NCBI GenBank assembly: GCA_030625775.1
Contig: DAOUQC010000017.1
Location: forward strand, 1 to 62,313
DNA: 62,313 nucleotides
Origin: Verrucomicrobiota bacterium
Lineage (GTDB): Bacteria; Verrucomicrobiota; Verrucomicrobiia; Verrucomicrobiales; DEV007
Reading direction: 5' to 3'
Made by a program: the position numbers and the translations under genes. The notes below the pieces were generated by a model. It worked only from the letters and a program-made list of their open reading frames with translations. It was not told the origin of the DNA and did not search any database. This document shows, in pieces, positions 1 to 62,313 of the stretch (position 1 is the first letter of the stretch; every line of letters starts with the position of its first letter).

Positions 1-49
1 GGGATTTGATGTCGTCTTCTGTGTAGCTGCCTGCTTCTCTTTTAGCCAT
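1..49 (-). CDS. Partial CDS leaving the window, possibly GyrB/ParE-like N terminus
   Basis: An ATG on the minus strand opens a frame of 16 codons (MAKREAGSYTEDDIKS) that runs off the left edge without a stop. The text resembles the first residues of type IIA topoisomerase B subunits in this group, which continue into an RPGMYIG motif that would lie outside the window. Nothing else supports the identity, and no strong ribosome binding site is visible. The roughly 200 bases up to the next gene hold no gene; they include a run of nine G at 201-209. Confidence 0.35.
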   Translation of the reverse strand, partial: MAKREAGSYTEDDIKS

Positions 50-250
50 GGTGTCTCAAGCTTTTCAGCCTTAGTCCCTTATCATTTAAGATTTCTTAAA
101 CGATTTCAACCACGGAGTTTCGATTTGTGGATTTTGTTGAGTAAGCAATTAAATATGAGTTCAAACGCTAGAGCGCCAAAATGTTGGGGACGTGTTGACA
201 GGGGGGGGGAAGGAGAATTTGAGAGCCTGAATGTGAAATGGGATTAATTG

Positions 251-2167
251 CTAATTTCCTTCGAGCATATTTTGAATGGCAACTAATCGCACACGTATTT
301 TGTAGATAGCAGCCATTGACTGGACTAATTCGTCTAAGCAGTTGGTATTATTGGAAAATTCTTCCGTGGAAACTAAATCAATATTTAGTCCCATATCAAA
401 GAAGTATTGGGCTTTATAGATATAGCCAAATTTTGAGACAAGATAATATGTGGTCAAGTATTTATAACCCTCAACCATGCTTAGATAGTCATTTCGTATT
501 TCAACAAGGGTTTCCCAAAGGTCAAGTTTACGGAGTTGAGTTTCCGCCTCAGTTTCTGTTGCCGCTTGCAGAATGGGGAGATCGGTTATGACACTAAGGC
601 GAATCCCACCTTCATGAGGACGGCTAAATAACTTGAACCAGTGCTCCCAATCTTTTTCGGAGAGTTTAATAAAGGCGTTGGTTTGAACTCTTTTGCCTTG
701 AGTCTGAATAAGGGGAGCTACTTCGGGAAGCTTCTCTTTGAGGCGCTCAATGAAAGTCTTCCTAGCTTCTTTCAAAAAGGTTCCTCGATGATAATCTATA
801 TCAGGTTTGTCAAAAGCATCTAAGCTTGTTACTGAGGAGAGTGAGATAATACTCTCTACGACTTCGCCCACATTTTCTTTTTTGGATACAATAAGCGCTT
901 TTAAGTTATTGAGAAGGCGAGAAATTGAGAGCGCTTTTTTTCTCAAGTGTAAATCGGAATCGCAAGCCTGAAATAGAACTTGTTCCCAAGTTTCATCGAA
1001 TTCTTCATTCTTGCTAATTTTAGTGATTTGGTCTGCGGTCAAATTTTTCAAGTTAAATTCTAAAGAGGTGTGCTCGTTCCACTTATCAAAGCCAGGTTGT
1101 TGGTCGATCATGCGGTAGATCTTAGGGTGTGCAACTTGAAGGCAAACAAGAGCGAAATTCACTTGCAGGTTAAGTTCCGCATCTTCTTCATCGGCCTCTT
1201 GTAAGCCCCTCGATTTGTTAATGCATTTGATCAGAGATAAAGAGTTAAGAAGTCGTTTTAAAGATCTAGGGTTATTTCCAACAGTAAGATTTGCAGATTG
1301 GGTTAAGAAGTTAATTAGCTCCTTATCTTGAGTTTGATTCTTGTTCAGATACTTAATAGAAAGCAAATTTTCAGAAAGAAAACTATCGATACTGTAGCTC
1401 GATACAGGCATGGAAAAGGGTAGTTGGATGATTTTATCAAAAAAAGATCGAAACTCCCTTTCATTGGCTTCACAAAATTTTCCAAATTTTGGTTCTAGGC
1501 CTTTGATGACCACATCATAATCAATGGCTAGTATGAAAATGCACTTTTTAAGTGAAAAGATGTTTTTAAGTAATTCCAATAGTTGAACTGCAACAGGAGG
1601 GTCTATTCTATCCAAGTCATCTATGAAGAAAATAATTCCTGTATTGCCGTCTTTTTCAATGCAGTGTGAGATCAGATTTTCAAGCTCGTCTCTCAGTGCG
1701 GCAATGCTTTTATCACCACTATCTGATAAGCTATCAGCAATTATATTTCCTACATTTTCAGCTAATTTATTGGCTTGTGTGAGAGCTATATTAGTAGCGA
1801 TATTACCTACTACTTTTCCAAGCTTTAAAAGCATTTTTTTCTTTTGGGTATCGTCTTGCTTTAGAATTACCATTATTCCGTCTATAAGCCCCGCCAAAAT
1901 GCCGATTAGCGCGTCTTTTGCATCCTTCATTAGGGCGTATTCCCAAGTGTTGAGCCAAACTCCATGATATTCACCATCTGTGCACAAGTCTCTTTCGAGT
2001 GTATTCATTAGTGAAGTTTTCCCACTGCCCCACTCACCTTGCAGAGCAATTGTAATGGGGGTAGCAGAATTACGAGTGAATTCAACTAAGCCTGATTTGA
2101 ATGGCGTAATTCCAAAAGTATCGGGTTCGGAAGACTTCAGAGGAAGGTCAATAACACTAGTGTGCAT
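251..2167 (-). CDS. KAP family P-loop NTPase
   Basis: The 638-residue protein has a Walker A motif (GEWGSGKTS) near residue 45 and a strong Walker B (IIFFIDDLDR) near residue 180, the signature pair of KAP NTPases (STAND-related ATPases seen in phage-exclusion proteins and accessory regions). A glycine- and alanine-rich stretch between the two motifs may contact membrane, as in many KAP proteins, but no clear transmembrane segment stands out. The C-terminal half is helical with no recognised domain. It lies at the downstream end of a minus-strand defence-like cluster, 98 bases from the next gene, so it could be cotranscribed or independent. A role in phage or plasmid exclusion is inferred from family and context only. 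Confidence 0.85.
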   Translation of the reverse strand: MHTSVIDLPLKSSEPDTFGITPFKSGLVEFTRNSATPITIALQGEWGSGKTSLMNTLERDLCTDGEYHGVWLNTWEYALMKDAKDALIGILAGLIDGIMVILKQDDTQKKKMLLKLGKVVGNIATNIALTQANKLAENVGNIIADSLSDSGDKSIAALRDELENLISHCIEKDGNTGIIFFIDDLDRIDPPVAVQLLELLKNIFSLKKCIFILAIDYDVVIKGLEPKFGKFCEANEREFRSFFDKIIQLPFSMPVSSYSIDSFLSENLLSIKYLNKNQTQDKELINFLTQSANLTVGNNPRSLKRLLNSLSLIKCINKSRGLQEADEEDAELNLQVNFALVCLQVAHPKIYRMIDQQPGFDKWNEHTSLEFNLKNLTADQITKISKNEEFDETWEQVLFQACDSDLHLRKKALSISRLLNNLKALIVSKKENVGEVVESIISLSSVTSLDAFDKPDIDYHRGTFLKEARKTFIERLKEKLPEVAPLIQTQGKRVQTNAFIKLSEKDWEHWFKLFSRPHEGGIRLSVITDLPILQAATETEAETQLRKLDLWETLVEIRNDYLSMVEGYKYLTTYYLVSKFGYIYKAQYFFDMGLNIDLVSTEEFSNNTNCLDELVQSMAAIYKIRVRLVAIQNMLEGN

Positions 2168-2265
2168 AAGGGTATCAATAGGGTAGAGGGGGTTTGCGTC
2201 AATAAATAACAGCGGAGATTGTTACGAGAGAGTAAAAGCTATCACCGTATATAAATCACATCGTA

Positions 2266-2997
2266 TTAGGTAATATTTTTTGCGTATTCTAATTTTATGG
2301 TATTTACGATTCCATCTACATATGAATCCTTAGAGATTGTTCTTTGATTAGGGTGATATGCGGCAATGTAAAGCCGACCATTCTTGTTTGCGAAGCTAGG
2401 TCCATCTGACTGGGTGGACATGTCGTTAAGGCTTAGCTTGTTTTGGAAAAAATAATGAGTCCCTCCAAAAATAACCACTTCTGGATTAATATCTTCGATT
2501 TGATTTATTAGAAAATCTTCATAGAGCGTGTAGTAGGATTGAATATCGATCCCTTCACTGGTGGTTCCGCCTGGGAATTTTTTGATGTTGATATAGGCGA
2601 GAGTGCGTAACGCATCTCGGACGTTGTCACTCTCCATCAAGTAGGGGGTATCAGCATAATTCAAAAATCCATTTGCGATTGAATAGGACACATAAGCCAT
2701 AGGAGGATAGGAGCCTTTGTTGTTTTCGAATTCCCCATTAAGTAGCAAGTCCCTAGTAACGCTCCATCCACCACCTTTTTCGTTGTCTTCTAAATTTTCC
2801 CAAGGCTCTTTAAGAATCCACAGAATTTTAATAGGAGCTAGCTTGAAGCGACATTCATCAACAATTCCGTCAAAAATTGGATCGTGAAGTTCTTCATTGT
2901 CTTTAGCAAGTGCGATGAATGTATTTTCTGATGTAGTGGAGTTCATAATATGATTTTGTGTTTGGGCTGAAATGTTTCGGCTATCCTTTTTCTTCAC
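2266..2997 (-). CDS. UDG-fold-like hypothetical protein
   Basis: The 243-residue protein shows the layout of uracil-DNA-glycosylase-like folds: an early strand plus loop (KILWILKEPWEN, about residue 57), a middle strand (PEVVIFGGTHYF) and a late histidine motif (AAYHPNQR) where UDG proteins keep their catalytic histidine. The family call is tentative. The chosen start is GTG at 2997 because GGAAG lies 7 bases upstream; it overlaps the preceding nuclease gene by 17 bases. An ATG at 2946 would avoid the overlap but has no ribosome binding site. The overlap indicates translational coupling to the DUF2779 nuclease, so it may act on DNA in the same pathway. Confidence 0.55.
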   Translation of the reverse strand: MKKKDSRNISAQTQNHIMNSTTSENTFIALAKDNEELHDPIFDGIVDECRFKLAPIKILWILKEPWENLEDNEKGGGWSVTRDLLLNGEFENNKGSYPPMAYVSYSIANGFLNYADTPYLMESDNVRDALRTLAYINIKKFPGGTTSEGIDIQSYYTLYEDFLINQIEDINPEVVIFGGTHYFFQNKLSLNDMSTQSDGPSFANKNGRLYIAAYHPNQRTISKDSYVDGIVNTIKLEYAKNIT

Positions 2998-4465
2998 GAA
3001 AGAACTTCCAAACCTCCACTAAAGCTAACGTATCAAGTTGGCAGTAATCGAGCAGTTGGCGTTCGATGGCTTTTTTTCGTTGGGGTGAGATGTCAATTGC
3101 GATGGCTTCTTTGAATGTTTCGACTGCCATGCAGCCGTCGGCTACGCCGTCGAGATTGTCGTAAGATAGTTCGGGACAGATTGCGGGTAATACGGACTTG
3201 AGGCTCCAGCTTCCGTGTTGACTCGGGTGGTAATAGCGGTTGCGGGCGATAGGTAGGAGATCGATCACTCTTTCTATGATGGATTCGAGCGCAAGTTGGT
3301 GCTGTGGAAAACGTTTACCTAGATCTCGCATGACTCGTTTTTCAAAGCTTGCATTGTAGGTAAATACAACACCTTCATTGCCACAGTGTTTTATCAGTGC
3401 AATGGCGAGAGATTCCGAGGGGTCTGATCCGCTTAGATCGAGAAACTCGTGGTGTGATAGGGCTCCTTTTTTACCGCTACAGTGAAGACTGTATTGAAAA
3501 GGAATCTGCTGGTAGGGGCGTGTTCCTTTCCAAATAGGAACCGCAAACATAGCGGTTTCAAAATCAAGGAATCTTGCGGGGAATCCATAGGGCGCAAGAT
3601 CAGCTGCTGCGCCGTCGGCATCAAAATAAGCTTCGCCACTTAAGCTTTGTTCTTTCACTCGCAACTGTTTCCAGGACAAATAGTCATCAGGCACTTGTCG
3701 GAGATCGTAGATCTCTTGTGACTTCATTTCTTGCTGTTTGTTCGCGCTGAAATTAGGTAATGAGGATAGTGGGTATTCGGCGGTGATTTCATCGGGGCTG
3801 CAGTAATTACAGAATGAACAATGGTGGGGCTGATGGCATTGCTCCCCGGTTTCAATCTCCGGCTCAGCACTGAGCGCGGCGATTTTCTGAGCTTCTTCGA
3901 TCCACTTTGCAACTTCTCCTTGACGGGATTTCACTTCTTCGGTGAAATCCACCTCATGCAATAAACCCTGATAATCACGATCACCCGGATAGACAAAGGT
4001 ATTGTTCACATGTGCCAATGAAACCGATGTCAAATCTACCCCAGCAGCATTCGCCACATAACTTTGAACGGCAATGTCATCACGGTGATAGCCTTTTACT
4101 CCAGTGCTGGCTTTTACTTCGATCATGTCCCAGCTGAGACCGGACTCGGACGGTCGTGGTAGCATCACGTCTGCGAAGGCCAGTGCTCCGGCGGCTTTGA
4201 AGCCTGCTTCAAAGATAGGAGCTTCACCTTTCTGTAGTAAGTAGGCACTCTTGGAAAAAGCCTTTTCGAATCCGAGAGTTTCGATATCAATGAGAGTTCC
4301 ATTATCATCATAAATCTCTTGTGCCACATCGCCGACTTCGTTGCCTATGCTAAAGGTGATGACCGAAGCGGAATCATCGCGTAAGTCTGAGCGATGGATT
4401 TCGAGCCACAGGCGTTTGGGGCATTGACGATAAGCGAGGATTTTTGATTTCGAAAGATGGCGCAT
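2981..4465 (-). CDS. DUF2779 protein: Cas4-like nuclease plus DEDD exonuclease-like domain
   Basis: The 494-residue protein combines two nuclease-like halves. The N-terminal half starts with the Cas4/RecB-like SKSKILAYRQCPKRLWL segment, has a PD-(D/E)XK-like core (MIEVKAST, about residue 120) and a cysteine cluster (CHQPHHCSFCNYC, about 210-222) that with the first cysteine could hold a 4Fe-4S cluster. The C-terminal half has exonuclease-type acidic motifs: FLDFETA (about 300), TYNASFEKR and YCQLDTLALV (about 475). This matches DUF2779. It starts 2 bases after the WYL gene stop and overlaps the UDG-like gene, so it sits in a tight operon. DNA processing in defence is the likely role; the substrate is unknown. 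Confidence 0.8.
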   Translation of the reverse strand: MRHLSKSKILAYRQCPKRLWLEIHRSDLRDDSASVITFSIGNEVGDVAQEIYDDNGTLIDIETLGFEKAFSKSAYLLQKGEAPIFEAGFKAAGALAFADVMLPRPSESGLSWDMIEVKASTGVKGYHRDDIAVQSYVANAAGVDLTSVSLAHVNNTFVYPGDRDYQGLLHEVDFTEEVKSRQGEVAKWIEEAQKIAALSAEPEIETGEQCHQPHHCSFCNYCSPDEITAEYPLSSLPNFSANKQQEMKSQEIYDLRQVPDDYLSWKQLRVKEQSLSGEAYFDADGAAADLAPYGFPARFLDFETAMFAVPIWKGTRPYQQIPFQYSLHCSGKKGALSHHEFLDLSGSDPSESLAIALIKHCGNEGVVFTYNASFEKRVMRDLGKRFPQHQLALESIIERVIDLLPIARNRYYHPSQHGSWSLKSVLPAICPELSYDNLDGVADGCMAVETFKEAIAIDISPQRKKAIERQLLDYCQLDTLALVEVWKFFREEKG

Positions 4466-4467
4466 GA

Positions 4468-5487
4468 TTATTGGGGCAGTTGGTTTCCGTTGTAGGATTT
4501 GAGTGTTTCTTCAAGCTGGTTGACGATGTCGTTTTTCAGGGCTTTGGGCTGTTGAACAAGAATCGAACTGCCTTGTGACAATACCCAAAATCGAAGTTGC
4601 CAGGAATCAAACACGGTTGCGGTAAGAAATTGCACGCCCTTTTTTGCTACGATTCTTTGATCGGTCGAGAGTGGTGTTTCTTTGAGTAAAGAGGACAAGC
4701 TATCGCTGATTTTTGCTTTTAAGGTGATGGTTTTGCCTGCTCCGAATTGGGCTCCGCCTTGATCCATGAATCCTTCCAAGGAGAAGCCTTTTGGTCGCCG
4801 GGATTTCTCTTTTGTTGGCACCGCGGAGTCCATGCGGTGAAGGGCATAGAATACGGGTTTATCATAATTAAAGGTAGTGGCAAGGAGGTAAGAGCGAACT
4901 CCTTGTTGAACCATTGCCAGAGGATGGACCAATAGTTCCTTGCACTGACTTGCGTCTGCCGAGCGGTATTCTATTTCGAGTTGTTTCTGTTGGAGTAGGG
5001 AATTTTGCACTTCATGCATGATGCTGGCGGGGATATCAGGAGGGAGGAAGTTTATGCCAGGAGGGATGTAACGAACGATGTCAGCCCAGTTTGAGTATTG
5101 ATTGCTCGATAGGTTTGTAAGTTTTTTACGAGCTTGATCGAAACGGTTTCTCAAAACCCGATAAAAAGTATCTGGAACTAACTGGTGCAGCAAGTCTTCC
5201 AGCAGGCCGAGAGAGACAGCTTCTGGCAGATTCATTCCAGGAATAGTGAGCGGGGCGACCTTCTCCCAATACCATCCGTAAGGTTTAGAGCTTTGATTGC
5301 AAAGCAAAGGGAAAACAGCGTTCAAATCAACAAGATCACGTTCGATGGTTCGTTTGGTGACATTATAACCTGCAGTGACTAACGCGGCGCGCATTTCGCT
5401 GGCGGTTTTGCCTGGCAAGCTCTTGGGCAATAACTTCATGAGTTCCCATTGACGGGACAGGGTGGATTCTTTACTGACTCTTGGCAT
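4468..5487 (-). CDS. WYL-domain transcriptional regulator
   Basis: The 339-residue protein begins with a winged helix-turn-helix (SRQWELMKLLPKSLPGKTA to RTIERDLVDL, about residues 10-60), followed by a WYL domain (EIEYRSADAS through LLVHPLAMVQQGVRSYLLATTF) and a WCX-like tail. WYL domains bind nucleic-acid-like ligands and control many defence operons. The frame is open further upstream, but the ATG at 5487 (MPRVSKES) is chosen because the extra 57 residues are low-quality sequence that overlaps the ATPase gene. It lies 32 bases after the ATPase stop and 2 bases before the nuclease, so it probably regulates its own operon. Confidence 0.85.
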   Translation of the reverse strand: MPRVSKESTLSRQWELMKLLPKSLPGKTASEMRAALVTAGYNVTKRTIERDLVDLNAVFPLLCNQSSKPYGWYWEKVAPLTIPGMNLPEAVSLGLLEDLLHQLVPDTFYRVLRNRFDQARKKLTNLSSNQYSNWADIVRYIPPGINFLPPDIPASIMHEVQNSLLQQKQLEIEYRSADASQCKELLVHPLAMVQQGVRSYLLATTFNYDKPVFYALHRMDSAVPTKEKSRRPKGFSLEGFMDQGGAQFGAGKTITLKAKISDSLSSLLKETPLSTDQRIVAKKGVQFLTATVFDSWQLRFWVLSQGSSILVQQPKALKNDIVNQLEETLKSYNGNQLPQ

Positions 5488-5519
5488 AAGGGTAGAAGAT
5501 TGGGGTTTATATAATTGTA

Positions 5520-7574
5520 TTAAGCAAATCCTATTGGGCGTGGTGGAGTACTCTTGTAATTGATTTCCTCGCTCACCGCAGCAACCAAGGCATCTGCGTT
5601 CATAAAGGGTTCGAAACGATGGCGACGGGCGGCCAAGGCGAAGTCGCCGGGTGTACAATTTGTTAGATTGGATGCTAGATTTTTAGATCTTGCCGAGGGT
5701 TTTGTTAAACCGAGCTGGTGGCATTGATTTAGCAATAATTTCTCGACTTGCTCTCCTCGAAGATAATCAAAATAGAGTTTAAGATCAAAACGTCGTAGGC
5801 TCGCAGGGTCGAGCGCTTCGAGGCGGTTGGTGGAGGCGATCATGATGCCGGGGAAGGATTCGATACGGGTGAGCATTTCGTTCACCGCAGTGTTCTCCCA
5901 AGACTTGCGGGATTGCGTTCGTTCAGAGAGAAACGAATCTATTTCATCCAGAAGTAGAATGGCTCCCTCGCTCTCGGCTTCTTCAAAAGCCTCTCCAATT
6001 TGTCTTTCTGTCATTCCAACATACGGGCCGAGAAGTTCGGATGCTTTTTTTGCGATCAGCGGACGGTCGAGTTCGGCGGCCAACCAGTGCCCAAAAGAGG
6101 TTTTTCCTGTACCCGCAGGGCCATAGAGGCAAAGCCGCGCGGCGGGCACGGAATGCAATTTTTCAGCAATGGATCCGAGATCCTGGGCAGTGTTGAGGAA
6201 GTCGAGATTGTAGTGTTTGCAACCTTCACTCCCAGCTTTCATTCTGAATGGATCAGCATGCCCTTGTGCTTTGAGGGTGCTCGAAAGAAGTCGGCTAATG
6301 GCCTCGCCTTGTTGAGGCCGAGAGGCTTTGCCGCCTCCGCTTCGTATCACCTTGCCAGCACGCTCTAAAACGGCAGGCGCAATGGTATCTGCGGCAGCGA
6401 TTTTGTTCACCCAATTCACGTCGATCAAGTCGCCGACTACGGATTCGGCAATTACTAGGCGCTCAGCTTTGGGAGGCACAGGAACCTCAATAATCATATC
6501 AAAACGGCGGGCGAACGCCGGATCCAAACCGGTGATTGTGTTTGAAATCCAAAAAACCGGCCAACGATTGCGCTCAAGCATTTGATTGAACCAACCTTTA
6601 TGGGTGGAGGCAACTGAACGGTCTGTGAATGAAGCTGAAAAAACATCCTCGGCTTCATCAAAGACCAGTAGTGACGGACGGTTGGAGAGAAAGGTGTCGG
6701 CAAAACTCAGGCTTTTGAGTCGGTCTTCCGGCGAAGTGAATAACATGCCTTTGGTGGAAGTCTCAACTTCGAAAACAGGTAATCCCATTTCTTTCCCCAC
6801 AGCTCGGGAGAGCTGGGTTTTTCCGGTGCCGGGAACGCCATGTAGCAAAATATTGGTGCCATGATTTTGTTGTTGAGTGACTTGCTTGAGGTGTGCCAGC
6901 AAGAGCAGGATGTCATTTTTTAAATGTGGGTATTGAGCTAGTGAAAGTTTGGAGGTTTCAGGTAGCGTCACACCAAATTCTTTCATCACCGTGGCTTCGT
7001 CATACTTTTCGTAAAAGAGCAATCGTGCAGCTCTTTCGGAATCGAATTCAAAACCATTGCTGGATTTTTCGGAAATCAATCCACAGCTTCTCAATGGTCC
7101 ATCCGAGGTTAAAGCGCGTTCAACGGTCGATCGAGGAAGGTTTAGAATCTTGCCTAAAAATCTGGAGGGGTCACGCTGCAGCAAACCGTCAAGAACCTGA
7201 TAAGTATCTTTCAATACAGATTCTATTTTCAGACAGATAAAAAATTTAAGGATTTTTAACTCATCGGAATGAATTCCAGTAGCTTGTGAGAATTTATCAA
7301 TATTGTTCTTTGCCTGACGAGGCAATCCGATAGCTCTATTGCTAAGTTCTAAAGATTGCAGCATCTTGTCCATCACCTTGAAGACATGAACGCGGGAGGG
7401 GTCGTCATCCCATATTGAGATTCCTAAATAGTGGGCAATATCGTGATCAGCAAATCTAAGTCCCAAGCGGGATGTCTCAAAAAATAAATGCCTGCCAACA
7501 GAGGGGCAAAAAGCCCGTAGGATCCAAAGAGCACATTGGCGTTGAAAGGCGGTTGTGAAGCGGCTAATTGGCAT
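5520..7574 (-). CDS. Tandem AAA+ ATPase
   Basis: The 684-residue protein has two AAA+ modules. Module 1 has Walker A GVPGTGKTQ near residue 246, Walker B SLLVFDEAEDVF near 301 and an RRFD arginine-finger segment. Module 2 has Walker A GPAGTGKTS near 485, Walker B ILLLDEIDSFL near 545 and a second RRFD. The roughly 220-residue N-terminal region is unrecognised and probably binds substrate or partner. The Cdc48/NSF-like arrangement suggests a ring that remodels proteins or nucleoprotein. It is the first gene of a minus-strand operon with the WYL regulator, a DUF2779 nuclease and a UDG-like protein. Confidence 0.85.
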   Translation of the reverse strand: MPISRFTTAFQRQCALWILRAFCPSVGRHLFFETSRLGLRFADHDIAHYLGISIWDDDPSRVHVFKVMDKMLQSLELSNRAIGLPRQAKNNIDKFSQATGIHSDELKILKFFICLKIESVLKDTYQVLDGLLQRDPSRFLGKILNLPRSTVERALTSDGPLRSCGLISEKSSNGFEFDSERAARLLFYEKYDEATVMKEFGVTLPETSKLSLAQYPHLKNDILLLLAHLKQVTQQQNHGTNILLHGVPGTGKTQLSRAVGKEMGLPVFEVETSTKGMLFTSPEDRLKSLSFADTFLSNRPSLLVFDEAEDVFSASFTDRSVASTHKGWFNQMLERNRWPVFWISNTITGLDPAFARRFDMIIEVPVPPKAERLVIAESVVGDLIDVNWVNKIAAADTIAPAVLERAGKVIRSGGGKASRPQQGEAISRLLSSTLKAQGHADPFRMKAGSEGCKHYNLDFLNTAQDLGSIAEKLHSVPAARLCLYGPAGTGKTSFGHWLAAELDRPLIAKKASELLGPYVGMTERQIGEAFEEAESEGAILLLDEIDSFLSERTQSRKSWENTAVNEMLTRIESFPGIMIASTNRLEALDPASLRRFDLKLYFDYLRGEQVEKLLLNQCHQLGLTKPSARSKNLASNLTNCTPGDFALAARRHRFEPFMNADALVAAVSEEINYKSTPPRPIGFA

Positions 7575-7756
7575 AAGATTTTTTTGTTGCCATAGCTTAG
7601 CACAAACTGCGACATAATAGGTCGCAGTCGATCAATGAATAGTAATTTTTCTCGCAGAGGGATTGAAAGTTGTCATCAATAAATTCTTAATTGCTTGGGA
7701 CTGTGATGAGAGTAATATCTCAGTAACTTTCAGTAACATTAAACAGGAAATCCAGA

Positions 7757-8974
7757 ATGTTAGATAAGCAAGCGATTAGACTGCTCCTACTTGTAAAGAC
7801 GATCTGTCACTACGAATCCGAATTAGAGAGCCAGTCAGGTGAGCGATTTAATTTGCTGCAAATACTTAAAGTTGGGCATTTGGAAGTAAAAACGCACTCC
7901 CCGATTCTTGCAGAGTTACTTGATCCGTTAGGTAGTCACGGGCAAGGATGCTGCTTTCTAAAACTGTTTGTAGATCAGTTGGGGGGAAGCGAAAAAGGTG
8001 TTGAGGAAGAAATCTCTACAGAGTGCTTTATTGTAGAAGGTGCGGAAGTCAAGATGGAGCATCATATTGGACGGGTTACTGAAACGGAAGGTGGCCGGAT
8101 AGATATCCTCATTCGAGATTCGGCTAAGAAGCACATTCTTATTGAAAATAAAATTTATGCGGGTGAACAAGAGAATCAAATCCTGAGATATCAACAATAT
8201 GACCAGAAAGCTCATATTATTTTTTTGACCTTAGATGGAAGGTCTCCAACTAGCGCAGGAGAGATGCCTATTGAGAAAATCCAGTGCATCTCATACGAAA
8301 AGGATATCATTGAATGGCTGGAAGCGTGCAGGAAAGAAGTGGCTACAGTCCCAATCGTTAGAGAATCACTCACTCAGTATATCAACTTGATCAAGATACT
8401 TACCAATCAAAATACCAGCAGCCGTATGAGTCAGACAATCACAGAGGAAATTTTAAAATCTAAAGAGTGTTTCCAAGCCTATTACGCTCTCAGAAATTCC
8501 GAAACAGAGCTTCAGGTAAGGATAAAAAATAGAATTGATTCAAAGCTCATAGAGTTGGCAAAAGATAAATCTGTCGATTTAGAATATTGCTCAGCTAAAG
8601 AGGCGAAAGGGGCCCCAATATTTGATTTTAAATGCAAGGCTTGGGATGATGAAGGGTTCTGTATACGTTTTGAGTTTGATACTAGGAACTATAGGGATTT
8701 TTCTTTTGGAATTTATGATACTGGAGAGATGGGGCCTGAGGGTAGACGCACGATAAAAGAAAAATTTGAGGGAACGTATAAATCGGTGAACGGAGGCGGT
8801 AAATACCCCGAATGGCCAACTTGGATATACTGGGATGCTTACAGGCATTGGGATGCCGAGACACTGGAGGGTATTTATTTCGACACAGAAATCTTCATCG
8901 CTGATTTCAAACGAGAGCTAGTAAAGTTGAAAGAAATCTGCGACGATTTTGTTAAAGGTAGATGTCCTTCATGA
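7757..8974 (+). CDS. PD-(D/E)XK nuclease superfamily protein (PDDEXK_4-like)
   Basis: The 405-residue protein opens with a helical segment ending LEVKTHSPILAELLDP, then a nuclease core GGRIDILIRDSAKKHILIENKIYAGEQENQ (about residues 113-143, split here by the ID...ENK catalytic pattern) and NQILRYQQY. This layout is typical of the PF14281-type PD-(D/E)XK family of unknown function that is common in defence islands. The C-terminal half is unassigned. AGGA lies about 9 bases upstream of the ATG. It is divergent from the AAA+ operon across 182 bases and ends 84 bases before the DnaE-like gene, with which it could be cotranscribed. Confidence 0.75.
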   Translation: MLDKQAIRLLLLVKTICHYESELESQSGERFNLLQILKVGHLEVKTHSPILAELLDPLGSHGQGCCFLKLFVDQLGGSEKGVEEEISTECFIVEGAEVKMEHHIGRVTETEGGRIDILIRDSAKKHILIENKIYAGEQENQILRYQQYDQKAHIIFLTLDGRSPTSAGEMPIEKIQCISYEKDIIEWLEACRKEVATVPIVRESLTQYINLIKILTNQNTSSRMSQTITEEILKSKECFQAYYALRNSETELQVRIKNRIDSKLIELAKDKSVDLEYCSAKEAKGAPIFDFKCKAWDDEGFCIRFEFDTRNYRDFSFGIYDTGEMGPEGRRTIKEKFEGTYKSVNGGGKYPEWPTWIYWDAYRHWDAETLEGIYFDTEIFIADFKRELVKLKEICDDFVKGRCPS

Positions 8975-9058
8975 GTTAGAAATTTTTGCTCTTTGTGGAG
9001 AGTCGCTCTTCAGAAAAGTGCCGGAATGCAGCTCGTGGAAAGATTCAAATTTATCACT

Positions 9059-10369
9059 ATGTTATCCAATCCCTTCATTCACCTGCATCTTCACACCGAG
9101 TATTCGATGCTCGGCAAGGCTATGGGGATAAAACAACTCATGCAAAAAGCAGCGCACTGTAAGATGTCGGCGGTGGCGATGACGGATCATGGAAATATCT
9201 TCGGTGCTATTGAATTTTATAGAGAAGCCATGCAGGCGGGGATCAAACCGATTCTCGGATGCGAAGTTTATTTGACTCCTCCTGGGGTGAGATTGACGGA
9301 GCATCGTCCTGATTCAAAGAATCGCAGGAATTCGCATCTGACTTTATTGGCGCAAAATAATACAGGGTGGCATAACTTGATAAAACTTGTTGGCAAGGCT
9401 CATCAGAACGGGTTCTACCGCAAGCCTCGTATTGACAAGGAGTTGCTAGCAGAGCACTCTGAGGGATTGATTTGTTTGAGCGGTTGTATCAATGGCGAGA
9501 TTAATCAGTTGATCCTTCAGGAACAAATAGGAGCAGCACGGAAAAGTCTGGAAGAATTCAGCGACATTTTTGGTAGAGAGGATTTTTTCCTCGAGATCCA
9601 TGATCACGGTCTGAAGCAGCAGCATGTCTGCACCCGACAGATGGTCAAATTCGGCAAGGAGTTTGATTTGGGACTGGTAGCTGCAAACGATGTGCATTTT
9701 ATTGAGCAGGAGTATTTCGAGGGGCACGAGGAGGCAGTTCGTAGAGGAGTTGGGTCGTTGCAGCGCGATGAATGCAGAATTAGCTATTCGCCAGAGAGCT
9801 ATTTCAAGACTAGCGAAGAAATGGCAGGCTTGTTTAAGAGCCTTCCAGAGGCAATCTGTAATACCCAGATAATTGCAGATCGGTGTGAGGTGAGTATGGG
9901 GCTAAGTTCTACAAGTATGTTAGGGGATTATCCAGTATTCGATCCGCCCAACGATTTGAGAAGAGAGGAATATTTTCGCAAGCTCTGTTTTGAGGGGTTC
10001 CGTGTGCGATACGGAGCGCGCGCAGATCGATCAGAGGGTCTGAAGGCACATCTTGATTTTGAAATAGACACCATAATTGCGAAGGGGTTTGATTCCTATT
10101 TCCTCATCATCTGGGACATCTTCAAGTGGGCGCGTGATCGTGGCATTATTATCAATTCAGGACGCGGAACGGCCGGAAATTGTCTGGTGACATACGTCCT
10201 AGGTATCACCGATTTTAACCCATTCAGCTGTGGACTGAGTTTTAGTAACTTCATTAACTCTGAGTGTGTTTCTCCGCCAGAAATTAATATAGGTCTTTGC
10301 TTGGTCAGACGGGATGAAGTGATCGAATATATGCAACAAAAATACGGTAAATCTCTACTGTCCATTTAA
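9059..10369 (+). pseudogene. Truncated DnaE-like protein: PHP domain with inactive palm fragment
   Basis: The 436-residue product matches the N-terminal part of DNA polymerase III alpha (family length about 1,150). The PHP domain keeps HLHLH, MTDHGN, GCEVY, NSH, LSGC and NDVH, so most metal ligands are present, but the aspartate of the usual LLDGA segment is Gly (MLGKA). It continues into the palm (SGRGTAGNCLVTYVLGITD), then stops just after RRDEVIEYMQQKYGK. The usual catalytic PDIDID motif reads PEINIG, so both catalytic aspartates are gone. It is either a decaying copy or a repurposed PHP phosphoesterase. The frame opens earlier (8993); the ATG at 9059 best fits DnaE N termini. Confidence 0.75.
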
Positions 10370-10541
10370 GTATGGCTGAACCGGATTAGTGCCTCAGGTG
10401 AAGGATAGGCTTGCAAGTGTTGGAGGACTGGCCTGGCGGGGGCTTTTTATCATAGAGGGACCTATGGGCTTGCGGTGTAAGAGTGGCTGTCCACGGATAG
10501 GTGAGTTTGAAATGTGATTACAAACTCGGAGGGATCTTGTA
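10370..10541. other. Intergenic region, no gene seen
   Basis: The stretch after the DnaE-like stop does not continue DnaE homology in any frame. It holds only a weak GC-rich stem followed by T residues around 10430-10450 that could be a terminator. Together with the broken small gene that follows, it separates the defence-like island from the toxin-antitoxin pair. Confidence 0.4.
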
Positions 10542-10799
10542 ATGGCTGAAGGAACGAGTGGCCGCTATGATTTGAACATGACAATGCTTGCTGTGTTATT
10601 AGGAATTTTTCTCATCGCGTCGATGGCGGCTTTTCGTAATGGTCAACGAGGGGCGGTGGTTGGAGCTTAGTTGTTATTGATGGTGACTTTTGTGGTGATT
10701 CCGATGTGCACGGGATTGCCTCACTTGTGGCTCGTTTTGTTTGCACTAGTGGCGATGTATTTGCTGATCAAAGGAGACATCGCCTTTGATGAGTATTAA
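10542..10799 (+). pseudogene. Small two-helix membrane protein interrupted by an in-frame TAG
   Basis: An ATG at 10542, with GGAGG about 10 bases upstream, opens a frame that reads MAEGTSGRYDLNMTM, then a hydrophobic helix (LAVLLGIFLIASMAAF), and meets TAG at 10668-10670. The same frame then continues without a gap for 42 codons through a second hydrophobic pair (LLLMVTFVVIPM and LWLVLFALVAMYLLI) and ends at TAA 10797-10799 with a charged tail. Without the amber codon it would be one protein of about 85 residues. The good start and the coherent second half suggest a recently broken gene or a stop read through in the cell. No family is recognised. Confidence 0.5.
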
Positions 10800-10828
10800 T
10801 GGGGGGTGAACTGTGATATCAGGATGAC

Positions 10829-11227
10829 TTATTGGCCGCTGTTAATTTGTGATGAGTTCTTCCTTAGCCATACCGCAAAATCGGCTTCATTTATCTCGCG
10901 TGCTGCCAGTGCGAGTGTTTTTAGCGTGGCCTCGGCTTCACTGGCAGCAAAGTGATAGCCGTTCAGTTGCAGAAACAAAATGGCGCTGGTGAACCCGGTG
11001 CGTTTGTTGCCATCCAAAAAGGGATGGTTTCTCACCAATCCGTAGGCATAAGCAGCTGCCAGTTCAAATGGGTCTGGATTTCCAAACGAATGCAATTGTA
11101 ATGGCCGCGCTAGCGCCGATTCAAGCAGGCCTTCATCCCGGATTCCGCTGAGCCCGCCGAATTCGGATAACAAACGATCATGCAAAGCTTTGACTGTTTG
11201 TTTGAGCAGCCAGCGGGGATTTTTCAT
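10829..11227 (-). CDS. doc: Doc-family (Fic fold) toxin
   Basis: The 132-residue protein has the Fic/Doc active-site motif HPFLDGNKRTGF near residue 70, with the catalytic histidine and the anion-binding GNKR loop. Doc toxins of this length phosphorylate EF-Tu and block translation. Its ATG overlaps the stop of the upstream AbrB-type gene by 4 bases, so the pair is translationally coupled in the usual antitoxin-first order. A second, divergent AbrB-Doc pair starts about 300 bases away. Confidence 0.9.
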   Translation of the reverse strand: MKNPRWLLKQTVKALHDRLLSEFGGLSGIRDEGLLESALARPLQLHSFGNPDPFELAAAYAYGLVRNHPFLDGNKRTGFTSAILFLQLNGYHFAASEAEATLKTLALAAREINEADFAVWLRKNSSQINSGQ

Positions 11228-11463
11228 TTTGCCAATTCACGGAGGGTATTGCGATAACGTCGGATGACATCTTCGGCCGCATTCATTTGCTCGGCAAATT
11301 CTTCACTGCCTTCACTTACCGGAGTGAGTCGCAAGCTGCCGTCAGGAGCGTCGGTCATGCAAATCGAATCGCCTTCCTCTAGGTTGAGTTTGGCCATTGC
11401 TTCTTTAGGCAACACCACTCCAACGGAGTTTCCAATTTTGCGCAGTTTTAATTCGAGTACCAT
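11224..11463 (-). CDS. AbrB/MazE-type antitoxin, module 1
   Basis: The 79-residue protein begins with a swapped-hairpin AbrB DNA-binding domain (LKLRKIGNSVGVVLPKEAMAKLNLEEGD), followed by an acidic C-terminal tail that probably wraps the Doc toxin. It should neutralise the toxin and repress its own promoter. A near-perfect palindrome lies 8 bases upstream of its start (11471-11492) and is the likely operator. It forms a 4-base overlap with the downstream doc gene. Confidence 0.88.
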   Translation of the reverse strand: MVLELKLRKIGNSVGVVLPKEAMAKLNLEEGDSICMTDAPDGSLRLTPVSEGSEEFAEQMNAAEDVIRRYRNTLRELAK

Positions 11464-11470
11464 GAGGTCA

Positions 11471-11492
11471 CGTTACTACAGGCGTAATAACG
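11471..11492. promoter_or_regulatory. Likely AbrB operator palindrome between two toxin-antitoxin modules
   Basis: The arms CGTTACTAC and GTAATAACG are separated by AGGC and pair at 8 of 9 positions. The site sits in the 80-base gap between the divergent antitoxin genes, just upstream of the minus-strand one, where an autorepressor would bind. The hexamer GTAATA recurs at 11525-11530 near the plus-strand module. Confidence 0.5.
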
Positions 11493-11510
11493 GATCAAGT
11501 GATAGTCATA

Positions 11511-11538
11511 TTGACAAAACTCATGTAATACGTAGTTT
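11511..11538 (+). promoter_or_regulatory. Putative promoter of the second AbrB-Doc module
   Basis: A consensus -35 box TTGACA (11511-11516) is followed after 16 bases by TAGTTT (11533-11538). Transcription from it would start close to the ATG at 11544, so the message would be nearly leaderless. The -10 box is a weak match. Confidence 0.4.
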
Positions 11539-11543
11539 TACCC

Positions 11544-11774
11544 ATGATCAAGACCATTGCTAAAGTGGGGAACTCACAGGGTATCATCTTTGATTCGGCT
11601 TTGTTAAAGCTGGCCAAATTGAATGTGGGTGACAAAGTGAACCTTGAAGTGCACACGGGTGGGACGATCACGATCACGCCGATCGAGGATGATTTTCCTA
11701 ATCAAGAAAAGGTAAGTGATTTGATCGAGTCAACCATGACGGATTATACAAAAACGATGAAGCGTCTGGCATGA
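11544..11774 (+). CDS. AbrB/MazE-type antitoxin, module 2
   Basis: The 76-residue protein has an AbrB-type N terminus (IKTIAKVGNSQGIIFDSALLKLAKLNVGD) and an acidic C-terminal region, the layout of antitoxins that pair with Doc. It overlaps the downstream doc-like gene by 4 bases (ATGA). It is a diverged paralogue of the module 1 antitoxin and is transcribed away from it, so the two probably share a regulatory gap and may cross-regulate. Confidence 0.87.
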   Translation: MIKTIAKVGNSQGIIFDSALLKLAKLNVGDKVNLEVHTGGTITITPIEDDFPNQEKVSDLIESTMTDYTKTMKRLA

Positions 11775-12166
11775 AGAGGGATGCCAATCAATGTCATCAT
11801 CTGACGGTCGATATCGTTTTGGAAATTCATCAGGCTGCGATAAGCAAGTTCGGGGGGAGTCTGGGTTTGCGCTCGCTCGACCTGCTTGAGTCAGCAGTGG
11901 CTGCCCCGCAAGCTACTTTTGGAGGGGTATCGACTTATGCGGATTTGATCGATCTTGCAGCAGCCTATTTGTATTTTCTCTGCAGCAATCATCCTTTTGT
12001 GGATGGTAACAAGCGAGTGGCTTTGGGTGCGTGTTTGGTGTTTTTGCGATTGAACGGAATCACTCCCAGGCCTGATAGTGACGAATGGGGAAAACTCACG
12101 CTGGATGTTGCTGCAGCTAAACTCCAGCGTGGGGAAAGCACGGAACGTTTGCGAGTATTGCTTTGA
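11771..12166 (+). CDS. doc: Doc-family (Fic fold) toxin, module 2
   Basis: The 131-residue protein carries HPFVDGNKRVALGACLVFL, the Fic/Doc motif, near residue 74. The canonical T/S after GNKR is V, as in many chromosomal Doc proteins. The N terminus (TVDIVLEIHQAAISKFGGSLGLRSLDLLESAV) matches Doc toxins. It is the second gene of a coupled antitoxin-toxin pair, divergent from module 1. Confidence 0.88.
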   Translation: MKRDANQCHHLTVDIVLEIHQAAISKFGGSLGLRSLDLLESAVAAPQATFGGVSTYADLIDLAAAYLYFLCSNHPFVDGNKRVALGACLVFLRLNGITPRPDSDEWGKLTLDVAAAKLQRGESTERLRVLL

Positions 12167-12236
12167 GAGCAGTGCTTGAGCTTTGGGCTGACAAGGGAGG
12201 CTTGAAAAAAACGATATCTGGCAGATAATTCGGGGC

Positions 12237-13349
12237 ATGCCATTGACACTTGCAGACCTAGGATGGAATGATGCTTTTGAAGCGGAGTTCCAGCCCTTTT
12301 ACCAAAAAAACTGGAAGCCAGCACGCCTGATTCGTGACAATAAGATCACTTATGGTGCGCTGCTCGATGGTGGTGAGGAGCTGGAGGTGGTCATGAGTGG
12401 GGATGTGTATCATCGGGCTAAAAATGATGCGGCGTTGCCTGCAGTTGGAGATTGGGTGGCGATCGATGTTGGCAGTGACATTGATGAACCGGTGATTCGC
12501 GAGCGGCTTTCTCGTCAGACTTGTTTTTCGAGAAAAGTCCCGGGTAAAAGTTCGGCTGAACAGGTGATCGCGGCGAATGCGGATGTGGTGATTGTGGTGA
12601 CCGATGCGGATACGGATTTTAATTTGCGCCGGATGGAGAGGTACATTGCGCTCACTGCCCGCAGCGGTTCGAAGCTGGTGGTGCTGGTCAATAAGTCTGA
12701 TCTTTTTCCTGACGAGCAGAATGAAGAAGCGGCGGCGGAGATTCGCGAATTGAGTTCCGAGGTGGAGGTTCATATCACCACGGCGGTAAACGCGGAAGGG
12801 GTGGAGGTGATTCGTTCTTATCTCAGTAAAGGAGTCACAGGAACTTTGGTGGGATCGAGTGGGGTGGGGAAATCGAGTTTGGTGAACCAGTTGCTGGGTG
12901 GTAAGGAATGGCAGATCACAGCGGAGGTGAACGAGGTGTCGGGCAAGGGGAGGCATACCACGACGGCGAGGGAGTTGATGGTGTTAAGAGATGGCGGCAT
13001 CCTCATCGATAATCCGGGCATTCGTGAAGTGCATATGTGGACCGATGAATCGACCTTGCGCGAGCAATTCACAGACATTGAGGAGTTGGCGATGCAGTGT
13101 AAGTTCCATGACTGCAAACATGGCAGCGACAAGGGTTGTGCGATTCGCGAGGCGGTGCAGAGTGGGCAACTCGATGTCGGGCGCTTCGAGAGTTTTCTTC
13201 GCCTGGATGAAGAAATTGTTAAATTGAATAAACGCCGCAAGCGTGGGCAGATGAATATTGAACGTCGGGCTAAGAGGGATCATCGGGTTAAAGCCAGGAA
13301 TCTGGATGACCGTGTTGATTTGGATCGGGACTTGGATCCAAATCGGTGA
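12237..13349 (+). CDS. rsgA: Ribosome small-subunit GTPase RsgA
   Basis: The 370-residue protein is a circularly permuted GTPase: the G4 motif NKSD near residue 151 precedes G1 GSSGVGKSS near 206 and G3 DNPGIRE near 258. An N-terminal OB-fold region comes first, and a zinc site (CKFHDCKHGSDKGC) follows the GTPase core. RsgA helps late assembly of the 30S subunit. The charged C-terminal tail (KRRKRGQMNIERRAKRDHR) may contact rRNA. It is a single gene 70 bases after the second toxin. Confidence 0.93.
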   Translation: MPLTLADLGWNDAFEAEFQPFYQKNWKPARLIRDNKITYGALLDGGEELEVVMSGDVYHRAKNDAALPAVGDWVAIDVGSDIDEPVIRERLSRQTCFSRKVPGKSSAEQVIAANADVVIVVTDADTDFNLRRMERYIALTARSGSKLVVLVNKSDLFPDEQNEEAAAEIRELSSEVEVHITTAVNAEGVEVIRSYLSKGVTGTLVGSSGVGKSSLVNQLLGGKEWQITAEVNEVSGKGRHTTTARELMVLRDGGILIDNPGIREVHMWTDESTLREQFTDIEELAMQCKFHDCKHGSDKGCAIREAVQSGQLDVGRFESFLRLDEEIVKLNKRRKRGQMNIERRAKRDHRVKARNLDDRVDLDRDLDPNR

Positions 13350-13370
13350 GTGTTAAGCGTTAAGAGATTT

Positions 13371-13402
13371 GAACCACGAATGGACACGGAAAAACACGAA
13401 TA
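13371..13402 (+). repeat. Short degenerate direct repeats (ACACGAA type)
   Basis: Three loosely repeated units of about 11 bases (ACCACGAATGG, ACACGGAAAA, ACACGAATAA) lie between rsgA and the YchJ-like gene. Similar intergenic text is common in some bacterial genomes, as far as I recall. No function can be read from it. Confidence 0.3.
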
Positions 13403-13457
13403 AGATAGGGGTAAGAGTTTTGGGGTGGAATAGCAGAAAGTTTGAATGGGAAAATAA

Positions 13458-13895
13458 ATGATGAGTGATAGAGATGATCCAGAATGGATTCCCAGGGAAC
13501 GTGAGGAATCGTTATGCCCCTGCAAGAGTCGTTTGAGTTACGCAGAGTGCTGCATGCCTTTCCATCATGGCAAAGCCAAGCCGGAGACGGCGGAGCAGTT
13601 GATGCGCTCGCGTTACAGTGCTTATTTTTTTCGCAAGGTGGATTACCTGGTTGAAACCACTCATCCGAAAACCAAACAGGCGGGGTTGGGGGAGGAACTG
13701 GAAAAAACCATTGATCAGATCAATTGGAAATTTCTGACTATTCTATCGACATCCAAAGGTGGAAAGGAGGACAAGACCGGCAAAGTCGAGTTTGTGGCGG
13801 AATATTATGTCGAAGGGGAACCTTATGAGTTGCAAGAGTGTTCCCGTTTCAGGCGTCACAAAGGGGCGTGGAAATATCTGGATGGGAAGGCGTAG
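13458..13895 (+). CDS. YchJ/UPF0225-like SEC-C protein
   Basis: The 145-residue protein opens with a zinc-binding SEC-C motif (CPCKSRLSYAECCMPFHHG), then the YchJ-type NTF2-like domain (AEQLMRSRYSAYFFRKVDYLVETTHP). The length fits the family (about 150 residues), whose function is unknown. Two adjacent ATG codons at 13458 and 13461 could each be the start; no strong ribosome binding site is visible. Confidence 0.85.
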   Translation: MMSDRDDPEWIPREREESLCPCKSRLSYAECCMPFHHGKAKPETAEQLMRSRYSAYFFRKVDYLVETTHPKTKQAGLGEELEKTIDQINWKFLTILSTSKGGKEDKTGKVEFVAEYYVEGEPYELQECSRFRRHKGAWKYLDGKA

Positions 13896-13953
13896 GGGGA
13901 GTTCTTTGTTCTTGGTGCTTCGTTCTTTTGTGCTTAGTGTTTTTGTTGAGAGG

Positions 13954-13983
13954 TTGACGCGAGTTCTTAGAATAGTGTATGCT
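13954..13983 (+). promoter_or_regulatory. Weak putative promoter before the nucleotidyltransferase pair
   Basis: TTGACG (13954-13959) and TATGCT (13978-13983) are spaced by 18 bases and would start transcription next to the ATG at 13992. This again implies a nearly leaderless message. The match is modest. Confidence 0.3.
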
Positions 13984-13991
13984 CACTCAGG

Positions 13992-14168
13992 ATGGAAAAA
14001 GTCGTGGTTAAATCAACTTTACGAGAATTCCGGAAAAAAAAAGTTTCTTGGAAGGATCGCAGTTATGCGGAGCGGTTGGGCGCGATGGCCGTGATTTGCC
14101 AAACTCAAGCGAAAGATGGAGAAGCTGAACCAAGATTTCCTAGAGTTTATAAAATTACTCGAAAGTAA
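13992..14168 (+). CDS. Short basic protein, probable partner of the nucleotidyltransferase
   Basis: An ATG at 13992 opens a 58-codon frame (MEKVVVKSTLREFRKKKV, SWKDRSYAERLGAM and a PRVYKITRK end). The pattern of a YAERL segment and a C-terminal RVYKIT is typical of short genes placed just before stand-alone nucleotidyltransferases, where it is read as a companion or antitoxin. Its last 53 bases overlap the next gene in another frame, which indicates coupling. It is too short for routine ORF calling. Confidence 0.55.
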   Translation: MEKVVVKSTLREFRKKKVSWKDRSYAERLGAMAVICQTQAKDGEAEPRFPRVYKITRK

Positions 14169-14574
14169 CCGGGTGCAGTATCTGATCGTGGGTGGGTACG
14201 CTGTAGGGGTTCACGGCTTTCTTCGATACACCGGAGATATTGATTTTTTTGTCGCAATTCGAGAAGAAAATGCAGCAAGGGTATTGGCCGTTTTTGAGCA
14301 ATTCGGCTTCGGGGGAATAGGCCTTAAAAAGGATGATTTTTTACGGAAAGATTTTGTTGTTGAGATTGGTAGGGAACCAAAAAAGATACAGGTTCTTACG
14401 GGGATTGACGGTGTTTCTTTTGATGAGTGTTACGAAAGGTATCTGAGTGTCGACTGTGATGGGCTGCAGATGAAGTGTATTGGCCTAGAGGATCTTATAA
14501 AAAATAAGAAAGCCTCCGGACGGGCAAAAGATCTGATTGATGTGGAAGAACTTTCTGCTGAAGGTAATCTTTAA
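14116..14574 (+). CDS. Stand-alone nucleotidyltransferase (MNT/DUF6036-like)
   Basis: The 152-residue protein has the nucleotidyltransferase pattern: a GG motif (YLIVGGYAVGVHG) followed by TGDIDFFV with the two metal-binding aspartates, and later VEIGREPKKIQVL with an IDV-containing tail. Such proteins act in type II or type IV toxin-antitoxin-like pairs or in transfer of AMP to proteins; the exact role here is unknown. It overlaps the short partner gene upstream and converges on trxB, 6 bases away. Confidence 0.8.
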   Translation: MEKLNQDFLEFIKLLESNRVQYLIVGGYAVGVHGFLRYTGDIDFFVAIREENAARVLAVFEQFGFGGIGLKKDDFLRKDFVVEIGREPKKIQVLTGIDGVSFDECYERYLSVDCDGLQMKCIGLEDLIKNKKASGRAKDLIDVEELSAEGNL

Positions 14575-14580
14575 TAAGGC

Positions 14581-15510
14581 TTACTCCCGCTCCGCCAGGT
14601 AGCGTTCGGCATCGAGGGCGGCGGCACAGCCACTGCCGGCGGCAGTGATGGCTTGACGGTAAACATGGTCGGTGACATCGCCGGAAACGAAAATGCCAGG
14701 AACACTGGTTTCGCTGCCTTTTGTTTTCACGATGTAGCCGTTGTCATCCAGATCGACGCCAATACCGTTGTTGAGGAATTGGGTGTTGGGATCGTGGCCG
14801 ATGGCTACGAAGACACATTTGACCTCGAGTTCGCTCTCTTCGTCGGTCTTGACGTTCTTGAGAGTGACGGCGCGCATTTCACCTTCATCATCGGTGAGAT
14901 AGGCGGCGACGACACTGTCCCATACCAGCTCGATTTTTTCGTTATTGAGAGCCCGGTCAGCCATGATTTTGGAAGCGCGTAATTCGTCACGGCGATGGAT
15001 GAGATACACCTTGCTGGCAAAACGAGTGAGGAAGTCAGCCTCTTCACAGGCGGAGTCGCCGCCGCCGAGGACACAGACGGGGACGTCACGGTAAAAAGCA
15101 CCGTCACAGGTCGCGCAGGAAGTCAGGCCGTGGCCGATCAATTTTTTTTCATTAGGCATCCCCATGTGACGCGGGCGGGCGCCGGTGGCGATGATGACAG
15201 ATTCGGTTTGGTATTCTTTTGAATCTGTTTTGAGGGTAAAAGTGCCGTCATCGTTTTTTTCAATAGCGGTGACCGCTGAAAATTCGACCCGGGTGCCGAA
15301 TTTTTTTGCCTGTTGTTCCATGCGCATCATCAACTCGGGTCCCATGACTCCTTCGGGAAATCCGGGAAAGTTTTCAACCTCAGTGGTGGTGGTCAGTTGG
15401 CCGCCGGGTTCAGCGCCGGAGATGACGAGAGGGCTGAGGCTGGCTCTGCCTGTGTAAATCGCTGCTGTCCAACCTGCGCAACCGGTTCCAATAATGATGA
15501 CTTTTTCCAT
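14581..15510 (-). CDS. trxB: Thioredoxin reductase
   Basis: The 309-residue flavoprotein has the FAD-binding [14 protein letters not shown] at the N terminus, the redox-active CATC ([10 protein letters not shown]) near residue 132, an NADPH-binding [10 protein letters not shown] and the C-terminal FAD motif GIFVSGDV. Length and motif order match low-molecular-weight bacterial TrxB, which reduces thioredoxin with NADPH in the cytosol. It converges with the nucleotidyltransferase gene and is divergent from the Tat-secreted protein gene. Confidence 0.96.
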
Positions 15511-15608
15511 GAGAGAATATGAAAGCAGGAACGAACATTTAACAAGTAAGATTTAGCATTTAACAATTCGAACTTGGCAATTGGGATTCATGAACACATA
15601 TTTCTTAG

Positions 15609-16874
15609 ATGAACCACCGGACCCCCTCCACTCGCCGCCGATTTCTCGCTTCAGTTGCCGCCACCACTGCCAGCGGCATTTGGCTGCCACGCTCTACGGC
15701 ACTGGCTGCGGAGAATGGGGTGGGAGAGACCGATCATTTCTGGTATCGCCTCGCGCCGACCGATGGCCCGTATATCGACACCCAGCGCGACAGCAAGGCT
15801 TTTGGCATCGGTGAGGGAAAAATTTATTTTTCGGAGGACAACGCCCGCAGTTGGTCTCGAAGCCTGGATTTTCCCGATGCCGCTATGCTTAATTTTAGCT
15901 GTATTCTTGGAAACGGGAATATCGTATTTGCCACCCGCGGGAAAATCTATGTGAGTAACGATAGTCTCAAGTCCTATCGTGAGCTCAAGCTGATTGATCG
16001 TGACGGCGGTGATTACCTGCCGCATACGCCCAGAGATCCTGCCAAGGCAGGCTGGTATTTTTACTCCCTCGACGGGGTGCACACTTGGCAGGTTGGGGGC
16101 AAGGAAATGATGATCTGGGGTAATTATTGTAACGTCAAGAGTGAGCCGGTGCCGGTGAATATTTACTACTCAAGGGACGGCGGCGAAACCGTGAAGATTG
16201 CCTACTCGTTCGGTCGCAATCCCCAGTTTCAGTATAAGGATGCTGAGCCAGCATCGTGGCTCGGTGATGCTGACAATGCGGTAGTCTGCCGCCACGTGCA
16301 TTCAGTGTCTTACAATGCAGTTGAGAATGCTTTCTACGCTTGCAGTGGTGATATTGATCGTGGTCACGGCCATGAATGCCACTGGTTGCGTGGTACTTAC
16401 GATGACAAAAGTGATAGCTGGAATTGGAAGGTGGTGGTGTCCTCGAATTCCAACTCACGTTTCAAATCCGGAGGCATTAATTTTGTCGACGGCCAGGCTT
16501 ACTGGGTCGCTGATTCCAACGGCAAGGCATCACCTGATGGGAGCTATGACCGTGGCATTTTCCGTTGCAAGCCTGCCGACATTGCCGACAAAAACAAACA
16601 CACCCGGCTGTATGATATGAAATACGAAATGGCATGCATGACCATTGAGGATGGAGTGATGCTGGCGCCCCACTACGGCAACGCAACTCCGTCCGCCACG
16701 GGCTTCCTCATTTCGCTCGACCTCGGCAAGACCTGGGGGAACTACGATCTCAAACAATTCGGCGACCGCTCTGGTGTCCGGGTAAACAAGAGGAACAGTG
16801 AGGGGTGGTTTCGCGTCGGCTTACGGCAGAAATGGTTGGATCGTGGCGAAGTTTTGTTCATCAAGCCGAAGTGA
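15609..16874 (+). CDS. Tat-exported sialidase-like (BNR-repeat) protein
   Basis: The 421-residue protein starts with a twin-arginine signal (STRRRFLASVAATTASGIWLP, cleavage after about residue 33). The mature part has Asp-box-like repeats (YFSEDNARSW, YYSRDGGETV, ISLDLGKTWG), so a beta-propeller of the sialidase/exo-alpha-sialidase superfamily is likely. Catalytic residues cannot be assigned, so glycan hydrolysis is only a possibility. It lies tail to tail with the P450 gene, 12 bases apart; both carry Tat signals. Confidence 0.7.
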   Translation: MNHRTPSTRRRFLASVAATTASGIWLPRSTALAAENGVGETDHFWYRLAPTDGPYIDTQRDSKAFGIGEGKIYFSEDNARSWSRSLDFPDAAMLNFSCILGNGNIVFATRGKIYVSNDSLKSYRELKLIDRDGGDYLPHTPRDPAKAGWYFYSLDGVHTWQVGGKEMMIWGNYCNVKSEPVPVNIYYSRDGGETVKIAYSFGRNPQFQYKDAEPASWLGDADNAVVCRHVHSVSYNAVENAFYACSGDIDRGHGHECHWLRGTYDDKSDSWNWKVVVSSNSNSRFKSGGINFVDGQAYWVADSNGKASPDGSYDRGIFRCKPADIADKNKHTRLYDMKYEMACMTIEDGVMLAPHYGNATPSATGFLISLDLGKTWGNYDLKQFGDRSGVRVNKRNSEGWFRVGLRQKWLDRGEVLFIKPK

Positions 16875-16886
16875 AATCCCCCGCGG

Positions 16887-18278
16887 TCAGCTACTTTTGC
16901 GTAGCTTAACCTTACTCATAACAAAACCACTTTTGGGAAGGGTGGGGATTTTTGACAAGGCAAAATCCATATCCTGGGGAGGAACACTGTATTCAATGTC
17001 ATTCACCAGAAAATTCAGCACCACTTTCATGGCTTGCACGGTCAGTTGCTCTCCAGCGCATCGATGCCCGGTGCGTGGGTCTCCTCCTCCATGGGGAACA
17101 AAAGCAAACTTGTCATCTCTGCGGTTTTTAAAACGGCTAGGTTTGAATTTTTCTGGTTCAGGCCACAATTTTGGATCATGATCCACTCCGTAGATGCTTA
17201 AAATCACCGATCGGCCCTTGGGGAAATGATGTCCTTGCCAGGTGAAATCTTTGCGTGTTTTTGCCAGAACAAAAGGGGTGAAAGGGTAAAAACGTCGCAC
17301 CTCTTGGATAAAAGCCTGATAATCAGCATCCTTGCCCCGGCGGAGTGAAGTGCGGTATTGAGGGTGTTTCTGGAGAGCCTGTGCAGTAAAAGTCACACAA
17401 GTAGCGATTGCCGTAATCGGGCGGATAATATTCAGCAATTCCACTGCGGCCACCTGGGCATCCAGCAAGCGTCCGTCTAGATCTTTGTGCCAGGCCATGG
17501 TGTACAGGGCCCGGCCTCTCGGTGCAGCCAATTTTTTCGTCCGCACCTGGTTGATGATATCCACCATCCAGGCTTCCGAGCGTTTTCTGGCGGACACACC
17601 GACTCGATTCCTGTATCCAATGGATCCAAGCCCGTTGACCATCTTGCTCATATCGCTGGCACGTTTTTCTACTTCGGAGTCTTTCAGGGGAACCCCTGAC
17701 CACTCACAGGCGGCTTTGCAAAAAATTTCCTGGGCTTCATCAAAAAGGGTGATTTTTTTCTCTTTTGTCCACTGCTTGGCGGCGTTGTTCAACTGGGTTT
17801 TGAGGATCTTATCAAACTCAGTAAGTTTGCCTGGTCCCATCAGGGATAAGTACATCGCCTTGCGGTTTCGATGAACAGCACCGTCGAGGGATTGAACTCC
17901 ATTTTTACCGGTTAAGGATTTTTGAACATTTTCTGGTGCCGCATCTTTACGCTCAAAAAGATCATTGTTATAAAATAATTTTGCTGCTTTGTGACCATTG
18001 ATACAGATCACCTTTTTTGACATCAGCTTGGTTTCAAAAATGTCTGAATTCAGTGCCTTGCAGCGATTTGGAATAAATAGATAACCTTCACGCAATAATG
18101 CGATGGTGCTGTCAGAGGTGTCGTCTTGTCTTTTGTTCAATCCTCGCTTGGGCAGATTTTTCTGACCGAAGGCCTGCCCGATGGAAAGGCCGGCAGCTCC
18201 TGCGAAAGTGTGATGAACAAAGGAGCGGCGGGTCAGAAAAGGGGCGATGGAGCGATGCTTGTGAGATGTTTCTTTCAT
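16887..18278 (-). CDS. CYP152-type cytochrome P450 with Tat signal
   Basis: The protein (463 residues from ATG 18278; GTG 18311 is an alternative with GGAAG upstream) has a Tat-like signal LTRRSFVHHTFAGAAGLSIG. The P450 core has VRRFYPF, the heme motif PHGGGDPRTGHRCAGE with its cysteine ligand, and AVELLNIIRPITAI, where Arg-Pro replaces the usual acid-alcohol pair. These are hallmarks of CYP152 peroxygenases, which use H2O2 to hydroxylate or decarboxylate fatty acids. The position that is His in the decarboxylase OleT appears to be Gln (GVQSLDG), which favours hydroxylation. Export of a P450 is unusual. Confidence 0.85.
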   Translation of the reverse strand: MKETSHKHRSIAPFLTRRSFVHHTFAGAAGLSIGQAFGQKNLPKRGLNKRQDDTSDSTIALLREGYLFIPNRCKALNSDIFETKLMSKKVICINGHKAAKLFYNNDLFERKDAAPENVQKSLTGKNGVQSLDGAVHRNRKAMYLSLMGPGKLTEFDKILKTQLNNAAKQWTKEKKITLFDEAQEIFCKAACEWSGVPLKDSEVEKRASDMSKMVNGLGSIGYRNRVGVSARKRSEAWMVDIINQVRTKKLAAPRGRALYTMAWHKDLDGRLLDAQVAAVELLNIIRPITAIATCVTFTAQALQKHPQYRTSLRRGKDADYQAFIQEVRRFYPFTPFVLAKTRKDFTWQGHHFPKGRSVILSIYGVDHDPKLWPEPEKFKPSRFKNRRDDKFAFVPHGGGDPRTGHRCAGEQLTVQAMKVVLNFLVNDIEYSVPPQDMDFALSKIPTLPKSGFVMSKVKLRKSS

Positions 18279-18311
18279 GGCGGAATGGTTTGTGAAAATC
18301 TTTTTTGTCAC

Positions 18312-18837
18312 CTTTATGGCTACTTCCGTTATTAAGATTATTTTTTAGTATCTCAGCGGTTGCAGGAATCTGAAGCGATCAATCTTAATTGTCGTTATTG
18401 GAGGGTCTCTGGATACGATGGTATCGAGTTTGACCATGCGCGAGACTAAAATGATCCACACATTGAGTCAATCATTTCAACTACTCAGAAATTGCTTAAT
18501 GCTGCTAGGAATTTGCTCTCGCTGCTCTATTTCCAAATGGAGTTAAAAGCGGTGGTGGGCTTTCTTCCAAGGCCTTCAGCCAATTGAGTGGCACAAATGC
18601 TGGCAAGCTCCTATGGAAGGTCGTAAACTCAAGTGAGCAACTATTCCCATAAAAAAAGGATCAAATTTGAGAATCACAATTACTAAATTGTTTTAGCTTG
18701 GGACAGCGACGCCCCACCCACGTGATTATTCTGATCTCGCAGTGGCATCAAATCCCTCGTTGTAATTATTCATTTGTAGAGGAAGACTGCAACTTGCCCC
18801 ATTTTTAAAAACAGACTAAGCCTGAGTTAGAAATAAC
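18312..18837. other. 526-base intergenic region, no gene recognised
   Basis: This gap between the P450 gene and the kinase gene holds no convincing ORF, RNA gene, repeat or terminator that I can see. Base composition is more AT-rich than the flanking genes. It separates two divergent genes, so promoters for both probably lie here. Confidence 0.5.
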
Positions 18838-20064
18838 ATGTCCGATTCTTCTCCACCAAATACCGAACCAGATCCGAAGCCAGAGGCAACGGGGAAAAGT
18901 GTCGAACTTGAGATCAAAGACGCCGCGCTGATTTTTAATGCAGCATGGGCAGAGCTGGAGGCCGAGCTTGGGCGTGAAAATCTATGTTTTCCAAAGGAGA
19001 TCATTTTACTTGGAGGTGCCCCGGGTTCAGGTAAAGGTACGAACACTGGCTTCATCATCAAAGCCCGCGGATTGACCTGCCCGCCGATTGTGATAAGTGA
19101 TTTGCTGGATACTCCGGAAATGAAGCAGCTCAAGGATGGGGGCAACATGGTGGGCGATCAGGAAGTGGTTGCAATTTTGTTTCGCAAGCTGATTGAACCT
19201 GAGTTCCGCGATGGGGCAGTGCTGGATGGTTTTCCACGAACGGATGTGCAGGTTGAATGCATGAAGCTGTTGGTTGATAAAATCAATCAACTGCACCGCG
19301 AATATGAAGACACGGCGTTGGCGATAAATTTTCGTCGCCCCACTGTTCATGTCATGGTGCTCTTTGTGGATGAAAAGAGCAGTGTTGACCGTCAATTGCG
19401 TCGTGGCCGAGAGATTGAGCGCTACAATGCCGAGGTTGAAGCAACTGGCGTAGGCGAAAAGAAGGAATTACGTGTCACTGATCTCGACCCACTCAAAGCT
19501 CAGCACCGTTATCGGGTATTCAAAGAAAGCACTTGGGATGCCTTGCAATCGCTTAAAGAGATTTTCTTTTATCATTTGGTCAATGCACAGGGCGATTTTA
19601 CTGAAGTGGAGCAGAATATTCTCAAGGAACTGCAGTATCAAAGTTCCTTGGAATTAGATCCGCGTACTTTTGCGAAAGTAAGGGGCTTGCCGCTGGCGAG
19701 TGAAATTGTGATTCGTGCAAGGCAGGAATTAGTGAGACGGCTCGATGGTTATTCCCACGATCACGGTGCACTGTTTGACCGGGTCATCGATTTGATAGAA
19801 ACCCGTTTCATGCCTATCATTGAGCGTCACGCCATCTCTGGTCGTGCGATCGTAAATAGTGAAGACGAGCTGCTTTCGGAGGCAAAGGCCTTGATGATGT
19901 TGATTGATGTTTTCTCCGAGCGTGGTTTTCACGCGGTGATCGACAAGCAGCTCAACCGGGTGCCTGACCGGGTAAATCTGAAGACTGGTGAAATAGGTTT
20001 TCGCCCCAATACGGTTTATCGCATTCGCATTTATTTTGAAGGCTCTGAAATTCGCCGAGGGTAG
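18838..20064 (+). CDS. Adenylate-kinase-like protein with long C-terminal extension
   Basis: The 408-residue protein has a nucleoside monophosphate kinase core: P-loop GGAPGSGKGTNTGFI near residue 60, DGFPRT near 123 and an R-rich LID-like segment (DRQLRRGREIERYN). Ordinary adenylate kinases have about 215 residues; here about 45 precede and about 170 follow the core. The extension (from about residue 235) is helical and unrecognised. Phosphotransfer between ATP and a nucleoside monophosphate is the likely activity, but the extension suggests a changed partner or regulation. It stands alone, tail to tail with argS. Confidence 0.75.
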   Translation: MSDSSPPNTEPDPKPEATGKSVELEIKDAALIFNAAWAELEAELGRENLCFPKEIILLGGAPGSGKGTNTGFIIKARGLTCPPIVISDLLDTPEMKQLKDGGNMVGDQEVVAILFRKLIEPEFRDGAVLDGFPRTDVQVECMKLLVDKINQLHREYEDTALAINFRRPTVHVMVLFVDEKSSVDRQLRRGREIERYNAEVEATGVGEKKELRVTDLDPLKAQHRYRVFKESTWDALQSLKEIFFYHLVNAQGDFTEVEQNILKELQYQSSLELDPRTFAKVRGLPLASEIVIRARQELVRRLDGYSHDHGALFDRVIDLIETRFMPIIERHAISGRAIVNSEDELLSEAKALMMLIDVFSERGFHAVIDKQLNRVPDRVNLKTGEIGFRPNTVYRIRIYFEGSEIRRG

Positions 20065-20124
20065 AAAATGCGCCGTTTACCGCTTTCGAAGCTTACGGAT
20101 CAAGGAGTTATAATCTAAAGGTGC

Positions 20125-21858
20125 TCACATGCGATCGGTGGTTTCGATGCCGAGTAGCCCGAGTCCTTTTTTGAGGACTTTGCTGGTGGTGTCACAGAGG
20201 GCGAGACGGGTTGTGCGAACGTCACCTTCCGAGCGTAATACGGGGCAATGTTCGTAGAAGGAGTGGAAGGTGTTGGCGAGCTCGTAGAGATAATTGGCCA
20301 ACAGGTTGGGGCGGAAGTCGGTGAGTACAGTGGGAACGGCTTCGGCGTATTGGGCAAGTTTTAAAGCCAGTGATTTTTCTGCCGTTTCGGTCAGCTGTAT
20401 GGAATCAACACCCTGGAATTCATGACCCAGTTTTCTAAAAATGGCCCGGGTGCGCACGTAGGCGTTGATCAGATAAGGCGCGGTATTGCCTTTCAGGGAG
20501 AGCATGTTGTCCCAGTCGAAAATGTAATTGGTCAGGCGATTTTGCGACAGTTCGGCATATTTGACCGAACCGATACCGATGATCCTGGAAATTTCTTCCA
20601 TTTCTGAAGCAGATAAATCCGGGTTCTTTTCGGCGATGATTTTGCCGGCGCGTTCGACGGCTTCGTCGAGCACGTCGGTGAGGCTGACGGTATCACCCGA
20701 ACGGGTTTTGAAACGTTTGCCGTCTTTACCCATAATGGAGCCAAAGGGGATGAAGTCCAGTGAGGTGTCGAGGTCACATTTTTTTGCGACGGCAAAAATT
20801 TGGTCAAAGTGCAATTTTTGCTCGGCCCCGACCACATACCAGATTTCGTCGGCGCAAAATTCCTCTGACCGGTATTCGATGGTGGCGATGTCGGTGGTGG
20901 CGTAGTTGAACCCCCCATCCCGTTTTTGGATCATACAGGGAGCGCGTTCGGCCAGGTTGGGGTCGTCGGGAAAAAAGATACACAGGGCTCCATCCGATTC
21001 TTCTGCCAGTCCGTCTTCTTTTAGTTTTTTTACCAGTGGAGCGAGACGGTCGTTGTAAAAAGACTCACCCAACCAGTGGTCAAATTTCACATCGAGCAGG
21101 GCGTAGATTTTTTCCAGGCTGTTACGCGAAAGCGCTACACATTGATTCCAGATGGAGAGGTTTTCCGCATCGCCCTGTTGAAGTTTTACCAACTCGTCCC
21201 GGCAGGCCTGGCGAATGGCATCGTCATCTTTGCTGGCATCGTTGACTTTTTTGTAAATTTCGAGCAGGGCCTCAATGGGGTTTTTGTTGAGTGCGGCCTG
21301 GTCGAGGAAATTTTTCCAGCCATAAATGATCATGCCGAACTGGGTGCCCCAGTCGCCGATGTGATTGTCGGTAATGACGTTGTGGCCCAGTGCTCGCGAA
21401 ACACGCGCCAGGCAATCACCGATGATGGTGCTGCGGATGTGTCCGACGTGCATCGGTTTGGCGATGTTAGGGGCAGAAAAATCGATAACGATTTTTTTAC
21501 AATCTTCAGAGCTCAGCTTCGGAAGGCTCAGGCGTTCCGAGTCATTGATCTGTGCGATCAATCCCGCCTCCAGCGACGAAGCGGTGATACGGAAATTGAT
21601 AAAACCAGGGCCGGCGATTTGTGCAGGCTCACAAAGCTCCCCGGGGTTGAAGTGTTTGGAAATTTCCTCAGCCAGTGCCCTGGGATTGGTCTTCAGTCGT
21701 TTGGCCAGCACCATGGCGACGTTACTTTGGTAGTCACCAAAGCGGGAATCGGTAGCGGGCCCCACCTGGACATCGAGGTTTTCCGGTAGCTCGGCGGAGA
21801 TGCTGGTCTGTTGCAAGGCAGAGCGCAACAGTGTTTCGATTTGCTTGGGATAGGTCAT
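20125..21858 (-). CDS. argS: Arginyl-tRNA synthetase
   Basis: The 577-residue class I synthetase charges tRNA-Arg. It shows the HIGH-type motif HVGH in APNIAKPMHVGHIRSTIIGD, the VVGAEQKLHFDQIF segment, and KRFKTRSG in place of KMSKS as is normal for ArgRS, plus a C-terminal anticodon-binding domain (DALRP-type). The frame is open 64 codons further upstream, but ATG 21858 (MTYPKQIETLL) is chosen because earlier codons overlap the PTS gene and lack homology. Confidence 0.95.
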   Translation of the reverse strand: MTYPKQIETLLRSALQQTSISAELPENLDVQVGPATDSRFGDYQSNVAMVLAKRLKTNPRALAEEISKHFNPGELCEPAQIAGPGFINFRITASSLEAGLIAQINDSERLSLPKLSSEDCKKIVIDFSAPNIAKPMHVGHIRSTIIGDCLARVSRALGHNVITDNHIGDWGTQFGMIIYGWKNFLDQAALNKNPIEALLEIYKKVNDASKDDDAIRQACRDELVKLQQGDAENLSIWNQCVALSRNSLEKIYALLDVKFDHWLGESFYNDRLAPLVKKLKEDGLAEESDGALCIFFPDDPNLAERAPCMIQKRDGGFNYATTDIATIEYRSEEFCADEIWYVVGAEQKLHFDQIFAVAKKCDLDTSLDFIPFGSIMGKDGKRFKTRSGDTVSLTDVLDEAVERAGKIIAEKNPDLSASEMEEISRIIGIGSVKYAELSQNRLTNYIFDWDNMLSLKGNTAPYLINAYVRTRAIFRKLGHEFQGVDSIQLTETAEKSLALKLAQYAEAVPTVLTDFRPNLLANYLYELANTFHSFYEHCPVLRSEGDVRTTRLALCDTTSKVLKKGLGLLGIETTDRM

Positions 21859-21967
21859 GGGAAGAAGGCGGTAGCGGTTTAGGCTGTAGGTGTTCCGGAA
21901 AAAGAAGAAATGATTAAAATGGTGCTGCGTGAACCCGGATGACCGGGGCAGCAGACTGTCGTAAAGT

Positions 21968-22438
21968 TCACACGCGGGCCGGAGCGGGTTCGGCAAGAAC
22001 TTTGATGATGTCGTGGGCGCCTCTGGCTGCAGCGAGATGTTTACGCACATCGCCGTTATTGAGTTTTTTTGCGATTGCCGCCAGGGTCTTCAGATGAAGG
22101 GTGTACTGGCTGCGCGGCACAATAAAAAGCACCACGTAGTGAACGGGTGCGTTGTCCAGAGCGCAGAAATCAATACCTTCATTTGATCTTCCAAAAACGG
22201 CGATAACATCATCAATATCATCGAGAAAAGCATGGGGGATCGCAATGCCTGCTCCAATACCGGTGCTGCATTGGTCTTCACGGTCACGGAAAGCTTCCAA
22301 CGCGATGGTACGTTGAGACGACGGCAAATCATCATTGCTGATGAGATGGTCTACCAGTTCTTCGATCGCAGGCCAATGTTCGGCGGCCTTCATGTTTGCG
22401 ATCACCCGCTTGGGCGATAATAATTCTGCCAGGTTCAT
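21968..22438 (-). CDS. PTS IIA (PtsN-like) protein
   Basis: The 156-residue protein matches the IIA-fructose/nitrogen family: STGIGAGIAIPHAFLDDID contains the phosphorylated histidine, and the C terminus has LKTLAAIAKKLNNGDVRKHL. Such single-domain IIA proteins often regulate nitrogen or potassium metabolism instead of sugar import. No other PTS gene is in the window. It lies 109 bases upstream of argS on the same strand. Confidence 0.87.
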   Translation of the reverse strand: MNLAELLSPKRVIANMKAAEHWPAIEELVDHLISNDDLPSSQRTIALEAFRDREDQCSTGIGAGIAIPHAFLDDIDDVIAVFGRSNEGIDFCALDNAPVHYVVLFIVPRSQYTLHLKTLAAIAKKLNNGDVRKHLAAARGAHDIIKVLAEPAPARV

Positions 22439-22705
22439 TCTGGTCGTATGACGCGTTGAGCGTCTGCGAGCATAAGCAGCTTGAAGGACTACGCAAGTGG
22501 CTTTTTTGCGCCAGGGCCGTGATCTTATTGTGAAACAGGGTGAAGCTTTGATAAAACAAGGGAAAATAGTCGCTTACGGGGTCAATCCTTTTTGACATTT
22601 GGCAATGTCGCGCTCCATTGTCGCTGAAGGGTTTACGAGGTGGTCAGGAGATCTGGAAAGTTATCCGGACTACCAAATTCACTGTTTTGGGGTTGAGGAT
22701 TCATT

Positions 22706-23197
22706 ATGAAAGAGGTTCTTTTTGTCTGCACTGGAAATATTTGCCGTAGTCCGATGGCTGAAGGGCTTTTTTGTGAACTAGCTGCAGATTATCCTGGGCT
22801 TGTGGTGTCATCGGCGGGGATCAGTGTTTTTGACGGGCAGGCTCCGAGCGATCATTCGGTGGAGGTGCTGCGGGAACAGGGGATTGATATCACGGCCCAA
22901 CGCAGTCAAATGCTGACACCGGAGATCGTGGAGCGGGTGGACTATATAGTGGGCATGACACGTGGGCACCGCGATGCGATTCTTTCGTACTACCCGGCAA
23001 GTGCGGAAAAACTTTTTGTGCTGCGGGAATTTGTTTCCGGGGTCGATATGGAGTCTCCGGAAATCGATGTGCCGGATCCGATCGGAATGGGAAAACCGGA
23101 ATACACACAAACTCGAAATCTCATTCAGGAAGCGATGCCCGCTTTGCTTGACTTTGTGAAAAATACAGCGAATCAAGAGGACGCCTCTAAAGGATAG
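22706..23197 (+). CDS. Low-molecular-weight protein tyrosine phosphatase
   Basis: The 163-residue protein has the P-loop [15 protein letters not shown] at its N terminus (nucleophile Cys10 with Arg16) and the general-acid DP motif in VPDPIG. It is followed by rpiB and glyA sequences, as ywlE-rpiB-glyA in Bacillus. YwlE removes phosphate from arginine and has Thr at the P-loop position that is Ile here, as in tyrosine phosphatases, so tyrosine specificity is predicted. The next gene starts 26 bases downstream, suggesting an operon. Confidence 0.87.
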
Positions 23198-23223
23198 ATC
23201 AAGAAACGATTGAATACCACAGC

Positions 23224-24969
23224 ATGACAACAGCAACAGATACCAGCGATGCCCCCGCTCCATCAGTGAATGATCCAAACAACACGGCTAGCGTTATTAT
23301 TGGAGCTGATCACGGTGGCTATGATCTGAAAGAAGCGGTGGTGAGTCATTTGCGAGCTACAGGTCACCAAGTGGAGGATATCGGAACGAACTCCAGTGAG
23401 TCGGTGGATTACCCGGATTTTGCGCATCAGGTTGCCTGTGACGTGGCGGCGGGGAAGCACAAATTTGGCATTCTCTGCTGCACCAGCGGCATTGGTATGA
23501 GTATTGCGGCGAACAAACACCCGGATGTTCGTGCGGCGATTGCGGATGATGTTGAGACGGCTGAGACCACTCGTATCCACAACAACTCGAATGTGCTGTG
23601 TCTGAGCGGTGCCCGGGTTGACAGTGAATTGGCTGGAGACATTGCGGACATCTTTTTGGCCACGCTGTTTGAAGCGGGTGGCCGGCACGAGCGTCGGGTG
23701 GATAAATTGGAAGCATCCGGCTGTGGAAATTCTGGTAAAGATATTGCTTCGGTGGATCCGGCGGTAGCGGCTGCGATTGCGGATGAAGCGGTGCGCCAGC
23801 AGAACAACATTGAGCTGATCGCTTCGGAAAATTTCACCAGCAAGGCAGTGATGGAGGCACAGGGTTCCGTGCTGACCAACAAATACGCCGAGGGTTATCC
23901 GGGCAAACGCTGGTATGGAGGTTGTGAGAATGTTGACGTGATCGAAACCCTGGCTATCGAGCGTGCCAAGAAATTGTTTGGTGCGGGTTTTGTGAATGTA
24001 CAGCCGCACAGTGGTTCGCAGGCGAATGCAGCGGTTTATTATTCGGTATTGAACCCCGGTGATAAAATCCTGACCATGGAGTTGTCGCATGGCGGGCATT
24101 TGACCCATGGTCATCCGGCGAATTTCTCCGGCAAGTTTTACGAAGTCCAGCACTACGGCGTTTCGAAAGATACCGAGAGGGTTGACTACGATGAGCTTGC
24201 CAAGGCGGCCAAGGAGTTCAAGCCGGATATGATCACAGCAGGTGCTTCGGCCTATTCACGGGTGATCGACTGGCAGCGCATGCGTGAAATCGCCGATTCG
24301 GTGGACGCGTATTTGTTTGTCGACATGGCCCACATTGCCGGACTCGTGGCAGGCGGTGCACACCCTTCACCGATGGAGCACGCGCATTTTGTCACCACCA
24401 CGACGCATAAAAGTCTGCGTGGACCACGTGGCGGTCTGATCATGACGAACGATGCTGGCCTCGCCAAAAAAATCGATTCGATGGTGTTTCCAGGAACCCA
24501 GGGAGGCCCCTTGATGCATGTGATTGCTGCCAAGGCAGTTTGTTTGCTCGAAGCCCTGCAGCCTTCGTTTAAGGATTACGTGGCGCAGATTGTGAAAAAC
24601 ACCGCGGCTCTGGCAGCGAAGATGGAAAGCAATGGCTACCGAATCGTATCGGGTGGATCGGACAATCATGTGTTCCTCGTCGATCTGCGCGACGCAGGGT
24701 TGAATGGCAAGATTGCCCAGGAAACCTTGGATCACGCCGGTATCACGGTGAACAAGAACTCAATTCCTTTTGATACCGAATCACCTTTCAAGGGTGGCGG
24801 TATTCGTATAGGCACTCCAGCGGTGACCACTCGCGGAATGAAAGAGGGAGAGATGGAGATGGTTGCTGATCTGATTCACGAAGCTCTGTCGCATCGTGAG
24901 GATCCCGCGAAGTTGGAGGAGATCCGTCTGCAGGTGATGGATCTGAACAAAGGATTTCCTTTGCCTTGA
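23224..24969 (+). CDS. rpiB-glyA: Fused ribose-5-phosphate isomerase B and serine hydroxymethyltransferase
   Basis: The 581-residue protein joins two enzymes. Residues about 20-165 are Rpi[13 protein letters not shown], the catalytic-cysteine segment [16 protein letters not shown] and [13 protein letters not shown]. From about residue 175 follows complete Gly[27 protein letters not shown] and the PLP lysine in [10 protein letters not shown] (about 396). RpiB interconverts ribulose- and ribose-5-phosphate; GlyA makes glycine and methylene-THF from serine. No stop or frame break lies between the parts, so one polypeptide is made. The zwf gene starts 4 bases downstream, linking it to the oxidative pentose phosphate route. 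Confidence 0.93.
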
Positions 24970-24973
24970 TTTT

Positions 24974-26521
24974 ATGGATACCAATCCTTTTTTAGAAGAA
25001 GATCTTCATATCCGGCACCGTCCGGAAAGTTGCACTGTGGTAATATTTGGAGCCACGGGCGATCTCACACACCGCAAACTCATTCCGGCGCTTTATAATC
25101 TGGCGGCGGTCGGCAACCTGCCTCCGGGCTTAAAGGTGATCGGTTTTGCCCGTCGGGAAAAAACTGACGAGGAGTTCCGCGACGGGCTTGAGGAAGTGAT
25201 CCGGGAAATTTCTCCCACTACTTTCAACGAGCAATTATGGCAGAACTTCTCTGAGAATGTGTTTTACCATCAGAGTGAGTTCCAGGATCTGGAGGGTTAT
25301 GAAGGGCTGAAGGAACGGCTCGAAGAGATCGAGAAACAAGGGAGAGGCATTGGTAATCGTCTGTTTTATGTTGCTTCGGCGCCTGGGTTTTTTGATGATA
25401 TTTTGCTGCATTTGCATGATGCGGGATTGAATCGCCCGGGGCCCGGCGCAGGAGTGGATGCCTGGGCGCGAGCAGTAGTGGAAAAACCTTTTGGCACGGA
25501 TTTAAAAACAGCCCAGCATCTCAACCGGGTGGTGAACAATACTTTTCAGGAAAGCGAAACTTATCGTATCGATCATTATCTGGGTAAGGAAACGGCACAG
25601 AATATCATGGTGCTGCGTTTTGCTAATGCGATTTTCGAACCTTTGTGGAGCAACCAACATATTGAACAGGTGCAGATCACCTGTGCTGAAAACCTTGGCA
25701 TGGAAGGTGGACGCGGCGCTTATTACGACACTGCCGGAGCCCTGCGCGATATGGTTCAGAATCATTTGCTCCAATTGCTAAGCCTGATAGCGATGGAGCC
25801 GCCGACAGATCTCAGCGCGGATGGAGTTCGTGATGAAAAGGTGAAAGTGTTGCGTTCTTTGCGTCCGATGAATGGGGCGGAAGAAGTCGGGGGAAATGTG
25901 GTGCGCGCCCAATACACAGCAGGAGTCGTGGATGGAGATGAGGCAGTGGCCTATCGACGGGAAGATCGTGTAAATCCCGGATCAATGACGGAAAGTTATG
26001 TGGCTTTGAAGATTCGCATCGACAACTGGCGATGGGAAGGGGTGCCGTTTTATGTACGCATGGGAAAGCAGTTGCCAAAAAAAGCGACTGAAATTTCTAT
26101 TCACTTCAAACAGCCGCCGGCGGTTTTGTTTAACACCGTTCCGGAATCGGATTCCGAGAATGTGCTGGTGATTCGGATTCAACCCAACGAGGGAATTTCC
26201 CTGCGTATGCAGTCCAAATTACCGGGTCCTGCTTTGCGAATGGAGTCGGTGAAAATGGATTTTCAATACGCGACCTCATTTGGCAAAGGCAGTCCGGAAG
26301 CATACGAGCGCCTGTTGCTCGATGCGATGGCAGGTGATGCGACTTTGTTTGCGCGGCGGGATGAAGTGGAGAACGCCTGGAAATTTGTCGATGCGATAGA
26401 GGACGCCTGGCACAAATCCGAAGCGCCACCGAAGATGGCGGAATACCCTGCAGGATCGTGGGGGCCCCAGGAGGCTGACGAGTTGTTGCATCGAGATGGA
26501 CACCGCTGGCGTCGTTTGTAA
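24974..26521 (+). CDS. zwf: Glucose-6-phosphate dehydrogenase
   Basis: The 515-residue enzyme oxidises glucose-6-phosphate to 6-phosphogluconolactone with NADP. The Rossmann motif GATGDLTHRKLIPALYNL is near residue 27, the substrate-binding RIDHYLGKE near 196, and the C-terminal half is the standard G6PD domain. It starts 4 bases after the rpiB-glyA stop and is followed after 36 bases by opcA, which encodes its assembly factor. Confidence 0.97.
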   Translation: MDTNPFLEEDLHIRHRPESCTVVIFGATGDLTHRKLIPALYNLAAVGNLPPGLKVIGFARREKTDEEFRDGLEEVIREISPTTFNEQLWQNFSENVFYHQSEFQDLEGYEGLKERLEEIEKQGRGIGNRLFYVASAPGFFDDILLHLHDAGLNRPGPGAGVDAWARAVVEKPFGTDLKTAQHLNRVVNNTFQESETYRIDHYLGKETAQNIMVLRFANAIFEPLWSNQHIEQVQITCAENLGMEGGRGAYYDTAGALRDMVQNHLLQLLSLIAMEPPTDLSADGVRDEKVKVLRSLRPMNGAEEVGGNVVRAQYTAGVVDGDEAVAYRREDRVNPGSMTESYVALKIRIDNWRWEGVPFYVRMGKQLPKKATEISIHFKQPPAVLFNTVPESDSENVLVIRIQPNEGISLRMQSKLPGPALRMESVKMDFQYATSFGKGSPEAYERLLLDAMAGDATLFARRDEVENAWKFVDAIEDAWHKSEAPPKMAEYPAGSWGPQEADELLHRDGHRWRRL

Positions 26522-26557
26522 GTAGAATTTTAAATCGGAACCGGCCAAAGAGGAACC

Positions 26558-27682
26558 ATGAAAAAAGAGGCTGACTGTCTGGCAAAGATTGATACCGAAT
26601 CACTCGGGAAAGAGGTCCCTGTGAAGCGGATCGACAGTGAGCTGCGTGAATTTTTTGCATCGGACACGGGGATCGCGCGAGCCTCTTTGATGAATTTGGC
26701 GATTTACAGTGAGAGTGTTGATCGTGTGGCTCGGAATACTGAACTGATTCAGGAACTGACAAGAGAACACGCCTGTCGGGCCTTGCTCATTGTTTCGCAG
26801 CCCGGGGGAGAGAGAGCCGTCCACTCGTGGGTGCAGGCTCATTGCAACATTGGCAGCGGGGGTGAAAAAGCAGTGTGTTCGGAGCAGGTTTCGTTTTTGT
26901 TGTGTGGCAGTTCAGCCGACATGGTGCGGAACATTGTATTCGCCCATCTGGATGCAGACCTGCCGCTGATTTTCTGGTGGCAGGGGGAGTTGTCAGAGGT
27001 GTTCGAGGAGCGTCTCTACAGTCGGATTGGCCGTTTGATCGTGGATAGTAGGCAATGGGCGGATCCTGCGGCGCAGTTTCTGCGGCTGTCGATGGCTGCG
27101 CAGAGTGACGGGGCGGAGTATATCGTGCACGATCTGGCTTTTACCCAGAGTAATCAGTTGCGGGAGGCGGTGGCGCTTTGTTTTGATGAACCCGCGGCTC
27201 TTGGGGAGGTTGACGCCTTATCCAAGGCAGAAATATGTTATTCAAGCGGTCACCGGATGACGGCGGTCTGGTTGACGGCTTGGCTGGCCAACCGGTTGAA
27301 CATGGAGTTGAGGCCGGGCCAGAGCAGTGGGGATGTTTACACTTTTGAGCGCAGCAGCGGACGAAACGAGGTGTTCCAAATTTCTCTGGAAGAGGACGTG
27401 GATCCTGAAGCTACTGATTGTAAGACACCTCCGATTGTGCGGGTGAATTTGTCAGCGGGGGAGCATGGCGGACGGTTTGACATCATTCGTTCGGATGACG
27501 GGCAGGGCGAGGCGTATTGGAGCTTGAAGCGGGCGATTCCAGGTCGGGCGCAGACCTCGGACCTGTGGCCCATTCGTAGTTTCGGGGATGTGGGCCTGGT
27601 CGGTGAGATCCTGATGCGGGCGGGACGGAATCGCATGATGGACGAACTACTGCCCCAGGTGAGGGCCTTGCTGACGCTTTGA
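26558..27682 (+). CDS. opcA: G6PD assembly protein OpcA
   Basis: The 374-residue protein matches OpcA, an allosteric activator and assembly factor of Zwf first known from cyanobacteria: ARASLMNLAIYS near the N terminus, DLPLIFWWQGE near residue 130 and the C-terminal GRAQTSDLWPIRSFGDVGLVGEI. GAGG lies 7 bases upstream of the ATG. It directly follows zwf on the same strand, the usual arrangement. Confidence 0.9.
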   Translation: MKKEADCLAKIDTESLGKEVPVKRIDSELREFFASDTGIARASLMNLAIYSESVDRVARNTELIQELTREHACRALLIVSQPGGERAVHSWVQAHCNIGSGGEKAVCSEQVSFLLCGSSADMVRNIVFAHLDADLPLIFWWQGELSEVFEERLYSRIGRLIVDSRQWADPAAQFLRLSMAAQSDGAEYIVHDLAFTQSNQLREAVALCFDEPAALGEVDALSKAEICYSSGHRMTAVWLTAWLANRLNMELRPGQSSGDVYTFERSSGRNEVFQISLEEDVDPEATDCKTPPIVRVNLSAGEHGGRFDIIRSDDGQGEAYWSLKRAIPGRAQTSDLWPIRSFGDVGLVGEILMRAGRNRMMDELLPQVRALLTL

Positions 27683-27707
27683 GGATGATAGGAATCAGGC
27701 ATGGATG

Positions 27708-27797
27708 AACAGGATGTTCAGGTGGGGTAATTAGAAGGAGGGGAATGCTCTGGGATGGAAGGATTGGCAAGCCGTCTTACATTTATATCATCCTGTT
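27708..27797. repeat. Inverted repeat AACAGGATG / CATCCTGTT
   Basis: A 9-base perfect inverted repeat (27708-27716 and 27789-27797) lies in the gap between the convergent opcA and VanZ-like genes. Its separation of 72 bases makes a terminator role uncertain. The surrounding text (ATGGATGAACAGGATGTTCA) resembles repeated intergenic text found in other genomes. Confidence 0.3.
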
Positions 27798-27825
27798 GGG
27801 ATGTTGCGAAGGGTACCGTTATTCA

Positions 27826-28752
27826 TCATTCCAGCCACATGCGCACGATGGAGAACTTTTGCGTTTGGGAGTTCTGCTGGGTGAATAGCAACAGGCGGCG
27901 AATGGTCGTTAAATCCAGCTCGCGGTCTTGCGGGGACTGACGAATGTCTTCCAGTTCGAAGCTGAAGTGGTTTTCACCGGACTTGAGCAGGCGTTCATCA
28001 TTGAAGCGAGAATTGAGCTGACTGCAGTCGCCGTCATCGTCGATGCGGATGCCGAGTTGGAAAGGCGGGCCGGGGTTGTGCAGGGTCAGTTTTAGCTGCC
28101 GGTAAGGGCTCCAATCTTGTGGGCCGGGCAGGTAGTTGATGCCGGTGAAGGTGTTTTTTTCAGGCAAAGTGACTGTGAGTGTGGGGGGGGCGATTAATTG
28201 GGACAAGGTCGCTGTGCTGCCGTTCTGGACTTTCCACAACAGGGCGAATTGAGGGCTGCGGAAATCGCTCAGGACGGGGAATTGTTTTTGGCAGGAAAAA
28301 TGGGCATTTAGCTGCTGGAAGTAGGGCCAGGCCAGGATGGTCGCGATTGCGAAGCTGATGAGCAGGTGGAGGGACTTTTTCCAGGGGGACTCAGTCATTC
28401 GGGAATTTAGCCAGAGCCACAAGCCTGCCAAGGCCGAGGTGATGCCAAAAAAATCGGCCATCAGATCGTGCAGTGAGGCCGTTCGCCCGGGGGTGAAGCT
28501 CTGTATCAGCTCGGTGCCGAGGGCCAGAGCGATGCCTATCACAGCAGTAGAGATGATTCGCAAGCCCATAGGGCGCTGCGGGGAAAAGAGGGAGAAGAAC
28601 AGTATGGCCAGGAGGAAAAAAGCCGGGAAGTGGGCGGCATTCCCCCGGCCTTCATTGATCGCGGGAGGAAGAGGTTCCAGTGCATGGGGCATGATCAATA
28701 GACTGATTAAGGTCAGGATCAGCAGCCAGGTGGTGGTTTTTCTCCAGGGCAT
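27826..28752 (-). CDS. VanZ-like membrane protein with C-terminal sugar-binding-like domain
   Basis: The 308-residue protein has four or five hydrophobic segments in its first half and the VanZ signature ELIQSFTPGRTASLHDLMADFFGI. The second half (about residues 150-308) is soluble and beta-rich (YRQLKLTLHNPGPPFQLGIRIDD), resembling a jelly-roll module. ATG 28752 is chosen; the frame is open to a TTG at 28836 without a better start. VanZ proteins are linked to teicoplanin resistance or envelope traits; the role here is unknown. Confidence 0.75.
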   Translation of the reverse strand: MPWRKTTTWLLILTLISLLIMPHALEPLPPAINEGRGNAAHFPAFFLLAILFFSLFSPQRPMGLRIISTAVIGIALALGTELIQSFTPGRTASLHDLMADFFGITSALAGLWLWLNSRMTESPWKKSLHLLISFAIATILAWPYFQQLNAHFSCQKQFPVLSDFRSPQFALLWKVQNGSTATLSQLIAPPTLTVTLPEKNTFTGINYLPGPQDWSPYRQLKLTLHNPGPPFQLGIRIDDDGDCSQLNSRFNDERLLKSGENHFSFELEDIRQSPQDRELDLTTIRRLLLFTQQNSQTQKFSIVRMWLE

Positions 28753-28883
28753 AGATTCACAGTAAGGAAATGGATACACGACGATAGCAGGTAAAAAAAG
28801 TTTTCGTTGAGGAGAAGGGGGTGAAGGGCGGGGCAATGGGTTGGAATGGGTGGAAAATCACCTTTTGCCCATGGGTTTTGGCA

Positions 28884-28911
28884 TTGACCGCTTGCCGCGG
28901 CCCTCTATATT
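28884..28911 (+). promoter_or_regulatory. Putative sigma-70 promoter of the peroxiredoxin gene
   Basis: TTGACC (28884-28889) and TATATT (28906-28911) are spaced by 16 bases and lie 56 bases upstream of the peroxiredoxin ATG. Both boxes match the consensus at 5 of 6 positions or nearly so. Confidence 0.5.
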
Positions 28912-28966
28912 GGCCGTTCTTCGGGAGAAATTTCCTGAAATAACAGATTTAAGATAAAATTTCATC

Positions 28967-29461
28967 ATGGCACTCTCTGTAGGCGACAAAGCACCGGATT
29001 TCACTCTCACGACCCTTGGCGAAAATGGGCCCGAGCTCTTCACTCTCAGTGAAAATACTGGTGAATCGAGCCTGGTGCTGTTGTTTGTGCCCATGGCATT
29101 CACCGGTGTTTGCACCGAGGAATTCTGTTTGGTTTCGGCTAATATGGATGAATACGACGGCTTGAACGCTCAAGTGATTGGCATCAGTGGTGATAATCCT
29201 TTTGCCCAACAAGCCTGGGCGGAAAAAGAAGGCTTTGGTTTGAAAATGCTCAGCGATTACGAGCACGAAGTGACCCAGGCTTACGGGGTGGCTTACGAGG
29301 CGTTTTTACCTGACAAAAATTTGACCATGGGAGGTGTGCCAAAGCGTTCGGCTTTCATCATCGACCGTGAAGGTGTGATCCAATACGCAGAGAGCAGTGA
29401 CAATCCCGGCCAGTTGCCGGATTTCGATGCGATCAAAGCAAAACTCGGTGAACTCGCCTGA
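28967..29461 (+). CDS. Peroxiredoxin (AhpE/BCP-like)
   Basis: The 164-residue thioredoxin-fold protein begins MALSVGDKAPDFTLTTLGENG and has the peroxidatic motif PMAFTGVCTEEFC near residue 45. Length and motif fit one-cysteine or atypical two-cysteine peroxiredoxins of the AhpE group, which reduce peroxides in the cytosol. A good promoter precedes it, and a strong hairpin separates it from acnA, so it may be transcribed alone. Confidence 0.92.
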   Translation: MALSVGDKAPDFTLTTLGENGPELFTLSENTGESSLVLLFVPMAFTGVCTEEFCLVSANMDEYDGLNAQVIGISGDNPFAQQAWAEKEGFGLKMLSDYEHEVTQAYGVAYEAFLPDKNLTMGGVPKRSAFIIDREGVIQYAESSDNPGQLPDFDAIKAKLGELA

Positions 29462-29479
29462 GTGAATTTAATTTCATCA

Positions 29480-29515
29480 ACCGGGCCGCGGCAGTGTGAA
29501 ACTGCGCGGCCCGGT
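29480..29515 (+). terminator. Strong hairpin between peroxiredoxin and acnA
   Basis: The arms ACCGGGCCGCGGCAGT and ACTGCGCGGCCCGGT pair over 15 positions with one bulged G and a loop of about 4-5 bases (GTGAA). Only a short T run (CGTTTC) follows, so it may be a weak intrinsic terminator, an attenuator or an RNA-stabilising stem. Confidence 0.6.
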
Positions 29516-29545
29516 CGTTTCAACTATTACCAGCCAAATAAAACC

Positions 29546-32260
29546 ATGAGCAAGCCGTTTGATATCGTTCGCACCTTCACTACAGGAAATGGCAGTGAGG
29601 GCCAATTCCAGTCATTACCAGCACTGCAAGAGCAGGGTTTTGACCAGTTGTCGCGTCTTCCAGTGAGTATCCGCATTGTTTTGGAGTCTTTGCTGCGTAA
29701 TTTTGACGGTAAAAAGGTTACTGAAGCGGATGTGCGTAATCTGGCGAACTACAATGCAGCCAATCCCGGTGAGTTCGAAATTCCCTTCACCGTTGCCCGC
29801 ATCGTGCTTCAGGATTTTACCGGAGTGCCGCTGTTGGTGGATCTCGCTGCGATGCGTTCCGCCGTGGATCGCATGGGCAAGGATGCTGGCATGATCGAGC
29901 CTTTGGTTCCGGTTGATTTGGTGGTCGATCACTCGGTGCAGGTGGACTTTGCGGGCACTCAGGATGCTCTGGAGAAAAATCTCGATTTGGAATTCACTCG
30001 TAACCGTGAGCGTTACGAATTTTTGAAATGGGGGCAGCAAGCCTTTGATACTTTTTCGGTGGTGCCTCCGGGGATTGGCATTGTGCATCAGGTGAATCTC
30101 GAATACCTGGCTTCGGGGGTGCTGTCAAAAGACGGCATGTATTATCCGGATACACTGGTGGGAACCGATTCCCATACGACGATGATCAATGGCCTCGGAG
30201 TGGTGGCCTGGGGAGTGGGCGGCATCGAAGCGGAAGCAGGTATGCTCGGTCAGCCGGTGACTTTTCTGGTTCCAGAAGTGGTGGGCGTTCACATGACCGG
30301 ATCCTTACGTGAGGGAGTGACCGCGACCGATCTGGCCCTGCACGTGACCCAGATGCTGCGTGAGCATGGCGTGGTTGGCAAGTTCGTGGAATTTTTCGGT
30401 AAAGGTGCACGTGCCCTGCCACTGCCGGACCGGGCGACGGTTGCCAACATGGCTCCTGAGTATGGAGCAACGATGGGATTTTTTCCGATTGATGAAGAGT
30501 CGTCCGCTTACCTGACTGGCACCGGTCGTTCGGAAGAAGCGGTGGCAACTTTCGAGGCTTATTACAAAGCACAGAATTTGTGGGGCATTCCTGAAAAAGG
30601 AGATATTGATTACACCGATCACCTTGAGTTGGAACTGGCTGATGTGGTGCCGGCGGTGTCCGGACCAAAACGTCCGCAGGATCGCATCGAGCTGCCTGAC
30701 CTCGCTGACCGTTTCACCGAGTTGATGGGGATTTCCAAAAACGACGGAGGTTTTGAAAAAGAAAAAAATATCGCAGACAATGAAGTTACGGTGGATAGCA
30801 AGGGGGGGGTGAAAGATACTATCAAGGATGGCTCGGTGGTGATCGCGGCGATTACTTCATGCACCAACACTTCAAACCCCAGTGTGATGTTGGCGGCTGG
30901 ATTGCTTGCTCAGAAAGCCAATGCCAAAGGCCTGACGATCAATCCTGCGGTGAAAACTTCACTCGGGCCTGGATCGCGGGTGGTGACGGATTACCTCACC
31001 AAAACCGATCTACAAAAAGAGCTAGATCAGCTTGGATTTGAAACCGTGGGTTATGGTTGCACCACATGCATCGGCAACTCAGGCCCACTTGATCCGGGTA
31101 TTGAAGATGTGATTCAAAGTGAAGAGTTGGTGGTGGCTTCCGTGTTGTCCGGTAACCGGAATTTTGAAGCGCGCATTCATCAGAATATTCGTTCGAACTT
31201 TCTCATGAGCCCGCCGCTGGTGGTGGCTTATGCGATCGCTGGCACGGTTGATATTGATCTGACGACCCAGCCATTGGGGCAGGATACGGATGGCAACGAT
31301 GTGTTCCTCAAAGACATCTGGCCTTCTTTGGAAGAGGTGAAAGATGCGATTGCCAAATCTTTGTCACCGGAGGCATTTCGCCAGATGTACACCGATTTTG
31401 AAGCACTCAATCCTAAGTGGAATGAGATCCCGGCATCGACGGGCAGCGTTTACACTTGGAATAAAGATTCGACTTATGTGCAGGACCCTCCTTTTTTCAC
31501 AAACTTCACTATGGAGCCTGCGGATATCGTCGAGATCAAAGACGCACGGCCATTGGGTATTTTTGGAGACTCGGTCACAACGGATCATATTTCTCCAGCT
31601 GGAGCGATCAAACCCGATGGCCCTGCAGGACGTTATTTGAGTGAAAATGGAGTGGAGCAAGCATTGTTCAATTCTTTTGGATCCCGTCGTGGTAACGACC
31701 GGGTGATGACTCGTGGAACTTTTGCCAATGTGCGTATCAAAAACCTCATGTGCGCTGGTACGGAAGGCGGAGTGACGCAATATTATGCCGAGGGTTCGAG
31801 TGAGGGTGAGCAGATGGACATTTTTGATGCCGCTGAGAAATACAAACAAGAAGGCAAACCCTTGGTGGTGATCGGCGGAGAAGACTACGGTATGGGATCG
31901 TCCCGTGACTGGGCAGCCAAAGGCACTAATTTACTTGGAGTTAGGGCGGTGGTGACCAAGAGCTTTGAACGCATTCACCGTTCGAATCTGGTTGGCATGG
32001 GGGTTTTGCCTTTGAACTTCAAAAACAAGGAGGACTACGACAAGGTGGCTGATTTGTCCGATGCGACCTTCAGCATTCTGGGGATCAGTAATGACACCCA
32101 GCCGCTCAGCGAGTGTGTATTGAAAGTGACCAAGTCTGACGGGGAATTTTTTGAGCTGCCATTGCAGGTGCGCATCGATACTCCGGTAGAGATTGATTAT
32201 TATCGTGCCGGCGGAATTCTTCCTTATGTCTTGCAGCAGATTTTGCGTGAGAACGCCTAA
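29546..32260 (+). CDS. acnA: Aconitate hydratase A
   Basis: The 904-residue enzyme converts citrate to isocitrate in the TCA cycle. It shows [22 protein letters not shown], the cluster cysteine in TSCTNTSNP, the second and third in [23 protein letters not shown] and the C-terminal [11 protein letters not shown]. Length and motif order fit AcnA/IRP-type aconitases. ATG 29546 ([11 protein letters not shown]) is chosen because the earlier GTG at 29462 would translate through the hairpin and lacks homology. Confidence 0.96.
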
Positions 32261-32386
32261 GGCTGAGCGCATAATGTTGTAGGGCAGCCCAAACGAAGTT
32301 GAGACAGACTGTAGATAGTGCCGCCCGCAGGGTGCAGAAGGCATCAAGCGCTGCATTTGTTATAAAAAACCTACAGCCCGGAAATA

Positions 32387-32881
32387 ATGAAAGAATACCC
32401 CCTTAACTATCGAGCAGGTTCCGTGCCGGCGCCCGTTGCCGAGATTCCTTTTTTTAAGACACTGGCTCCGGAGATTGTCGAAGAAATGCTGTCGAGCATT
32501 ACCATGCTCGACTGTGAGCCGGGTGACGTGGTGATTGCCGAGGGGGAAGAAGGGCGGGATCTATTGTTTTTGCTGAAGGGGAAAGTCAGGGTTCAAAAGG
32601 ATGGTTCGGTTGTCGGTGCCGCTTCCGGCAGTGGGGATTTGCTGGGGGAGATCGCTTTGTTAAAAGAGGGACAGCGGACGGCTACCATTGTGGCTGAGAC
32701 GCATGTGTATTGTATCAGGGTGGAGCAAGCTTTTCTCGACGGGCTCGAGCCGGAAGTGCGCAACGCCTACTATGCTGCGATGTATCGTTTCCTGGCAGAA
32801 TTGCTGGCGCAGAGGCTCGATGTTTCCACTCAAAAACTCGTCAGTGCTGAGAAGATGATCGAGGAATTGAAGAAAGGCTGA
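32387..32881 (+). CDS. Cyclic-nucleotide-binding-domain protein
   Basis: The 164-residue protein is a single cNMP-binding beta-barrel: FFKTLAPEIVEEM, LLFLLKGKVRV and the phosphate-binding-like LLGEIALLKEGQRTATIVAET. No DNA-binding helix-turn-helix follows; the C terminus is a helix that may pair. It could sense cAMP or cGMP or be a structural relative that binds nothing. It is transcribed after acnA with a 126-base gap and is convergent with the acyltransferase gene. Confidence 0.85.
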   Translation: MKEYPLNYRAGSVPAPVAEIPFFKTLAPEIVEEMLSSITMLDCEPGDVVIAEGEEGRDLLFLLKGKVRVQKDGSVVGAASGSGDLLGEIALLKEGQRTATIVAETHVYCIRVEQAFLDGLEPEVRNAYYAAMYRFLAELLAQRLDVSTQKLVSAEKMIEELKKG

Positions 32882-32889
32882 GAGTTTGG

Positions 32890-34170
32890 CTAAATCTTTA
32901 TAAAAATCTTCTGCCGGTAGAGCCATACCGAGATCAGCAGGAACACAGCGGCGATGATGGTGGCGGAGGAGATGGCGCTGTTCGGGCTTTCGATAAGGCC
33001 GTAGAGGGAAAACAAGTTGCCGCTGAAATATAATTTTAATGTCTGGCGGATGTAGCTGCCGAAGTGCAGCATTTCCAGACAATACATCAATAGCGAATTC
33101 ATGCCCATGCAGGCAAAAGGGTAAACCCACCACTTGAAGCGCATGATGTCTATGACCCAGAACAGGCTCGCCAGAATGAGCACGGAAATTCCTCCGACAT
33201 AAAGAGTGAAACTCGGGCTCCACAATTTTTTGATGATGGGGCAAAGGCCGGTCACATCCAGGAAAGCACCAACAGCCATCAAGGCACAACCGGAGATCAG
33301 TAATAGTTTCAGCTTCTCCTTTTTGCTTCTTTTTGATTTCATCAGCAATCCGCTCCAAAGGCCGAAGAGCATCGTGACGATGGCGGTCACAAACTGGATA
33401 TAGGAGTGCGGCCCGTATTTCACATGGACTTTGATCCCGTTTTTGAATGCACCTTCAGGCACCCAGTCCACCAGAAATTTATTGATCGGGGTGCTGAGAT
33501 TAGCCCCTTCATGCCAGGGCCCGCGAATTCCCTTCAAATGCTCTGTGGCCCAGGCTCGTTTTTCTTCGCTTAGATCCGGGGAGTCGAAATCAATTCCAGC
33601 GCCCGGATACAGTTCGAAGGCCGCCCAGGTAAGGATCAACAACGCGCAGGCGATTTTGACCTGGCTTTTGAAGGGGCGCAGGCTGATGAGAAAAAGGAAG
33701 GTGTAACCCAAGCCCATCTGGATCAGCACATTGGACAGGCTGACGTAAATGTAGCCTCTCGCCAAATCATCCAGGATGAAACCCAATACGATCAGGATGA
33801 GCGAACGCTTGATGGCGTGTTTTAAAAGGTCGCGAAAAGATTGACCTTCCTGGCTTCGCCGGGTGCTGGAGTAGGCCATGCCCATGCCGACCATGAACAT
33901 GAAACAGGGCATGATTATGTCCCATACACTGCATCCGGACCATTGGGTGTGACTGGAATGATAATTGACCAGCTGCCAGAATCCGGAATCGGGGTCGGTT
34001 TTCAGATGGCCTCTCGCTGCGCTGCGCAATCCGAAACCACCGCAAACCAGGGTTACCATAATGATTCCGCGGAAGGCATCCAAAGACAAGAGCCGCTCTT
34101 TCACATTGGGGTTTTTGATTTCTTCTGTGGGAGTGGGGTTGGAGCTTTGGGGGGAGATTGCTTCAGGCAT
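32890..34170 (-). CDS. HGSNAT/DUF5009-like membrane acyltransferase
   Basis: The 426-residue protein has about ten transmembrane segments and the family motif RLLSLDAFRGIIM near residue 27, followed by the HTQWSGCSVWDIIMPCFMFMVG region. It resembles heparan-alpha-glucosaminide N-acetyltransferases and their bacterial relatives, which transfer acyl groups to sugars across the membrane. In a bacterium with sulfatases and sialidase-like proteins, polysaccharide modification is plausible, but the substrate is unknown. Confidence 0.85.
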   Translation of the reverse strand: MPEAISPQSSNPTPTEEIKNPNVKERLLSLDAFRGIIMVTLVCGGFGLRSAARGHLKTDPDSGFWQLVNYHSSHTQWSGCSVWDIIMPCFMFMVGMGMAYSSTRRSQEGQSFRDLLKHAIKRSLILIVLGFILDDLARGYIYVSLSNVLIQMGLGYTFLFLISLRPFKSQVKIACALLILTWAAFELYPGAGIDFDSPDLSEEKRAWATEHLKGIRGPWHEGANLSTPINKFLVDWVPEGAFKNGIKVHVKYGPHSYIQFVTAIVTMLFGLWSGLLMKSKRSKKEKLKLLLISGCALMAVGAFLDVTGLCPIIKKLWSPSFTLYVGGISVLILASLFWVIDIMRFKWWVYPFACMGMNSLLMYCLEMLHFGSYIRQTLKLYFSGNLFSLYGLIESPNSAISSATIIAAVFLLISVWLYRQKIFIKI

Positions 34171-34230
34171 TATGAAGAGGGGGGCTTTTAAAGCTTTTTC
34201 ATGTTGGAAGGAGTCAAGAGATCCGCAATA

Positions 34231-34569
34231 TCACAGCTTGATCTCAATCATACCCTTTTCATTTAAGCGAAGCGGATAAGACCTGATGGCCTCTGTTGCC
34301 GGGCCGGAAAGGCAGGCGCCGGTTTTTAAATCGAATTCGGCGTAGTGCCAAGGACACATCAGGCAGCCGTCTTTGACCGGGCCGTCGGCAATGGGGATAT
34401 TGGCGTGAGTGCAACAGTCGTCGAGAGCATACCATTCGCCCTGGTGATGAAAAACGGCGATGGGCTGTTCGCCCAGTTCAGGGGGAAGCTTGAAGGATTT
34501 GCTCTGGCCTTCTTCAATGCACTCAGCCAGTCCGAGAGCAATCCATTCACCTGGTTGGGGTTCAGTCAT
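34231..34569 (-). CDS. Rieske 2Fe-2S ferredoxin-like protein
   Basis: The 112-residue protein has the Rieske pair CTH (in DDCCTHANIP) and CPWH (in GCLMCPWHYAEFD), spaced by 17 residues, which bind a 2Fe-2S cluster through two Cys and two His. The size fits stand-alone Rieske ferredoxins that feed dioxygenases or nitrite reductase; no such oxygenase gene is adjacent. A palindromic element lies immediately upstream. Confidence 0.9.
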   Translation of the reverse strand: MTEPQPGEWIALGLAECIEEGQSKSFKLPPELGEQPIAVFHHQGEWYALDDCCTHANIPIADGPVKDGCLMCPWHYAEFDLKTGACLSGPATEAIRSYPLRLNEKGMIEIKL

Positions 34570-34572
34570 GGT

Positions 34573-34693
34573 GTAGCATCGGCATCATGCCGATGAATTG
34601 AACAGCGTGCTGTTGCTGCCAGAAAAAGTAGCAGGGAAGTAAGGGGGGATTTGCTCCCCGCCCGACTACCCATGGACAGGATGTCCATGCTAC
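34573..34693. repeat. Palindromic repeat element A
   Basis: Terminal inverted 7-mers GTAGCAT (34573-34579) and ATGCTAC (34687-34693) enclose several smaller palindromes: CATCGGCAT-C-ATGCCGATG (34577-34595), AACAGC-GT-GCTGTT (34601-34614) and CATGGACA-GGA-TGTCCATG (34671-34689). It lies between the Rieske and cyclophilin genes and looks like a REP-type or miniature mobile element. Confidence 0.55.
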
Positions 34694-34696
34694 TAT

Positions 34697-35200
34697 TTAA
34701 CCAAGAACCACATTCCAGTCCTTGATGCGGTCTGCCTGGTCGGCAAAAAGGGCGTCCGTGGAATCGAGGATCTCGATTTCCTTGATCGCATCGCCCCCGG
34801 CAATTTCGTCAACGACGTTTTGCCCTTCCGTTACTTCACCGAATACAGAATGTTTCATGTCGAGATGGGGAGTCGGGCCGTGAGTGATGAAAAACTGGCT
34901 ACCGTTGGTATTCGGGCCGGAGTTGGCCATCGAAAAAATACCGGGCTTGTCGTGAACTCGGTTGGGCTGGAATTCATCTTCAAATTTGTAGCCGGGACCG
35001 CTGGTGCCGGTGGCTGTCGGGTCGCCTCCCTGAATCATGAAATTCGGGATGACACGGTGAAATACGATGCCGTCGTAATAACCCCGGCTGGCGAGGTTAA
35101 GGAAGTTGGCAACCGTGGTGGGTACGTCACTGGCATACATGGTGGCGTGAATGTCACCTTTTTCGGTTTTCAGAATGATTTTGATGTCTTCTAAGCTCAT
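34697..35200 (-). CDS. Cyclophilin-type peptidylprolyl isomerase
   Basis: The 167-residue protein is a cyclophilin: [35 protein letters not shown] and FGEV contain the active-site Arg, Gln and Phe. It isomerises prolyl bonds, probably in the cytosol since no signal peptide is seen. ATG 35200 ([10 protein letters not shown]) fits the family start; ATG 35221 and TTG 35227 are in frame upstream. Confidence 0.93.
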
Positions 35201-35274
35201 GTTCCGACTGTCCCATTTCATAGGCAAAACTTCAAACGGCTTTTCGTTTCATTTAGGAGTGGGTGGACAAGAAG

Positions 35275-35348
35275 GTAAAATGAAGTTCCAACTTCGTTTG
35301 GCTTCTTTGGAGAAACCGTGAAGAAACGATGTTGGAACATCGTTTTAC
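35275..35348. repeat. Palindromic repeat element B
   Basis: Two 25-base arms (35275-35299 and 35324-35348) pair at 22 positions around a 24-base loop. Each arm is itself palindromic around a CC or GG centre (GAAGTT-CC-AACTTC in the left, CGATGTT-GG-AACATCG in the right). It lies between the cyclophilin and oxidoreductase genes. Confidence 0.55.
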
Positions 35349-35387
35349 TTTGGCAAAGGGGGCATTCTGGGTAATCAGTTTATCATT

Positions 35388-36455
35388 ATGGCTTGGAAAA
35401 TTGCAGGGATTAATTTTGATCACTTTCACATGGGGGATCTGTTGCGCATGGTAGACGATCATCCGGGCGCGGAACTCGTGGGAATCTCCGACGAGCAACC
35501 GGAGCGGATGCAGGAGGCGAAGGCTAATTTTTCTCTGCGAGAAGAGCAGATTTTTACCGACTACAAAGAGTGTCTGGAAAAAACCAGGCCTGATCTGGTG
35601 ATCCTTTGCCCGGCGGCGGCCCGGCATGCGGAGTGGACCGAAAAGGTTGCTCCCTATGGAGTGCATATTTTGATGGAAAAACCTTTTGCGGCTTCCCTGG
35701 CAGATGCTGACCGCATGGTCGAGGCCATGAAGGGAAAAGGGAAACATTTGGCAATCAACTGGCCGCTGCGATGGGCACCGGTACAGGTCAAGGCACATGA
35801 CTTGATCGATGAAGGGGTGATTGGAGAGGTGCTGGAGGTGCATACCTACGGAGGCAACAGCGGGCCATTGCGCCATGGGGCTGACAAAAACGAACGCGAA
35901 CCCAGTGCCGAGGAAAAGGCGGCTTCCTGGTTTTACCAAAAAGCGGAAGGCGGAGGCAGCTTGATGGACTACATGGGTTACGGAACTACTTTGGGGACTT
36001 GGCATCTTGGTGGCAAAAAACCGATTGAAGTGAGCTGCATGATGGATGAGCCCGATGGTCTGGAAGTGGATGAGCACAGCGTAACGACGGCTCGATATGC
36101 CAGCGGCCTTTCTACTTTTGAAACCCGTTGGGGAACCTTTACCGATCCGTGGACGCTTCAACCCCAACCGAAGTGTGGCTTTGTGATGGTGGGCAGGGAG
36201 GGGACACTGAGCTGTTATGAGTATGAAAAAATAATCCGGGTGCAGACGCGGGAATGTCCGCAGGGCTTTGAAGTGGACGTACCTGACTTGAATGCTCCCT
36301 TTGTCAATCCGGTGCAGTATTTCATCCACTGTCTGGAAAACAATTGCGAAATCGAAGGCCCTCTCAGTGTGGAAATATCCAGAATTGGACAACAGATCGT
36401 AGATACCGCAGTCCTGAGCGCAAAGGAAAAACGCACGGTGCCTTTGTTGGGCTAA
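35388..36455 (+). CDS. Gfo/Idh/MocA-family oxidoreductase
   Basis: The 355-residue protein has an N-terminal NAD(P)-binding fold and the family EKP motif (HILMEKPFAASLADADRM, about residue 97), followed by the alpha-beta C-terminal domain. Members oxidise or reduce sugars and inositols. The usual GxGxxG is degenerate here (GINFDHFHMG), so cofactor binding may differ. No Tat signal is present. It is divergent from the cyclophilin gene across a palindromic repeat. Confidence 0.85.
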   Translation: MAWKIAGINFDHFHMGDLLRMVDDHPGAELVGISDEQPERMQEAKANFSLREEQIFTDYKECLEKTRPDLVILCPAAARHAEWTEKVAPYGVHILMEKPFAASLADADRMVEAMKGKGKHLAINWPLRWAPVQVKAHDLIDEGVIGEVLEVHTYGGNSGPLRHGADKNEREPSAEEKAASWFYQKAEGGGSLMDYMGYGTTLGTWHLGGKKPIEVSCMMDEPDGLEVDEHSVTTARYASGLSTFETRWGTFTDPWTLQPQPKCGFVMVGREGTLSCYEYEKIIRVQTRECPQGFEVDVPDLNAPFVNPVQYFIHCLENNCEIEGPLSVEISRIGQQIVDTAVLSAKEKRTVPLLG

Positions 36456-36529
36456 GCAGGGCATGCTTTGTCGTTATTTGTTGCCTTGTATTGACATGAT
36501 GCACTATTTGTGATCCGATTCACAACATC

Positions 36530-37003
36530 ATGAAATCTCTCCCGAAAAAAATTGCTGCGATAACTCTTTTCGTTTCTTTGTCCCTCTCCAGTTGTGAGAC
36601 TATCAATCCCGTAGCTGCCGGCGGCCTGGCGGGCGTGGGCTCGGGTGTCATTGCACGAACGGCTGGCCTTTCTTCGACAGAATCCGCCCTCGTCGGAGTT
36701 GCCGTGGGTGTGACCACGGCTGTCATTGTTTATTCTTATCAGAAAAGGAAAGCCACCGAACGCGAGCAAGCTGCCGCTGCCGCAAGAGCAGCCAAAGTTC
36801 AAAAGAAAGTCGATGCCAAGTCGAAATCCGCTCCCAAGACACGTTATGTTGCAGTTCCCACTGAGAAGTCGGATACGGTCATGCTTTACGATACCAAAAA
36901 GGAAAAGGTTGTCGGCAGCTCGGCTTATGAGATGGAGAAAACTCCCAAAAAAGGTGAGGTCGTGAAGTTTGGATCGATTAATGCCGAGTATGTGGGGACT
37001 TAA
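36530..37003 (+). CDS. Glycine-zipper lipoprotein
   Basis: The 157-residue protein has a lipoprotein signal MKSLPKKIAAITLFVSLSLSSC with acylated Cys22, then a glycine/alanine-rich segment (GGLAGVGSGVIARTAGLSSTESALVGVAVGVTTAVIV) that may insert in membrane, an Ala/Lys-rich coil and a small C-terminal domain. It likely sits in the cell envelope. A TTGACA at 36491 is a possible -35 box, without a clear -10. Confidence 0.75.
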   Translation: MKSLPKKIAAITLFVSLSLSSCETINPVAAGGLAGVGSGVIARTAGLSSTESALVGVAVGVTTAVIVYSYQKRKATEREQAAAAARAAKVQKKVDAKSKSAPKTRYVAVPTEKSDTVMLYDTKKEKVVGSSAYEMEKTPKKGEVVKFGSINAEYVGT

Positions 37004-37034
37004 TTGCCCTGCAATTTAATCTCCCGCGACAGCT

Positions 37035-39224
37035 TCACTTCTTTTTACCTGCAGATTCGGACTGGAGCTTCTCTATCGCGTCCAGAATCTCCTGCCATGG
37101 AGTGCCTTTGTCAGCTTTGCCCCAGGCTTGGTAGAGCTGAACCAGGCGTATGATGGCAAACTTTACCCGGGCCTGTCCCGATTCATTGCTCGGCACAGTG
37201 ACTTCCAAGCCCTTGTAACCACTCAATAACAGGGGTTCCGCTTCGGCGTATTTTTTCAGATCGGTAAGGACTTCGCCGAAGGATGACTGGTTATAATAAA
37301 AGGTCCAGTCTTTGGGGGATGTCTTCTCCTGTAAGGTGATTAACTCCTGGTATAACTTTTCAGCTTCAGTCAGCCGCTCGCTCAATCGATAGGCCTGGGC
37401 AAGGTTGTTCATCATCCGTATCGAATCACGATGCCCGGGACCCAGGACCTCCCGCATCGAGGCCAGCGCATCTTCCCACAAAGCCAGCGCTTCCTTCCAC
37501 CGGTTAGCGGATGAGTATGAGTTGCCTAGACTGTACATGGTGAGCAGCGTATCGGGGTGTTTGGAGCCTTGCACCTCCTTCCTTAATTCCAGGGTTTTTT
37601 CGTTCAAGGCCAGAGCAGCCTCCGACTTTCCCGCCGCTTCGTATGAATTAGCCAGGTTCTGCATCGAGTTGAGTGTGTCGGGATGCTTGGCCCCCTGCAC
37701 TTTTTTGAATAGCTTCAGAACCTCTACGCGTAAAAGCAGCGTTTTTTCACCACGTCCCACACGTTCGTAAGAAGATGCCAGGCTACCCATTGAGGAAATC
37801 GTGTCAGGATTTTCCGGGCCCAGCACCTCTTTTCTCAGTTTCAAGGTCTCCTCATCCAAGGCCAGCGCTTCGCGGAAACGGCCTGCTCCCCGGTAGGACA
37901 CGGACAAGTTGCTTGCCGAGGTGAGAGTGTCTTCATGCTTGAGTCCCAATACTTCCTTTTCCAATTCCAGAGTTTCCTCACGCAGATCCAGTGCATCCTG
38001 TCGGCGGCCAGTGCGTTGGTAGGAATTGGCCAGGTTGCGCATGGATTTGAGGGTCTTAGGGTCTTTGGGGCCAAGCTCTTTTTTTCTCAGTTCCAATGCC
38101 CGCTCAAGCTGGGGGGTCGCAGTTTTTGCATCACCAAGGTACCAATAGCTGGTGCCCATGGCCGCCCGGATAGTGGCCTCCACCAGTGGCTGGTCGGGAA
38201 AGCTCTTTGCGATTTGTGGTTCTGCCGCGTCGATGGCGGCACGGATGGTGGCGTCAATGCCGAGCCCGCCCTCCTGGTGCTTTGGGCGCGCGGCCGCCAG
38301 CACTTTGCTATCAAAAAATCCCAGCACAGCCTTTGCCTCCCTGGCTGATTTTTCTGCCAGTTCCCGTTGTTTCTCTGCCAGCACTTTAGCTGCTTTTTCT
38401 TCCTTGGCTGCCTGCACCGCTAGTTCCCGTTGTTCTTGCGCCACGACTTTAGCCGCCTTTTCTTCCTTGGCCGCCTGCACCGCCAGTTCCCGTTGTTCTT
38501 GTGCCACGACTTTAGCTGCTTTTTCTTTTTCAGCCGCCTGCACCGCCAGTTCCCGCTGCTCTTGCGCCAGATCTCTCTGCTTGGTCGCTTCCTTTTCAGC
38601 TTTCAGCGCCCACAAGGCTAAGACGGATGTCATCACGGCCACTGTGGATACCACGGTAACCATCACCAGCAATCGGTTGCGCTGCCGTTTGGCTTCCCGT
38701 TGTTTCAAGCGGTCAAAACCCACGCCTAAAATTCCCGCAATCAATTTAAGTTTCGCATCCGCTTTGCCGTCTCCCTTCTCTCGCGCATCGGCGGCAATGG
38801 GCTCGGCACCTCCTGCAGTTAAAGCTGGTGGGAAGCAGTTGGGAGGTTCTCCATCGATGACCAAGGCGTAGACTTTGTCCTCATTTTCCGGGCACAGGTT
38901 TCGGAAGGTTTCGATCTCTGCGTTCACATACTGCGAGGCAGCGGAATTGGGAGAACAGAGGACGATTAAATTTTCGGATGCTTCGAGTGCTTCCTGAATG
39001 GTATCTGCCAGCGAACCTGAAGCGGACAGTTCGTCACGGTCCCGGAATACAGGAGTCAAACGCCGGCTTCTCTTGCTTCCATCGGCTTTGAGTTTTTTGT
39101 CAGCGGGGTAGGCATCAATAGGAACATGATATTGCTCCAGTGCTTTGTGCAACCACTTCGCCCATTTTGCATCACGATGAGAATAACTGATGAAGGCCCG
39201 GTAGTGTTGGTTGACGTGTGGCAT
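37035..39224 (-). CDS. TIR-transmembrane-TPR protein 1
   Basis: The 729-residue protein has a TIR domain (residues about 8-150; YRAFISYSHRDAKWAKWL, then CSPNSAASQYVNAEIETF with the likely catalytic Glu), a transmembrane helix (VMVTVVSTVAVMTSVLALWAL, about 190-210, given as separate halves), a charged coiled coil built of 21-residue repeats, and kinesin-light-chain-type TPRs. TIR domains cleave NAD or make signal nucleotides in defence; the TPRs would sense a partner. It is divergent from the patatin gene across 120 bases. A function in immunity is inferred. Confidence 0.88.
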   Translation of the reverse strand: MPHVNQHYRAFISYSHRDAKWAKWLHKALEQYHVPIDAYPADKKLKADGSKRSRRLTPVFRDRDELSASGSLADTIQEALEASENLIVLCSPNSAASQYVNAEIETFRNLCPENEDKVYALVIDGEPPNCFPPALTAGGAEPIAADAREKGDGKADAKLKLIAGILGVGFDRLKQREAKRQRNRLLVMVTVVSTVAVMTSVLALWALKAEKEATKQRDLAQEQRELAVQAAEKEKAAKVVAQEQRELAVQAAKEEKAAKVVAQEQRELAVQAAKEEKAAKVLAEKQRELAEKSAREAKAVLGFFDSKVLAAARPKHQEGGLGIDATIRAAIDAAEPQIAKSFPDQPLVEATIRAAMGTSYWYLGDAKTATPQLERALELRKKELGPKDPKTLKSMRNLANSYQRTGRRQDALDLREETLELEKEVLGLKHEDTLTSASNLSVSYRGAGRFREALALDEETLKLRKEVLGPENPDTISSMGSLASSYERVGRGEKTLLLRVEVLKLFKKVQGAKHPDTLNSMQNLANSYEAAGKSEAALALNEKTLELRKEVQGSKHPDTLLTMYSLGNSYSSANRWKEALALWEDALASMREVLGPGHRDSIRMMNNLAQAYRLSERLTEAEKLYQELITLQEKTSPKDWTFYYNQSSFGEVLTDLKKYAEAEPLLLSGYKGLEVTVPSNESGQARVKFAIIRLVQLYQAWGKADKGTPWQEILDAIEKLQSESAGKKK
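38358..38570 (-). repeat. 63-bp tandem repeats coding the coiled coil
   Basis: About 3.4 copies of a 63-base unit encode the 21-residue motif beginning AQEQRELAVQAA and ending KAAKVV inside TIR protein 1. Copies differ at only a few bases, so the array may vary in copy number between strains and change the length of the stalk behind the membrane helix. Boundaries are approximate. Confidence 0.7.
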
Positions 39225-39344
39225 AAGGAGAAAATAGAAGATTAAGAAAGTCCATTCAGCCCATCAAGCCAATTCATTTTTGTAGAAAAAAGTTGTGCGT
39301 CCTGAGATCTCCTGATGTTACTTGTCGTTTGTAATTGGCAAATC

Positions 39345-40451
39345 ATGAATCGACTTCTCTCACTCGACGGCGGAGGTATCCGTGGCATATTCAGCGTTGC
39401 TATCCTGGAGCGCATTGAAAATATTCTTAGGGAGCGTTATGCCGATGGAAAACCAGGGTTTGTACTGGCGGACTATTTTGATTTCATTGGGGGCAACAGC
39501 ACTGGAGCCATCATTGCGGCGATGTTGTCCAAAGGCATGTCGGTGAGGGCTGTTCGTGAGAGTTACGAGCAACTGGGCCCCATCGTTTTCCGGCGCAAAC
39601 CTTTCTGGCAATCGTGGCGCAGCTTTTACGGTTCGGAAGCGTTTACCCGTTTGTTGAAAGAGAATTTCAGTGAAGCTTCGGGAGAGCTGATGACTTTAGG
39701 GTCAGAGCAGCTAAGGACCTGTCTGATGCTGGTGATGCGCAATGGAACCACGGGTTCGACCTGGCCGATTACCAACCATCCTGAAGCGCGTTACAATCGG
39801 CGTAATCCTGATGACAATGCACCCACCAATCTTGATATCCCCCTGTGGCAGCTGATCCGGGCCAGCGCGGCGGCTCCAGCGTTTTTCCCGACGGAGTTGG
39901 TCAAACTGCATTCACCTGACGATGGCAAGGAGCAGCAGTTCGAGTTCATTGACGGGGCCGTGTCACCTTATAATAATCCGGCGGTGGCGATGTATCTGGC
40001 AGCGACCCTGCCGGCTTACGAAATGAACATGGCAACCGGGATTGATAAGCTTTTCATCTGCTCGGTCGGCACTGGAAGGGTTCCTATTACTTATGCGCCC
40101 GGTGAGCTTGGTCACGTTAATGTGCTGGGCGGGGGATTACGGGCGTTGAAAGGTTTGATGGATTCGGTATTGGTGGAGCAGGATAAAATGTGCCGGGTGT
40201 TGGGTAAGACCGTTTGTGGAGCGGCGATTGACGGGGAACTCGATGAGTTGACCGAAGGCGGCTTGGAGCGCTTTCTATACTGTCGTTATCAGCACCAGTT
40301 CACAGAAGATGAGATAGAAAACTGTCGGCAGGAAACCGGCAGTACCCATCCTTTTGAACTGAGTGATCTGCCAAGTGTACCGAAGCTGCTGGAGATCGGA
40401 CGGGCCTATGCGGAACGCACGGTGAAGGATGAGCATTTGCCCTTAGCTTGA
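39345..40451 (+). CDS. Patatin-like phospholipase
   Basis: The 368-residue protein has the patatin motifs: oxyanion loop DGGGIRG at the N terminus, nucleophile GNSTG (GxSxG) near residue 53 and the catalytic aspartate in FIDGAV near 203. Such lipases hydrolyse membrane lipids, and the CBASS effector CapV is one of them. ATG 39345 is chosen over 39315 as homology starts there. It lies between, and in opposite orientation to, the TIR and cyclase genes, so it may be an effector of the same island. Confidence 0.88.
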   Translation: MNRLLSLDGGGIRGIFSVAILERIENILRERYADGKPGFVLADYFDFIGGNSTGAIIAAMLSKGMSVRAVRESYEQLGPIVFRRKPFWQSWRSFYGSEAFTRLLKENFSEASGELMTLGSEQLRTCLMLVMRNGTTGSTWPITNHPEARYNRRNPDDNAPTNLDIPLWQLIRASAAAPAFFPTELVKLHSPDDGKEQQFEFIDGAVSPYNNPAVAMYLAATLPAYEMNMATGIDKLFICSVGTGRVPITYAPGELGHVNVLGGGLRALKGLMDSVLVEQDKMCRVLGKTVCGAAIDGELDELTEGGLERFLYCRYQHQFTEDEIENCRQETGSTHPFELSDLPSVPKLLEIGRAYAERTVKDEHLPLA

Positions 40452-40459
40452 TACTAAGG

Positions 40460-41017
40460 TTAGTCTTCCTCTTCAGGCTGTTGTGTGATTCTATCTGCCT
40501 CGATATTTTCAGCGATGACGGTGGCAGTAGCTGCTAAGAGGGGAATGGATGCATCGCTGAAGCCCCAGGGAACATCCTCGCGGGGTTCACTGTGAAAGTC
40601 ACTGGAGAGTTGAACAACACTCAGGGCACCGCATAATTTTCCGGCAACATAAAAAGGAACACTGATCTGGTGTTGGGTTTTCTGTTCAAGTTTATCGTCA
40701 ACCATGCCCGAGCCATCACGATAACGGTGAATTCCCTTGTGATGTATCGGGCGTTCTTCATTGTATGCTTTGGATACCAGGCCCGAGGAAAGTGGCTGAC
40801 AGACATGTCTGGCAAGTTCTTCCGTATTGTAACAGGTCACCAGCTGTTCGTTTTTATTGTCAATTATCCAGATACTGCCCTCATGCCCGTCCATGTCGGA
40901 CACCGTCTGTTTGAGAAGCAGTAGGGAGTTTGCCGGCAGCCACTGCATAAAACCATAAAGATCCGGGTTTTCAGCAAACCCGGTGATCGTTTTGTAGAGA
41001 TTACTGTTACGATCCAT
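40460..41017 (-). CDS. GAF-domain protein
   Basis: The 185-residue protein is mostly one GAF domain: an N-terminal helix, GSIWIIDNKNEQLVTCYN, HHKGIHRYRDGSGMVDD, and SVPFYVAGKLCGALSVVQLSS. GAF domains bind small ligands such as cyclic nucleotides or haem. ATG 41017 is chosen; the frame extends much further upstream only over the cyclase gene. It lies 67 bases after the cyclase stop on the same strand, so it is a candidate sensor of the cyclase product. Confidence 0.75.
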   Translation of the reverse strand: MDRNSNLYKTITGFAENPDLYGFMQWLPANSLLLLKQTVSDMDGHEGSIWIIDNKNEQLVTCYNTEELARHVCQPLSSGLVSKAYNEERPIHHKGIHRYRDGSGMVDDKLEQKTQHQISVPFYVAGKLCGALSVVQLSSDFHSEPREDVPWGFSDASIPLLAATATVIAENIEADRITQQPEEED

Positions 41018-41084
41018 GGTGCGACAGTAGTGCGGGACTCGGGGAGGGTGCAAATAGAAATGGAGAGTGAATTTGCCGGGGGAG

Positions 41085-43028
41085 CTAGGGTTCACGCAAA
41101 ATAAACACCCGGCTGTTGCCGTAACTTTTAGGCAGGGGTCTGTAGCCGACGTAGTCGAGGGCGAACTCGTCGATCTGTTCGACGGAAGCGAGGGCGGCAA
41201 AATATTCACTGACGTAAATCTGTCCCTCCTGGACCATGGGTTCGATCCGCGCGGCGCGATTGGTGTGTTGGCCGGTAAAGTTGAGGGTGCCGGTGACAGG
41301 GTCGCGGAGTTCGAAAACCGGTCCGGCATTCAAGGCGATCCGGAAGTGGAGTTTTTTTCCAGTGCTTTGTGGCAGCCACTCCTGTTGTTCAATAGCCCGG
41401 TGGAACTCCAAGGCAAAAAGCCCGGCTTCCCGAACACTGTCGAAGACAAAATAGAAGGCGTCTCCCCAGCAGTTGGAGGTCAAGGGGGCGAAGTCAAAGC
41501 GGTTGATAGTTTCCGCAATATGTTTCAGGAAGTTGTCGTAATAACAAGGCAGGTCATAGTCCTCCAATTTGCTGTATCCAACGATATCGGCAAAAAGGAT
41601 GGCTTTGATCTGTTGCTCTTGTTTGTTCTGCGAGCTTGATCGATCAAGTTGAGCCAGGCTTGGGCTTTGATGGACTTGCGGGGGTGTGGCCCCGGAGGGA
41701 TCGATGATCGTATCGACAGTCAGGCCAATACTCTGCCACAGGGCGATGCAGTCGGCAGTTCCCCCGGTGATGGTTAGGTCGACCTGGTCCCACAAGGCGA
41801 TGGTCTGCAAAGAGGTTTCCAAAAAATGGGATTCGAAGCGAGCCAGGCCAAGGATGAGTCGGTTGACAAAGTCGTAGATGGCAGATCCCTGGATCTGCTC
41901 ATGATGTTTTCCATACGAGGCGGTTACGATACTGGTTGCTCTGGCGGCCACCCAGTCAAAGCGTTCCAACCAATCGGTATCAGAGCTTTGCAAAATGTAA
42001 TCGCGGAAATTTTTCAAATCAAAGGGCAGCACCAGGCGCAGCTCGTTGCCGCTTTTTAAAACCGCTTCACAAAAGAGCAGGTCTCCTCCCGGGGCGGCCG
42101 AAGCATAGGCAATCATGGGGGTCCAGTTTGTGACGGCGGTGGAAATATTCTTCGACACGGCGGCAATGGCGGAAGGCGGGAAGCGTTGCTCGTGGCGATC
42201 AGCATCATCAATGCGATGTCCCGAAAAAACGACAACCCGTGGCATTGAGAAGACGGAATCGAGCGAAGAGGAGTCCTGACCCTGCGCATTCAGAATCTGC
42301 CGGGCCTGGCTGCGCATAGATTGCAGGCTGGAGTATTCATGGCCAACTTTTTCGGCTGCGGCGAGGTAGTGTTCGCCTGCCTTGTCAGTATTTCCCAGCA
42401 GCAGTTCAGCTTCCGCCAGGGTGGCCAACAGCCAATAGTCGTCGTTTCCCCTGATTTGTTTTTGACAAAGCTCTGTCACCTGCCCGGCTACGACAGAGGC
42501 TTCGTTTTTGTTGCCAAGCAGAAAGGCGACGGTTGCGGTATTGATGAGAGGGTAATAGTTGTCGGGCTCAAGTTTTACCGCACGTGAATAATAAGAAAAA
42601 GCGGATTGCAGGTGTTGTTTGCGTTTTTCTCCGGCTTTGGATTTGTGTGCTTCATCTTTTTGTAAACGCCCGAGTAGGCAGAACGTTTCAGCTTGCGGGG
42701 AATCTTTTTCCAACAGGCTGTTCAGCATTTCCATGGCGCTTTGGGTAGCACCGGTGCGGGCCAGACTGAGTGCTGCGATTTGAGTCAGTCGAGTAAAAAT
42801 TTCATCGTCACAGTTCTCACACTGTTTGCCCTCGTCGGTGACTTCAAAGACCCAGAATGGGTGGCTGCGATGTTGCAAACGAAGGGTGAGGGCGGCGTGC
42901 AGTTCCGGGTGGTTCAGCCAGATCGCAAGAGAGCGGGATTCCCAAATGTCCCGCAGCTCGTGTATGCTGGTCGAGGGGGATTGGATCATCCTCAGCAAAT
43001 CGTCGACTTGGGTGTTCTTTTTTGTCAT
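41085..43028 (-). CDS. TPR-SLOG-class III nucleotide cyclase
   Basis: The 647-residue protein has a TPR-like N-terminal region (about 60-250), a SLOG-like domain (about 265-400; VVVFSGHRID, APGGDLLFCEAVLKSG, LVLPFDLKNF) and a class III cyclase domain (about 480-625). In the cyclase both metal aspartates are present (LFADIVGYS, WGDAFYFVF), as are the transition-state Asn and Arg (TNRAAR). The two residues that read the base are altered: Asn replaces the usual Lys and Asn replaces the usual Asp/Thr, so the nucleotide made cannot be predicted. It lies with TIR, GAF and patatin genes. Confidence 0.85.
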   Translation of the reverse strand: MTKKNTQVDDLLRMIQSPSTSIHELRDIWESRSLAIWLNHPELHAALTLRLQHRSHPFWVFEVTDEGKQCENCDDEIFTRLTQIAALSLARTGATQSAMEMLNSLLEKDSPQAETFCLLGRLQKDEAHKSKAGEKRKQHLQSAFSYYSRAVKLEPDNYYPLINTATVAFLLGNKNEASVVAGQVTELCQKQIRGNDDYWLLATLAEAELLLGNTDKAGEHYLAAAEKVGHEYSSLQSMRSQARQILNAQGQDSSSLDSVFSMPRVVVFSGHRIDDADRHEQRFPPSAIAAVSKNISTAVTNWTPMIAYASAAPGGDLLFCEAVLKSGNELRLVLPFDLKNFRDYILQSSDTDWLERFDWVAARATSIVTASYGKHHEQIQGSAIYDFVNRLILGLARFESHFLETSLQTIALWDQVDLTITGGTADCIALWQSIGLTVDTIIDPSGATPPQVHQSPSLAQLDRSSSQNKQEQQIKAILFADIVGYSKLEDYDLPCYYDNFLKHIAETINRFDFAPLTSNCWGDAFYFVFDSVREAGLFALEFHRAIEQQEWLPQSTGKKLHFRIALNAGPVFELRDPVTGTLNFTGQHTNRAARIEPMVQEGQIYVSEYFAALASVEQIDEFALDYVGYRPLPKSYGNSRVFILREP

Positions 43029-43046
43029 GGATTGCTCCGAATAATG

Positions 43047-43430
43047 CTACTTACAGCTCATTTTTTCAAGTTCTTCGAGCTTTCCTTCGTCCCTTCCGCT
43101 GCGTCCGCCTTTGATTGCCATTCTGCGGCTTTTGTGAGCTTGCCCCAGTCCTGGTAAAATGTCAGCAAGTGTTGGCAGGTAATGTCCAGCCACTTGGCTT
43201 CGAGCTTCAGCTTCAGATTGTTCAATCCCTGATGGCTGGACAGCAGCAGGGTTTCCGCTCTGGCGTATTGTTTCTGCCCGGTGAGCACGGCACCAAGTAA
43301 CGACTGCGCGTAATAGAATCTCCAATATTTGACAGACTGGGCCTTGCCTTAAATAAATGTAGGTGCTGCCCAGAGTATCGCGATGCGAGTAGCTGATGAA
43401 AGCACGGTAGTAGGCTTGGCTGGTTTTCAT
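43047..43430 (-). pseudogene. TIR-TPR deletion relic
   Basis: The first 17 codons match a TIR start (YYRAFISYSHRD). The text then jumps, and the frame shifts, into sequence that reads like the C-terminal end of TIR protein 1: YWRFYYAQSLLGAVLTG, KQYARAETLLLSSHQGL and FYQDWGKLTKAAEWQ. About 1.8 kb of the expected gene is missing. Its first 35 bases are identical to those of the neighbouring TIR gene (43377-43411 against 45149-45183), so homologous recombination or gene conversion is likely. Its ATG overlaps the stop of TIR protein 2. Confidence 0.75.
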
Positions 43431-45202
43431 TATCCTGAACTCCCTTCCTGTGCTTTCTGTTGCCGGGCTTTCAATTTTTCCAGCTCTTCAATCCACCTTT
43501 CACAGATCTCTGTTTGGTTTTCCTTATCCACTCCATACAGCACGTCATCGGATTCTGGAATAGCTTTAAAATCCTCCAGGGCTTTCTCGTAGAGTTGGAT
43601 TTTCCCCCTAGTGTCCAATTTTGGATTGTATCTGGCTTCGAGAATTCTGGTGCTAATGAGGGCTTGTTGGTAAAGAGGGTTTCCAGGTTTCAGGCCGAGT
43701 ATTTTTTTTGTAATCTCTTCACGTTTACGAAAAACCATCATAGCCTCACCATTTTTTCCGGCAGCCAATAATGAATGACCCAAGGCCCCTGAGGCTATGA
43801 AAATAATATGCATGGCGTCCGTATTGCCAGGTTTACGTCGCACTTGTTCTCTTGCTCCATTGATGGCACGCAGATAATGTGTAGTTGCCTTTTTTTTGCG
43901 TCCTAATTTCTCATAAATAAGGCCAGTATCGAAATAGTTTTTATTCAAGAGCCCTCGAATCAACATGATGCTTTTAACTCCCACATCTCCCTCGCCTAGA
44001 ATGTTTTCCGCTAACTTATCAGCCTGGATATGAGAAGAGAGAGCCTTTTCAAAATCACCTTCGTTTTTCAAAAATCTGCCTTTCTGAATCAATAAGGTAA
44101 ATTGATTCCCTACATTCGATTTTTTTATAGCCTCATCCAGAAGTGCTATAATATCCCCGGCTTTTTCAGGGGCATTTTTTTTAATCAAAAAAGAAACTCT
44201 CAATAGGGTAGCCGTGCTGAAAAAATGATCTGATTCCTTCAAATCCATTTGTTTGCTCAATGCAAGGGAGCGTTTGGAATAGTCATCCGCCGCATCGAGA
44301 TCAGATTCTGCCAGAGCTTGCTCTCCTCCTTGAATCATGGCCACCATATAATAGGATTTTTCCTCCTGACTCAAATTCGCTACAGGGATCTCTTTGTAAT
44401 AAGCATCCATCCTTTCCACCACCTCGAATAAGGTCCTGGAATTGCCTCGTCTGTCCATGGTCTCAAGCATTTTCCGACCTATGAAAGCAGCTAGATCCTG
44501 AGCCTTGCGCCGGGCTTCTTCCGCTTCCAGTTGGCGCTGCTCGGCCAGATCCCGGGCTTCATTGGCTTCCTGTTCCGATTTAAGGGCCCACAAGGATAAT
44601 ACCGATGTCATCACCGCTACTGCCGATACCACGGCAACCATTAGCAGCAAGCGGTTGCGCTGGCGTTTGGCTTCGCGTCGTTTCAAGCGGTCAAAACCCA
44701 CGCCCAGCATACCGGCAACCAGTTTCAGCTTCGCGTCAGCTTTGCCGTCACCGGCTTCCCTCGCATCGGCCGCAATGGGCTCGGCTCCACCTGCGATCAA
44801 GGACGGAGGAAAACAGGCGGGGGGTTCTCCCTCGATGATCAAGGCATAGATTTTTTTATCATTGCCCGGATGCAGAGTGCGGAAAATCTCAATCTCGGCA
44901 TTGACGTATTGTGATGCGGCGGAATCCGGTGAGCAGAGCACGATCAGGTTATCTGATGACTCGAGCGCTTGCTGAATGGTGTCCCCCAGTGAACCGGATG
45001 CCGGCAGTTCATCCCGGTCGCGGAAGATCGGTGTCAGGCGGCGATTCTTTGTCGAGCCATCGGTATTCAACTTTTCGCCTTCACTAAAAGCATCAATGGG
45101 GACCATGTAGTGCTCCAAAGACCGGTGTAACCATTTTGCCCACTTCGCATCGCGATGCGAGTAGCTGATGAAAGCACGGTAGTGGGCTTTGGGGGAAGGC
45201 AT
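43430..45202 (-). CDS. TIR-transmembrane-TPR-like protein 2
   Basis: The 590-residue protein has a TIR domain close to that of TIR protein 1 (YRAFISYSHRDAKWAKWL; CSPDSAASQYVNAEIEIF), a shared segment ending VGFDRLKRREAKRQRNR, a transmembrane helix (LMVAVVSAVAVMTSVLSLW) and a helical-repeat C-terminal half with no clear consensus TPRs. The N-terminal halves are near-identical paralogues while the C-terminal sensors have diverged, as expected when one effector is paired with several sensors. It heads a minus-strand run leading to the relic, cyclase and GAF genes. Confidence 0.87.
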   Translation of the reverse strand: MPSPKAHYRAFISYSHRDAKWAKWLHRSLEHYMVPIDAFSEGEKLNTDGSTKNRRLTPIFRDRDELPASGSLGDTIQQALESSDNLIVLCSPDSAASQYVNAEIEIFRTLHPGNDKKIYALIIEGEPPACFPPSLIAGGAEPIAADAREAGDGKADAKLKLVAGMLGVGFDRLKRREAKRQRNRLLLMVAVVSAVAVMTSVLSLWALKSEQEANEARDLAEQRQLEAEEARRKAQDLAAFIGRKMLETMDRRGNSRTLFEVVERMDAYYKEIPVANLSQEEKSYYMVAMIQGGEQALAESDLDAADDYSKRSLALSKQMDLKESDHFFSTATLLRVSFLIKKNAPEKAGDIIALLDEAIKKSNVGNQFTLLIQKGRFLKNEGDFEKALSSHIQADKLAENILGEGDVGVKSIMLIRGLLNKNYFDTGLIYEKLGRKKKATTHYLRAINGAREQVRRKPGNTDAMHIIFIASGALGHSLLAAGKNGEAMMVFRKREEITKKILGLKPGNPLYQQALISTRILEARYNPKLDTRGKIQLYEKALEDFKAIPESDDVLYGVDKENQTEICERWIEELEKLKARQQKAQEGSSG

Positions 45203-45225
45203 TGGGAATGATGAATGATGAACTT

Positions 45226-47403
45226 TTATCTACTGAATGACAAAACGACGGCCTCGTTTGTTATCCAGTCAACGGTGAATGTTTTACCGTCACCCAGAGC
45301 TTTTCCACTGCGTTCGTTGCGCACTTGGTTCACGGTTTTTTGGAATTCTAAAGTGACAGTGATTTTTTTTGTTTTTAATCCCTGGGAATTTCCGCCTCCA
45401 GCAGAGCTCCCGGTGACTTCTGGATTCATGATGAGAAAGAGCAGGGTGCGGTCGCCTTTTTGCCAGTAGGTGATTTCATGGCTGAAGACTTCTTCCGAAT
45501 TGTTTCTGAGCCGGACAGGGGATTTGATTCCGGCTTTGTCCAGATGTTTCATGAATACGGACCGGGAGCTTGCGGCTTTGGCTCCCTGCCCACGGAGAGC
45601 GTGATACCATTGCGGCGAGAGATTCATCAACACGGCTTTGCCCTGGCCGTAAGAATGGCTGTTATCGCTCGGCAGGCTGCGCACAGCCCGGGCGAATCCA
45701 GCAGGATGTCGAAGGTTGTTGTTTTTTTTGTCCAGTAAGTCCTGGTATGATTTGAAGTAAAAGTTTGCTTCTTGATCAGCTTCCACCCACAGCTGGTCAC
45801 TGAATATACCGGGGGCCTTCAAACTGCTTTGGTGTTGGACAGCAAAGACATCATCCAGAGCACCTCCGTCGGCTCTTCCACGGCCGTGTTGATCAAAAAC
45901 GCCGGGCAGAAAATCGGCAATCACGGTGCCGCCTTGTTTGACAAATGCACGGATGCGTCGGGATTCAGCATCGGACAGGCAATAAGTGGCCGGCAAAATC
46001 AGGACCTTGAATTCATCCAGTGCCTGGTCATTTTGAACCAGATCGATGTAGCTCAGATGGGTGAACTGAAAACCACTGTCACGAAGCATGTTCTCCCAGG
46101 CTTTGCGAACCAGGTGCGAGGTGCCAATCCGATGATCTGCATTTCGGTTAGGCCAACTGCTGCCATGGGCTTCGGCGTCGAGAATCCAGCTCATTTGAAT
46201 GGACGGGTGGCTGTAATAAATAGCCACGCCGTCGTGCAGCCATTTGCTGCCGGCCTGGAGCGGGCCGATTTTTTTACCGATCTCGCGATAGTGAGGGGCG
46301 ACGGCGTGGTGCCAGGCTTTTGGGGATTTGCCGTCGAACCAATCCTGCACCCAGCCAATGTGCCCACGATTGCCTTGAGCGGTATAATACCAGGACTGCC
46401 AGATAGTATCAGCGACCGATTTATGAAAATGGGTGGTGACGGTGGGCAGGGCATTGTGTGGATTAAAAGAGCGGATGACTGCCTGGGAGCCGCCGATGTT
46501 GTAAGCCTCGATGAACTGGACTTTGCGCATCAGGCGGGCGTAGTCGTAGCCGCCCATGGCATTGGGGGCCTGACCGCCAACAAAACCGCAGGGCGTGGAG
46601 GGATCGATGGAGTTGGCGTATTCGACCAGGTGACCAAGGTAGTTCGCCCAGTAGGCGTCGTTGAAAGTCCATTGGTCCATCAATTGACTGCAGTCAAATT
46701 CACCGAGAGACCATTCGGGCAGTTTTTTACGGACGTCGTTGTAGGTGATCCATTGTTCCCTGTAGTCGGGCGCATTGCCTTGCCCGTAAATTTCATCAAG
46801 CCAGGTGTGGTAGGGGGCGAAGTCTTCGATCAAGCGCCAGTTGCAGGGGCGCACAAAGGAGCCGGTGGAAATTTCGTCATCAAGGGCGTAAGCGGAACGC
46901 AGGGGGGATTGCATTACAGCTTCAATATTTTGGCGGATATGGATCTCGAGTTTTTTGGTGTTTGTCTCGTTCAAGGGGACGAGGCGGACGCCCTTGCCGG
47001 GTAGTTCCTTTTTTAACCGTGCTGTGTCTTGTGGCTTTTTGTTATAGAGATACAGAATTCCTTTACCGGCAGTGTGATCCATGTAAAAGCGCAGTTGATT
47101 GGCTTCGATCCAGGGAAGGTTTTTGGTGTCACCGCGATTGATAAAGGCCCCATTGTAAGAAAATTTACGACAAAAATCAGCACCTGCTTTGTTGTGTCCG
47201 ATGGTCCATTGATAATACCACGGGATGTAGAGCCACGAGGGCCAGGCTTTCAGAGCCCAGTTTTTGTCCTGTTTCACCCGCTGGAAATCTTTGCTCGTCC
47301 TGAGGTAGTTTTCGTAGGGATCGCTTGCAGTAATTGCGTTGACACCGCTGACGCAAGCAAGCAAACAACAGAGGAGGGATAAAAATCTGGTGGTCTTCAG
47401 CAT
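45226..47403 (-). CDS. Secreted GH42-like / beta-galactosidase-like glycosidase
   Basis: The 725-residue protein has a Sec signal (MLKTTRFLSLLCCLLACVSG), a TIM-barrel-like half with acidic motifs (YALDDEIS near residue 190) and a later domain FKVLILPATYCLSDAESRRIRAFVKQGGTVIADFLPG, which resembles the trimerisation/amidotransferase-like domain of GH42 beta-galactosidases. Catalytic residues were not confirmed. ATG 47403 is chosen for the signal peptide. It likely degrades a polysaccharide outside the cytoplasm, in line with the nearby sulfatase. Confidence 0.75.
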   Translation of the reverse strand: MLKTTRFLSLLCCLLACVSGVNAITASDPYENYLRTSKDFQRVKQDKNWALKAWPSWLYIPWYYQWTIGHNKAGADFCRKFSYNGAFINRGDTKNLPWIEANQLRFYMDHTAGKGILYLYNKKPQDTARLKKELPGKGVRLVPLNETNTKKLEIHIRQNIEAVMQSPLRSAYALDDEISTGSFVRPCNWRLIEDFAPYHTWLDEIYGQGNAPDYREQWITYNDVRKKLPEWSLGEFDCSQLMDQWTFNDAYWANYLGHLVEYANSIDPSTPCGFVGGQAPNAMGGYDYARLMRKVQFIEAYNIGGSQAVIRSFNPHNALPTVTTHFHKSVADTIWQSWYYTAQGNRGHIGWVQDWFDGKSPKAWHHAVAPHYREIGKKIGPLQAGSKWLHDGVAIYYSHPSIQMSWILDAEAHGSSWPNRNADHRIGTSHLVRKAWENMLRDSGFQFTHLSYIDLVQNDQALDEFKVLILPATYCLSDAESRRIRAFVKQGGTVIADFLPGVFDQHGRGRADGGALDDVFAVQHQSSLKAPGIFSDQLWVEADQEANFYFKSYQDLLDKKNNNLRHPAGFARAVRSLPSDNSHSYGQGKAVLMNLSPQWYHALRGQGAKAASSRSVFMKHLDKAGIKSPVRLRNNSEEVFSHEITYWQKGDRTLLFLIMNPEVTGSSAGGGNSQGLKTKKITVTLEFQKTVNQVRNERSGKALGDGKTFTVDWITNEAVVLSFSR

Positions 47404-47459
47404 AGCAAGGGATTGGCAATCAAGCTTGACGATAGAGCATGGCACCTTTATGCGGTGTT

Positions 47460-48014
47460 ATGAATAAGATTCTGGTGATTTTCGATTCGGCATCCGGTAA
47501 TACGGAAAAAATGGCGAGGCTGGTGGCGGAGGGGGCCCGGCGCATTGCGGATACGGAAGTGCGGGTGAAATCGGTAGATGAAGCGAGCCCGGATGACGTG
47601 GTCTGGTGTGAAGGCCTGGCGGTGGGCAGTCCGACCAATATGGGAATTTTATCTTGGAAAATGAAACGCTTCTGGGATGAAACGATGGCGGATCAATGGA
47701 TGAAAGTGGATGGGAAATTTGCCTGTGCTTTTTCGACGGCCGGTGGTTGGGGCGGGGGAATGGAACTGGCCTGCCAGTCTCTGCTGACGGTGCTGATGAA
47801 TTTTGGCTTCCTGGTTTTCGGGGTGACGGACTATGCCGCTAAAATGACCACAGCTCACTATGGCGCGGTGGTGGCCAGGGAGCCAAGGACGGAAGCTGAT
47901 CAGGCGAACTGTCGCTTGCTTGGGCAGCGGTTGGCGGAGTGGGTGGCGGTGCATGTGCACGGCAGGGCGGAGGAACATCCGGTGGAGAAAATGGACCAGC
48001 GGATGGCTCCTTGA
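47460..48014 (+). CDS. Flavodoxin-like / WrbA-like NAD(P)H quinone oxidoreductase
   Basis: The 184-residue protein has the FMN phosphate loop SASGNTEKMARLV at the N terminus, VGSPTNMGILSWKMKRFWDE, and AFSTAGGWGGGMELA, matching flavodoxin/WrbA folds. It probably reduces quinones or carries electrons. ATG 47460 is chosen; ATG 47439 is possible but overlaps the leader of the divergent glycosidase gene. Confidence 0.82.
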   Translation: MNKILVIFDSASGNTEKMARLVAEGARRIADTEVRVKSVDEASPDDVVWCEGLAVGSPTNMGILSWKMKRFWDETMADQWMKVDGKFACAFSTAGGWGGGMELACQSLLTVLMNFGFLVFGVTDYAAKMTTAHYGAVVAREPRTEADQANCRLLGQRLAEWVAVHVHGRAEEHPVEKMDQRMAP

Positions 48015-48268
48015 AGGACGGTTATTAAAATTGTAACACGCAATGCTATGGCGTGAGGGTAGGGGAAATGACAGAATCGGAGCCGGAGGCAATTCTGTCC
48101 CTCGGCTTGGTTTGGAAATCTATTTTAGGGGTATTGGGTAATGCGGCATGGGGTTGAAATCTCTGATGAAGCAAAATCAGGAAAAGTCTTGCGGGAATTT
48201 TTGTTTGCCCGATGGTGCGACGCTTTTTTGCCTGTCGCAAAATGGCAGAGGCAGCAGCAGGGCTTTGA

Positions 48269-49696
48269 ATGAGTGAGGATAAGAAAAATGATAGTCCGCA
48301 AGAGGCGGAGCGGACGACTTTCCAGGAGCAACCGCTGATCAAGATCACCCAGCGGGAGATTCAGGAGGAGATCGCTGATGAACGCAATGCACGGAATTTG
48401 CGCAAGCGCTTGCTTCCACGAGCCCTTTTGGTGGGTGTGGTCGCTGGATTGATTGCGGCGGCCTTCCGTTATTCCCTGCATTTTCTGGGAGAATGGCGTG
48501 TGGGTCTGCTTGAGAGTCAGTCCGGGGGAGGGGTGACAAAGATGTGGATTCCGATTCTGATGGTCAGCCTCGGGGCGGGAACCAGTGTGTGGATGGTTCG
48601 CACCTGGTCACCGGCTTCAGCCGGGAGTGGGATTCCCCAGTTGAAAGGGGTGCTGTTGCATTTGCGCCGGATGAATTGGCTGTCGGTTCTGGCAGTAAAA
48701 TTTTTCGGAGGTTTGTTGGCGATGGGAAGCGGTTTAGCCCTGGGGCGGGAGGGGCCGATGGTGCAGATGGGCGGCGCTGCGGGGAAATTGGTGGGGCGTG
48801 TGCTGGGGATGACCCAGGCCGAGCGCTTTATTCTGATCGCCGCTGGCGGCGGAGCGGGTTTGTCGGCGGCATTCAATGCTCCTCTGGCAGGATTGATTTT
48901 TGTCCTGGAGGAGATCAGCCGGGCGTTCACTCCGGTGGTATTTTTTGCCGGTTTGCTGGCAACGGTGGCGGCAGACACGGTGTCTCGAGTTTTGTTGGGA
49001 CAAGAGCCGGTGCTGCGGGTGGATGCGGTTGATATCCCTAGCCTCGCTGTATTCCCGGTTTTTCTGGTAGTAGGTGTTGTAGCAGGTGTGTTGGGAGTGG
49101 CTTTCAATCGTGGCCTGGTCGGCAGCTTGCGTTGTTTTGATCACACCAAAACCTGGCCGGCCTGGTTGGTGGGGTTGATTGTTGGAGTGATGGTTGGTTC
49201 AGTGGGCTGGTTTTTCCCGAATTTGTTAGGCAGTGGGCATACGGTCACCATGCAGGCTTTGGCAGGGGAACTGGCTATTGGCAGTATTCTGGTATTTTTT
49301 GTGATTCGTTTTTTTATGACGATGGTCAGTTATGGCTGCGGAGCTCCTGGCGGCATTTTTGCTCCAGTATTGGTTTTGGGGTCGTTGCTTGGATTGGCGC
49401 TAGGTTTGCTGGCACAAAAATATTATCCGGTGGCGATCGATCAGCCAGGGGTGTTTGCGGTAGTGGCAATGGCGGCATTTTTTACGGCGGTTGTCAGAGC
49501 TCCTTTGACCGCCATTATTTTGATTCTGGAGATGACCAATAGTTATTCATTGATGTTGCCCTTACTGGGTGCCTGCTTGACAGCTTACATGGTAGCTGAG
49601 GGGATGCGTGACCGGCCGATTTACGAAGTGTTGATGGAGCGCGATCTGAAGCAGCAGCGGGAACGGGTGAAGGATGCGGAGAGAGAGAGGGCATAG
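48269..49696 (+). CDS. ClC-family chloride channel/antiporter
   Basis: The 475-residue protein has the ClC selectivity motifs GSGIPQLKG (near residue 118), GREGPMVQMGG with the gating Glu (near 163) and GGIFAPVL (near 366), and about ten transmembrane helices. ClC proteins exchange or conduct chloride; the gating Glu suggests an exchanger. The N terminus is acidic and cytoplasmic, and no CBS domains follow. The 254 bases before it hold no convincing gene. Confidence 0.93.
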   Translation: MSEDKKNDSPQEAERTTFQEQPLIKITQREIQEEIADERNARNLRKRLLPRALLVGVVAGLIAAAFRYSLHFLGEWRVGLLESQSGGGVTKMWIPILMVSLGAGTSVWMVRTWSPASAGSGIPQLKGVLLHLRRMNWLSVLAVKFFGGLLAMGSGLALGREGPMVQMGGAAGKLVGRVLGMTQAERFILIAAGGGAGLSAAFNAPLAGLIFVLEEISRAFTPVVFFAGLLATVAADTVSRVLLGQEPVLRVDAVDIPSLAVFPVFLVVGVVAGVLGVAFNRGLVGSLRCFDHTKTWPAWLVGLIVGVMVGSVGWFFPNLLGSGHTVTMQALAGELAIGSILVFFVIRFFMTMVSYGCGAPGGIFAPVLVLGSLLGLALGLLAQKYYPVAIDQPGVFAVVAMAAFFTAVVRAPLTAIILILEMTNSYSLMLPLLGACLTAYMVAEGMRDRPIYEVLMERDLKQQRERVKDAERERA

Positions 49697-49780
49697 TTCC
49701 TGGTTTTTTGTTCTTGGGTGGCGTGATCCCGCCAGTTATTTGTGAGGCTATGGGAGGCAGTGCGTGATATAGCTGTGGGG

Positions 49781-51241
49781 ATGAAATTTTTTGATCTCTG
49801 GATAAAAGTGTTGAGTGTATGGGTTGTTTTCCTGGTCGTTCCACCCGGTTTTGTTGAAGCCAGGCCACCGAATGTTTTGTTCATCTCCATCGATGACCTC
49901 AACGACTGGACGGGATCTTATGGAGGACATCCGCAGGCGATTACTCCTGCTTTGGATGCTTTGGCAAGTCGGGGGGTGCAGTTTAATAATGCCCAGTGCC
50001 AGGCTCCAATTTGCAATCCGTCGCGGGCCAGCATGTTCACGGGTTTGTTACCCTCGACGACCGGGATTTATTTTCTCGGGCCGGATTTTCGTTCGGTGGA
50101 GCGGACCCGGGAAGTAGAGACTTTGTTCCAGTATTTTCATCGATCCGGATATGATCTGTCGACACGCGGCAAGATATTCCACGGCCGGATGAGCAAAGTG
50201 GATCAGGCTTCATTCGATGAAAATAGTCCTGCCAGACGCGGGGCGCCGTGGCCAAAGGTGAAACTATCTTACGACAAACCCAATTCGTCGAAGCTGTGGG
50301 ATTGGGGGGCGTGGTATGAGAAGGATTCGGATGACAAGGATTATCTGACAGCGGAATGGGCGGCACAAAAATTCAAGAAACTGTCGGAGCAGGACAAGCC
50401 ATTTTTTATGGCGCTTGGCTTTTCACTGCCACACGTGCCTCTATATGTGCCACAAAAATGGTTTGATCTCTATCCATTGGAATCTCTGGAATTGCCCGCA
50501 ACGATGGCTGGCGATATGGAGGATATTTCCAAGTATGCTATCAGGCTTTGTGCCAGTGGGGCAGCCCCGAGACACAGTTGGATGATGGAGAATGATGAGT
50601 GGAAACATGCGGTCCAGGCTTACCTGGCCTGCACCAGTTTTGTGGATCACTGTGTGGGCATGGCGCTGGAGGGCTTGGAGGAAAGCGGCCTGGCAGAGAA
50701 TACGATCATCGTCGCCTGGGGAGATCATGGCTTTCACCTGGGAGAAAAAGAGCGTTGGGCCAAACGTTCCCTGTGGGAAGAATCAGCCAGGGTGCCATTG
50801 ATTATAGCAGGGCCGGGGATTCAAAAAAATGTCAGATGTGATCGCCCGGTGGGATTGATTGATATTTATCCCACTCTGGTGGATTACTGTGGACTCAAGG
50901 AAAAGAAGGGTTTGGAAGGGCTGAGTATCATGCCTTTGTTGAAAAACCCGCAGTTGAAGTGGCAGCGTCCGGCGCTTACAACGTTCGGCCCGAATAATCA
51001 TGCCTTGCGTTCTGAGCACTGGCGTTATATCCAGTATGATGACGGCTCTCAGGAGCTGTATGATCATCGCAAAGATTCTCATGAATGGAAAAACCTGGCA
51101 TCGGATCCGCAATACGCGGATGTGATTGCCGATCATGTGAAATGGCTGCCCAAGGTGAATGCCCCGGCAGATCCGGCCAGTAGTGGGTCGGGCACCCCAC
51201 TCTATCGAGAGCTGGAGAAAGGTAATGGCAAGTTGAAGTGA
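49781..51241 (+). CDS. Secreted sulfatase (iduronate-2-sulfatase-like)
   Basis: The 486-residue protein has a signal peptide (MKFFDLWIKVLSVWVVFLVV), the metal-binding PNVLFISIDDLNDW, and CNPSRASMFTG, the C-x-P-S-R signature whose Cys becomes formylglycine. DHGFHLGEKERWAKRSLWEE completes the active site. The match is to the iduronate-2-sulfatase-like group that desulfates polysaccharides. The frame also opens from GTG 49742; ATG 49781 is preferred as it gives the better signal peptide. Confidence 0.92.
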   Translation: MKFFDLWIKVLSVWVVFLVVPPGFVEARPPNVLFISIDDLNDWTGSYGGHPQAITPALDALASRGVQFNNAQCQAPICNPSRASMFTGLLPSTTGIYFLGPDFRSVERTREVETLFQYFHRSGYDLSTRGKIFHGRMSKVDQASFDENSPARRGAPWPKVKLSYDKPNSSKLWDWGAWYEKDSDDKDYLTAEWAAQKFKKLSEQDKPFFMALGFSLPHVPLYVPQKWFDLYPLESLELPATMAGDMEDISKYAIRLCASGAAPRHSWMMENDEWKHAVQAYLACTSFVDHCVGMALEGLEESGLAENTIIVAWGDHGFHLGEKERWAKRSLWEESARVPLIIAGPGIQKNVRCDRPVGLIDIYPTLVDYCGLKEKKGLEGLSIMPLLKNPQLKWQRPALTTFGPNNHALRSEHWRYIQYDDGSQELYDHRKDSHEWKNLASDPQYADVIADHVKWLPKVNAPADPASSGSGTPLYRELEKGNGKLK

Positions 51242-51306
51242 AGGGGGGATCGACATTTTGTTCCGCGCTTTCAGTAATCAAAGATAGAGCGTGGTAATAT
51301 CCTTCA

Positions 51307-51771
51307 TCACTCATCACTCAATTCTACGGGGAATTGGCGGTAGCCTGTGGGCCAGGGTTGGCCGAAACCCCAGCGCCAGGGGGTGGGCAGATAAGGGCTG
51401 CCTCCAAAACGGGTGCCGATGAAATAGATTTCCGAGGTGAGGGGGTGGCCGCTTTTTTTGATGGCAGCTTTCAGTTTCTGGTCGGCGATCAGGCGGTCAC
51501 GGTGGCTGCCTCCGGCCCAATAGGTGTGATCGTGTTTGATGCAGGCGTCTCGCCAGCGCCTGGGATCCGAGTGGGGGCCATCCGGAGCACAGCTACAGCC
51601 ATCGGATTCGAAAGTGGTGAGTTTGCTCGCTGGTGGCGACTCCGGTCCAAGGGTGCTGCACGCCTGGGAAAAGGTAGCAAAAATCAGGGCCAGGAAAAGA
51701 AGGGGCCGTCGAGCCCGTTCTTCAAGAAGTTCCGCCGTGTTTCTCAGGGGCTTCGTCTTCGTGGGTTTCAT
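51307..51771 (-). CDS. Phospholipase A2-like lipoprotein
   Basis: The 154-residue protein has a lipoprotein-like signal (LLFLALIFATFSQAC) and the PLA2-type motif DACIKHDHTYW, in which His-Asp form the catalytic pair, preceded by CSCAPDG. Short prokaryotic PLA2-like proteins with this motif are secreted or membrane-bound. The chosen ATG (51771) overlaps the end of the Na/Pi gene by 50 bases; no better start is seen. Confidence 0.7.
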   Translation of the reverse strand: MKPTKTKPLRNTAELLEERARRPLLFLALIFATFSQACSTLGPESPPASKLTTFESDGCSCAPDGPHSDPRRWRDACIKHDHTYWAGGSHRDRLIADQKLKAAIKKSGHPLTSEIYFIGTRFGGSPYLPTPWRWGFGQPWPTGYRQFPVELSDE

Positions 51772-53476
51772 AATAGGCCAGTTGAACCACACGCAAGCCG
51801 TGATCGGCGATTTGCTCAAGGTGATTGTTCATCTCGATCGAGAGCATCCCGGTTTGAACCGGCACATCCTTCTGCATTTGCTTCATCGCCGCTTTGTTAA
51901 ACTGCTTGCGGTGTTTGTTGGTTTGTTCTTCCAGTGCCGTGGCTTGTGCCAAATCAGACTCGGAGACGGGCTGGCAGAGTTTGCTCCTGTAGAGATCGAT
52001 CATTTCACGGATCACCTGGGAGTGCTCTGCAATTCCAGCCGTCGTTTCGGTTGAGAAATTGCGTTTCTTTTCATACTTACGCTGGGTGAGTTTTACCAGA
52101 CGGTAGATGGCGTCACAAATTTCCTCCAACTCGGAGACAATGCGCAACATACGGGCTACGGTTTGAGCATTTTTCGGGCTGAGTTCGGCAGATGAGCAGC
52201 GCACCAGATATTCAGTGATATCGTGGGTTAAAATGTCGGCATCATCTTCGAGATCCTTCAGGGCTTGAACGGTTTTGGTGAGGTCTTCCTCGGGACTTTG
52301 AAAAACCCTGACATAACCATCGAACATTTTCCGGGTGATGTCGCCCATTCCTTCCATCGCTTTTTCAGCTTCCGGGATGTTGAGTTCTCCAAGATCCACC
52401 ATGCTTTGGGTGATGAATTTCAAGCGAGGTCGCCGCGAAGTTGATTCAGGTTCAGGGATCCACTTGATGACGACTTTTTCGATCAGTGGAACAAATCCGA
52501 TAAGCAGAAGGATATTGGTCAGGTTAAAGATAGAGTGGAAAACAGCGAGTTTGAACCCGATGTCAGTGACGTGTTTTTCCGTTCGGAAGGAATCAGGTAA
52601 TTGGTTGGAAACCCAGTCAATGCCTTGGATGAACCAGACAAAAATAAGCATGATCCAGAGTACACCAATGACGTTAAAGAGGAAGTGGGCGCGAGCAGCT
52701 CTGCGGGCATTGGTGTTGGCTCCGATTGATGCCAGCCAGGCGGTGACAGTGGTGCCGATGTTTTCGCCGAGTACAATAGCGGCTGATTCCTCGAAACCGA
52801 TCCAGCCCTGGATCGCCAGGGTGACCGTAATCGCCATAGCTGCGGAGGATGATTGTACGATCAGAGTCAGCAGGATGCCGATGGCTAGAAATATGAAGCG
52901 TGAGGCCAGTCCGTAATCGCTGAGGCTTGCGATCCAAGAACGCACGGCTTCGGCTTGCGCATTTATCAAGGGGTCAGTGCTGGCCAGCATGCTTTTCACA
53001 TCCGGTACGGAGTCTTTAAGCAGACTGATTCCAAAGAACAACAGCCCGAATCCAATCAGGATTTCGCCGCTGCTTTTGACCTTGCCTTTACCGGCAAAAA
53101 AGAAAGGCAGTCCGATGCCGATAATGGGGACGGCGATTTTAGAGAGGCTGAATTTACCGACTGCAGCGATGATCCATGCAGTGACGGTGGTTCCCAGGTT
53201 GGCGCCCATGATGACACCAATGGATTCAAATAGAGTGAGCAGTCCGGCGTTAACAAAACTGACGACCATAACGGTGGTCGCGGAACTCGATTGAACAAGG
53301 ATAGTCGTAAGGAGACCTGTGAATGCCGCAGTGAAGCGGTTGTGAGTCATCGTGGCCATGATCTTGCGCATGCCGTCCCCCGCGACGCGCTGGATGCCTT
53401 CGCTCATGACCTTCATTCCATAGAGGAAGATGCCGAGGCTGCCGAGGATCTGAAGGATAGCAAAAAAGATGGCCAT
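51722..53476 (-). CDS. Na/Pi cotransporter family protein with PhoU-like tail
   Basis: The 584-residue protein has two QSSS repeats (VQSSSATTVMVVS and VQSSSAAMAITVT) typical of Na/Pi-II transporters, about eight transmembrane helices and a C-terminal helical PhoU-like domain (about 360-580) that may regulate transport. ATG 53476 (MAIFFAILQILG) is chosen, as the 64 codons upstream are not conserved. It imports phosphate with sodium. Confidence 0.9.
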   Translation of the reverse strand: MAIFFAILQILGSLGIFLYGMKVMSEGIQRVAGDGMRKIMATMTHNRFTAAFTGLLTTILVQSSSATTVMVVSFVNAGLLTLFESIGVIMGANLGTTVTAWIIAAVGKFSLSKIAVPIIGIGLPFFFAGKGKVKSSGEILIGFGLLFFGISLLKDSVPDVKSMLASTDPLINAQAEAVRSWIASLSDYGLASRFIFLAIGILLTLIVQSSSAAMAITVTLAIQGWIGFEESAAIVLGENIGTTVTAWLASIGANTNARRAARAHFLFNVIGVLWIMLIFVWFIQGIDWVSNQLPDSFRTEKHVTDIGFKLAVFHSIFNLTNILLLIGFVPLIEKVVIKWIPEPESTSRRPRLKFITQSMVDLGELNIPEAEKAMEGMGDITRKMFDGYVRVFQSPEEDLTKTVQALKDLEDDADILTHDITEYLVRCSSAELSPKNAQTVARMLRIVSELEEICDAIYRLVKLTQRKYEKKRNFSTETTAGIAEHSQVIREMIDLYRSKLCQPVSESDLAQATALEEQTNKHRKQFNKAAMKQMQKDVPVQTGMLSIEMNNHLEQIADHGLRVVQLAYYETHEDEAPEKHGGTS

Positions 53477-53579
53477 GATGATGCAGGGATCTAGCAGAGA
53501 AATAGCGGATATTACGGAATTGTCACCCAAAAAAACGAGCTTGTGCAAGATATAGGCAGCACAGACCTCCGGGGCCTGA

Positions 53580-54353
53580 TCAGCTAAGGATTGGTCCGTT
53601 CTCTGTAGAAATAAATTTTTGCAATGTTTGCGGTAAAGGGCAGCTCCACTCGTGCTGGCCTTGCTCATCCGACCATGAGAGCTTGCTCGCGTGTAGAGCC
53701 TGGCGATTGAGCAGCAGTTTTTTCTCCAGCGAGGGTGTCCATCCCGTTTCTATGAAGTCCAGATAGCAGTGTTCACCGGGTTTGCCGTAGAGTTTGTCGC
53801 CGATAATGGGGTGGCCCGCCTGTTGCAGATGCACCCGGATCTGGTGCATGCGTCCGGTTTTGGGAAAACATTCGACCAGGGCAAAGCGGTGGCCATTGTT
53901 CGTTATTCTATCGAAACGTTTGAGAACCCGGAAGGCCGTTTGTGAGCTCTTGCCATCTGGATGGACGATTTGTTTGACCCATACCGGGGATTTTTCGATT
54001 TCTCCTTTGCGGCGCAGGGCGGCATCAATTTCAAATTTGTCATCCGTCGGCCAGCCCCAGACGATGGCAAGATAGGTTTTGCGGAAGCTCTTCGCCTGCA
54101 TCGCCAGACCAAAGCGCCTGGCGGCAGCAGCAGTGGTGGCGACCAGTACGATACCGCTGGTTTCGCGATCAAGCCGGGTGATGATGGACACCTGGCCGCC
54201 ATTGGCGATTTCAAAAGCCAGATATTCTTTCAGCCCGTCCCACAAGGTGGAGGGATTGCCGGGCACGCTGGGGTGGACCAGCAGGTGCGATGGTTTGTCC
54301 ACCACCACGTAGTCATCGCGTTCCCCGATGATATTAAAATCCGGATTGTGCAG
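53580..54353 (-). CDS. RluA-family pseudouridine synthase, non-AUG start
   Basis: The protein has the catalytic RLDRETSGIVLV with its aspartate, KTYLAIVWG and the RMHQIRVHLQQAGHPIIGD end of the RluA family, which makes pseudouridine in rRNA or tRNA. A GTG at 54308 gives 242 residues, but the same frame continues upstream in family-like text (HNPDFNIIGERDDYVVVDKP) with no ATG, GTG or TTG. A CTG at 54353, just after a run of nine A, is the most likely start; I annotate it with caution. Confidence 0.7.
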   Translation of the reverse strand: MHNPDFNIIGERDDYVVVDKPSHLLVHPSVPGNPSTLWDGLKEYLAFEIANGGQVSIITRLDRETSGIVLVATTAAAARRFGLAMQAKSFRKTYLAIVWGWPTDDKFEIDAALRRKGEIEKSPVWVKQIVHPDGKSSQTAFRVLKRFDRITNNGHRFALVECFPKTGRMHQIRVHLQQAGHPIIGDKLYGKPGEHCYLDFIETGWTPSLEKKLLLNRQALHASKLSWSDEQGQHEWSCPLPQTLQKFISTENGPILS

Positions 54354-54402
54354 TTTTTTTTTGATGAGACAGGTGCTTGTGAATGGAAGAGAGCGGTTGA
54401 AA

Positions 54403-54475
54403 TGTAGGGCAGATTTCCATATCTGCCTGGTGAAACACGCACTTCAGCTCGGCAGATATGGAAATCTGCCCTACA
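54403..54475. repeat. Palindromic repeat element C
   Basis: Two 25-base arms (54403-54427 and 54451-54475) are perfect inverse copies around a 23-base loop. Each arm holds a smaller palindrome, GGCAGAT...ATCTGCC, around a TTCC or GGAA core. It lies between the RluA gene and lpxC-fabZ and belongs with elements A and B in style. Confidence 0.6.
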
Positions 54476-54587
54476 GCCATCCCAATGCTGCTTTTGGGAT
54501 CGCGGACTTTCCCCTTCACTCCTCATATTTACTCCCCTATAATTACTGGACTCAGGCTGATTTTCGGCTAGTTAGTGGTCACAAATT

Positions 54588-55907
54588 ATGTCCGCGAGTT
54601 CCCAATACCAGCAAACGCTTGCCCAGTCATCGAGCCTCACCGGCACCTCCCTGCACACCGGTGAGAAAGTGACTCTCACCATCAAACCTGCGCCAGTGGG
54701 ACATGGATTCAAATTTCGCCGCATCGATCTAGATGACCAGCCCTTCATAGAAGCACTGGTTGAGAATGTGCAAAAGGTCGAGCGAGCGACGACTTTGGCT
54801 AAGGGGTCGGTCAAAGTCCATACCGTTGAACATGTAATCTCAGCGCTCACCGGCATGGGCATTGATAATGCGCTGATCGAAATGGACGCCAATGAACCGC
54901 CGATCGGGGACGGCTCGGCAGCTCCCTACGTGGAGTGTATCAAAAAAGCGGGGATTGAACAGCAGGATGAATACCGCAGTGTTTTTGAAGTGAGGGAGCC
55001 GATCCATCTGGAAACACGGGACGGCTCCATCATCACGGTGGTGCCGGATAAAGCCTTCCGTATTTCGTGCACCCAGGTGGGACCGGACGGACGCATGACT
55101 CAGTATTTCAGTACAGAGATTACTCCGGAAATTTACGAAAAAGAAATCGCGCCCGCGCGCACTTTTGTTTTTTACGAAGACGTCGAGCCATTGCTGGAAA
55201 AAGGGCTTATTAAGGGAGGCAGTCTTGAGAATGCGATTGTGGTTAGGGGCGATTCGGTTATGAGTAAAGAGCCGATGCGTTTCACCGAAGAGTTTGCCCG
55301 GCATAAAATTCTCGACCTTATTGGTGATTTGATGTTGTCAGGAAAACGGATCATGGGCCATGTGATCGCGGTTAAACCCGGTCACGCTCCGAACACGGAA
55401 ATGGCCCGGCGATTGTCATCGGATTTCGGACGCCTGATGGCGATGGTGCCTCCGGTGAATATTCCTACCGGAAAATCGGTGATGGATATTACCGAGGTGC
55501 AGCGGGTGTTGCCACACCGTTACCCTTTCCTGATGCTGGATCGGGTGGTTGATTTTGAGGGTGACAACAAGTGCACCGGGGTTAAACAGGTCACGGTGAA
55601 CGAACCTTATTTTCAAGGGCATTTCCCCGGCCATCCTATCATGCCGGGGGTGCTGCAATTGGAAGCGATGGCCCAGGTATCGAGCATTCTGCTGCTGCGC
55701 CAAGAGGGCAATCAGGGGAAAATCGGTTATTTCATGAGTGCGGACAAAGTTAAGTTCCGCAAGCCGGTGTTCCCCGGTGATACGCTGTTTATCAAAGCTG
55801 AAATTTTGAAGATCCGTGGATCCATTGGAGTAGCGGCGGTGCGTTGTATAGTCAACGACGAGGTCGTCTCCCAGGCCGATTTAAAGTTTGCTCTGATGGA
55901 CGTTTGA
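54588..55907 (+). CDS. lpxC-fabZ: LpxC-FabZ fusion: UDP-acyl-GlcNAc deacetylase and hydroxyacyl-ACP dehydratase
   Basis: The 439-residue protein joins LpxC (residues about 5-285; EHVISALTGMGIDNALIE and GDLMLSGKRIMGHVIAVKPGH) to FabZ (from about 298; LPHRYPFLMLDRV and FQGHFPGHPIMPGVLQLEAMAQ with the catalytic His). LpxC commits to lipid A synthesis; FabZ serves fatty-acid synthesis and competes for the same precursor. This fusion is known in Bacteroidetes and PVC bacteria. lpxA follows after 26 bases. Confidence 0.95.
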   Translation: MSASSQYQQTLAQSSSLTGTSLHTGEKVTLTIKPAPVGHGFKFRRIDLDDQPFIEALVENVQKVERATTLAKGSVKVHTVEHVISALTGMGIDNALIEMDANEPPIGDGSAAPYVECIKKAGIEQQDEYRSVFEVREPIHLETRDGSIITVVPDKAFRISCTQVGPDGRMTQYFSTEITPEIYEKEIAPARTFVFYEDVEPLLEKGLIKGGSLENAIVVRGDSVMSKEPMRFTEEFARHKILDLIGDLMLSGKRIMGHVIAVKPGHAPNTEMARRLSSDFGRLMAMVPPVNIPTGKSVMDITEVQRVLPHRYPFLMLDRVVDFEGDNKCTGVKQVTVNEPYFQGHFPGHPIMPGVLQLEAMAQVSSILLLRQEGNQGKIGYFMSADKVKFRKPVFPGDTLFIKAEILKIRGSIGVAAVRCIVNDEVVSQADLKFALMDV

Positions 55908-55933
55908 TCCGCCTCGAAATGTGCTAGCCCGAT

Positions 55934-56710
55934 ATGTCCGAAACCAGTATTCACCCCACCGCCATTGTCGATGCGGCAGCTGAGCTTGCCGCAGGGGTTC
56001 GCATCGGTCCCTACTGTGTGATTCGCGGTAAAGTGACGATTGGTGAAGGCTCGGAATTACTCAACAACGTCACCATTGAAGGGCCGACGGAAATTGGACA
56101 GGGGAATTTTTTTCATACCGGAGCCATGATCGGGGGCAGAACCCAGGATCTGAAATATGACGGAGAACCTACCTATTTAAAAATAGGTGATCACAATAAT
56201 TTCCGCGAATGTGTGACAGTGAACCGGGCGACTGAGAAAGGGGGGGCAACCACCATCGGTAGTCACGGCAATTTTCTCGCCTACAGCCATATCGCCCACG
56301 ACTGCATCGTCGGGGATCATGTTATTTTTTCCAATAACGGTACTCTGGCGGGGCATGTCACGATGGGAGATTACGCTATTCTGGGTGGACTGACGGCAGT
56401 GCATCAGTTTTGCCGGATCGGGGATCATGCGATCACCGGGGGCTGCTCGAAAATTGTGCAGGACATTCCCCCCTACATGATCGCTGATGGCAATCCTGCG
56501 AAGGTGCGGGCAGTCAATACAGAAGGTTTGCGCCGCCGTGGTTTTGATGATGCAAGCATCCGTTCGATGAAAAAAGCTTACCAGCAACTCTACCGCAAGG
56601 ATCTGAATAAAACGGCCGCACTCGAAGCTTTGGCAGAGTTGGATGATCCGAGTGGAGCCGTGGCAAAGCTGATCGAGTTTGTGCGCAGCACCGAGCGGGG
56701 GGTTCATTAG
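55934..56710 (+). CDS. lpxA: UDP-GlcNAc O-acyltransferase
   Basis: The 258-residue protein is a left-handed beta-helix of hexapeptide repeats (IGPYCVIRGKVTIGEGS) with the LpxA-type catalytic histidine in AYSHIAHDCIVGDHVIF and DLKY, and a helical C-terminal domain. It adds the first acyl chain in lipid A synthesis. It follows lpxC-fabZ on the same strand. Confidence 0.95.
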   Translation: MSETSIHPTAIVDAAAELAAGVRIGPYCVIRGKVTIGEGSELLNNVTIEGPTEIGQGNFFHTGAMIGGRTQDLKYDGEPTYLKIGDHNNFRECVTVNRATEKGGATTIGSHGNFLAYSHIAHDCIVGDHVIFSNNGTLAGHVTMGDYAILGGLTAVHQFCRIGDHAITGGCSKIVQDIPPYMIADGNPAKVRAVNTEGLRRRGFDDASIRSMKKAYQQLYRKDLNKTAALEALAELDDPSGAVAKLIEFVRSTERGVH

Positions 56711-56719
56711 GCCTTTTTG

Positions 56720-58519
56720 ATGATTCCCGCTAGATATTGCCTGCTTGTGCTTGCCCTGGTTTTTTCCAGCTTGCATGGAATCGCCGCAGAGCCTGAAACC
56801 AGGAAAGAGAAAAAGGCGTCGCGTTCTTTGCAAAGTCAGAAATACGCGGTGAGGATCAGTGCAGAGGTCCAGCAGGATCCGCCACAGATCAAGCTGCTCT
56901 GGCCGAAAGCAGAGTGTCTGTCTTATGTGTTGTATCGGCGGGCATTTGGAGGCAAACACTGGAGTGCGGCTCCGGCAGCCGTATTAAAAGGAGAGGCCAC
57001 ATCCTTTATTGATAAAAAAGTTAAAATCGGTGAGCAATATGAATACCGTATCGATAAGTTTGCCGCGGCTTATGTCGGGCGTTCTTACCTTTGCAGCGGC
57101 ATTGATCTACCGCTGGTGGAAGATCGTGGTGCGGTATTGTTGCTGGCAGAGTCGGGCATCGCGCTTGCGCTCGACAAGGAACTTCTGCAACTCTCACACG
57201 ATCTGGCCGGGGATGGCTGGCGGGTGATCCAGCGGCAGGTTTCCCGTGATGATTCAGTCGGAAAAGTGCGTCAGCTGATTCGCAAAACCTGGCGTGAAAA
57301 TAAAACGGATCTGAAAACGCTTTTCCTGTTCGGGCATATTCCCGTGCCCTACTCAGGGTCGATCAATCCCGATGGTCACAAAAACCATCTCGGTGCCTGG
57401 CCGGCGGACCTGGTCTATGCCGATGTGGATGGCCAGTGGACGGACAAAGATACCCACAAAACTTTCAAGCGAGGCAATCAGCAGAATATCCCCGGCGATG
57501 GCAAATACGATCAGGATACGATCGCAGCTAATTCGCTGGAACTTGAAGTGGCACGGGTGGATCTTGCCAACATGCCGGCTTTCAAGCTGAGCGAAACCGA
57601 CCTGCTGCGCCGTTACTTGAATAAAAACCATGATTTTCGCCACGCTCGAATGCCAGCGCAGTCCAAGGGTTTGATCGATGATAATTTTGGGGCTTTCTCC
57701 GGTGAAGCATTCGGCTGGGGTGCGTGGTCTAACTTTGCGACATTTTTTGGCGAAGGGAAAACCGCTGACCTGGATTGGTTTTCCACCCTGCCAAAGACAG
57801 CCTATTTGTGGGCCTACGGTTGCGGGGGAGGCAGCAATAACAAAGCGAATGGAGTGGGTTTCACCAAGGACTTTGCCGGGCAAGGCTCCAAGGCCGTTTT
57901 CACCCTGTTGTTTGGCAGTTATTTCGGTGATTGGGATCACCCTGATAATTTCCTGCGAGCTCCCCTGGCTGCCGAAGGTTACGGGTTGACCTGCGCCTGG
58001 GATGGTCGTCCTCATTGGTTTTTCCACTCGATGGCGATGGGAAAAAATATTGGCTACTCAGCTCTGAGAACCCAGGCCAACGATTTTTACAGCGATTACC
58101 TGGGCCCCGACAATACCCGTCTGACGCTTTCGGGAAAAAATGACGATTCCGAGTGGGAGCCGAATCCAGTCCATGTTGCTCTGATGGGAGATCCGACTCT
58201 GCGTTTGCACATCGTTCCACCGCCGACCGGGGGTTCCGTGGCGAATAGAAATGAGGGAGCCTTGATCAAATGGCAAAAACCATCTGGTTCCCTAAAGATA
58301 CCAGAGGAGGATCTCGCCTATCTGGTCTATCGAGCGGGCAGTGAAAAAGGGCCCTTTAAGCGGCTGACAGAAGAACCCATCACGGCGACGCACTTTCTGG
58401 ATGCAAGCAAGCCCGCCGCCGGGGTGGTTTATCTGATCAAGACCTATGTCAGGCAGCTCAGTGCCAGTGGAAGTTATTTTAATACCAGCCAGGGGCTGTT
58501 TTTGAAATTGGAGAAGTGA
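56720..58519 (+). CDS. Secreted C25-like (caspase-fold) protein with fibronectin-like modules
   Basis: The 599-residue protein has a signal peptide (IPARYCLLVLALVFSSLHGIAA), an N-terminal beta-rich module, a central region with LFLFGHIPVPYSG, YLWAYGCGGGS and GDPTLRLHIV, and a C-terminal beta-rich module. The GHI (His), GCGGG (Cys) and GDPTLRL texts resemble gingipain-type C25 peptidases, where the last motif marks the end of the catalytic domain. The assignment is tentative. Start ATG 56720 is chosen over TTG 56717. It lies 9 bases after lpxA. Confidence 0.6.
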   Translation: MIPARYCLLVLALVFSSLHGIAAEPETRKEKKASRSLQSQKYAVRISAEVQQDPPQIKLLWPKAECLSYVLYRRAFGGKHWSAAPAAVLKGEATSFIDKKVKIGEQYEYRIDKFAAAYVGRSYLCSGIDLPLVEDRGAVLLLAESGIALALDKELLQLSHDLAGDGWRVIQRQVSRDDSVGKVRQLIRKTWRENKTDLKTLFLFGHIPVPYSGSINPDGHKNHLGAWPADLVYADVDGQWTDKDTHKTFKRGNQQNIPGDGKYDQDTIAANSLELEVARVDLANMPAFKLSETDLLRRYLNKNHDFRHARMPAQSKGLIDDNFGAFSGEAFGWGAWSNFATFFGEGKTADLDWFSTLPKTAYLWAYGCGGGSNNKANGVGFTKDFAGQGSKAVFTLLFGSYFGDWDHPDNFLRAPLAAEGYGLTCAWDGRPHWFFHSMAMGKNIGYSALRTQANDFYSDYLGPDNTRLTLSGKNDDSEWEPNPVHVALMGDPTLRLHIVPPPTGGSVANRNEGALIKWQKPSGSLKIPEEDLAYLVYRAGSEKGPFKRLTEEPITATHFLDASKPAAGVVYLIKTYVRQLSASGSYFNTSQGLFLKLEK

Positions 58520-58621
58520 AGGTAGGGCGGGGGAGCTTTCCAGATGCCCGCCTGGCGGAATTGTAGCAGGTTAGGAATATTTGCGTATTAAGCAGGCGGC
58601 CAGATTAAAAGTTATTTTTGC

Positions 58622-58649
58622 TTGCATAGCTAAGCGGACTCATTAATAC
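58622..58649 (+). promoter_or_regulatory. Putative intI promoter
   Basis: TTGCAT (58622-58627) and TAATAC (58644-58649) are spaced by 16 bases and place the start of transcription next to the intI ATG at 58657. The -10 box lies inside the left arm of the palindrome described separately, so a bound repressor could block it. Confidence 0.4.
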
Positions 58650-58674
58650 TGTTCATATGATCAGTATTAATGAG
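58639..58674. promoter_or_regulatory. 36-bp palindrome over the intI start codon
   Basis: Perfect 13-base arms CTCATTAATACTG (58639-58651) and CAGTATTAATGAG (58662-58674) flank a loop with CATATG, in which the intI ATG (58657) sits. All but one of the 18 base pairs match. It may be an operator or a hairpin that hides the start codon. Confidence 0.65.
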
Positions 58675-60069
58675 GGTCCAAAATCGGGGGTGGAGTCCGA
58701 CTGGCAGAGATTTATGAATCTGCTTAAAGAGGATTCCAAAATCAAGGTGGAAGCCCATTCGCACTACGGGCGCTGGGTAAGTGATTGGCTGAAAGTGGGG
58801 GGACGAGATTCCGCTACAGCTACAAAAAACTTTTTCGAGGAACTGGGCCGACGGAGTAATTTAAAGGATTGGCACTACATTCAGGCGGTATTTGCGGTGG
58901 AGCTTTGGGCAAAAAAAGTCGAGCAACTCAAATGGGCGACATCGTTTGACTGGAGTGGGTTAGCGGCTCAAGCGGTGGACTTGGAAAGTTCTCACCGTAC
59001 GCTGTATCGGGAAACCCACCAAGCTCAATCCCGGACCCGTATGAATCAGATCCCTGCCCCCGGACCTAATGACCGTATTCCAGCCAAGGGTGAAAAAGAA
59101 GCCATTGAGGATCTCGTCATGGAAAGCCAGAAAGCCATTCGCTTGGCTGGATTGGCCGTGATGACTGAAAAAACCTATCTTTCCTGGATCGTGCGTTTTT
59201 CCAGATTCAGAATGCGGCGGCTAGGGCAGGGGCTACGGGAATTTAACCCCGAAGCCCTCAGCCTATACCTGGAATACCTAGCTCTGGAAAGGCAAGTTTC
59301 CCCATCAACCCAGAAGCAGGCGCTTAATGCCTTGGTCTTATTGGGTAAAAAAGTATATGGCGTTGCGGAGTTTGAGCTGGACTTTAAACCAGCTTGGAAA
59401 GGCTACCGTCGCCCGCCTACGGTGATGACTCGGGAAGAGGTGAAAAAGGTTATTGGGTTTTTAGAAAATCCATGGAAAATGATCGTGCAACTGATGTATG
59501 GCAGTGGTCTGAGGCAGAGCGAGGTTTTAAGGCTGAGAGTCAAGGATATCGATTTTGGTCAAGGAGCCATTGCTATCCATGATTCAAAAGGGGGCAAACA
59601 CCGGTTGGTTCCGCTTCCCAAGGCGTTGGAGCAACGGTTGCAGGAACATTTACGGCTAGCCAGAGAAAAGCACCAAGCTGATTTGGCGATAGGACTAGGG
59701 GAAGTACACTTAACGGAATCCCTACGACGCAAATATCCCAATGCTGCAAAAGAATGGCTCTGGCAACACGCTTTCTCCTCTGCCAAACTGTGCGCCCATC
59801 CGAGAACCGGACATGTGGCGCGACACCATTTGCATGAAAAATCACTTGGTCGCCAAGTGAAAGCAGCAGCAACTAAAGCACGAATACCAAAACGAATTTC
59901 CTGCCATACGTTCAGGCATTCATTTGCTACCCATCTTCTTGAGGCGGGCGTTGATATCCGTACGGTTCAAGATCTTCTGGGGCACGCCGATGTGTCTACG
60001 ACGATGATCTATTTGCATGTCATGAAACGGCCGGGAGCGGGAGCACCGAGTCCGCTAGATTTCACTTAA
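58657..60069 (+). CDS. intI: Integron integrase IntI with N-terminal extension
   Basis: The 470-residue tyrosine recombinase inserts and excises gene cassettes. From about residue 150 it has a SAM-like domain, then the catalytic domain: GSGLRQSEVLRLRVKD (Arg, about 283), HTFRHSFATHLLEAG (His-x-x-Arg, about 418) and TTMIYLH (Tyr, about 451). The insert VHLTESLRRKYPNAAKEW and the end HVMKRPGAGAPSPLDF are specific to IntI. About 140 extra N-terminal residues look like a degenerate second core-binding domain. It points towards the cassettes, unlike classic integrons. Confidence 0.95.
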   Translation: MISINEGPKSGVESDWQRFMNLLKEDSKIKVEAHSHYGRWVSDWLKVGGRDSATATKNFFEELGRRSNLKDWHYIQAVFAVELWAKKVEQLKWATSFDWSGLAAQAVDLESSHRTLYRETHQAQSRTRMNQIPAPGPNDRIPAKGEKEAIEDLVMESQKAIRLAGLAVMTEKTYLSWIVRFSRFRMRRLGQGLREFNPEALSLYLEYLALERQVSPSTQKQALNALVLLGKKVYGVAEFELDFKPAWKGYRRPPTVMTREEVKKVIGFLENPWKMIVQLMYGSGLRQSEVLRLRVKDIDFGQGAIAIHDSKGGKHRLVPLPKALEQRLQEHLRLAREKHQADLAIGLGEVHLTESLRRKYPNAAKEWLWQHAFSSAKLCAHPRTGHVARHHLHEKSLGRQVKAAATKARIPKRISCHTFRHSFATHLLEAGVDIRTVQDLLGHADVSTTMIYLHVMKRPGAGAPSPLDFT

Positions 60070-60258
60070 ACGGCTTTGCTTTTCCAAATACATTTTTTAC
60101 CATCAAAATAACCCAAATTTTCTTTACAAGGCCTCGCATCCAGATAAAATCGGCTGCGAAGTGTAGGAGACGAAGTCTGCCCGAGGGGGTTACCTTTGTA
60201 CCTGTTATCCAGACTGTCCGCAATAATATGTTATTCAGGACAGTTCCATATTATACTG
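60070..60258 (+). other. Integron attI region
   Basis: The stretch between the intI stop and the first cassette boundary holds a putative cassette promoter and a palindrome: ACTGTCC (60213-60219) and GGACAGT (60238-60244), with inner AATAA/TTATT. It ends at the G of the core site GTTGACC (60258-60264), where cassettes insert. No gene is present. Confidence 0.6.
60123..60150 (+). promoter_or_regulatory. Putative cassette promoter (Pc-like)
   Basis: TTTACA (60123-60128) and TAAAAT (60145-60150), spaced by 16 bases, match the sigma-70 consensus at 5 of 6 positions each. It lies just upstream of the attI junction and points into the cassettes, which have no other obvious promoter. Confidence 0.5.
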
Positions 60259-60278
60259 TTGACCGGAATAATTACAAA

Positions 60279-60878
60279 ATGCGATTTGATCGACACCTCG
60301 TGATAAAATCGCGAAATCGGATGATCTATTGGTGGGTCGCTACGCCCTTCATTATGCTTGCCGGTTTTTTCGTCATGGGTTTTGATGGTGAGCTTGAACT
60401 TCAGGGCGCAATCTGGTCTCTACTGACTGCGATTCCTTACATTATTTACTGCTCCTTATTTTTTTGGCGAGTATGGGCGACACCTAGCTCCCATCGCACT
60501 GAATCTGATGTGCGAAGTATTTCGCGAATATTGGCTATTTGTATTCTAGTTTTTATTGGTGTGCAATTTATACCGATAACAGTAGTGCCTGACTTTACTG
60601 TTAATGACACATGGATTCCGCTTTGGGTAACTGGAACCATTCGAGGCTGGGGCTTCCCCTATTTTGTAGCTCGTGAATTAATCGCCAGCTTTGACCTAAA
60701 AGAGCTTTACGGTTCTTTATGGCGCGGCTCTATGGTAATCGATTTCAGTGCAGTAAAGGGAAACCTTCTTACTGGTCTATTTTTACTGTACCTTTTACAC
60801 TGGAGATTGTGCTCTAGATGGCATAAGCCAACCCAACTAACAGAAGACGGTCAACAAAAGTCAGCACCGAATCCCTGA
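60279..60878 (+). CDS. Cassette 1: four-helix membrane protein of unknown function
   Basis: The 199-residue protein has about four transmembrane helices (YWWVATPFIMLAGFFVMGF, LLTAIPYIIYCSLFFWRVW, ILAICILVFIGVQFIPITVV and GNLLTGLFLLYLLHW) and no recognised family. The cassette starts at 60259, so the upstream ATG at 60228 lies outside it and ATG 60279 is the likely start. The 3' end of the frame overlaps the start of attC1, as in many cassettes. Confidence 0.75.
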   Translation: MRFDRHLVIKSRNRMIYWWVATPFIMLAGFFVMGFDGELELQGAIWSLLTAIPYIIYCSLFFWRVWATPSSHRTESDVRSISRILAICILVFIGVQFIPITVVPDFTVNDTWIPLWVTGTIRGWGFPYFVARELIASFDLKELYGSLWRGSMVIDFSAVKGNLLTGLFLLYLLHWRLCSRWHKPTQLTEDGQQKSAPNP

Positions 60879-60975
60879 GCCGTTCCGTAGTCATGATTTA
60901 CTTTAACTTTAAAAATCCACCATTTCGTCAGCGCGCGCTCCCGCTCAGGGATACGGTGTGACTCGATCGTTCTGC
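60849..60975 (+). other. attC1 site (cassettes 1/2)
   Basis: The left core GGTCAAC (60849-60855) is the exact complement of the cassette 1 boundary GTTGACC. The arms CACCGAATCCCTGAGC (60865-60880) and GCTCAGGGATACGGTG (60943-60958) pair at 15 of 16 positions and extend, with bulges, to AAC and GTT. The right core GTTCTGC (60969-60975) starts cassette 2. Confidence 0.8.
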
Positions 60976-60990
60976 CTCAATAATAAGCGG

Positions 60991-61473
60991 ATGAGAATCG
61001 CCACTTTCACAACGCTCGTATTATTAAGCATTATCGGAGCAAGCTGTGCAACGTCACCGGATTTTGACGTGAAAACAGTTGATGCGGTATCGGGAAAGTC
61101 CATTTCTGGAGTTAAGGTTGATCTGTCTACTACGCATTATACCGGCAGGAAGAGTTTCGATATTGAGAAAAGTATTTTGGGCAAGACTGACGTTCAAGGC
61201 TTGGTAAATGTTGGAAGATTAAATAACTATTCCAGAGGTCATTCACTTTCCTTTGTAAAGGCGGGATATAATAAAATGTCTCTATTTGTTCGGGAGCTAG
61301 ATGGAAAACACTTTTGCATAATTATAAACAGCCATGGCGATCATATAGGTTACGTGAGAATCACGGAATCTGGAGTAGTGAAAACTAGCGATATTGCCGA
61401 TATTGAATTTATTGGCAACTCTGTAACGCACTCTGAAGCCATGGTAGTTAAAATTCCTATGCGGCGTAAGTAA
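60991..61473 (+). CDS. Cassette 2: lipoprotein with Ig-like/carboxypeptidase-regulatory-like fold
   Basis: The 160-residue protein has a lipoprotein signal ending SIIGASC. The mature part (DFDVKTVDAVSGKSISGVKVDL, then GKTDVQGLVNVGRLNNYSRGHSLSFVKAGYNKM) resembles a carboxypeptidase-regulatory-like beta-sandwich. No function is assigned. The cassette starts at 60970, so ATG 60991 is preferred over the GTG at 60958. Confidence 0.75.
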   Translation: MRIATFTTLVLLSIIGASCATSPDFDVKTVDAVSGKSISGVKVDLSTTHYTGRKSFDIEKSILGKTDVQGLVNVGRLNNYSRGHSLSFVKAGYNKMSLFVRELDGKHFCIIINSHGDHIGYVRITESGVVKTSDIADIEFIGNSVTHSEAMVVKIPMRRK

Positions 61474-61485
61474 GCGTGAGTAAAA

Positions 61486-61596
61486 GCAGAACAACAAGGC
61501 GGAGGCAGCCGTGGTGATCACTAACCTTGACTCTGTGAGACTGTTCGTTCTATAATCGCTGCGAGGCACGGATGCCTCACCACTTAAACGTTATAC
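61486..61596 (+). other. attC2 site (cassettes 2/3)
   Basis: The left core GCAGAAC (61486-61492) is the exact complement of GTTCTGC at the start of cassette 2. AAGGCGGAGGCAGCC on the left pairs, with bulges, with GGATGCCTCACCACTT on the right. The right core GTTATAC (61590-61596) starts cassette 3. Confidence 0.8.
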
Positions 61597-61604
61597 CTAA
61601 AAAG

Positions 61605-62000
61605 GTGACTATTGAATCCCCTCATATATCAAAGAGCACCCTTGCTACGCATGAGTCGATAGAAGCGACTATCCAATCGCTAATAGATGTAAAGGATGAT
61701 CCGTTTGCGATCCTCAATGGCGAAAAAGAAGGGTATTATATGCAGACTTTACTAACGCCTATCTCATTTGTGGTTGAATACCAAGAAGGCTCATTGGATG
61801 CTCATTTTGAATCAATAAGATCAGATATATCAGCGGAAGAGGTGATTGGAGTGTTTTGTGACTACGCAGCAGGGAATGAAACTTGGAAAGCGCGAATCGA
61901 ATTTAAGAAAATGGAAGAACATCGCTCATTTCTCTATCACATAGGCTATAAGCTGGGAAAAGTTTTGGGCAATATTTCAGCTTTCATAGGAATAAAATAG
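61605..62000 (+). CDS. Cassette 3: hypothetical protein
   Basis: A frame of 131 codons from GTG 61605 encodes a soluble protein with motifs SIEATIQSLIDVKDDPFAILNG and YMQTLLTPISFVVEYQEGSLDAHFE; no family is recognised. The ATG at 61572 lies inside attC2, upstream of the cassette boundary (61590/61591), so the GTG is the likely start; no strong ribosome binding site is visible. The stop overlaps the core of attC3. Confidence 0.65.
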   Translation: MTIESPHISKSTLATHESIEATIQSLIDVKDDPFAILNGEKEGYYMQTLLTPISFVVEYQEGSLDAHFESIRSDISAEEVIGVFCDYAAGNETWKARIEFKKMEEHRSFLYHIGYKLGKVLGNISAFIGIK

Positions 62001-62137
62001 TATAACAAACGAGAGCAGGTAATTCCTTTCCCGTCATCAGTTCTCTTGCCTTCTGGCTTCGATTACATCACAATTCTATTCAAAAGAGTAAGGGCTTCGT
62101 TCCAGGAATCACCTGTCTGGTGGTGTAAAAGTTTGTC
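62000..62137 (+). other. attC3 site, right end tentative
   Basis: The left core GTATAAC (62000-62006) is the exact complement of GTTATAC at the start of cassette 3. CAGGTAATTCC and GGAATCACCTG pair inside the site. A possible right core GTTTGTC (62131-62137) would start a fourth cassette, but this boundary is weaker than the other two. Confidence 0.6.
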
Positions 62138-62157
62138 TGTAAAAGCAGTGGACATGG

Positions 62158-62216
62158 CTTCCCCTTGCCTCACCGCCGATGGAGCGTAGCGGAATCGGCG
62201 GCGAGGCAAGGGGAAG
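62158..62216. repeat. Near-perfect 23-bp inverted repeat near the window end
   Basis: The arms at 62158-62180 and 62194-62216 (beginning CTTCCCCTTGCCTC) pair at 22 of 23 positions around a 13-base loop. It follows the probable attC3 and lies in what may be a gene-poor fourth cassette. The 97 bases after it to the window edge show no gene that I can support. Confidence 0.6.
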
Positions 62217-62313
62217 TGCCAAATGATTGGTAGGTGTCCGCCCCGGGCCGGATACTGAAGGTGTAACAACAACTGCACCAACCATGGACGAACAGACACA
62301 AAATACCAATAAC

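Follow-up and report, generated by a model that had tools for sequence, protein, structure and literature searches.

A chromosomal integron with integrase gene and cassettes on one strand in an uncultured Verrucomicrobia bacterium, and attI copies without intI that may be served in trans

An integron typically has one attI site, near the integrase, and the nearest cassettes are the most likely to be expressed; clusters of attC sites without a neighbouring intI are defined as CALINs, for which an attI is not required (both from the available part of PMC9024848). The Treponema chromosomal integrons of the T. denticola type have an inverted IntI, like the integron reported here, but belong to another phylum; our comparison with them is by description, and the available text does not mention attI copies without intI. 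In Xanthomonas, as in the genomes described below, a single intI locus is accompanied by intI-less arrays at fixed positions in the chromosome, and a functional IntI is said to be able to mobilise these CALINs in trans; the available text describes them as attC clusters without a proximal intI and with no attI at the head, whereas the intI-less sites that we call docks do have an attI (PMC12444791). The Delta-attI gene cassettes of class 1 and class 2 integrons resemble docks in that pieces of attI are found away from their usual place, and the attI2 core AATAAAATGTT resembles the AATAA(A/C)ACTGTT of the present attI (PMC12901181, available part). There, however, attI pieces replace attC within the array of one integron, whereas docks are longer attI segments with separate arrays. 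Among the openly licensed papers listed, no title or abstract opening describes intI-less attI copies at several loci.

The window, the whole stretch of 62,313 nucleotides analysed here, comes from an uncultured Verrucomicrobia bacterium. Its plus strand encodes, at 58657-60069, a protein of 470 residues that matches the integron-integrase model TIGR02249 over residues 157-468 and scores 355.7 bits where the cut-off is 265; the IntI of the first-pass annotation is thus confirmed as an intact integron integrase. Residues R286, K311, H417, R420, H443 and Y452 occupy invariant columns in an alignment of 20 IntI sequences and are presumably the catalytic residues; with the TIGR02249 match, these columns identify an integron-type tyrosine recombinase. 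The nearest solved structure, by sequence and by fold, is IntI4 (PDB 2a3v), which has 320 residues and aligns with residues 167-467 of the window IntI. An extension of ∼155 residues that precedes the usual IntI body has no counterpart there, and a Pfam search of it gave no family above cut-off. Structure prediction makes it a helical bundle, whose nearest folds in a fold search are the core-binding parts of Cre, XerA and IntI4 (E 0.75 or worse); our guess is that it may be a second core-binding domain. The extension is also present in relatives with the divergent layout, and therefore does not explain the same-strand layout.

An inverted-repeat search shows a palindrome spanning the intI start codon (58639-58674). 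Within it, TGTTC-N4-GATCA (58650-58663) has one mismatch to TGTTC-N4-GAACA, which we take to be a LexA-type box. None of 200 stretches taken at random from the window gave a match as good, and a box with at most one mismatch lies at intI in 15 of 18 clade members. The window's own genome has two exact sites of this type, one directly upstream of an ORF that we assume to be dinB/imuB-like. These motifs suggest that intI may be under SOS control. Between intI and the cassettes, and directed into them, lies TTTACA-N16-TAAAAT (60123-60150, plus strand), a candidate for the cassette promoter Pc by consensus match. Similar sequences occupy the equivalent position on contig C147 of the same genome and at the intI-linked sites of two relatives (G001, G002), and the element would be expected to act as the cassette promoter.

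The attI site (60187-60260, plus strand) was delimited with an alignment of 37 relatives from which the window was left out; the model R2, likewise built without the window, recovers it in the genome with an E-value of 9.1e-5. The crossover is expected between G60258 and T60259. With an attI adjoining intI, and a promoter that matches the consensus, the window has the anatomy of an integron. The inverted-repeat search also found a repeat within attI (60213-60244). As single strands, five of six other attI folded better than most shuffles; RNAalifold found no base pair common to the attI alignment, so we make no claim that attI forms a conserved hairpin.

Three complete cassettes follow on the plus strand, delimited by their ORFs and cores, and all six cores reported in the first pass were located where it had put them. 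The longest ORF is on the attC strand in all three. Cassette 1 (60259-60969) has a gene probably at 60279-60878 (a start at 60228, inside attI, would give 216 residues), whose product is membrane-protein-like by eye and has no Pfam family. Cassette 2 (60970-61590), with a gene probably at 60991-61473, encodes a product that is lipoprotein-like by eye, again with no Pfam family. In cassette 3 (61591-62131) the gene probably runs from a GTG at 61605 to 62000, an alternative ATG at 61572 falling inside attC2; its product has a sub-threshold Pfam match only. The corrected starts of the cassette genes are plausible on these boundaries. A fourth cassette has only its start in the window (62131-62313), as the array is cut at 62313 by the end of the contig, which is also the end of the window.

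The attC sites, all on the plus strand, differ in strength. A stem scan of the 62-kb window on both strands (threshold 9) returned the three proposed sites and one other place, 24048-24141. The attC covariance model was built from other genomes only; since RNAalifold gave no common pair on a MAFFT alignment of attC, the structure of the model, R1, was set by hand from the attC arms. With it attC1 (60849-60975; R'' GGTCAAC, R' GTTCTGC) scores 38.4 bits, with E 1.7e-8 in 10 kb and 8.1e-6 in the whole genome, and it also folds better than most shuffles. The score of attC2 (61486-61596; R' GTTATAC) is 13.6 bits (E 0.016 in 10 kb), with a start at 61489 instead of 61486; the self-match rule makes its R'' GCAGAAC, whereas the family pattern points to GAACAAC at 61489. 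This site was missed when the model was run over the window with default filters, and it does not fold better than most shuffles. A second scan, which used the end patterns of relatives' attC together with the arms, put attC2 top of the window at 36.3, against 29.0 for the best site in 20 shuffled windows; attC1 scored only 24.5 there, with a different 5' end, an unrelated place at 36387-36479 scored 28.1, and attC3 was not found. For attC3 (62000-62137; R'' GTATAAC) the partner that the stem scan assigns to 62000 is GTTTGTC at 62131, a proposed R' that makes the site 138 nt long; the strand folds in this pairing, yet no better than shuffles, and the covariance model gives a 47-base match only (6 bits, E 1.1). 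An Rfam search of the window returned nothing. The tandem cassettes have attC in one polarity, and of the three sites claimed in the first pass attC1 is strong, attC2 fair and attC3 weak.

The same annotation had relied on the exact complementarity between the core at the start of a cassette and that of the cassette's own attC. Of 37 pairs of adjacent attC in relatives, 32 obey the rule exactly, far more than chance gives: shuffling the partners 2000 times produced 3.2 on average and never more than 9. The rule does not, however, fix the polarity of an array, which is given instead by the asymmetry of the attC arms and by gene strand. Among 63 cassettes of relatives, the longest ORF is on the attC strand in 55 and on the opposite strand in seven, with one tie.

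In the window intI is read towards attI and the cassettes, with attC on the intI strand, and the claim of an inverted, same-strand integron whose cassette boundaries are self-consistent is upheld. A scan of genome contigs gave 41 loci, 24 of which have attC at E ≤ 0.01. At 23 of these 24, attC lies behind intI or its remains on the same strand; the exception, L056, has attC before intI, also on the same strand. All but one of 58 attC matches are on the plus strand, and the remaining match mirrors one of these. In the IntI tree the 24 rows labelled same-strand all fall in one clade (support 100/100), outside which lie the eight rows labelled divergent; 17 rows are unlabelled. More distant integrases of the order have the divergent layout. 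We conclude that, among Verrucomicrobiota integrases, the same-strand layout is characteristic of a single supported clade; since same-strand integrons were already known, the window adds a member and not a novelty.

What is new is the presence, at other places in these genomes, of further attI copies that have no intI and that mostly head an attC array of their own. In the window's own genome R2 matches contigs C147, C79 and C31, with nothing else below E 0.9, and the attI on C147 and C31 are without intI; C31 stops at the crossover, short of any cassettes that it may head. A further attI-like match, on C63 (82% over 38 bp), was not confirmed by R2. One relative has five intI-less copies. We examined 34 attI places (all 33 rows of one search and one more from another), 31 of which have GTT at the end or directly after it. 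At eight a same-strand intI, in some cases broken, lies in cis, two have a 3' intI remnant and one a divergent intI; no intI was found at 18, where at least 361 bp upstream were searched, and two had too little upstream sequence. Same-strand attC lie behind 12 of these 18, weakly so at one (G026:C15); for the other six at most 746 bp downstream were searched. The core rule holds for the first cassette at 14 of 17 attI-attC pairs, which include one site with divergent intI, two with intI remnants, two with upstream unseen and the partial site C82. In the closed genome G078, a single contig, there are a same-strand intI and three further attI matches (E 2.6e-5, 9.2e-5 and 1.14), and the core rule located a fourth array head. 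Two of the four heads are weak by sequence; attC lie behind all four, and no intI was found within 13-19 kb around them. As attC clusters with no adjoining intI, the array on C82 in the window's own genome and the dock arrays of relatives are CALINs by definition, with the addition of a complete or partial attI. In six other arrays of the window's own genome (C119, C2, C83, C100, C114, C113) no attI was found in the sequence searched, some of these arrays being cut by contig ends. These counts are lower bounds, as most assemblies are drafts and the searches score part of the candidates.

Copies of attI are more alike within genomes (identity 0.87, 27 pairs) than between them (0.69, 183 pairs), a likeness reached in none of 5000 label permutations, in which genome relatedness was not corrected for. 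In G002 the docks are not mutual nearest neighbours. Between docks of one genome, identity per 30-bp block from the crossover falls from 0.91 through 0.84, 0.56, 0.37 and 0.31 to 0.27; it is down to 27-28% in the flanks past 150 bp and in the first cassettes (0.28 in the latter). Likeness stops ∼60-170 bp before the crossover, so that little except attI is kept. The arrays of the window's own genome share no stretch of at least 150 bp apart from attI itself, and shared cassettes as a mark of recent exchange between docks are therefore not seen there. An attC on C147 is 79% alike to attC1 over 121 bp. Elsewhere, in genome M30B22, the loci L048 and L058 share stretches of 230-279 bp that are 83-92% alike.

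One chromosomal site occurs both with and without intI. The genes upstream of the integron (54588-58519, plus strand), which include an ORF of 600 residues and which we take to be lpxC-fabZ-like and lpxA-like, are syntenic in the congener G002 (contig C382): positions 54534-58494 match it at 77%, and there Pc-attI and two attC come next, with no intI.

That attI copies with captured genes occur where their genomes have no integrase nearby suggests that one enzyme may serve several sites. Our preferred reading, to which we give a probability of about 0.55, is that of a chromosomal same-strand integron in which the attI dock is the working unit and one IntI serves several docks in trans. Behind the stop codon of an integrase gene that is probably SOS-controlled come the candidate Pc and attI, and then the cassettes, which share its strand. 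Further short attI segments, in some cases accompanied by Pc, are found at several places in the chromosome, most of them at the head of an array of their own; the single IntI would insert and remove cassettes at every dock. The wider generalisation, to distributed integrons with attI as an independent multi-copy dock, one SOS-controlled integrase loading all docks, several expressed first cassettes and attI co-evolving with the integrase, we put forward tentatively, at somewhat under even odds. No recombination event was seen at a dock, which counts against service in trans.

The main rival, less probable but still substantial, holds that intI-less attI are leftovers of duplicated or acquired complete integrons that lost their integrase and have not yet decayed. 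Loss does happen: 3' intI fragments precede attI in many relatives (L058-L075), and the window's own chromosomal site is without intI in G002. Moreover, among the 11 dock-bearing genomes the matching intI is broken in two (G002, G015) and absent or present as fragments only in four (G066, G056, G029, G117), even though the assemblies of G066 and G056 reach 94-96% completeness; in these six, docks could only be relics or users of another integrase. In the other five (G000, G001, G026, G062, to the contig end, and the closed G078), however, same-strand intI is apparently intact. Relics would also have to account for the lack of any intI remnant beside docks in the window's own genome, G015, G066 and G078, for a likeness that keeps little but attI, and for the similarity of attI copies within a genome.

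It is improbable that IntI put these cassettes at ordinary sites with no need of a dock. Such attG insertion is reported (cited in the available parts of PMC12901181 and PMC12444791), and it could be the source of arrays such as C113 or C114, where no attI was found in the sequence searched. It is disfavoured for the R2-positive arrays, which attI model matches directly precede and whose heads have ∼60-170 bp of attI sequence in common, well beyond a GTT core. An ordinary operon with chance repeats, as attC2 and attC3 taken alone and the inconspicuous attC1 of the end-pattern scan might suggest, can be practically dismissed: IntI matches its model, the covariance model finds attC1, relatives obey the core rule, and at the same site the congener has attI with cassettes of different content.

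If several docks do share one enzyme, as we favour, the cell could hold several captured genes in the first, expressed position simultaneously, which would be the benefit of the arrangement. In that case a site that lost its integrase could go on exchanging cassettes, and arrays at present classed as degraded CALINs could in part be live. The work also provides an attI alignment for the clade and a testable link between the evolution of attI and that of the integrase.

Identification of the window element as an integron is close to certain. The integrase gene intI (58657–60069, plus strand) is an intact ORF of 470 residues whose product matches the Phage_integrase and SAM-like domain profiles of Pfam and scores well above the cut-off of the integron-integrase model, and attC1 (60849–60975), the first of the proposed cassette recombination sites, is clear in R1, an attC covariance model; the integron reading of the first-pass annotation is borne out. 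The six cores that it reported (60258, 60849, 60969, 61486, 61590 and 62000) are all present. The window is the whole of contig C79, from a draft genome of 158 contigs, and since its end is the contig end the array is cut at 62313. The incomplete fourth cassette carries a 23-bp inverted repeat (62158–62216; 96% complementary, 13-nt loop), a second copy of which was not found in the same genome.

A scan of both strands of the 62-kb window for core pairs with complementary arms gave four places, three of which are the proposed attC sites. R1 was built, with the window excluded, from 28 aligned attC-like elements gathered near the integrases of relatives, its structure being placed by hand; the elements of loci L023 and L029 were reversed before alignment because their arms read the opposite way. 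Of the three proposed sites, the model recovers the first clearly and attC2 (61486–61596) weakly; attC3 (62000–62137), a weak candidate, rests on its exact self-match, arm match and position. An end-pattern scan agrees for attC2 and disagrees for attC1 and attC3. In the genome as a whole, R1 finds at least 12 attC at E <0.01 (150 of 645 candidates scored), on contigs C119, C82, C2, C83, C100, C114, C147, C79 and C113; attC2 is absent from these matches. In locus L091 (701–1711), from C119, cassettes amid three attC carry an addiction-module component and a ParE-like ORF that falls slightly below the Pfam threshold.

Complementarity between a cassette's first core and that of its own attC, first noticed in the window, extends to relatives, where 32 of 37 neighbouring pairs match exactly; when partners are shuffled, the mean is 3.2 matches and the maximum 9. 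Three of the five failures span >2 kb, where an intervening attC may have been overlooked. Being symmetric, this rule does not give the direction of an array, which comes instead from the asymmetry of the attC arms and from the gene strand; in the relatives' cassettes the gene lies on the attC strand in 55 of 63, on the opposite strand in 7, with 1 tie.

Strand calls at the training sites of R1 depend on the training choice, and the reversal of L023 and L029 shows that the two directions are distinguishable. R1 detects attC at E ≤0.01 in 24 of 41 relatives' loci, and in 23 of these the attC lie downstream of intI, or of an intI 3′ piece, on the same strand, in keeping with the earlier claim that the window integrase points towards its cassettes. 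The exception is L056, where two same-strand attC (538–3137) precede intI and the contig stops soon after the gene. In contrast, at the loci of more distant integrases (36–46% identity; L020, L023, L025, L028, L029, L030, L033 and L146) attC are upstream of intI on the opposite strand. In a midpoint-rooted integrase tree, with L038, L042, L045 and L053 labelled from attI position alone, the 24 same-strand rows form one fully supported clade, which includes six unlabelled rows and none of the 8 divergent ones. The same-strand layout has already been described in the literature.

In 37 of the 41 loci (all except L037, where none was recognised, and L047, L056 and L073, at contig ends) the stretch downstream of intI ends in a shared segment, AATAA(A/C)ACTGTT or a variant of it, and the loci diverge from there on; this pattern marks attI (60187–60260 in the window) and its crossover point. 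Of these 37 attI, 17 follow an intI seen by tblastn only as 3′ or broken pieces (L058–L072, L074 and L075). A candidate promoter matching the consensus, TTTACA-N16-TAAAAT, lies between intI and attI, and promoter-like sequence is similarly placed in C147 and at intI-linked sites of two congeners. Within attI an ATG opens a reading frame (60228–60260) that continues in frame across the crossover into the first cassette gene (MLFRTVPYYTV); C147 can be read likewise, its start is shared by C31, it is absent from some relatives, and it resembles the short ORF that attI1 carries.

A palindrome spanning the intI start codon resembles TGTTC-N4-GAACA, the Verrucomicrobia LexA motif. Among 18 clade members, four of them with an estimated intI start position, the closest match near that start is exact in 9 and differs by no more than one base in 15, though at L035, L037, L038 and L012 random stretches match equally well in 8–26% of cases. 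Only two exact sites occur in the genome, one directly upstream of an ORF that is presumably dinB/imuB-like.

The N-terminal extension of IntI (residues 1–155, 58657–59120) is predicted to be helical, is found in aligned relatives of the order, and is present in both same-strand and divergent integrases. No Pfam family scored above cut-off for it; its predicted fold has weak similarity to the tyrosine recombinase core-binding domain, suggesting that it is possibly a second DNA-binding domain. Another integron-type integrase of this genome (locus L077, 8597–9178), 44% identical, is cut by the end of contig C73, and no attC was found in the 9 kb of that locus.

The new observation is that of attI copies, mostly heading attC arrays, with no neighbouring intI, here termed docks. 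The stretch 60070–60264 recurs in the same genome at C147:3813–3973 (79%) and C31:14861–14952 (95%), and no intI was found in the flanks of either. In C147 the promoter-like sequence is followed by attI, a cassette obeying the core rule and an attC; C31, whose genes upstream of attI we assume to be rfb-like, stops exactly at the GTT of attI. C82 has just the last 20 attI positions (E 0.98 in R2, an attI model built from 37 relatives without the window), then a three-attC array obeying the core rule. Under stricter filters, R2 matches at least 15 of 141 genomes; two matches in G084 and one in G117, with no GTT at the end, were taken as chance. Thirty-one places end at GTT, and at 18 of them no intI was found. 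Genome G015 holds five of the 18, two on one contig (C323; locus L147, 2835–8822), where an array runs into a second dock, with five attC between the two attI and no intI found. In the closed genome G078, four arrays are headed by attI-like sequence without intI, and one same-strand and one divergent integrase are also present. At its three search-found heads the core rule is exact at two, with one mismatch at the third; one head (E 1.14) is equal to or worse than two of 12 presumed-chance short matches and so leans on the attC behind it, and the fourth was located via the core rule itself.

Docks are more alike within a genome than between genomes, the nearest neighbour lying in the same genome for 18 of 21, with the three docks of congener G002 as exceptions. 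Within genomes (G002:C382 left out), identity is 0.91 and 0.84 in the final two 30-bp blocks before the crossover and 0.56 in the next, dropping to 0.27 further upstream; in the first cassette it is 0.28. The G002:C382 contig is syntenic with the window flank genes (77%) and carries promoter and attI (82% over 88 bp), then two attC, without intI; its attI ends AACGTT rather than ACTGTT. Elsewhere in G002, an intI split into three frames adjoins another attI.

We propose that a single integrase serves several docks in trans, which would account for the kept attI sequence, the right-polarity arrays and the within-genome likeness. Recombination by IntI between two attI sites is reported (PMC8946536), and such events could spread or homogenise docks. 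Alternatively, docks may be the remains of decayed complete integrons, which would explain why the integrase is missing or broken in 6 of 11 dock-bearing genomes. Service in trans and decay may both be true in turn, with docks living while any integrase is intact.
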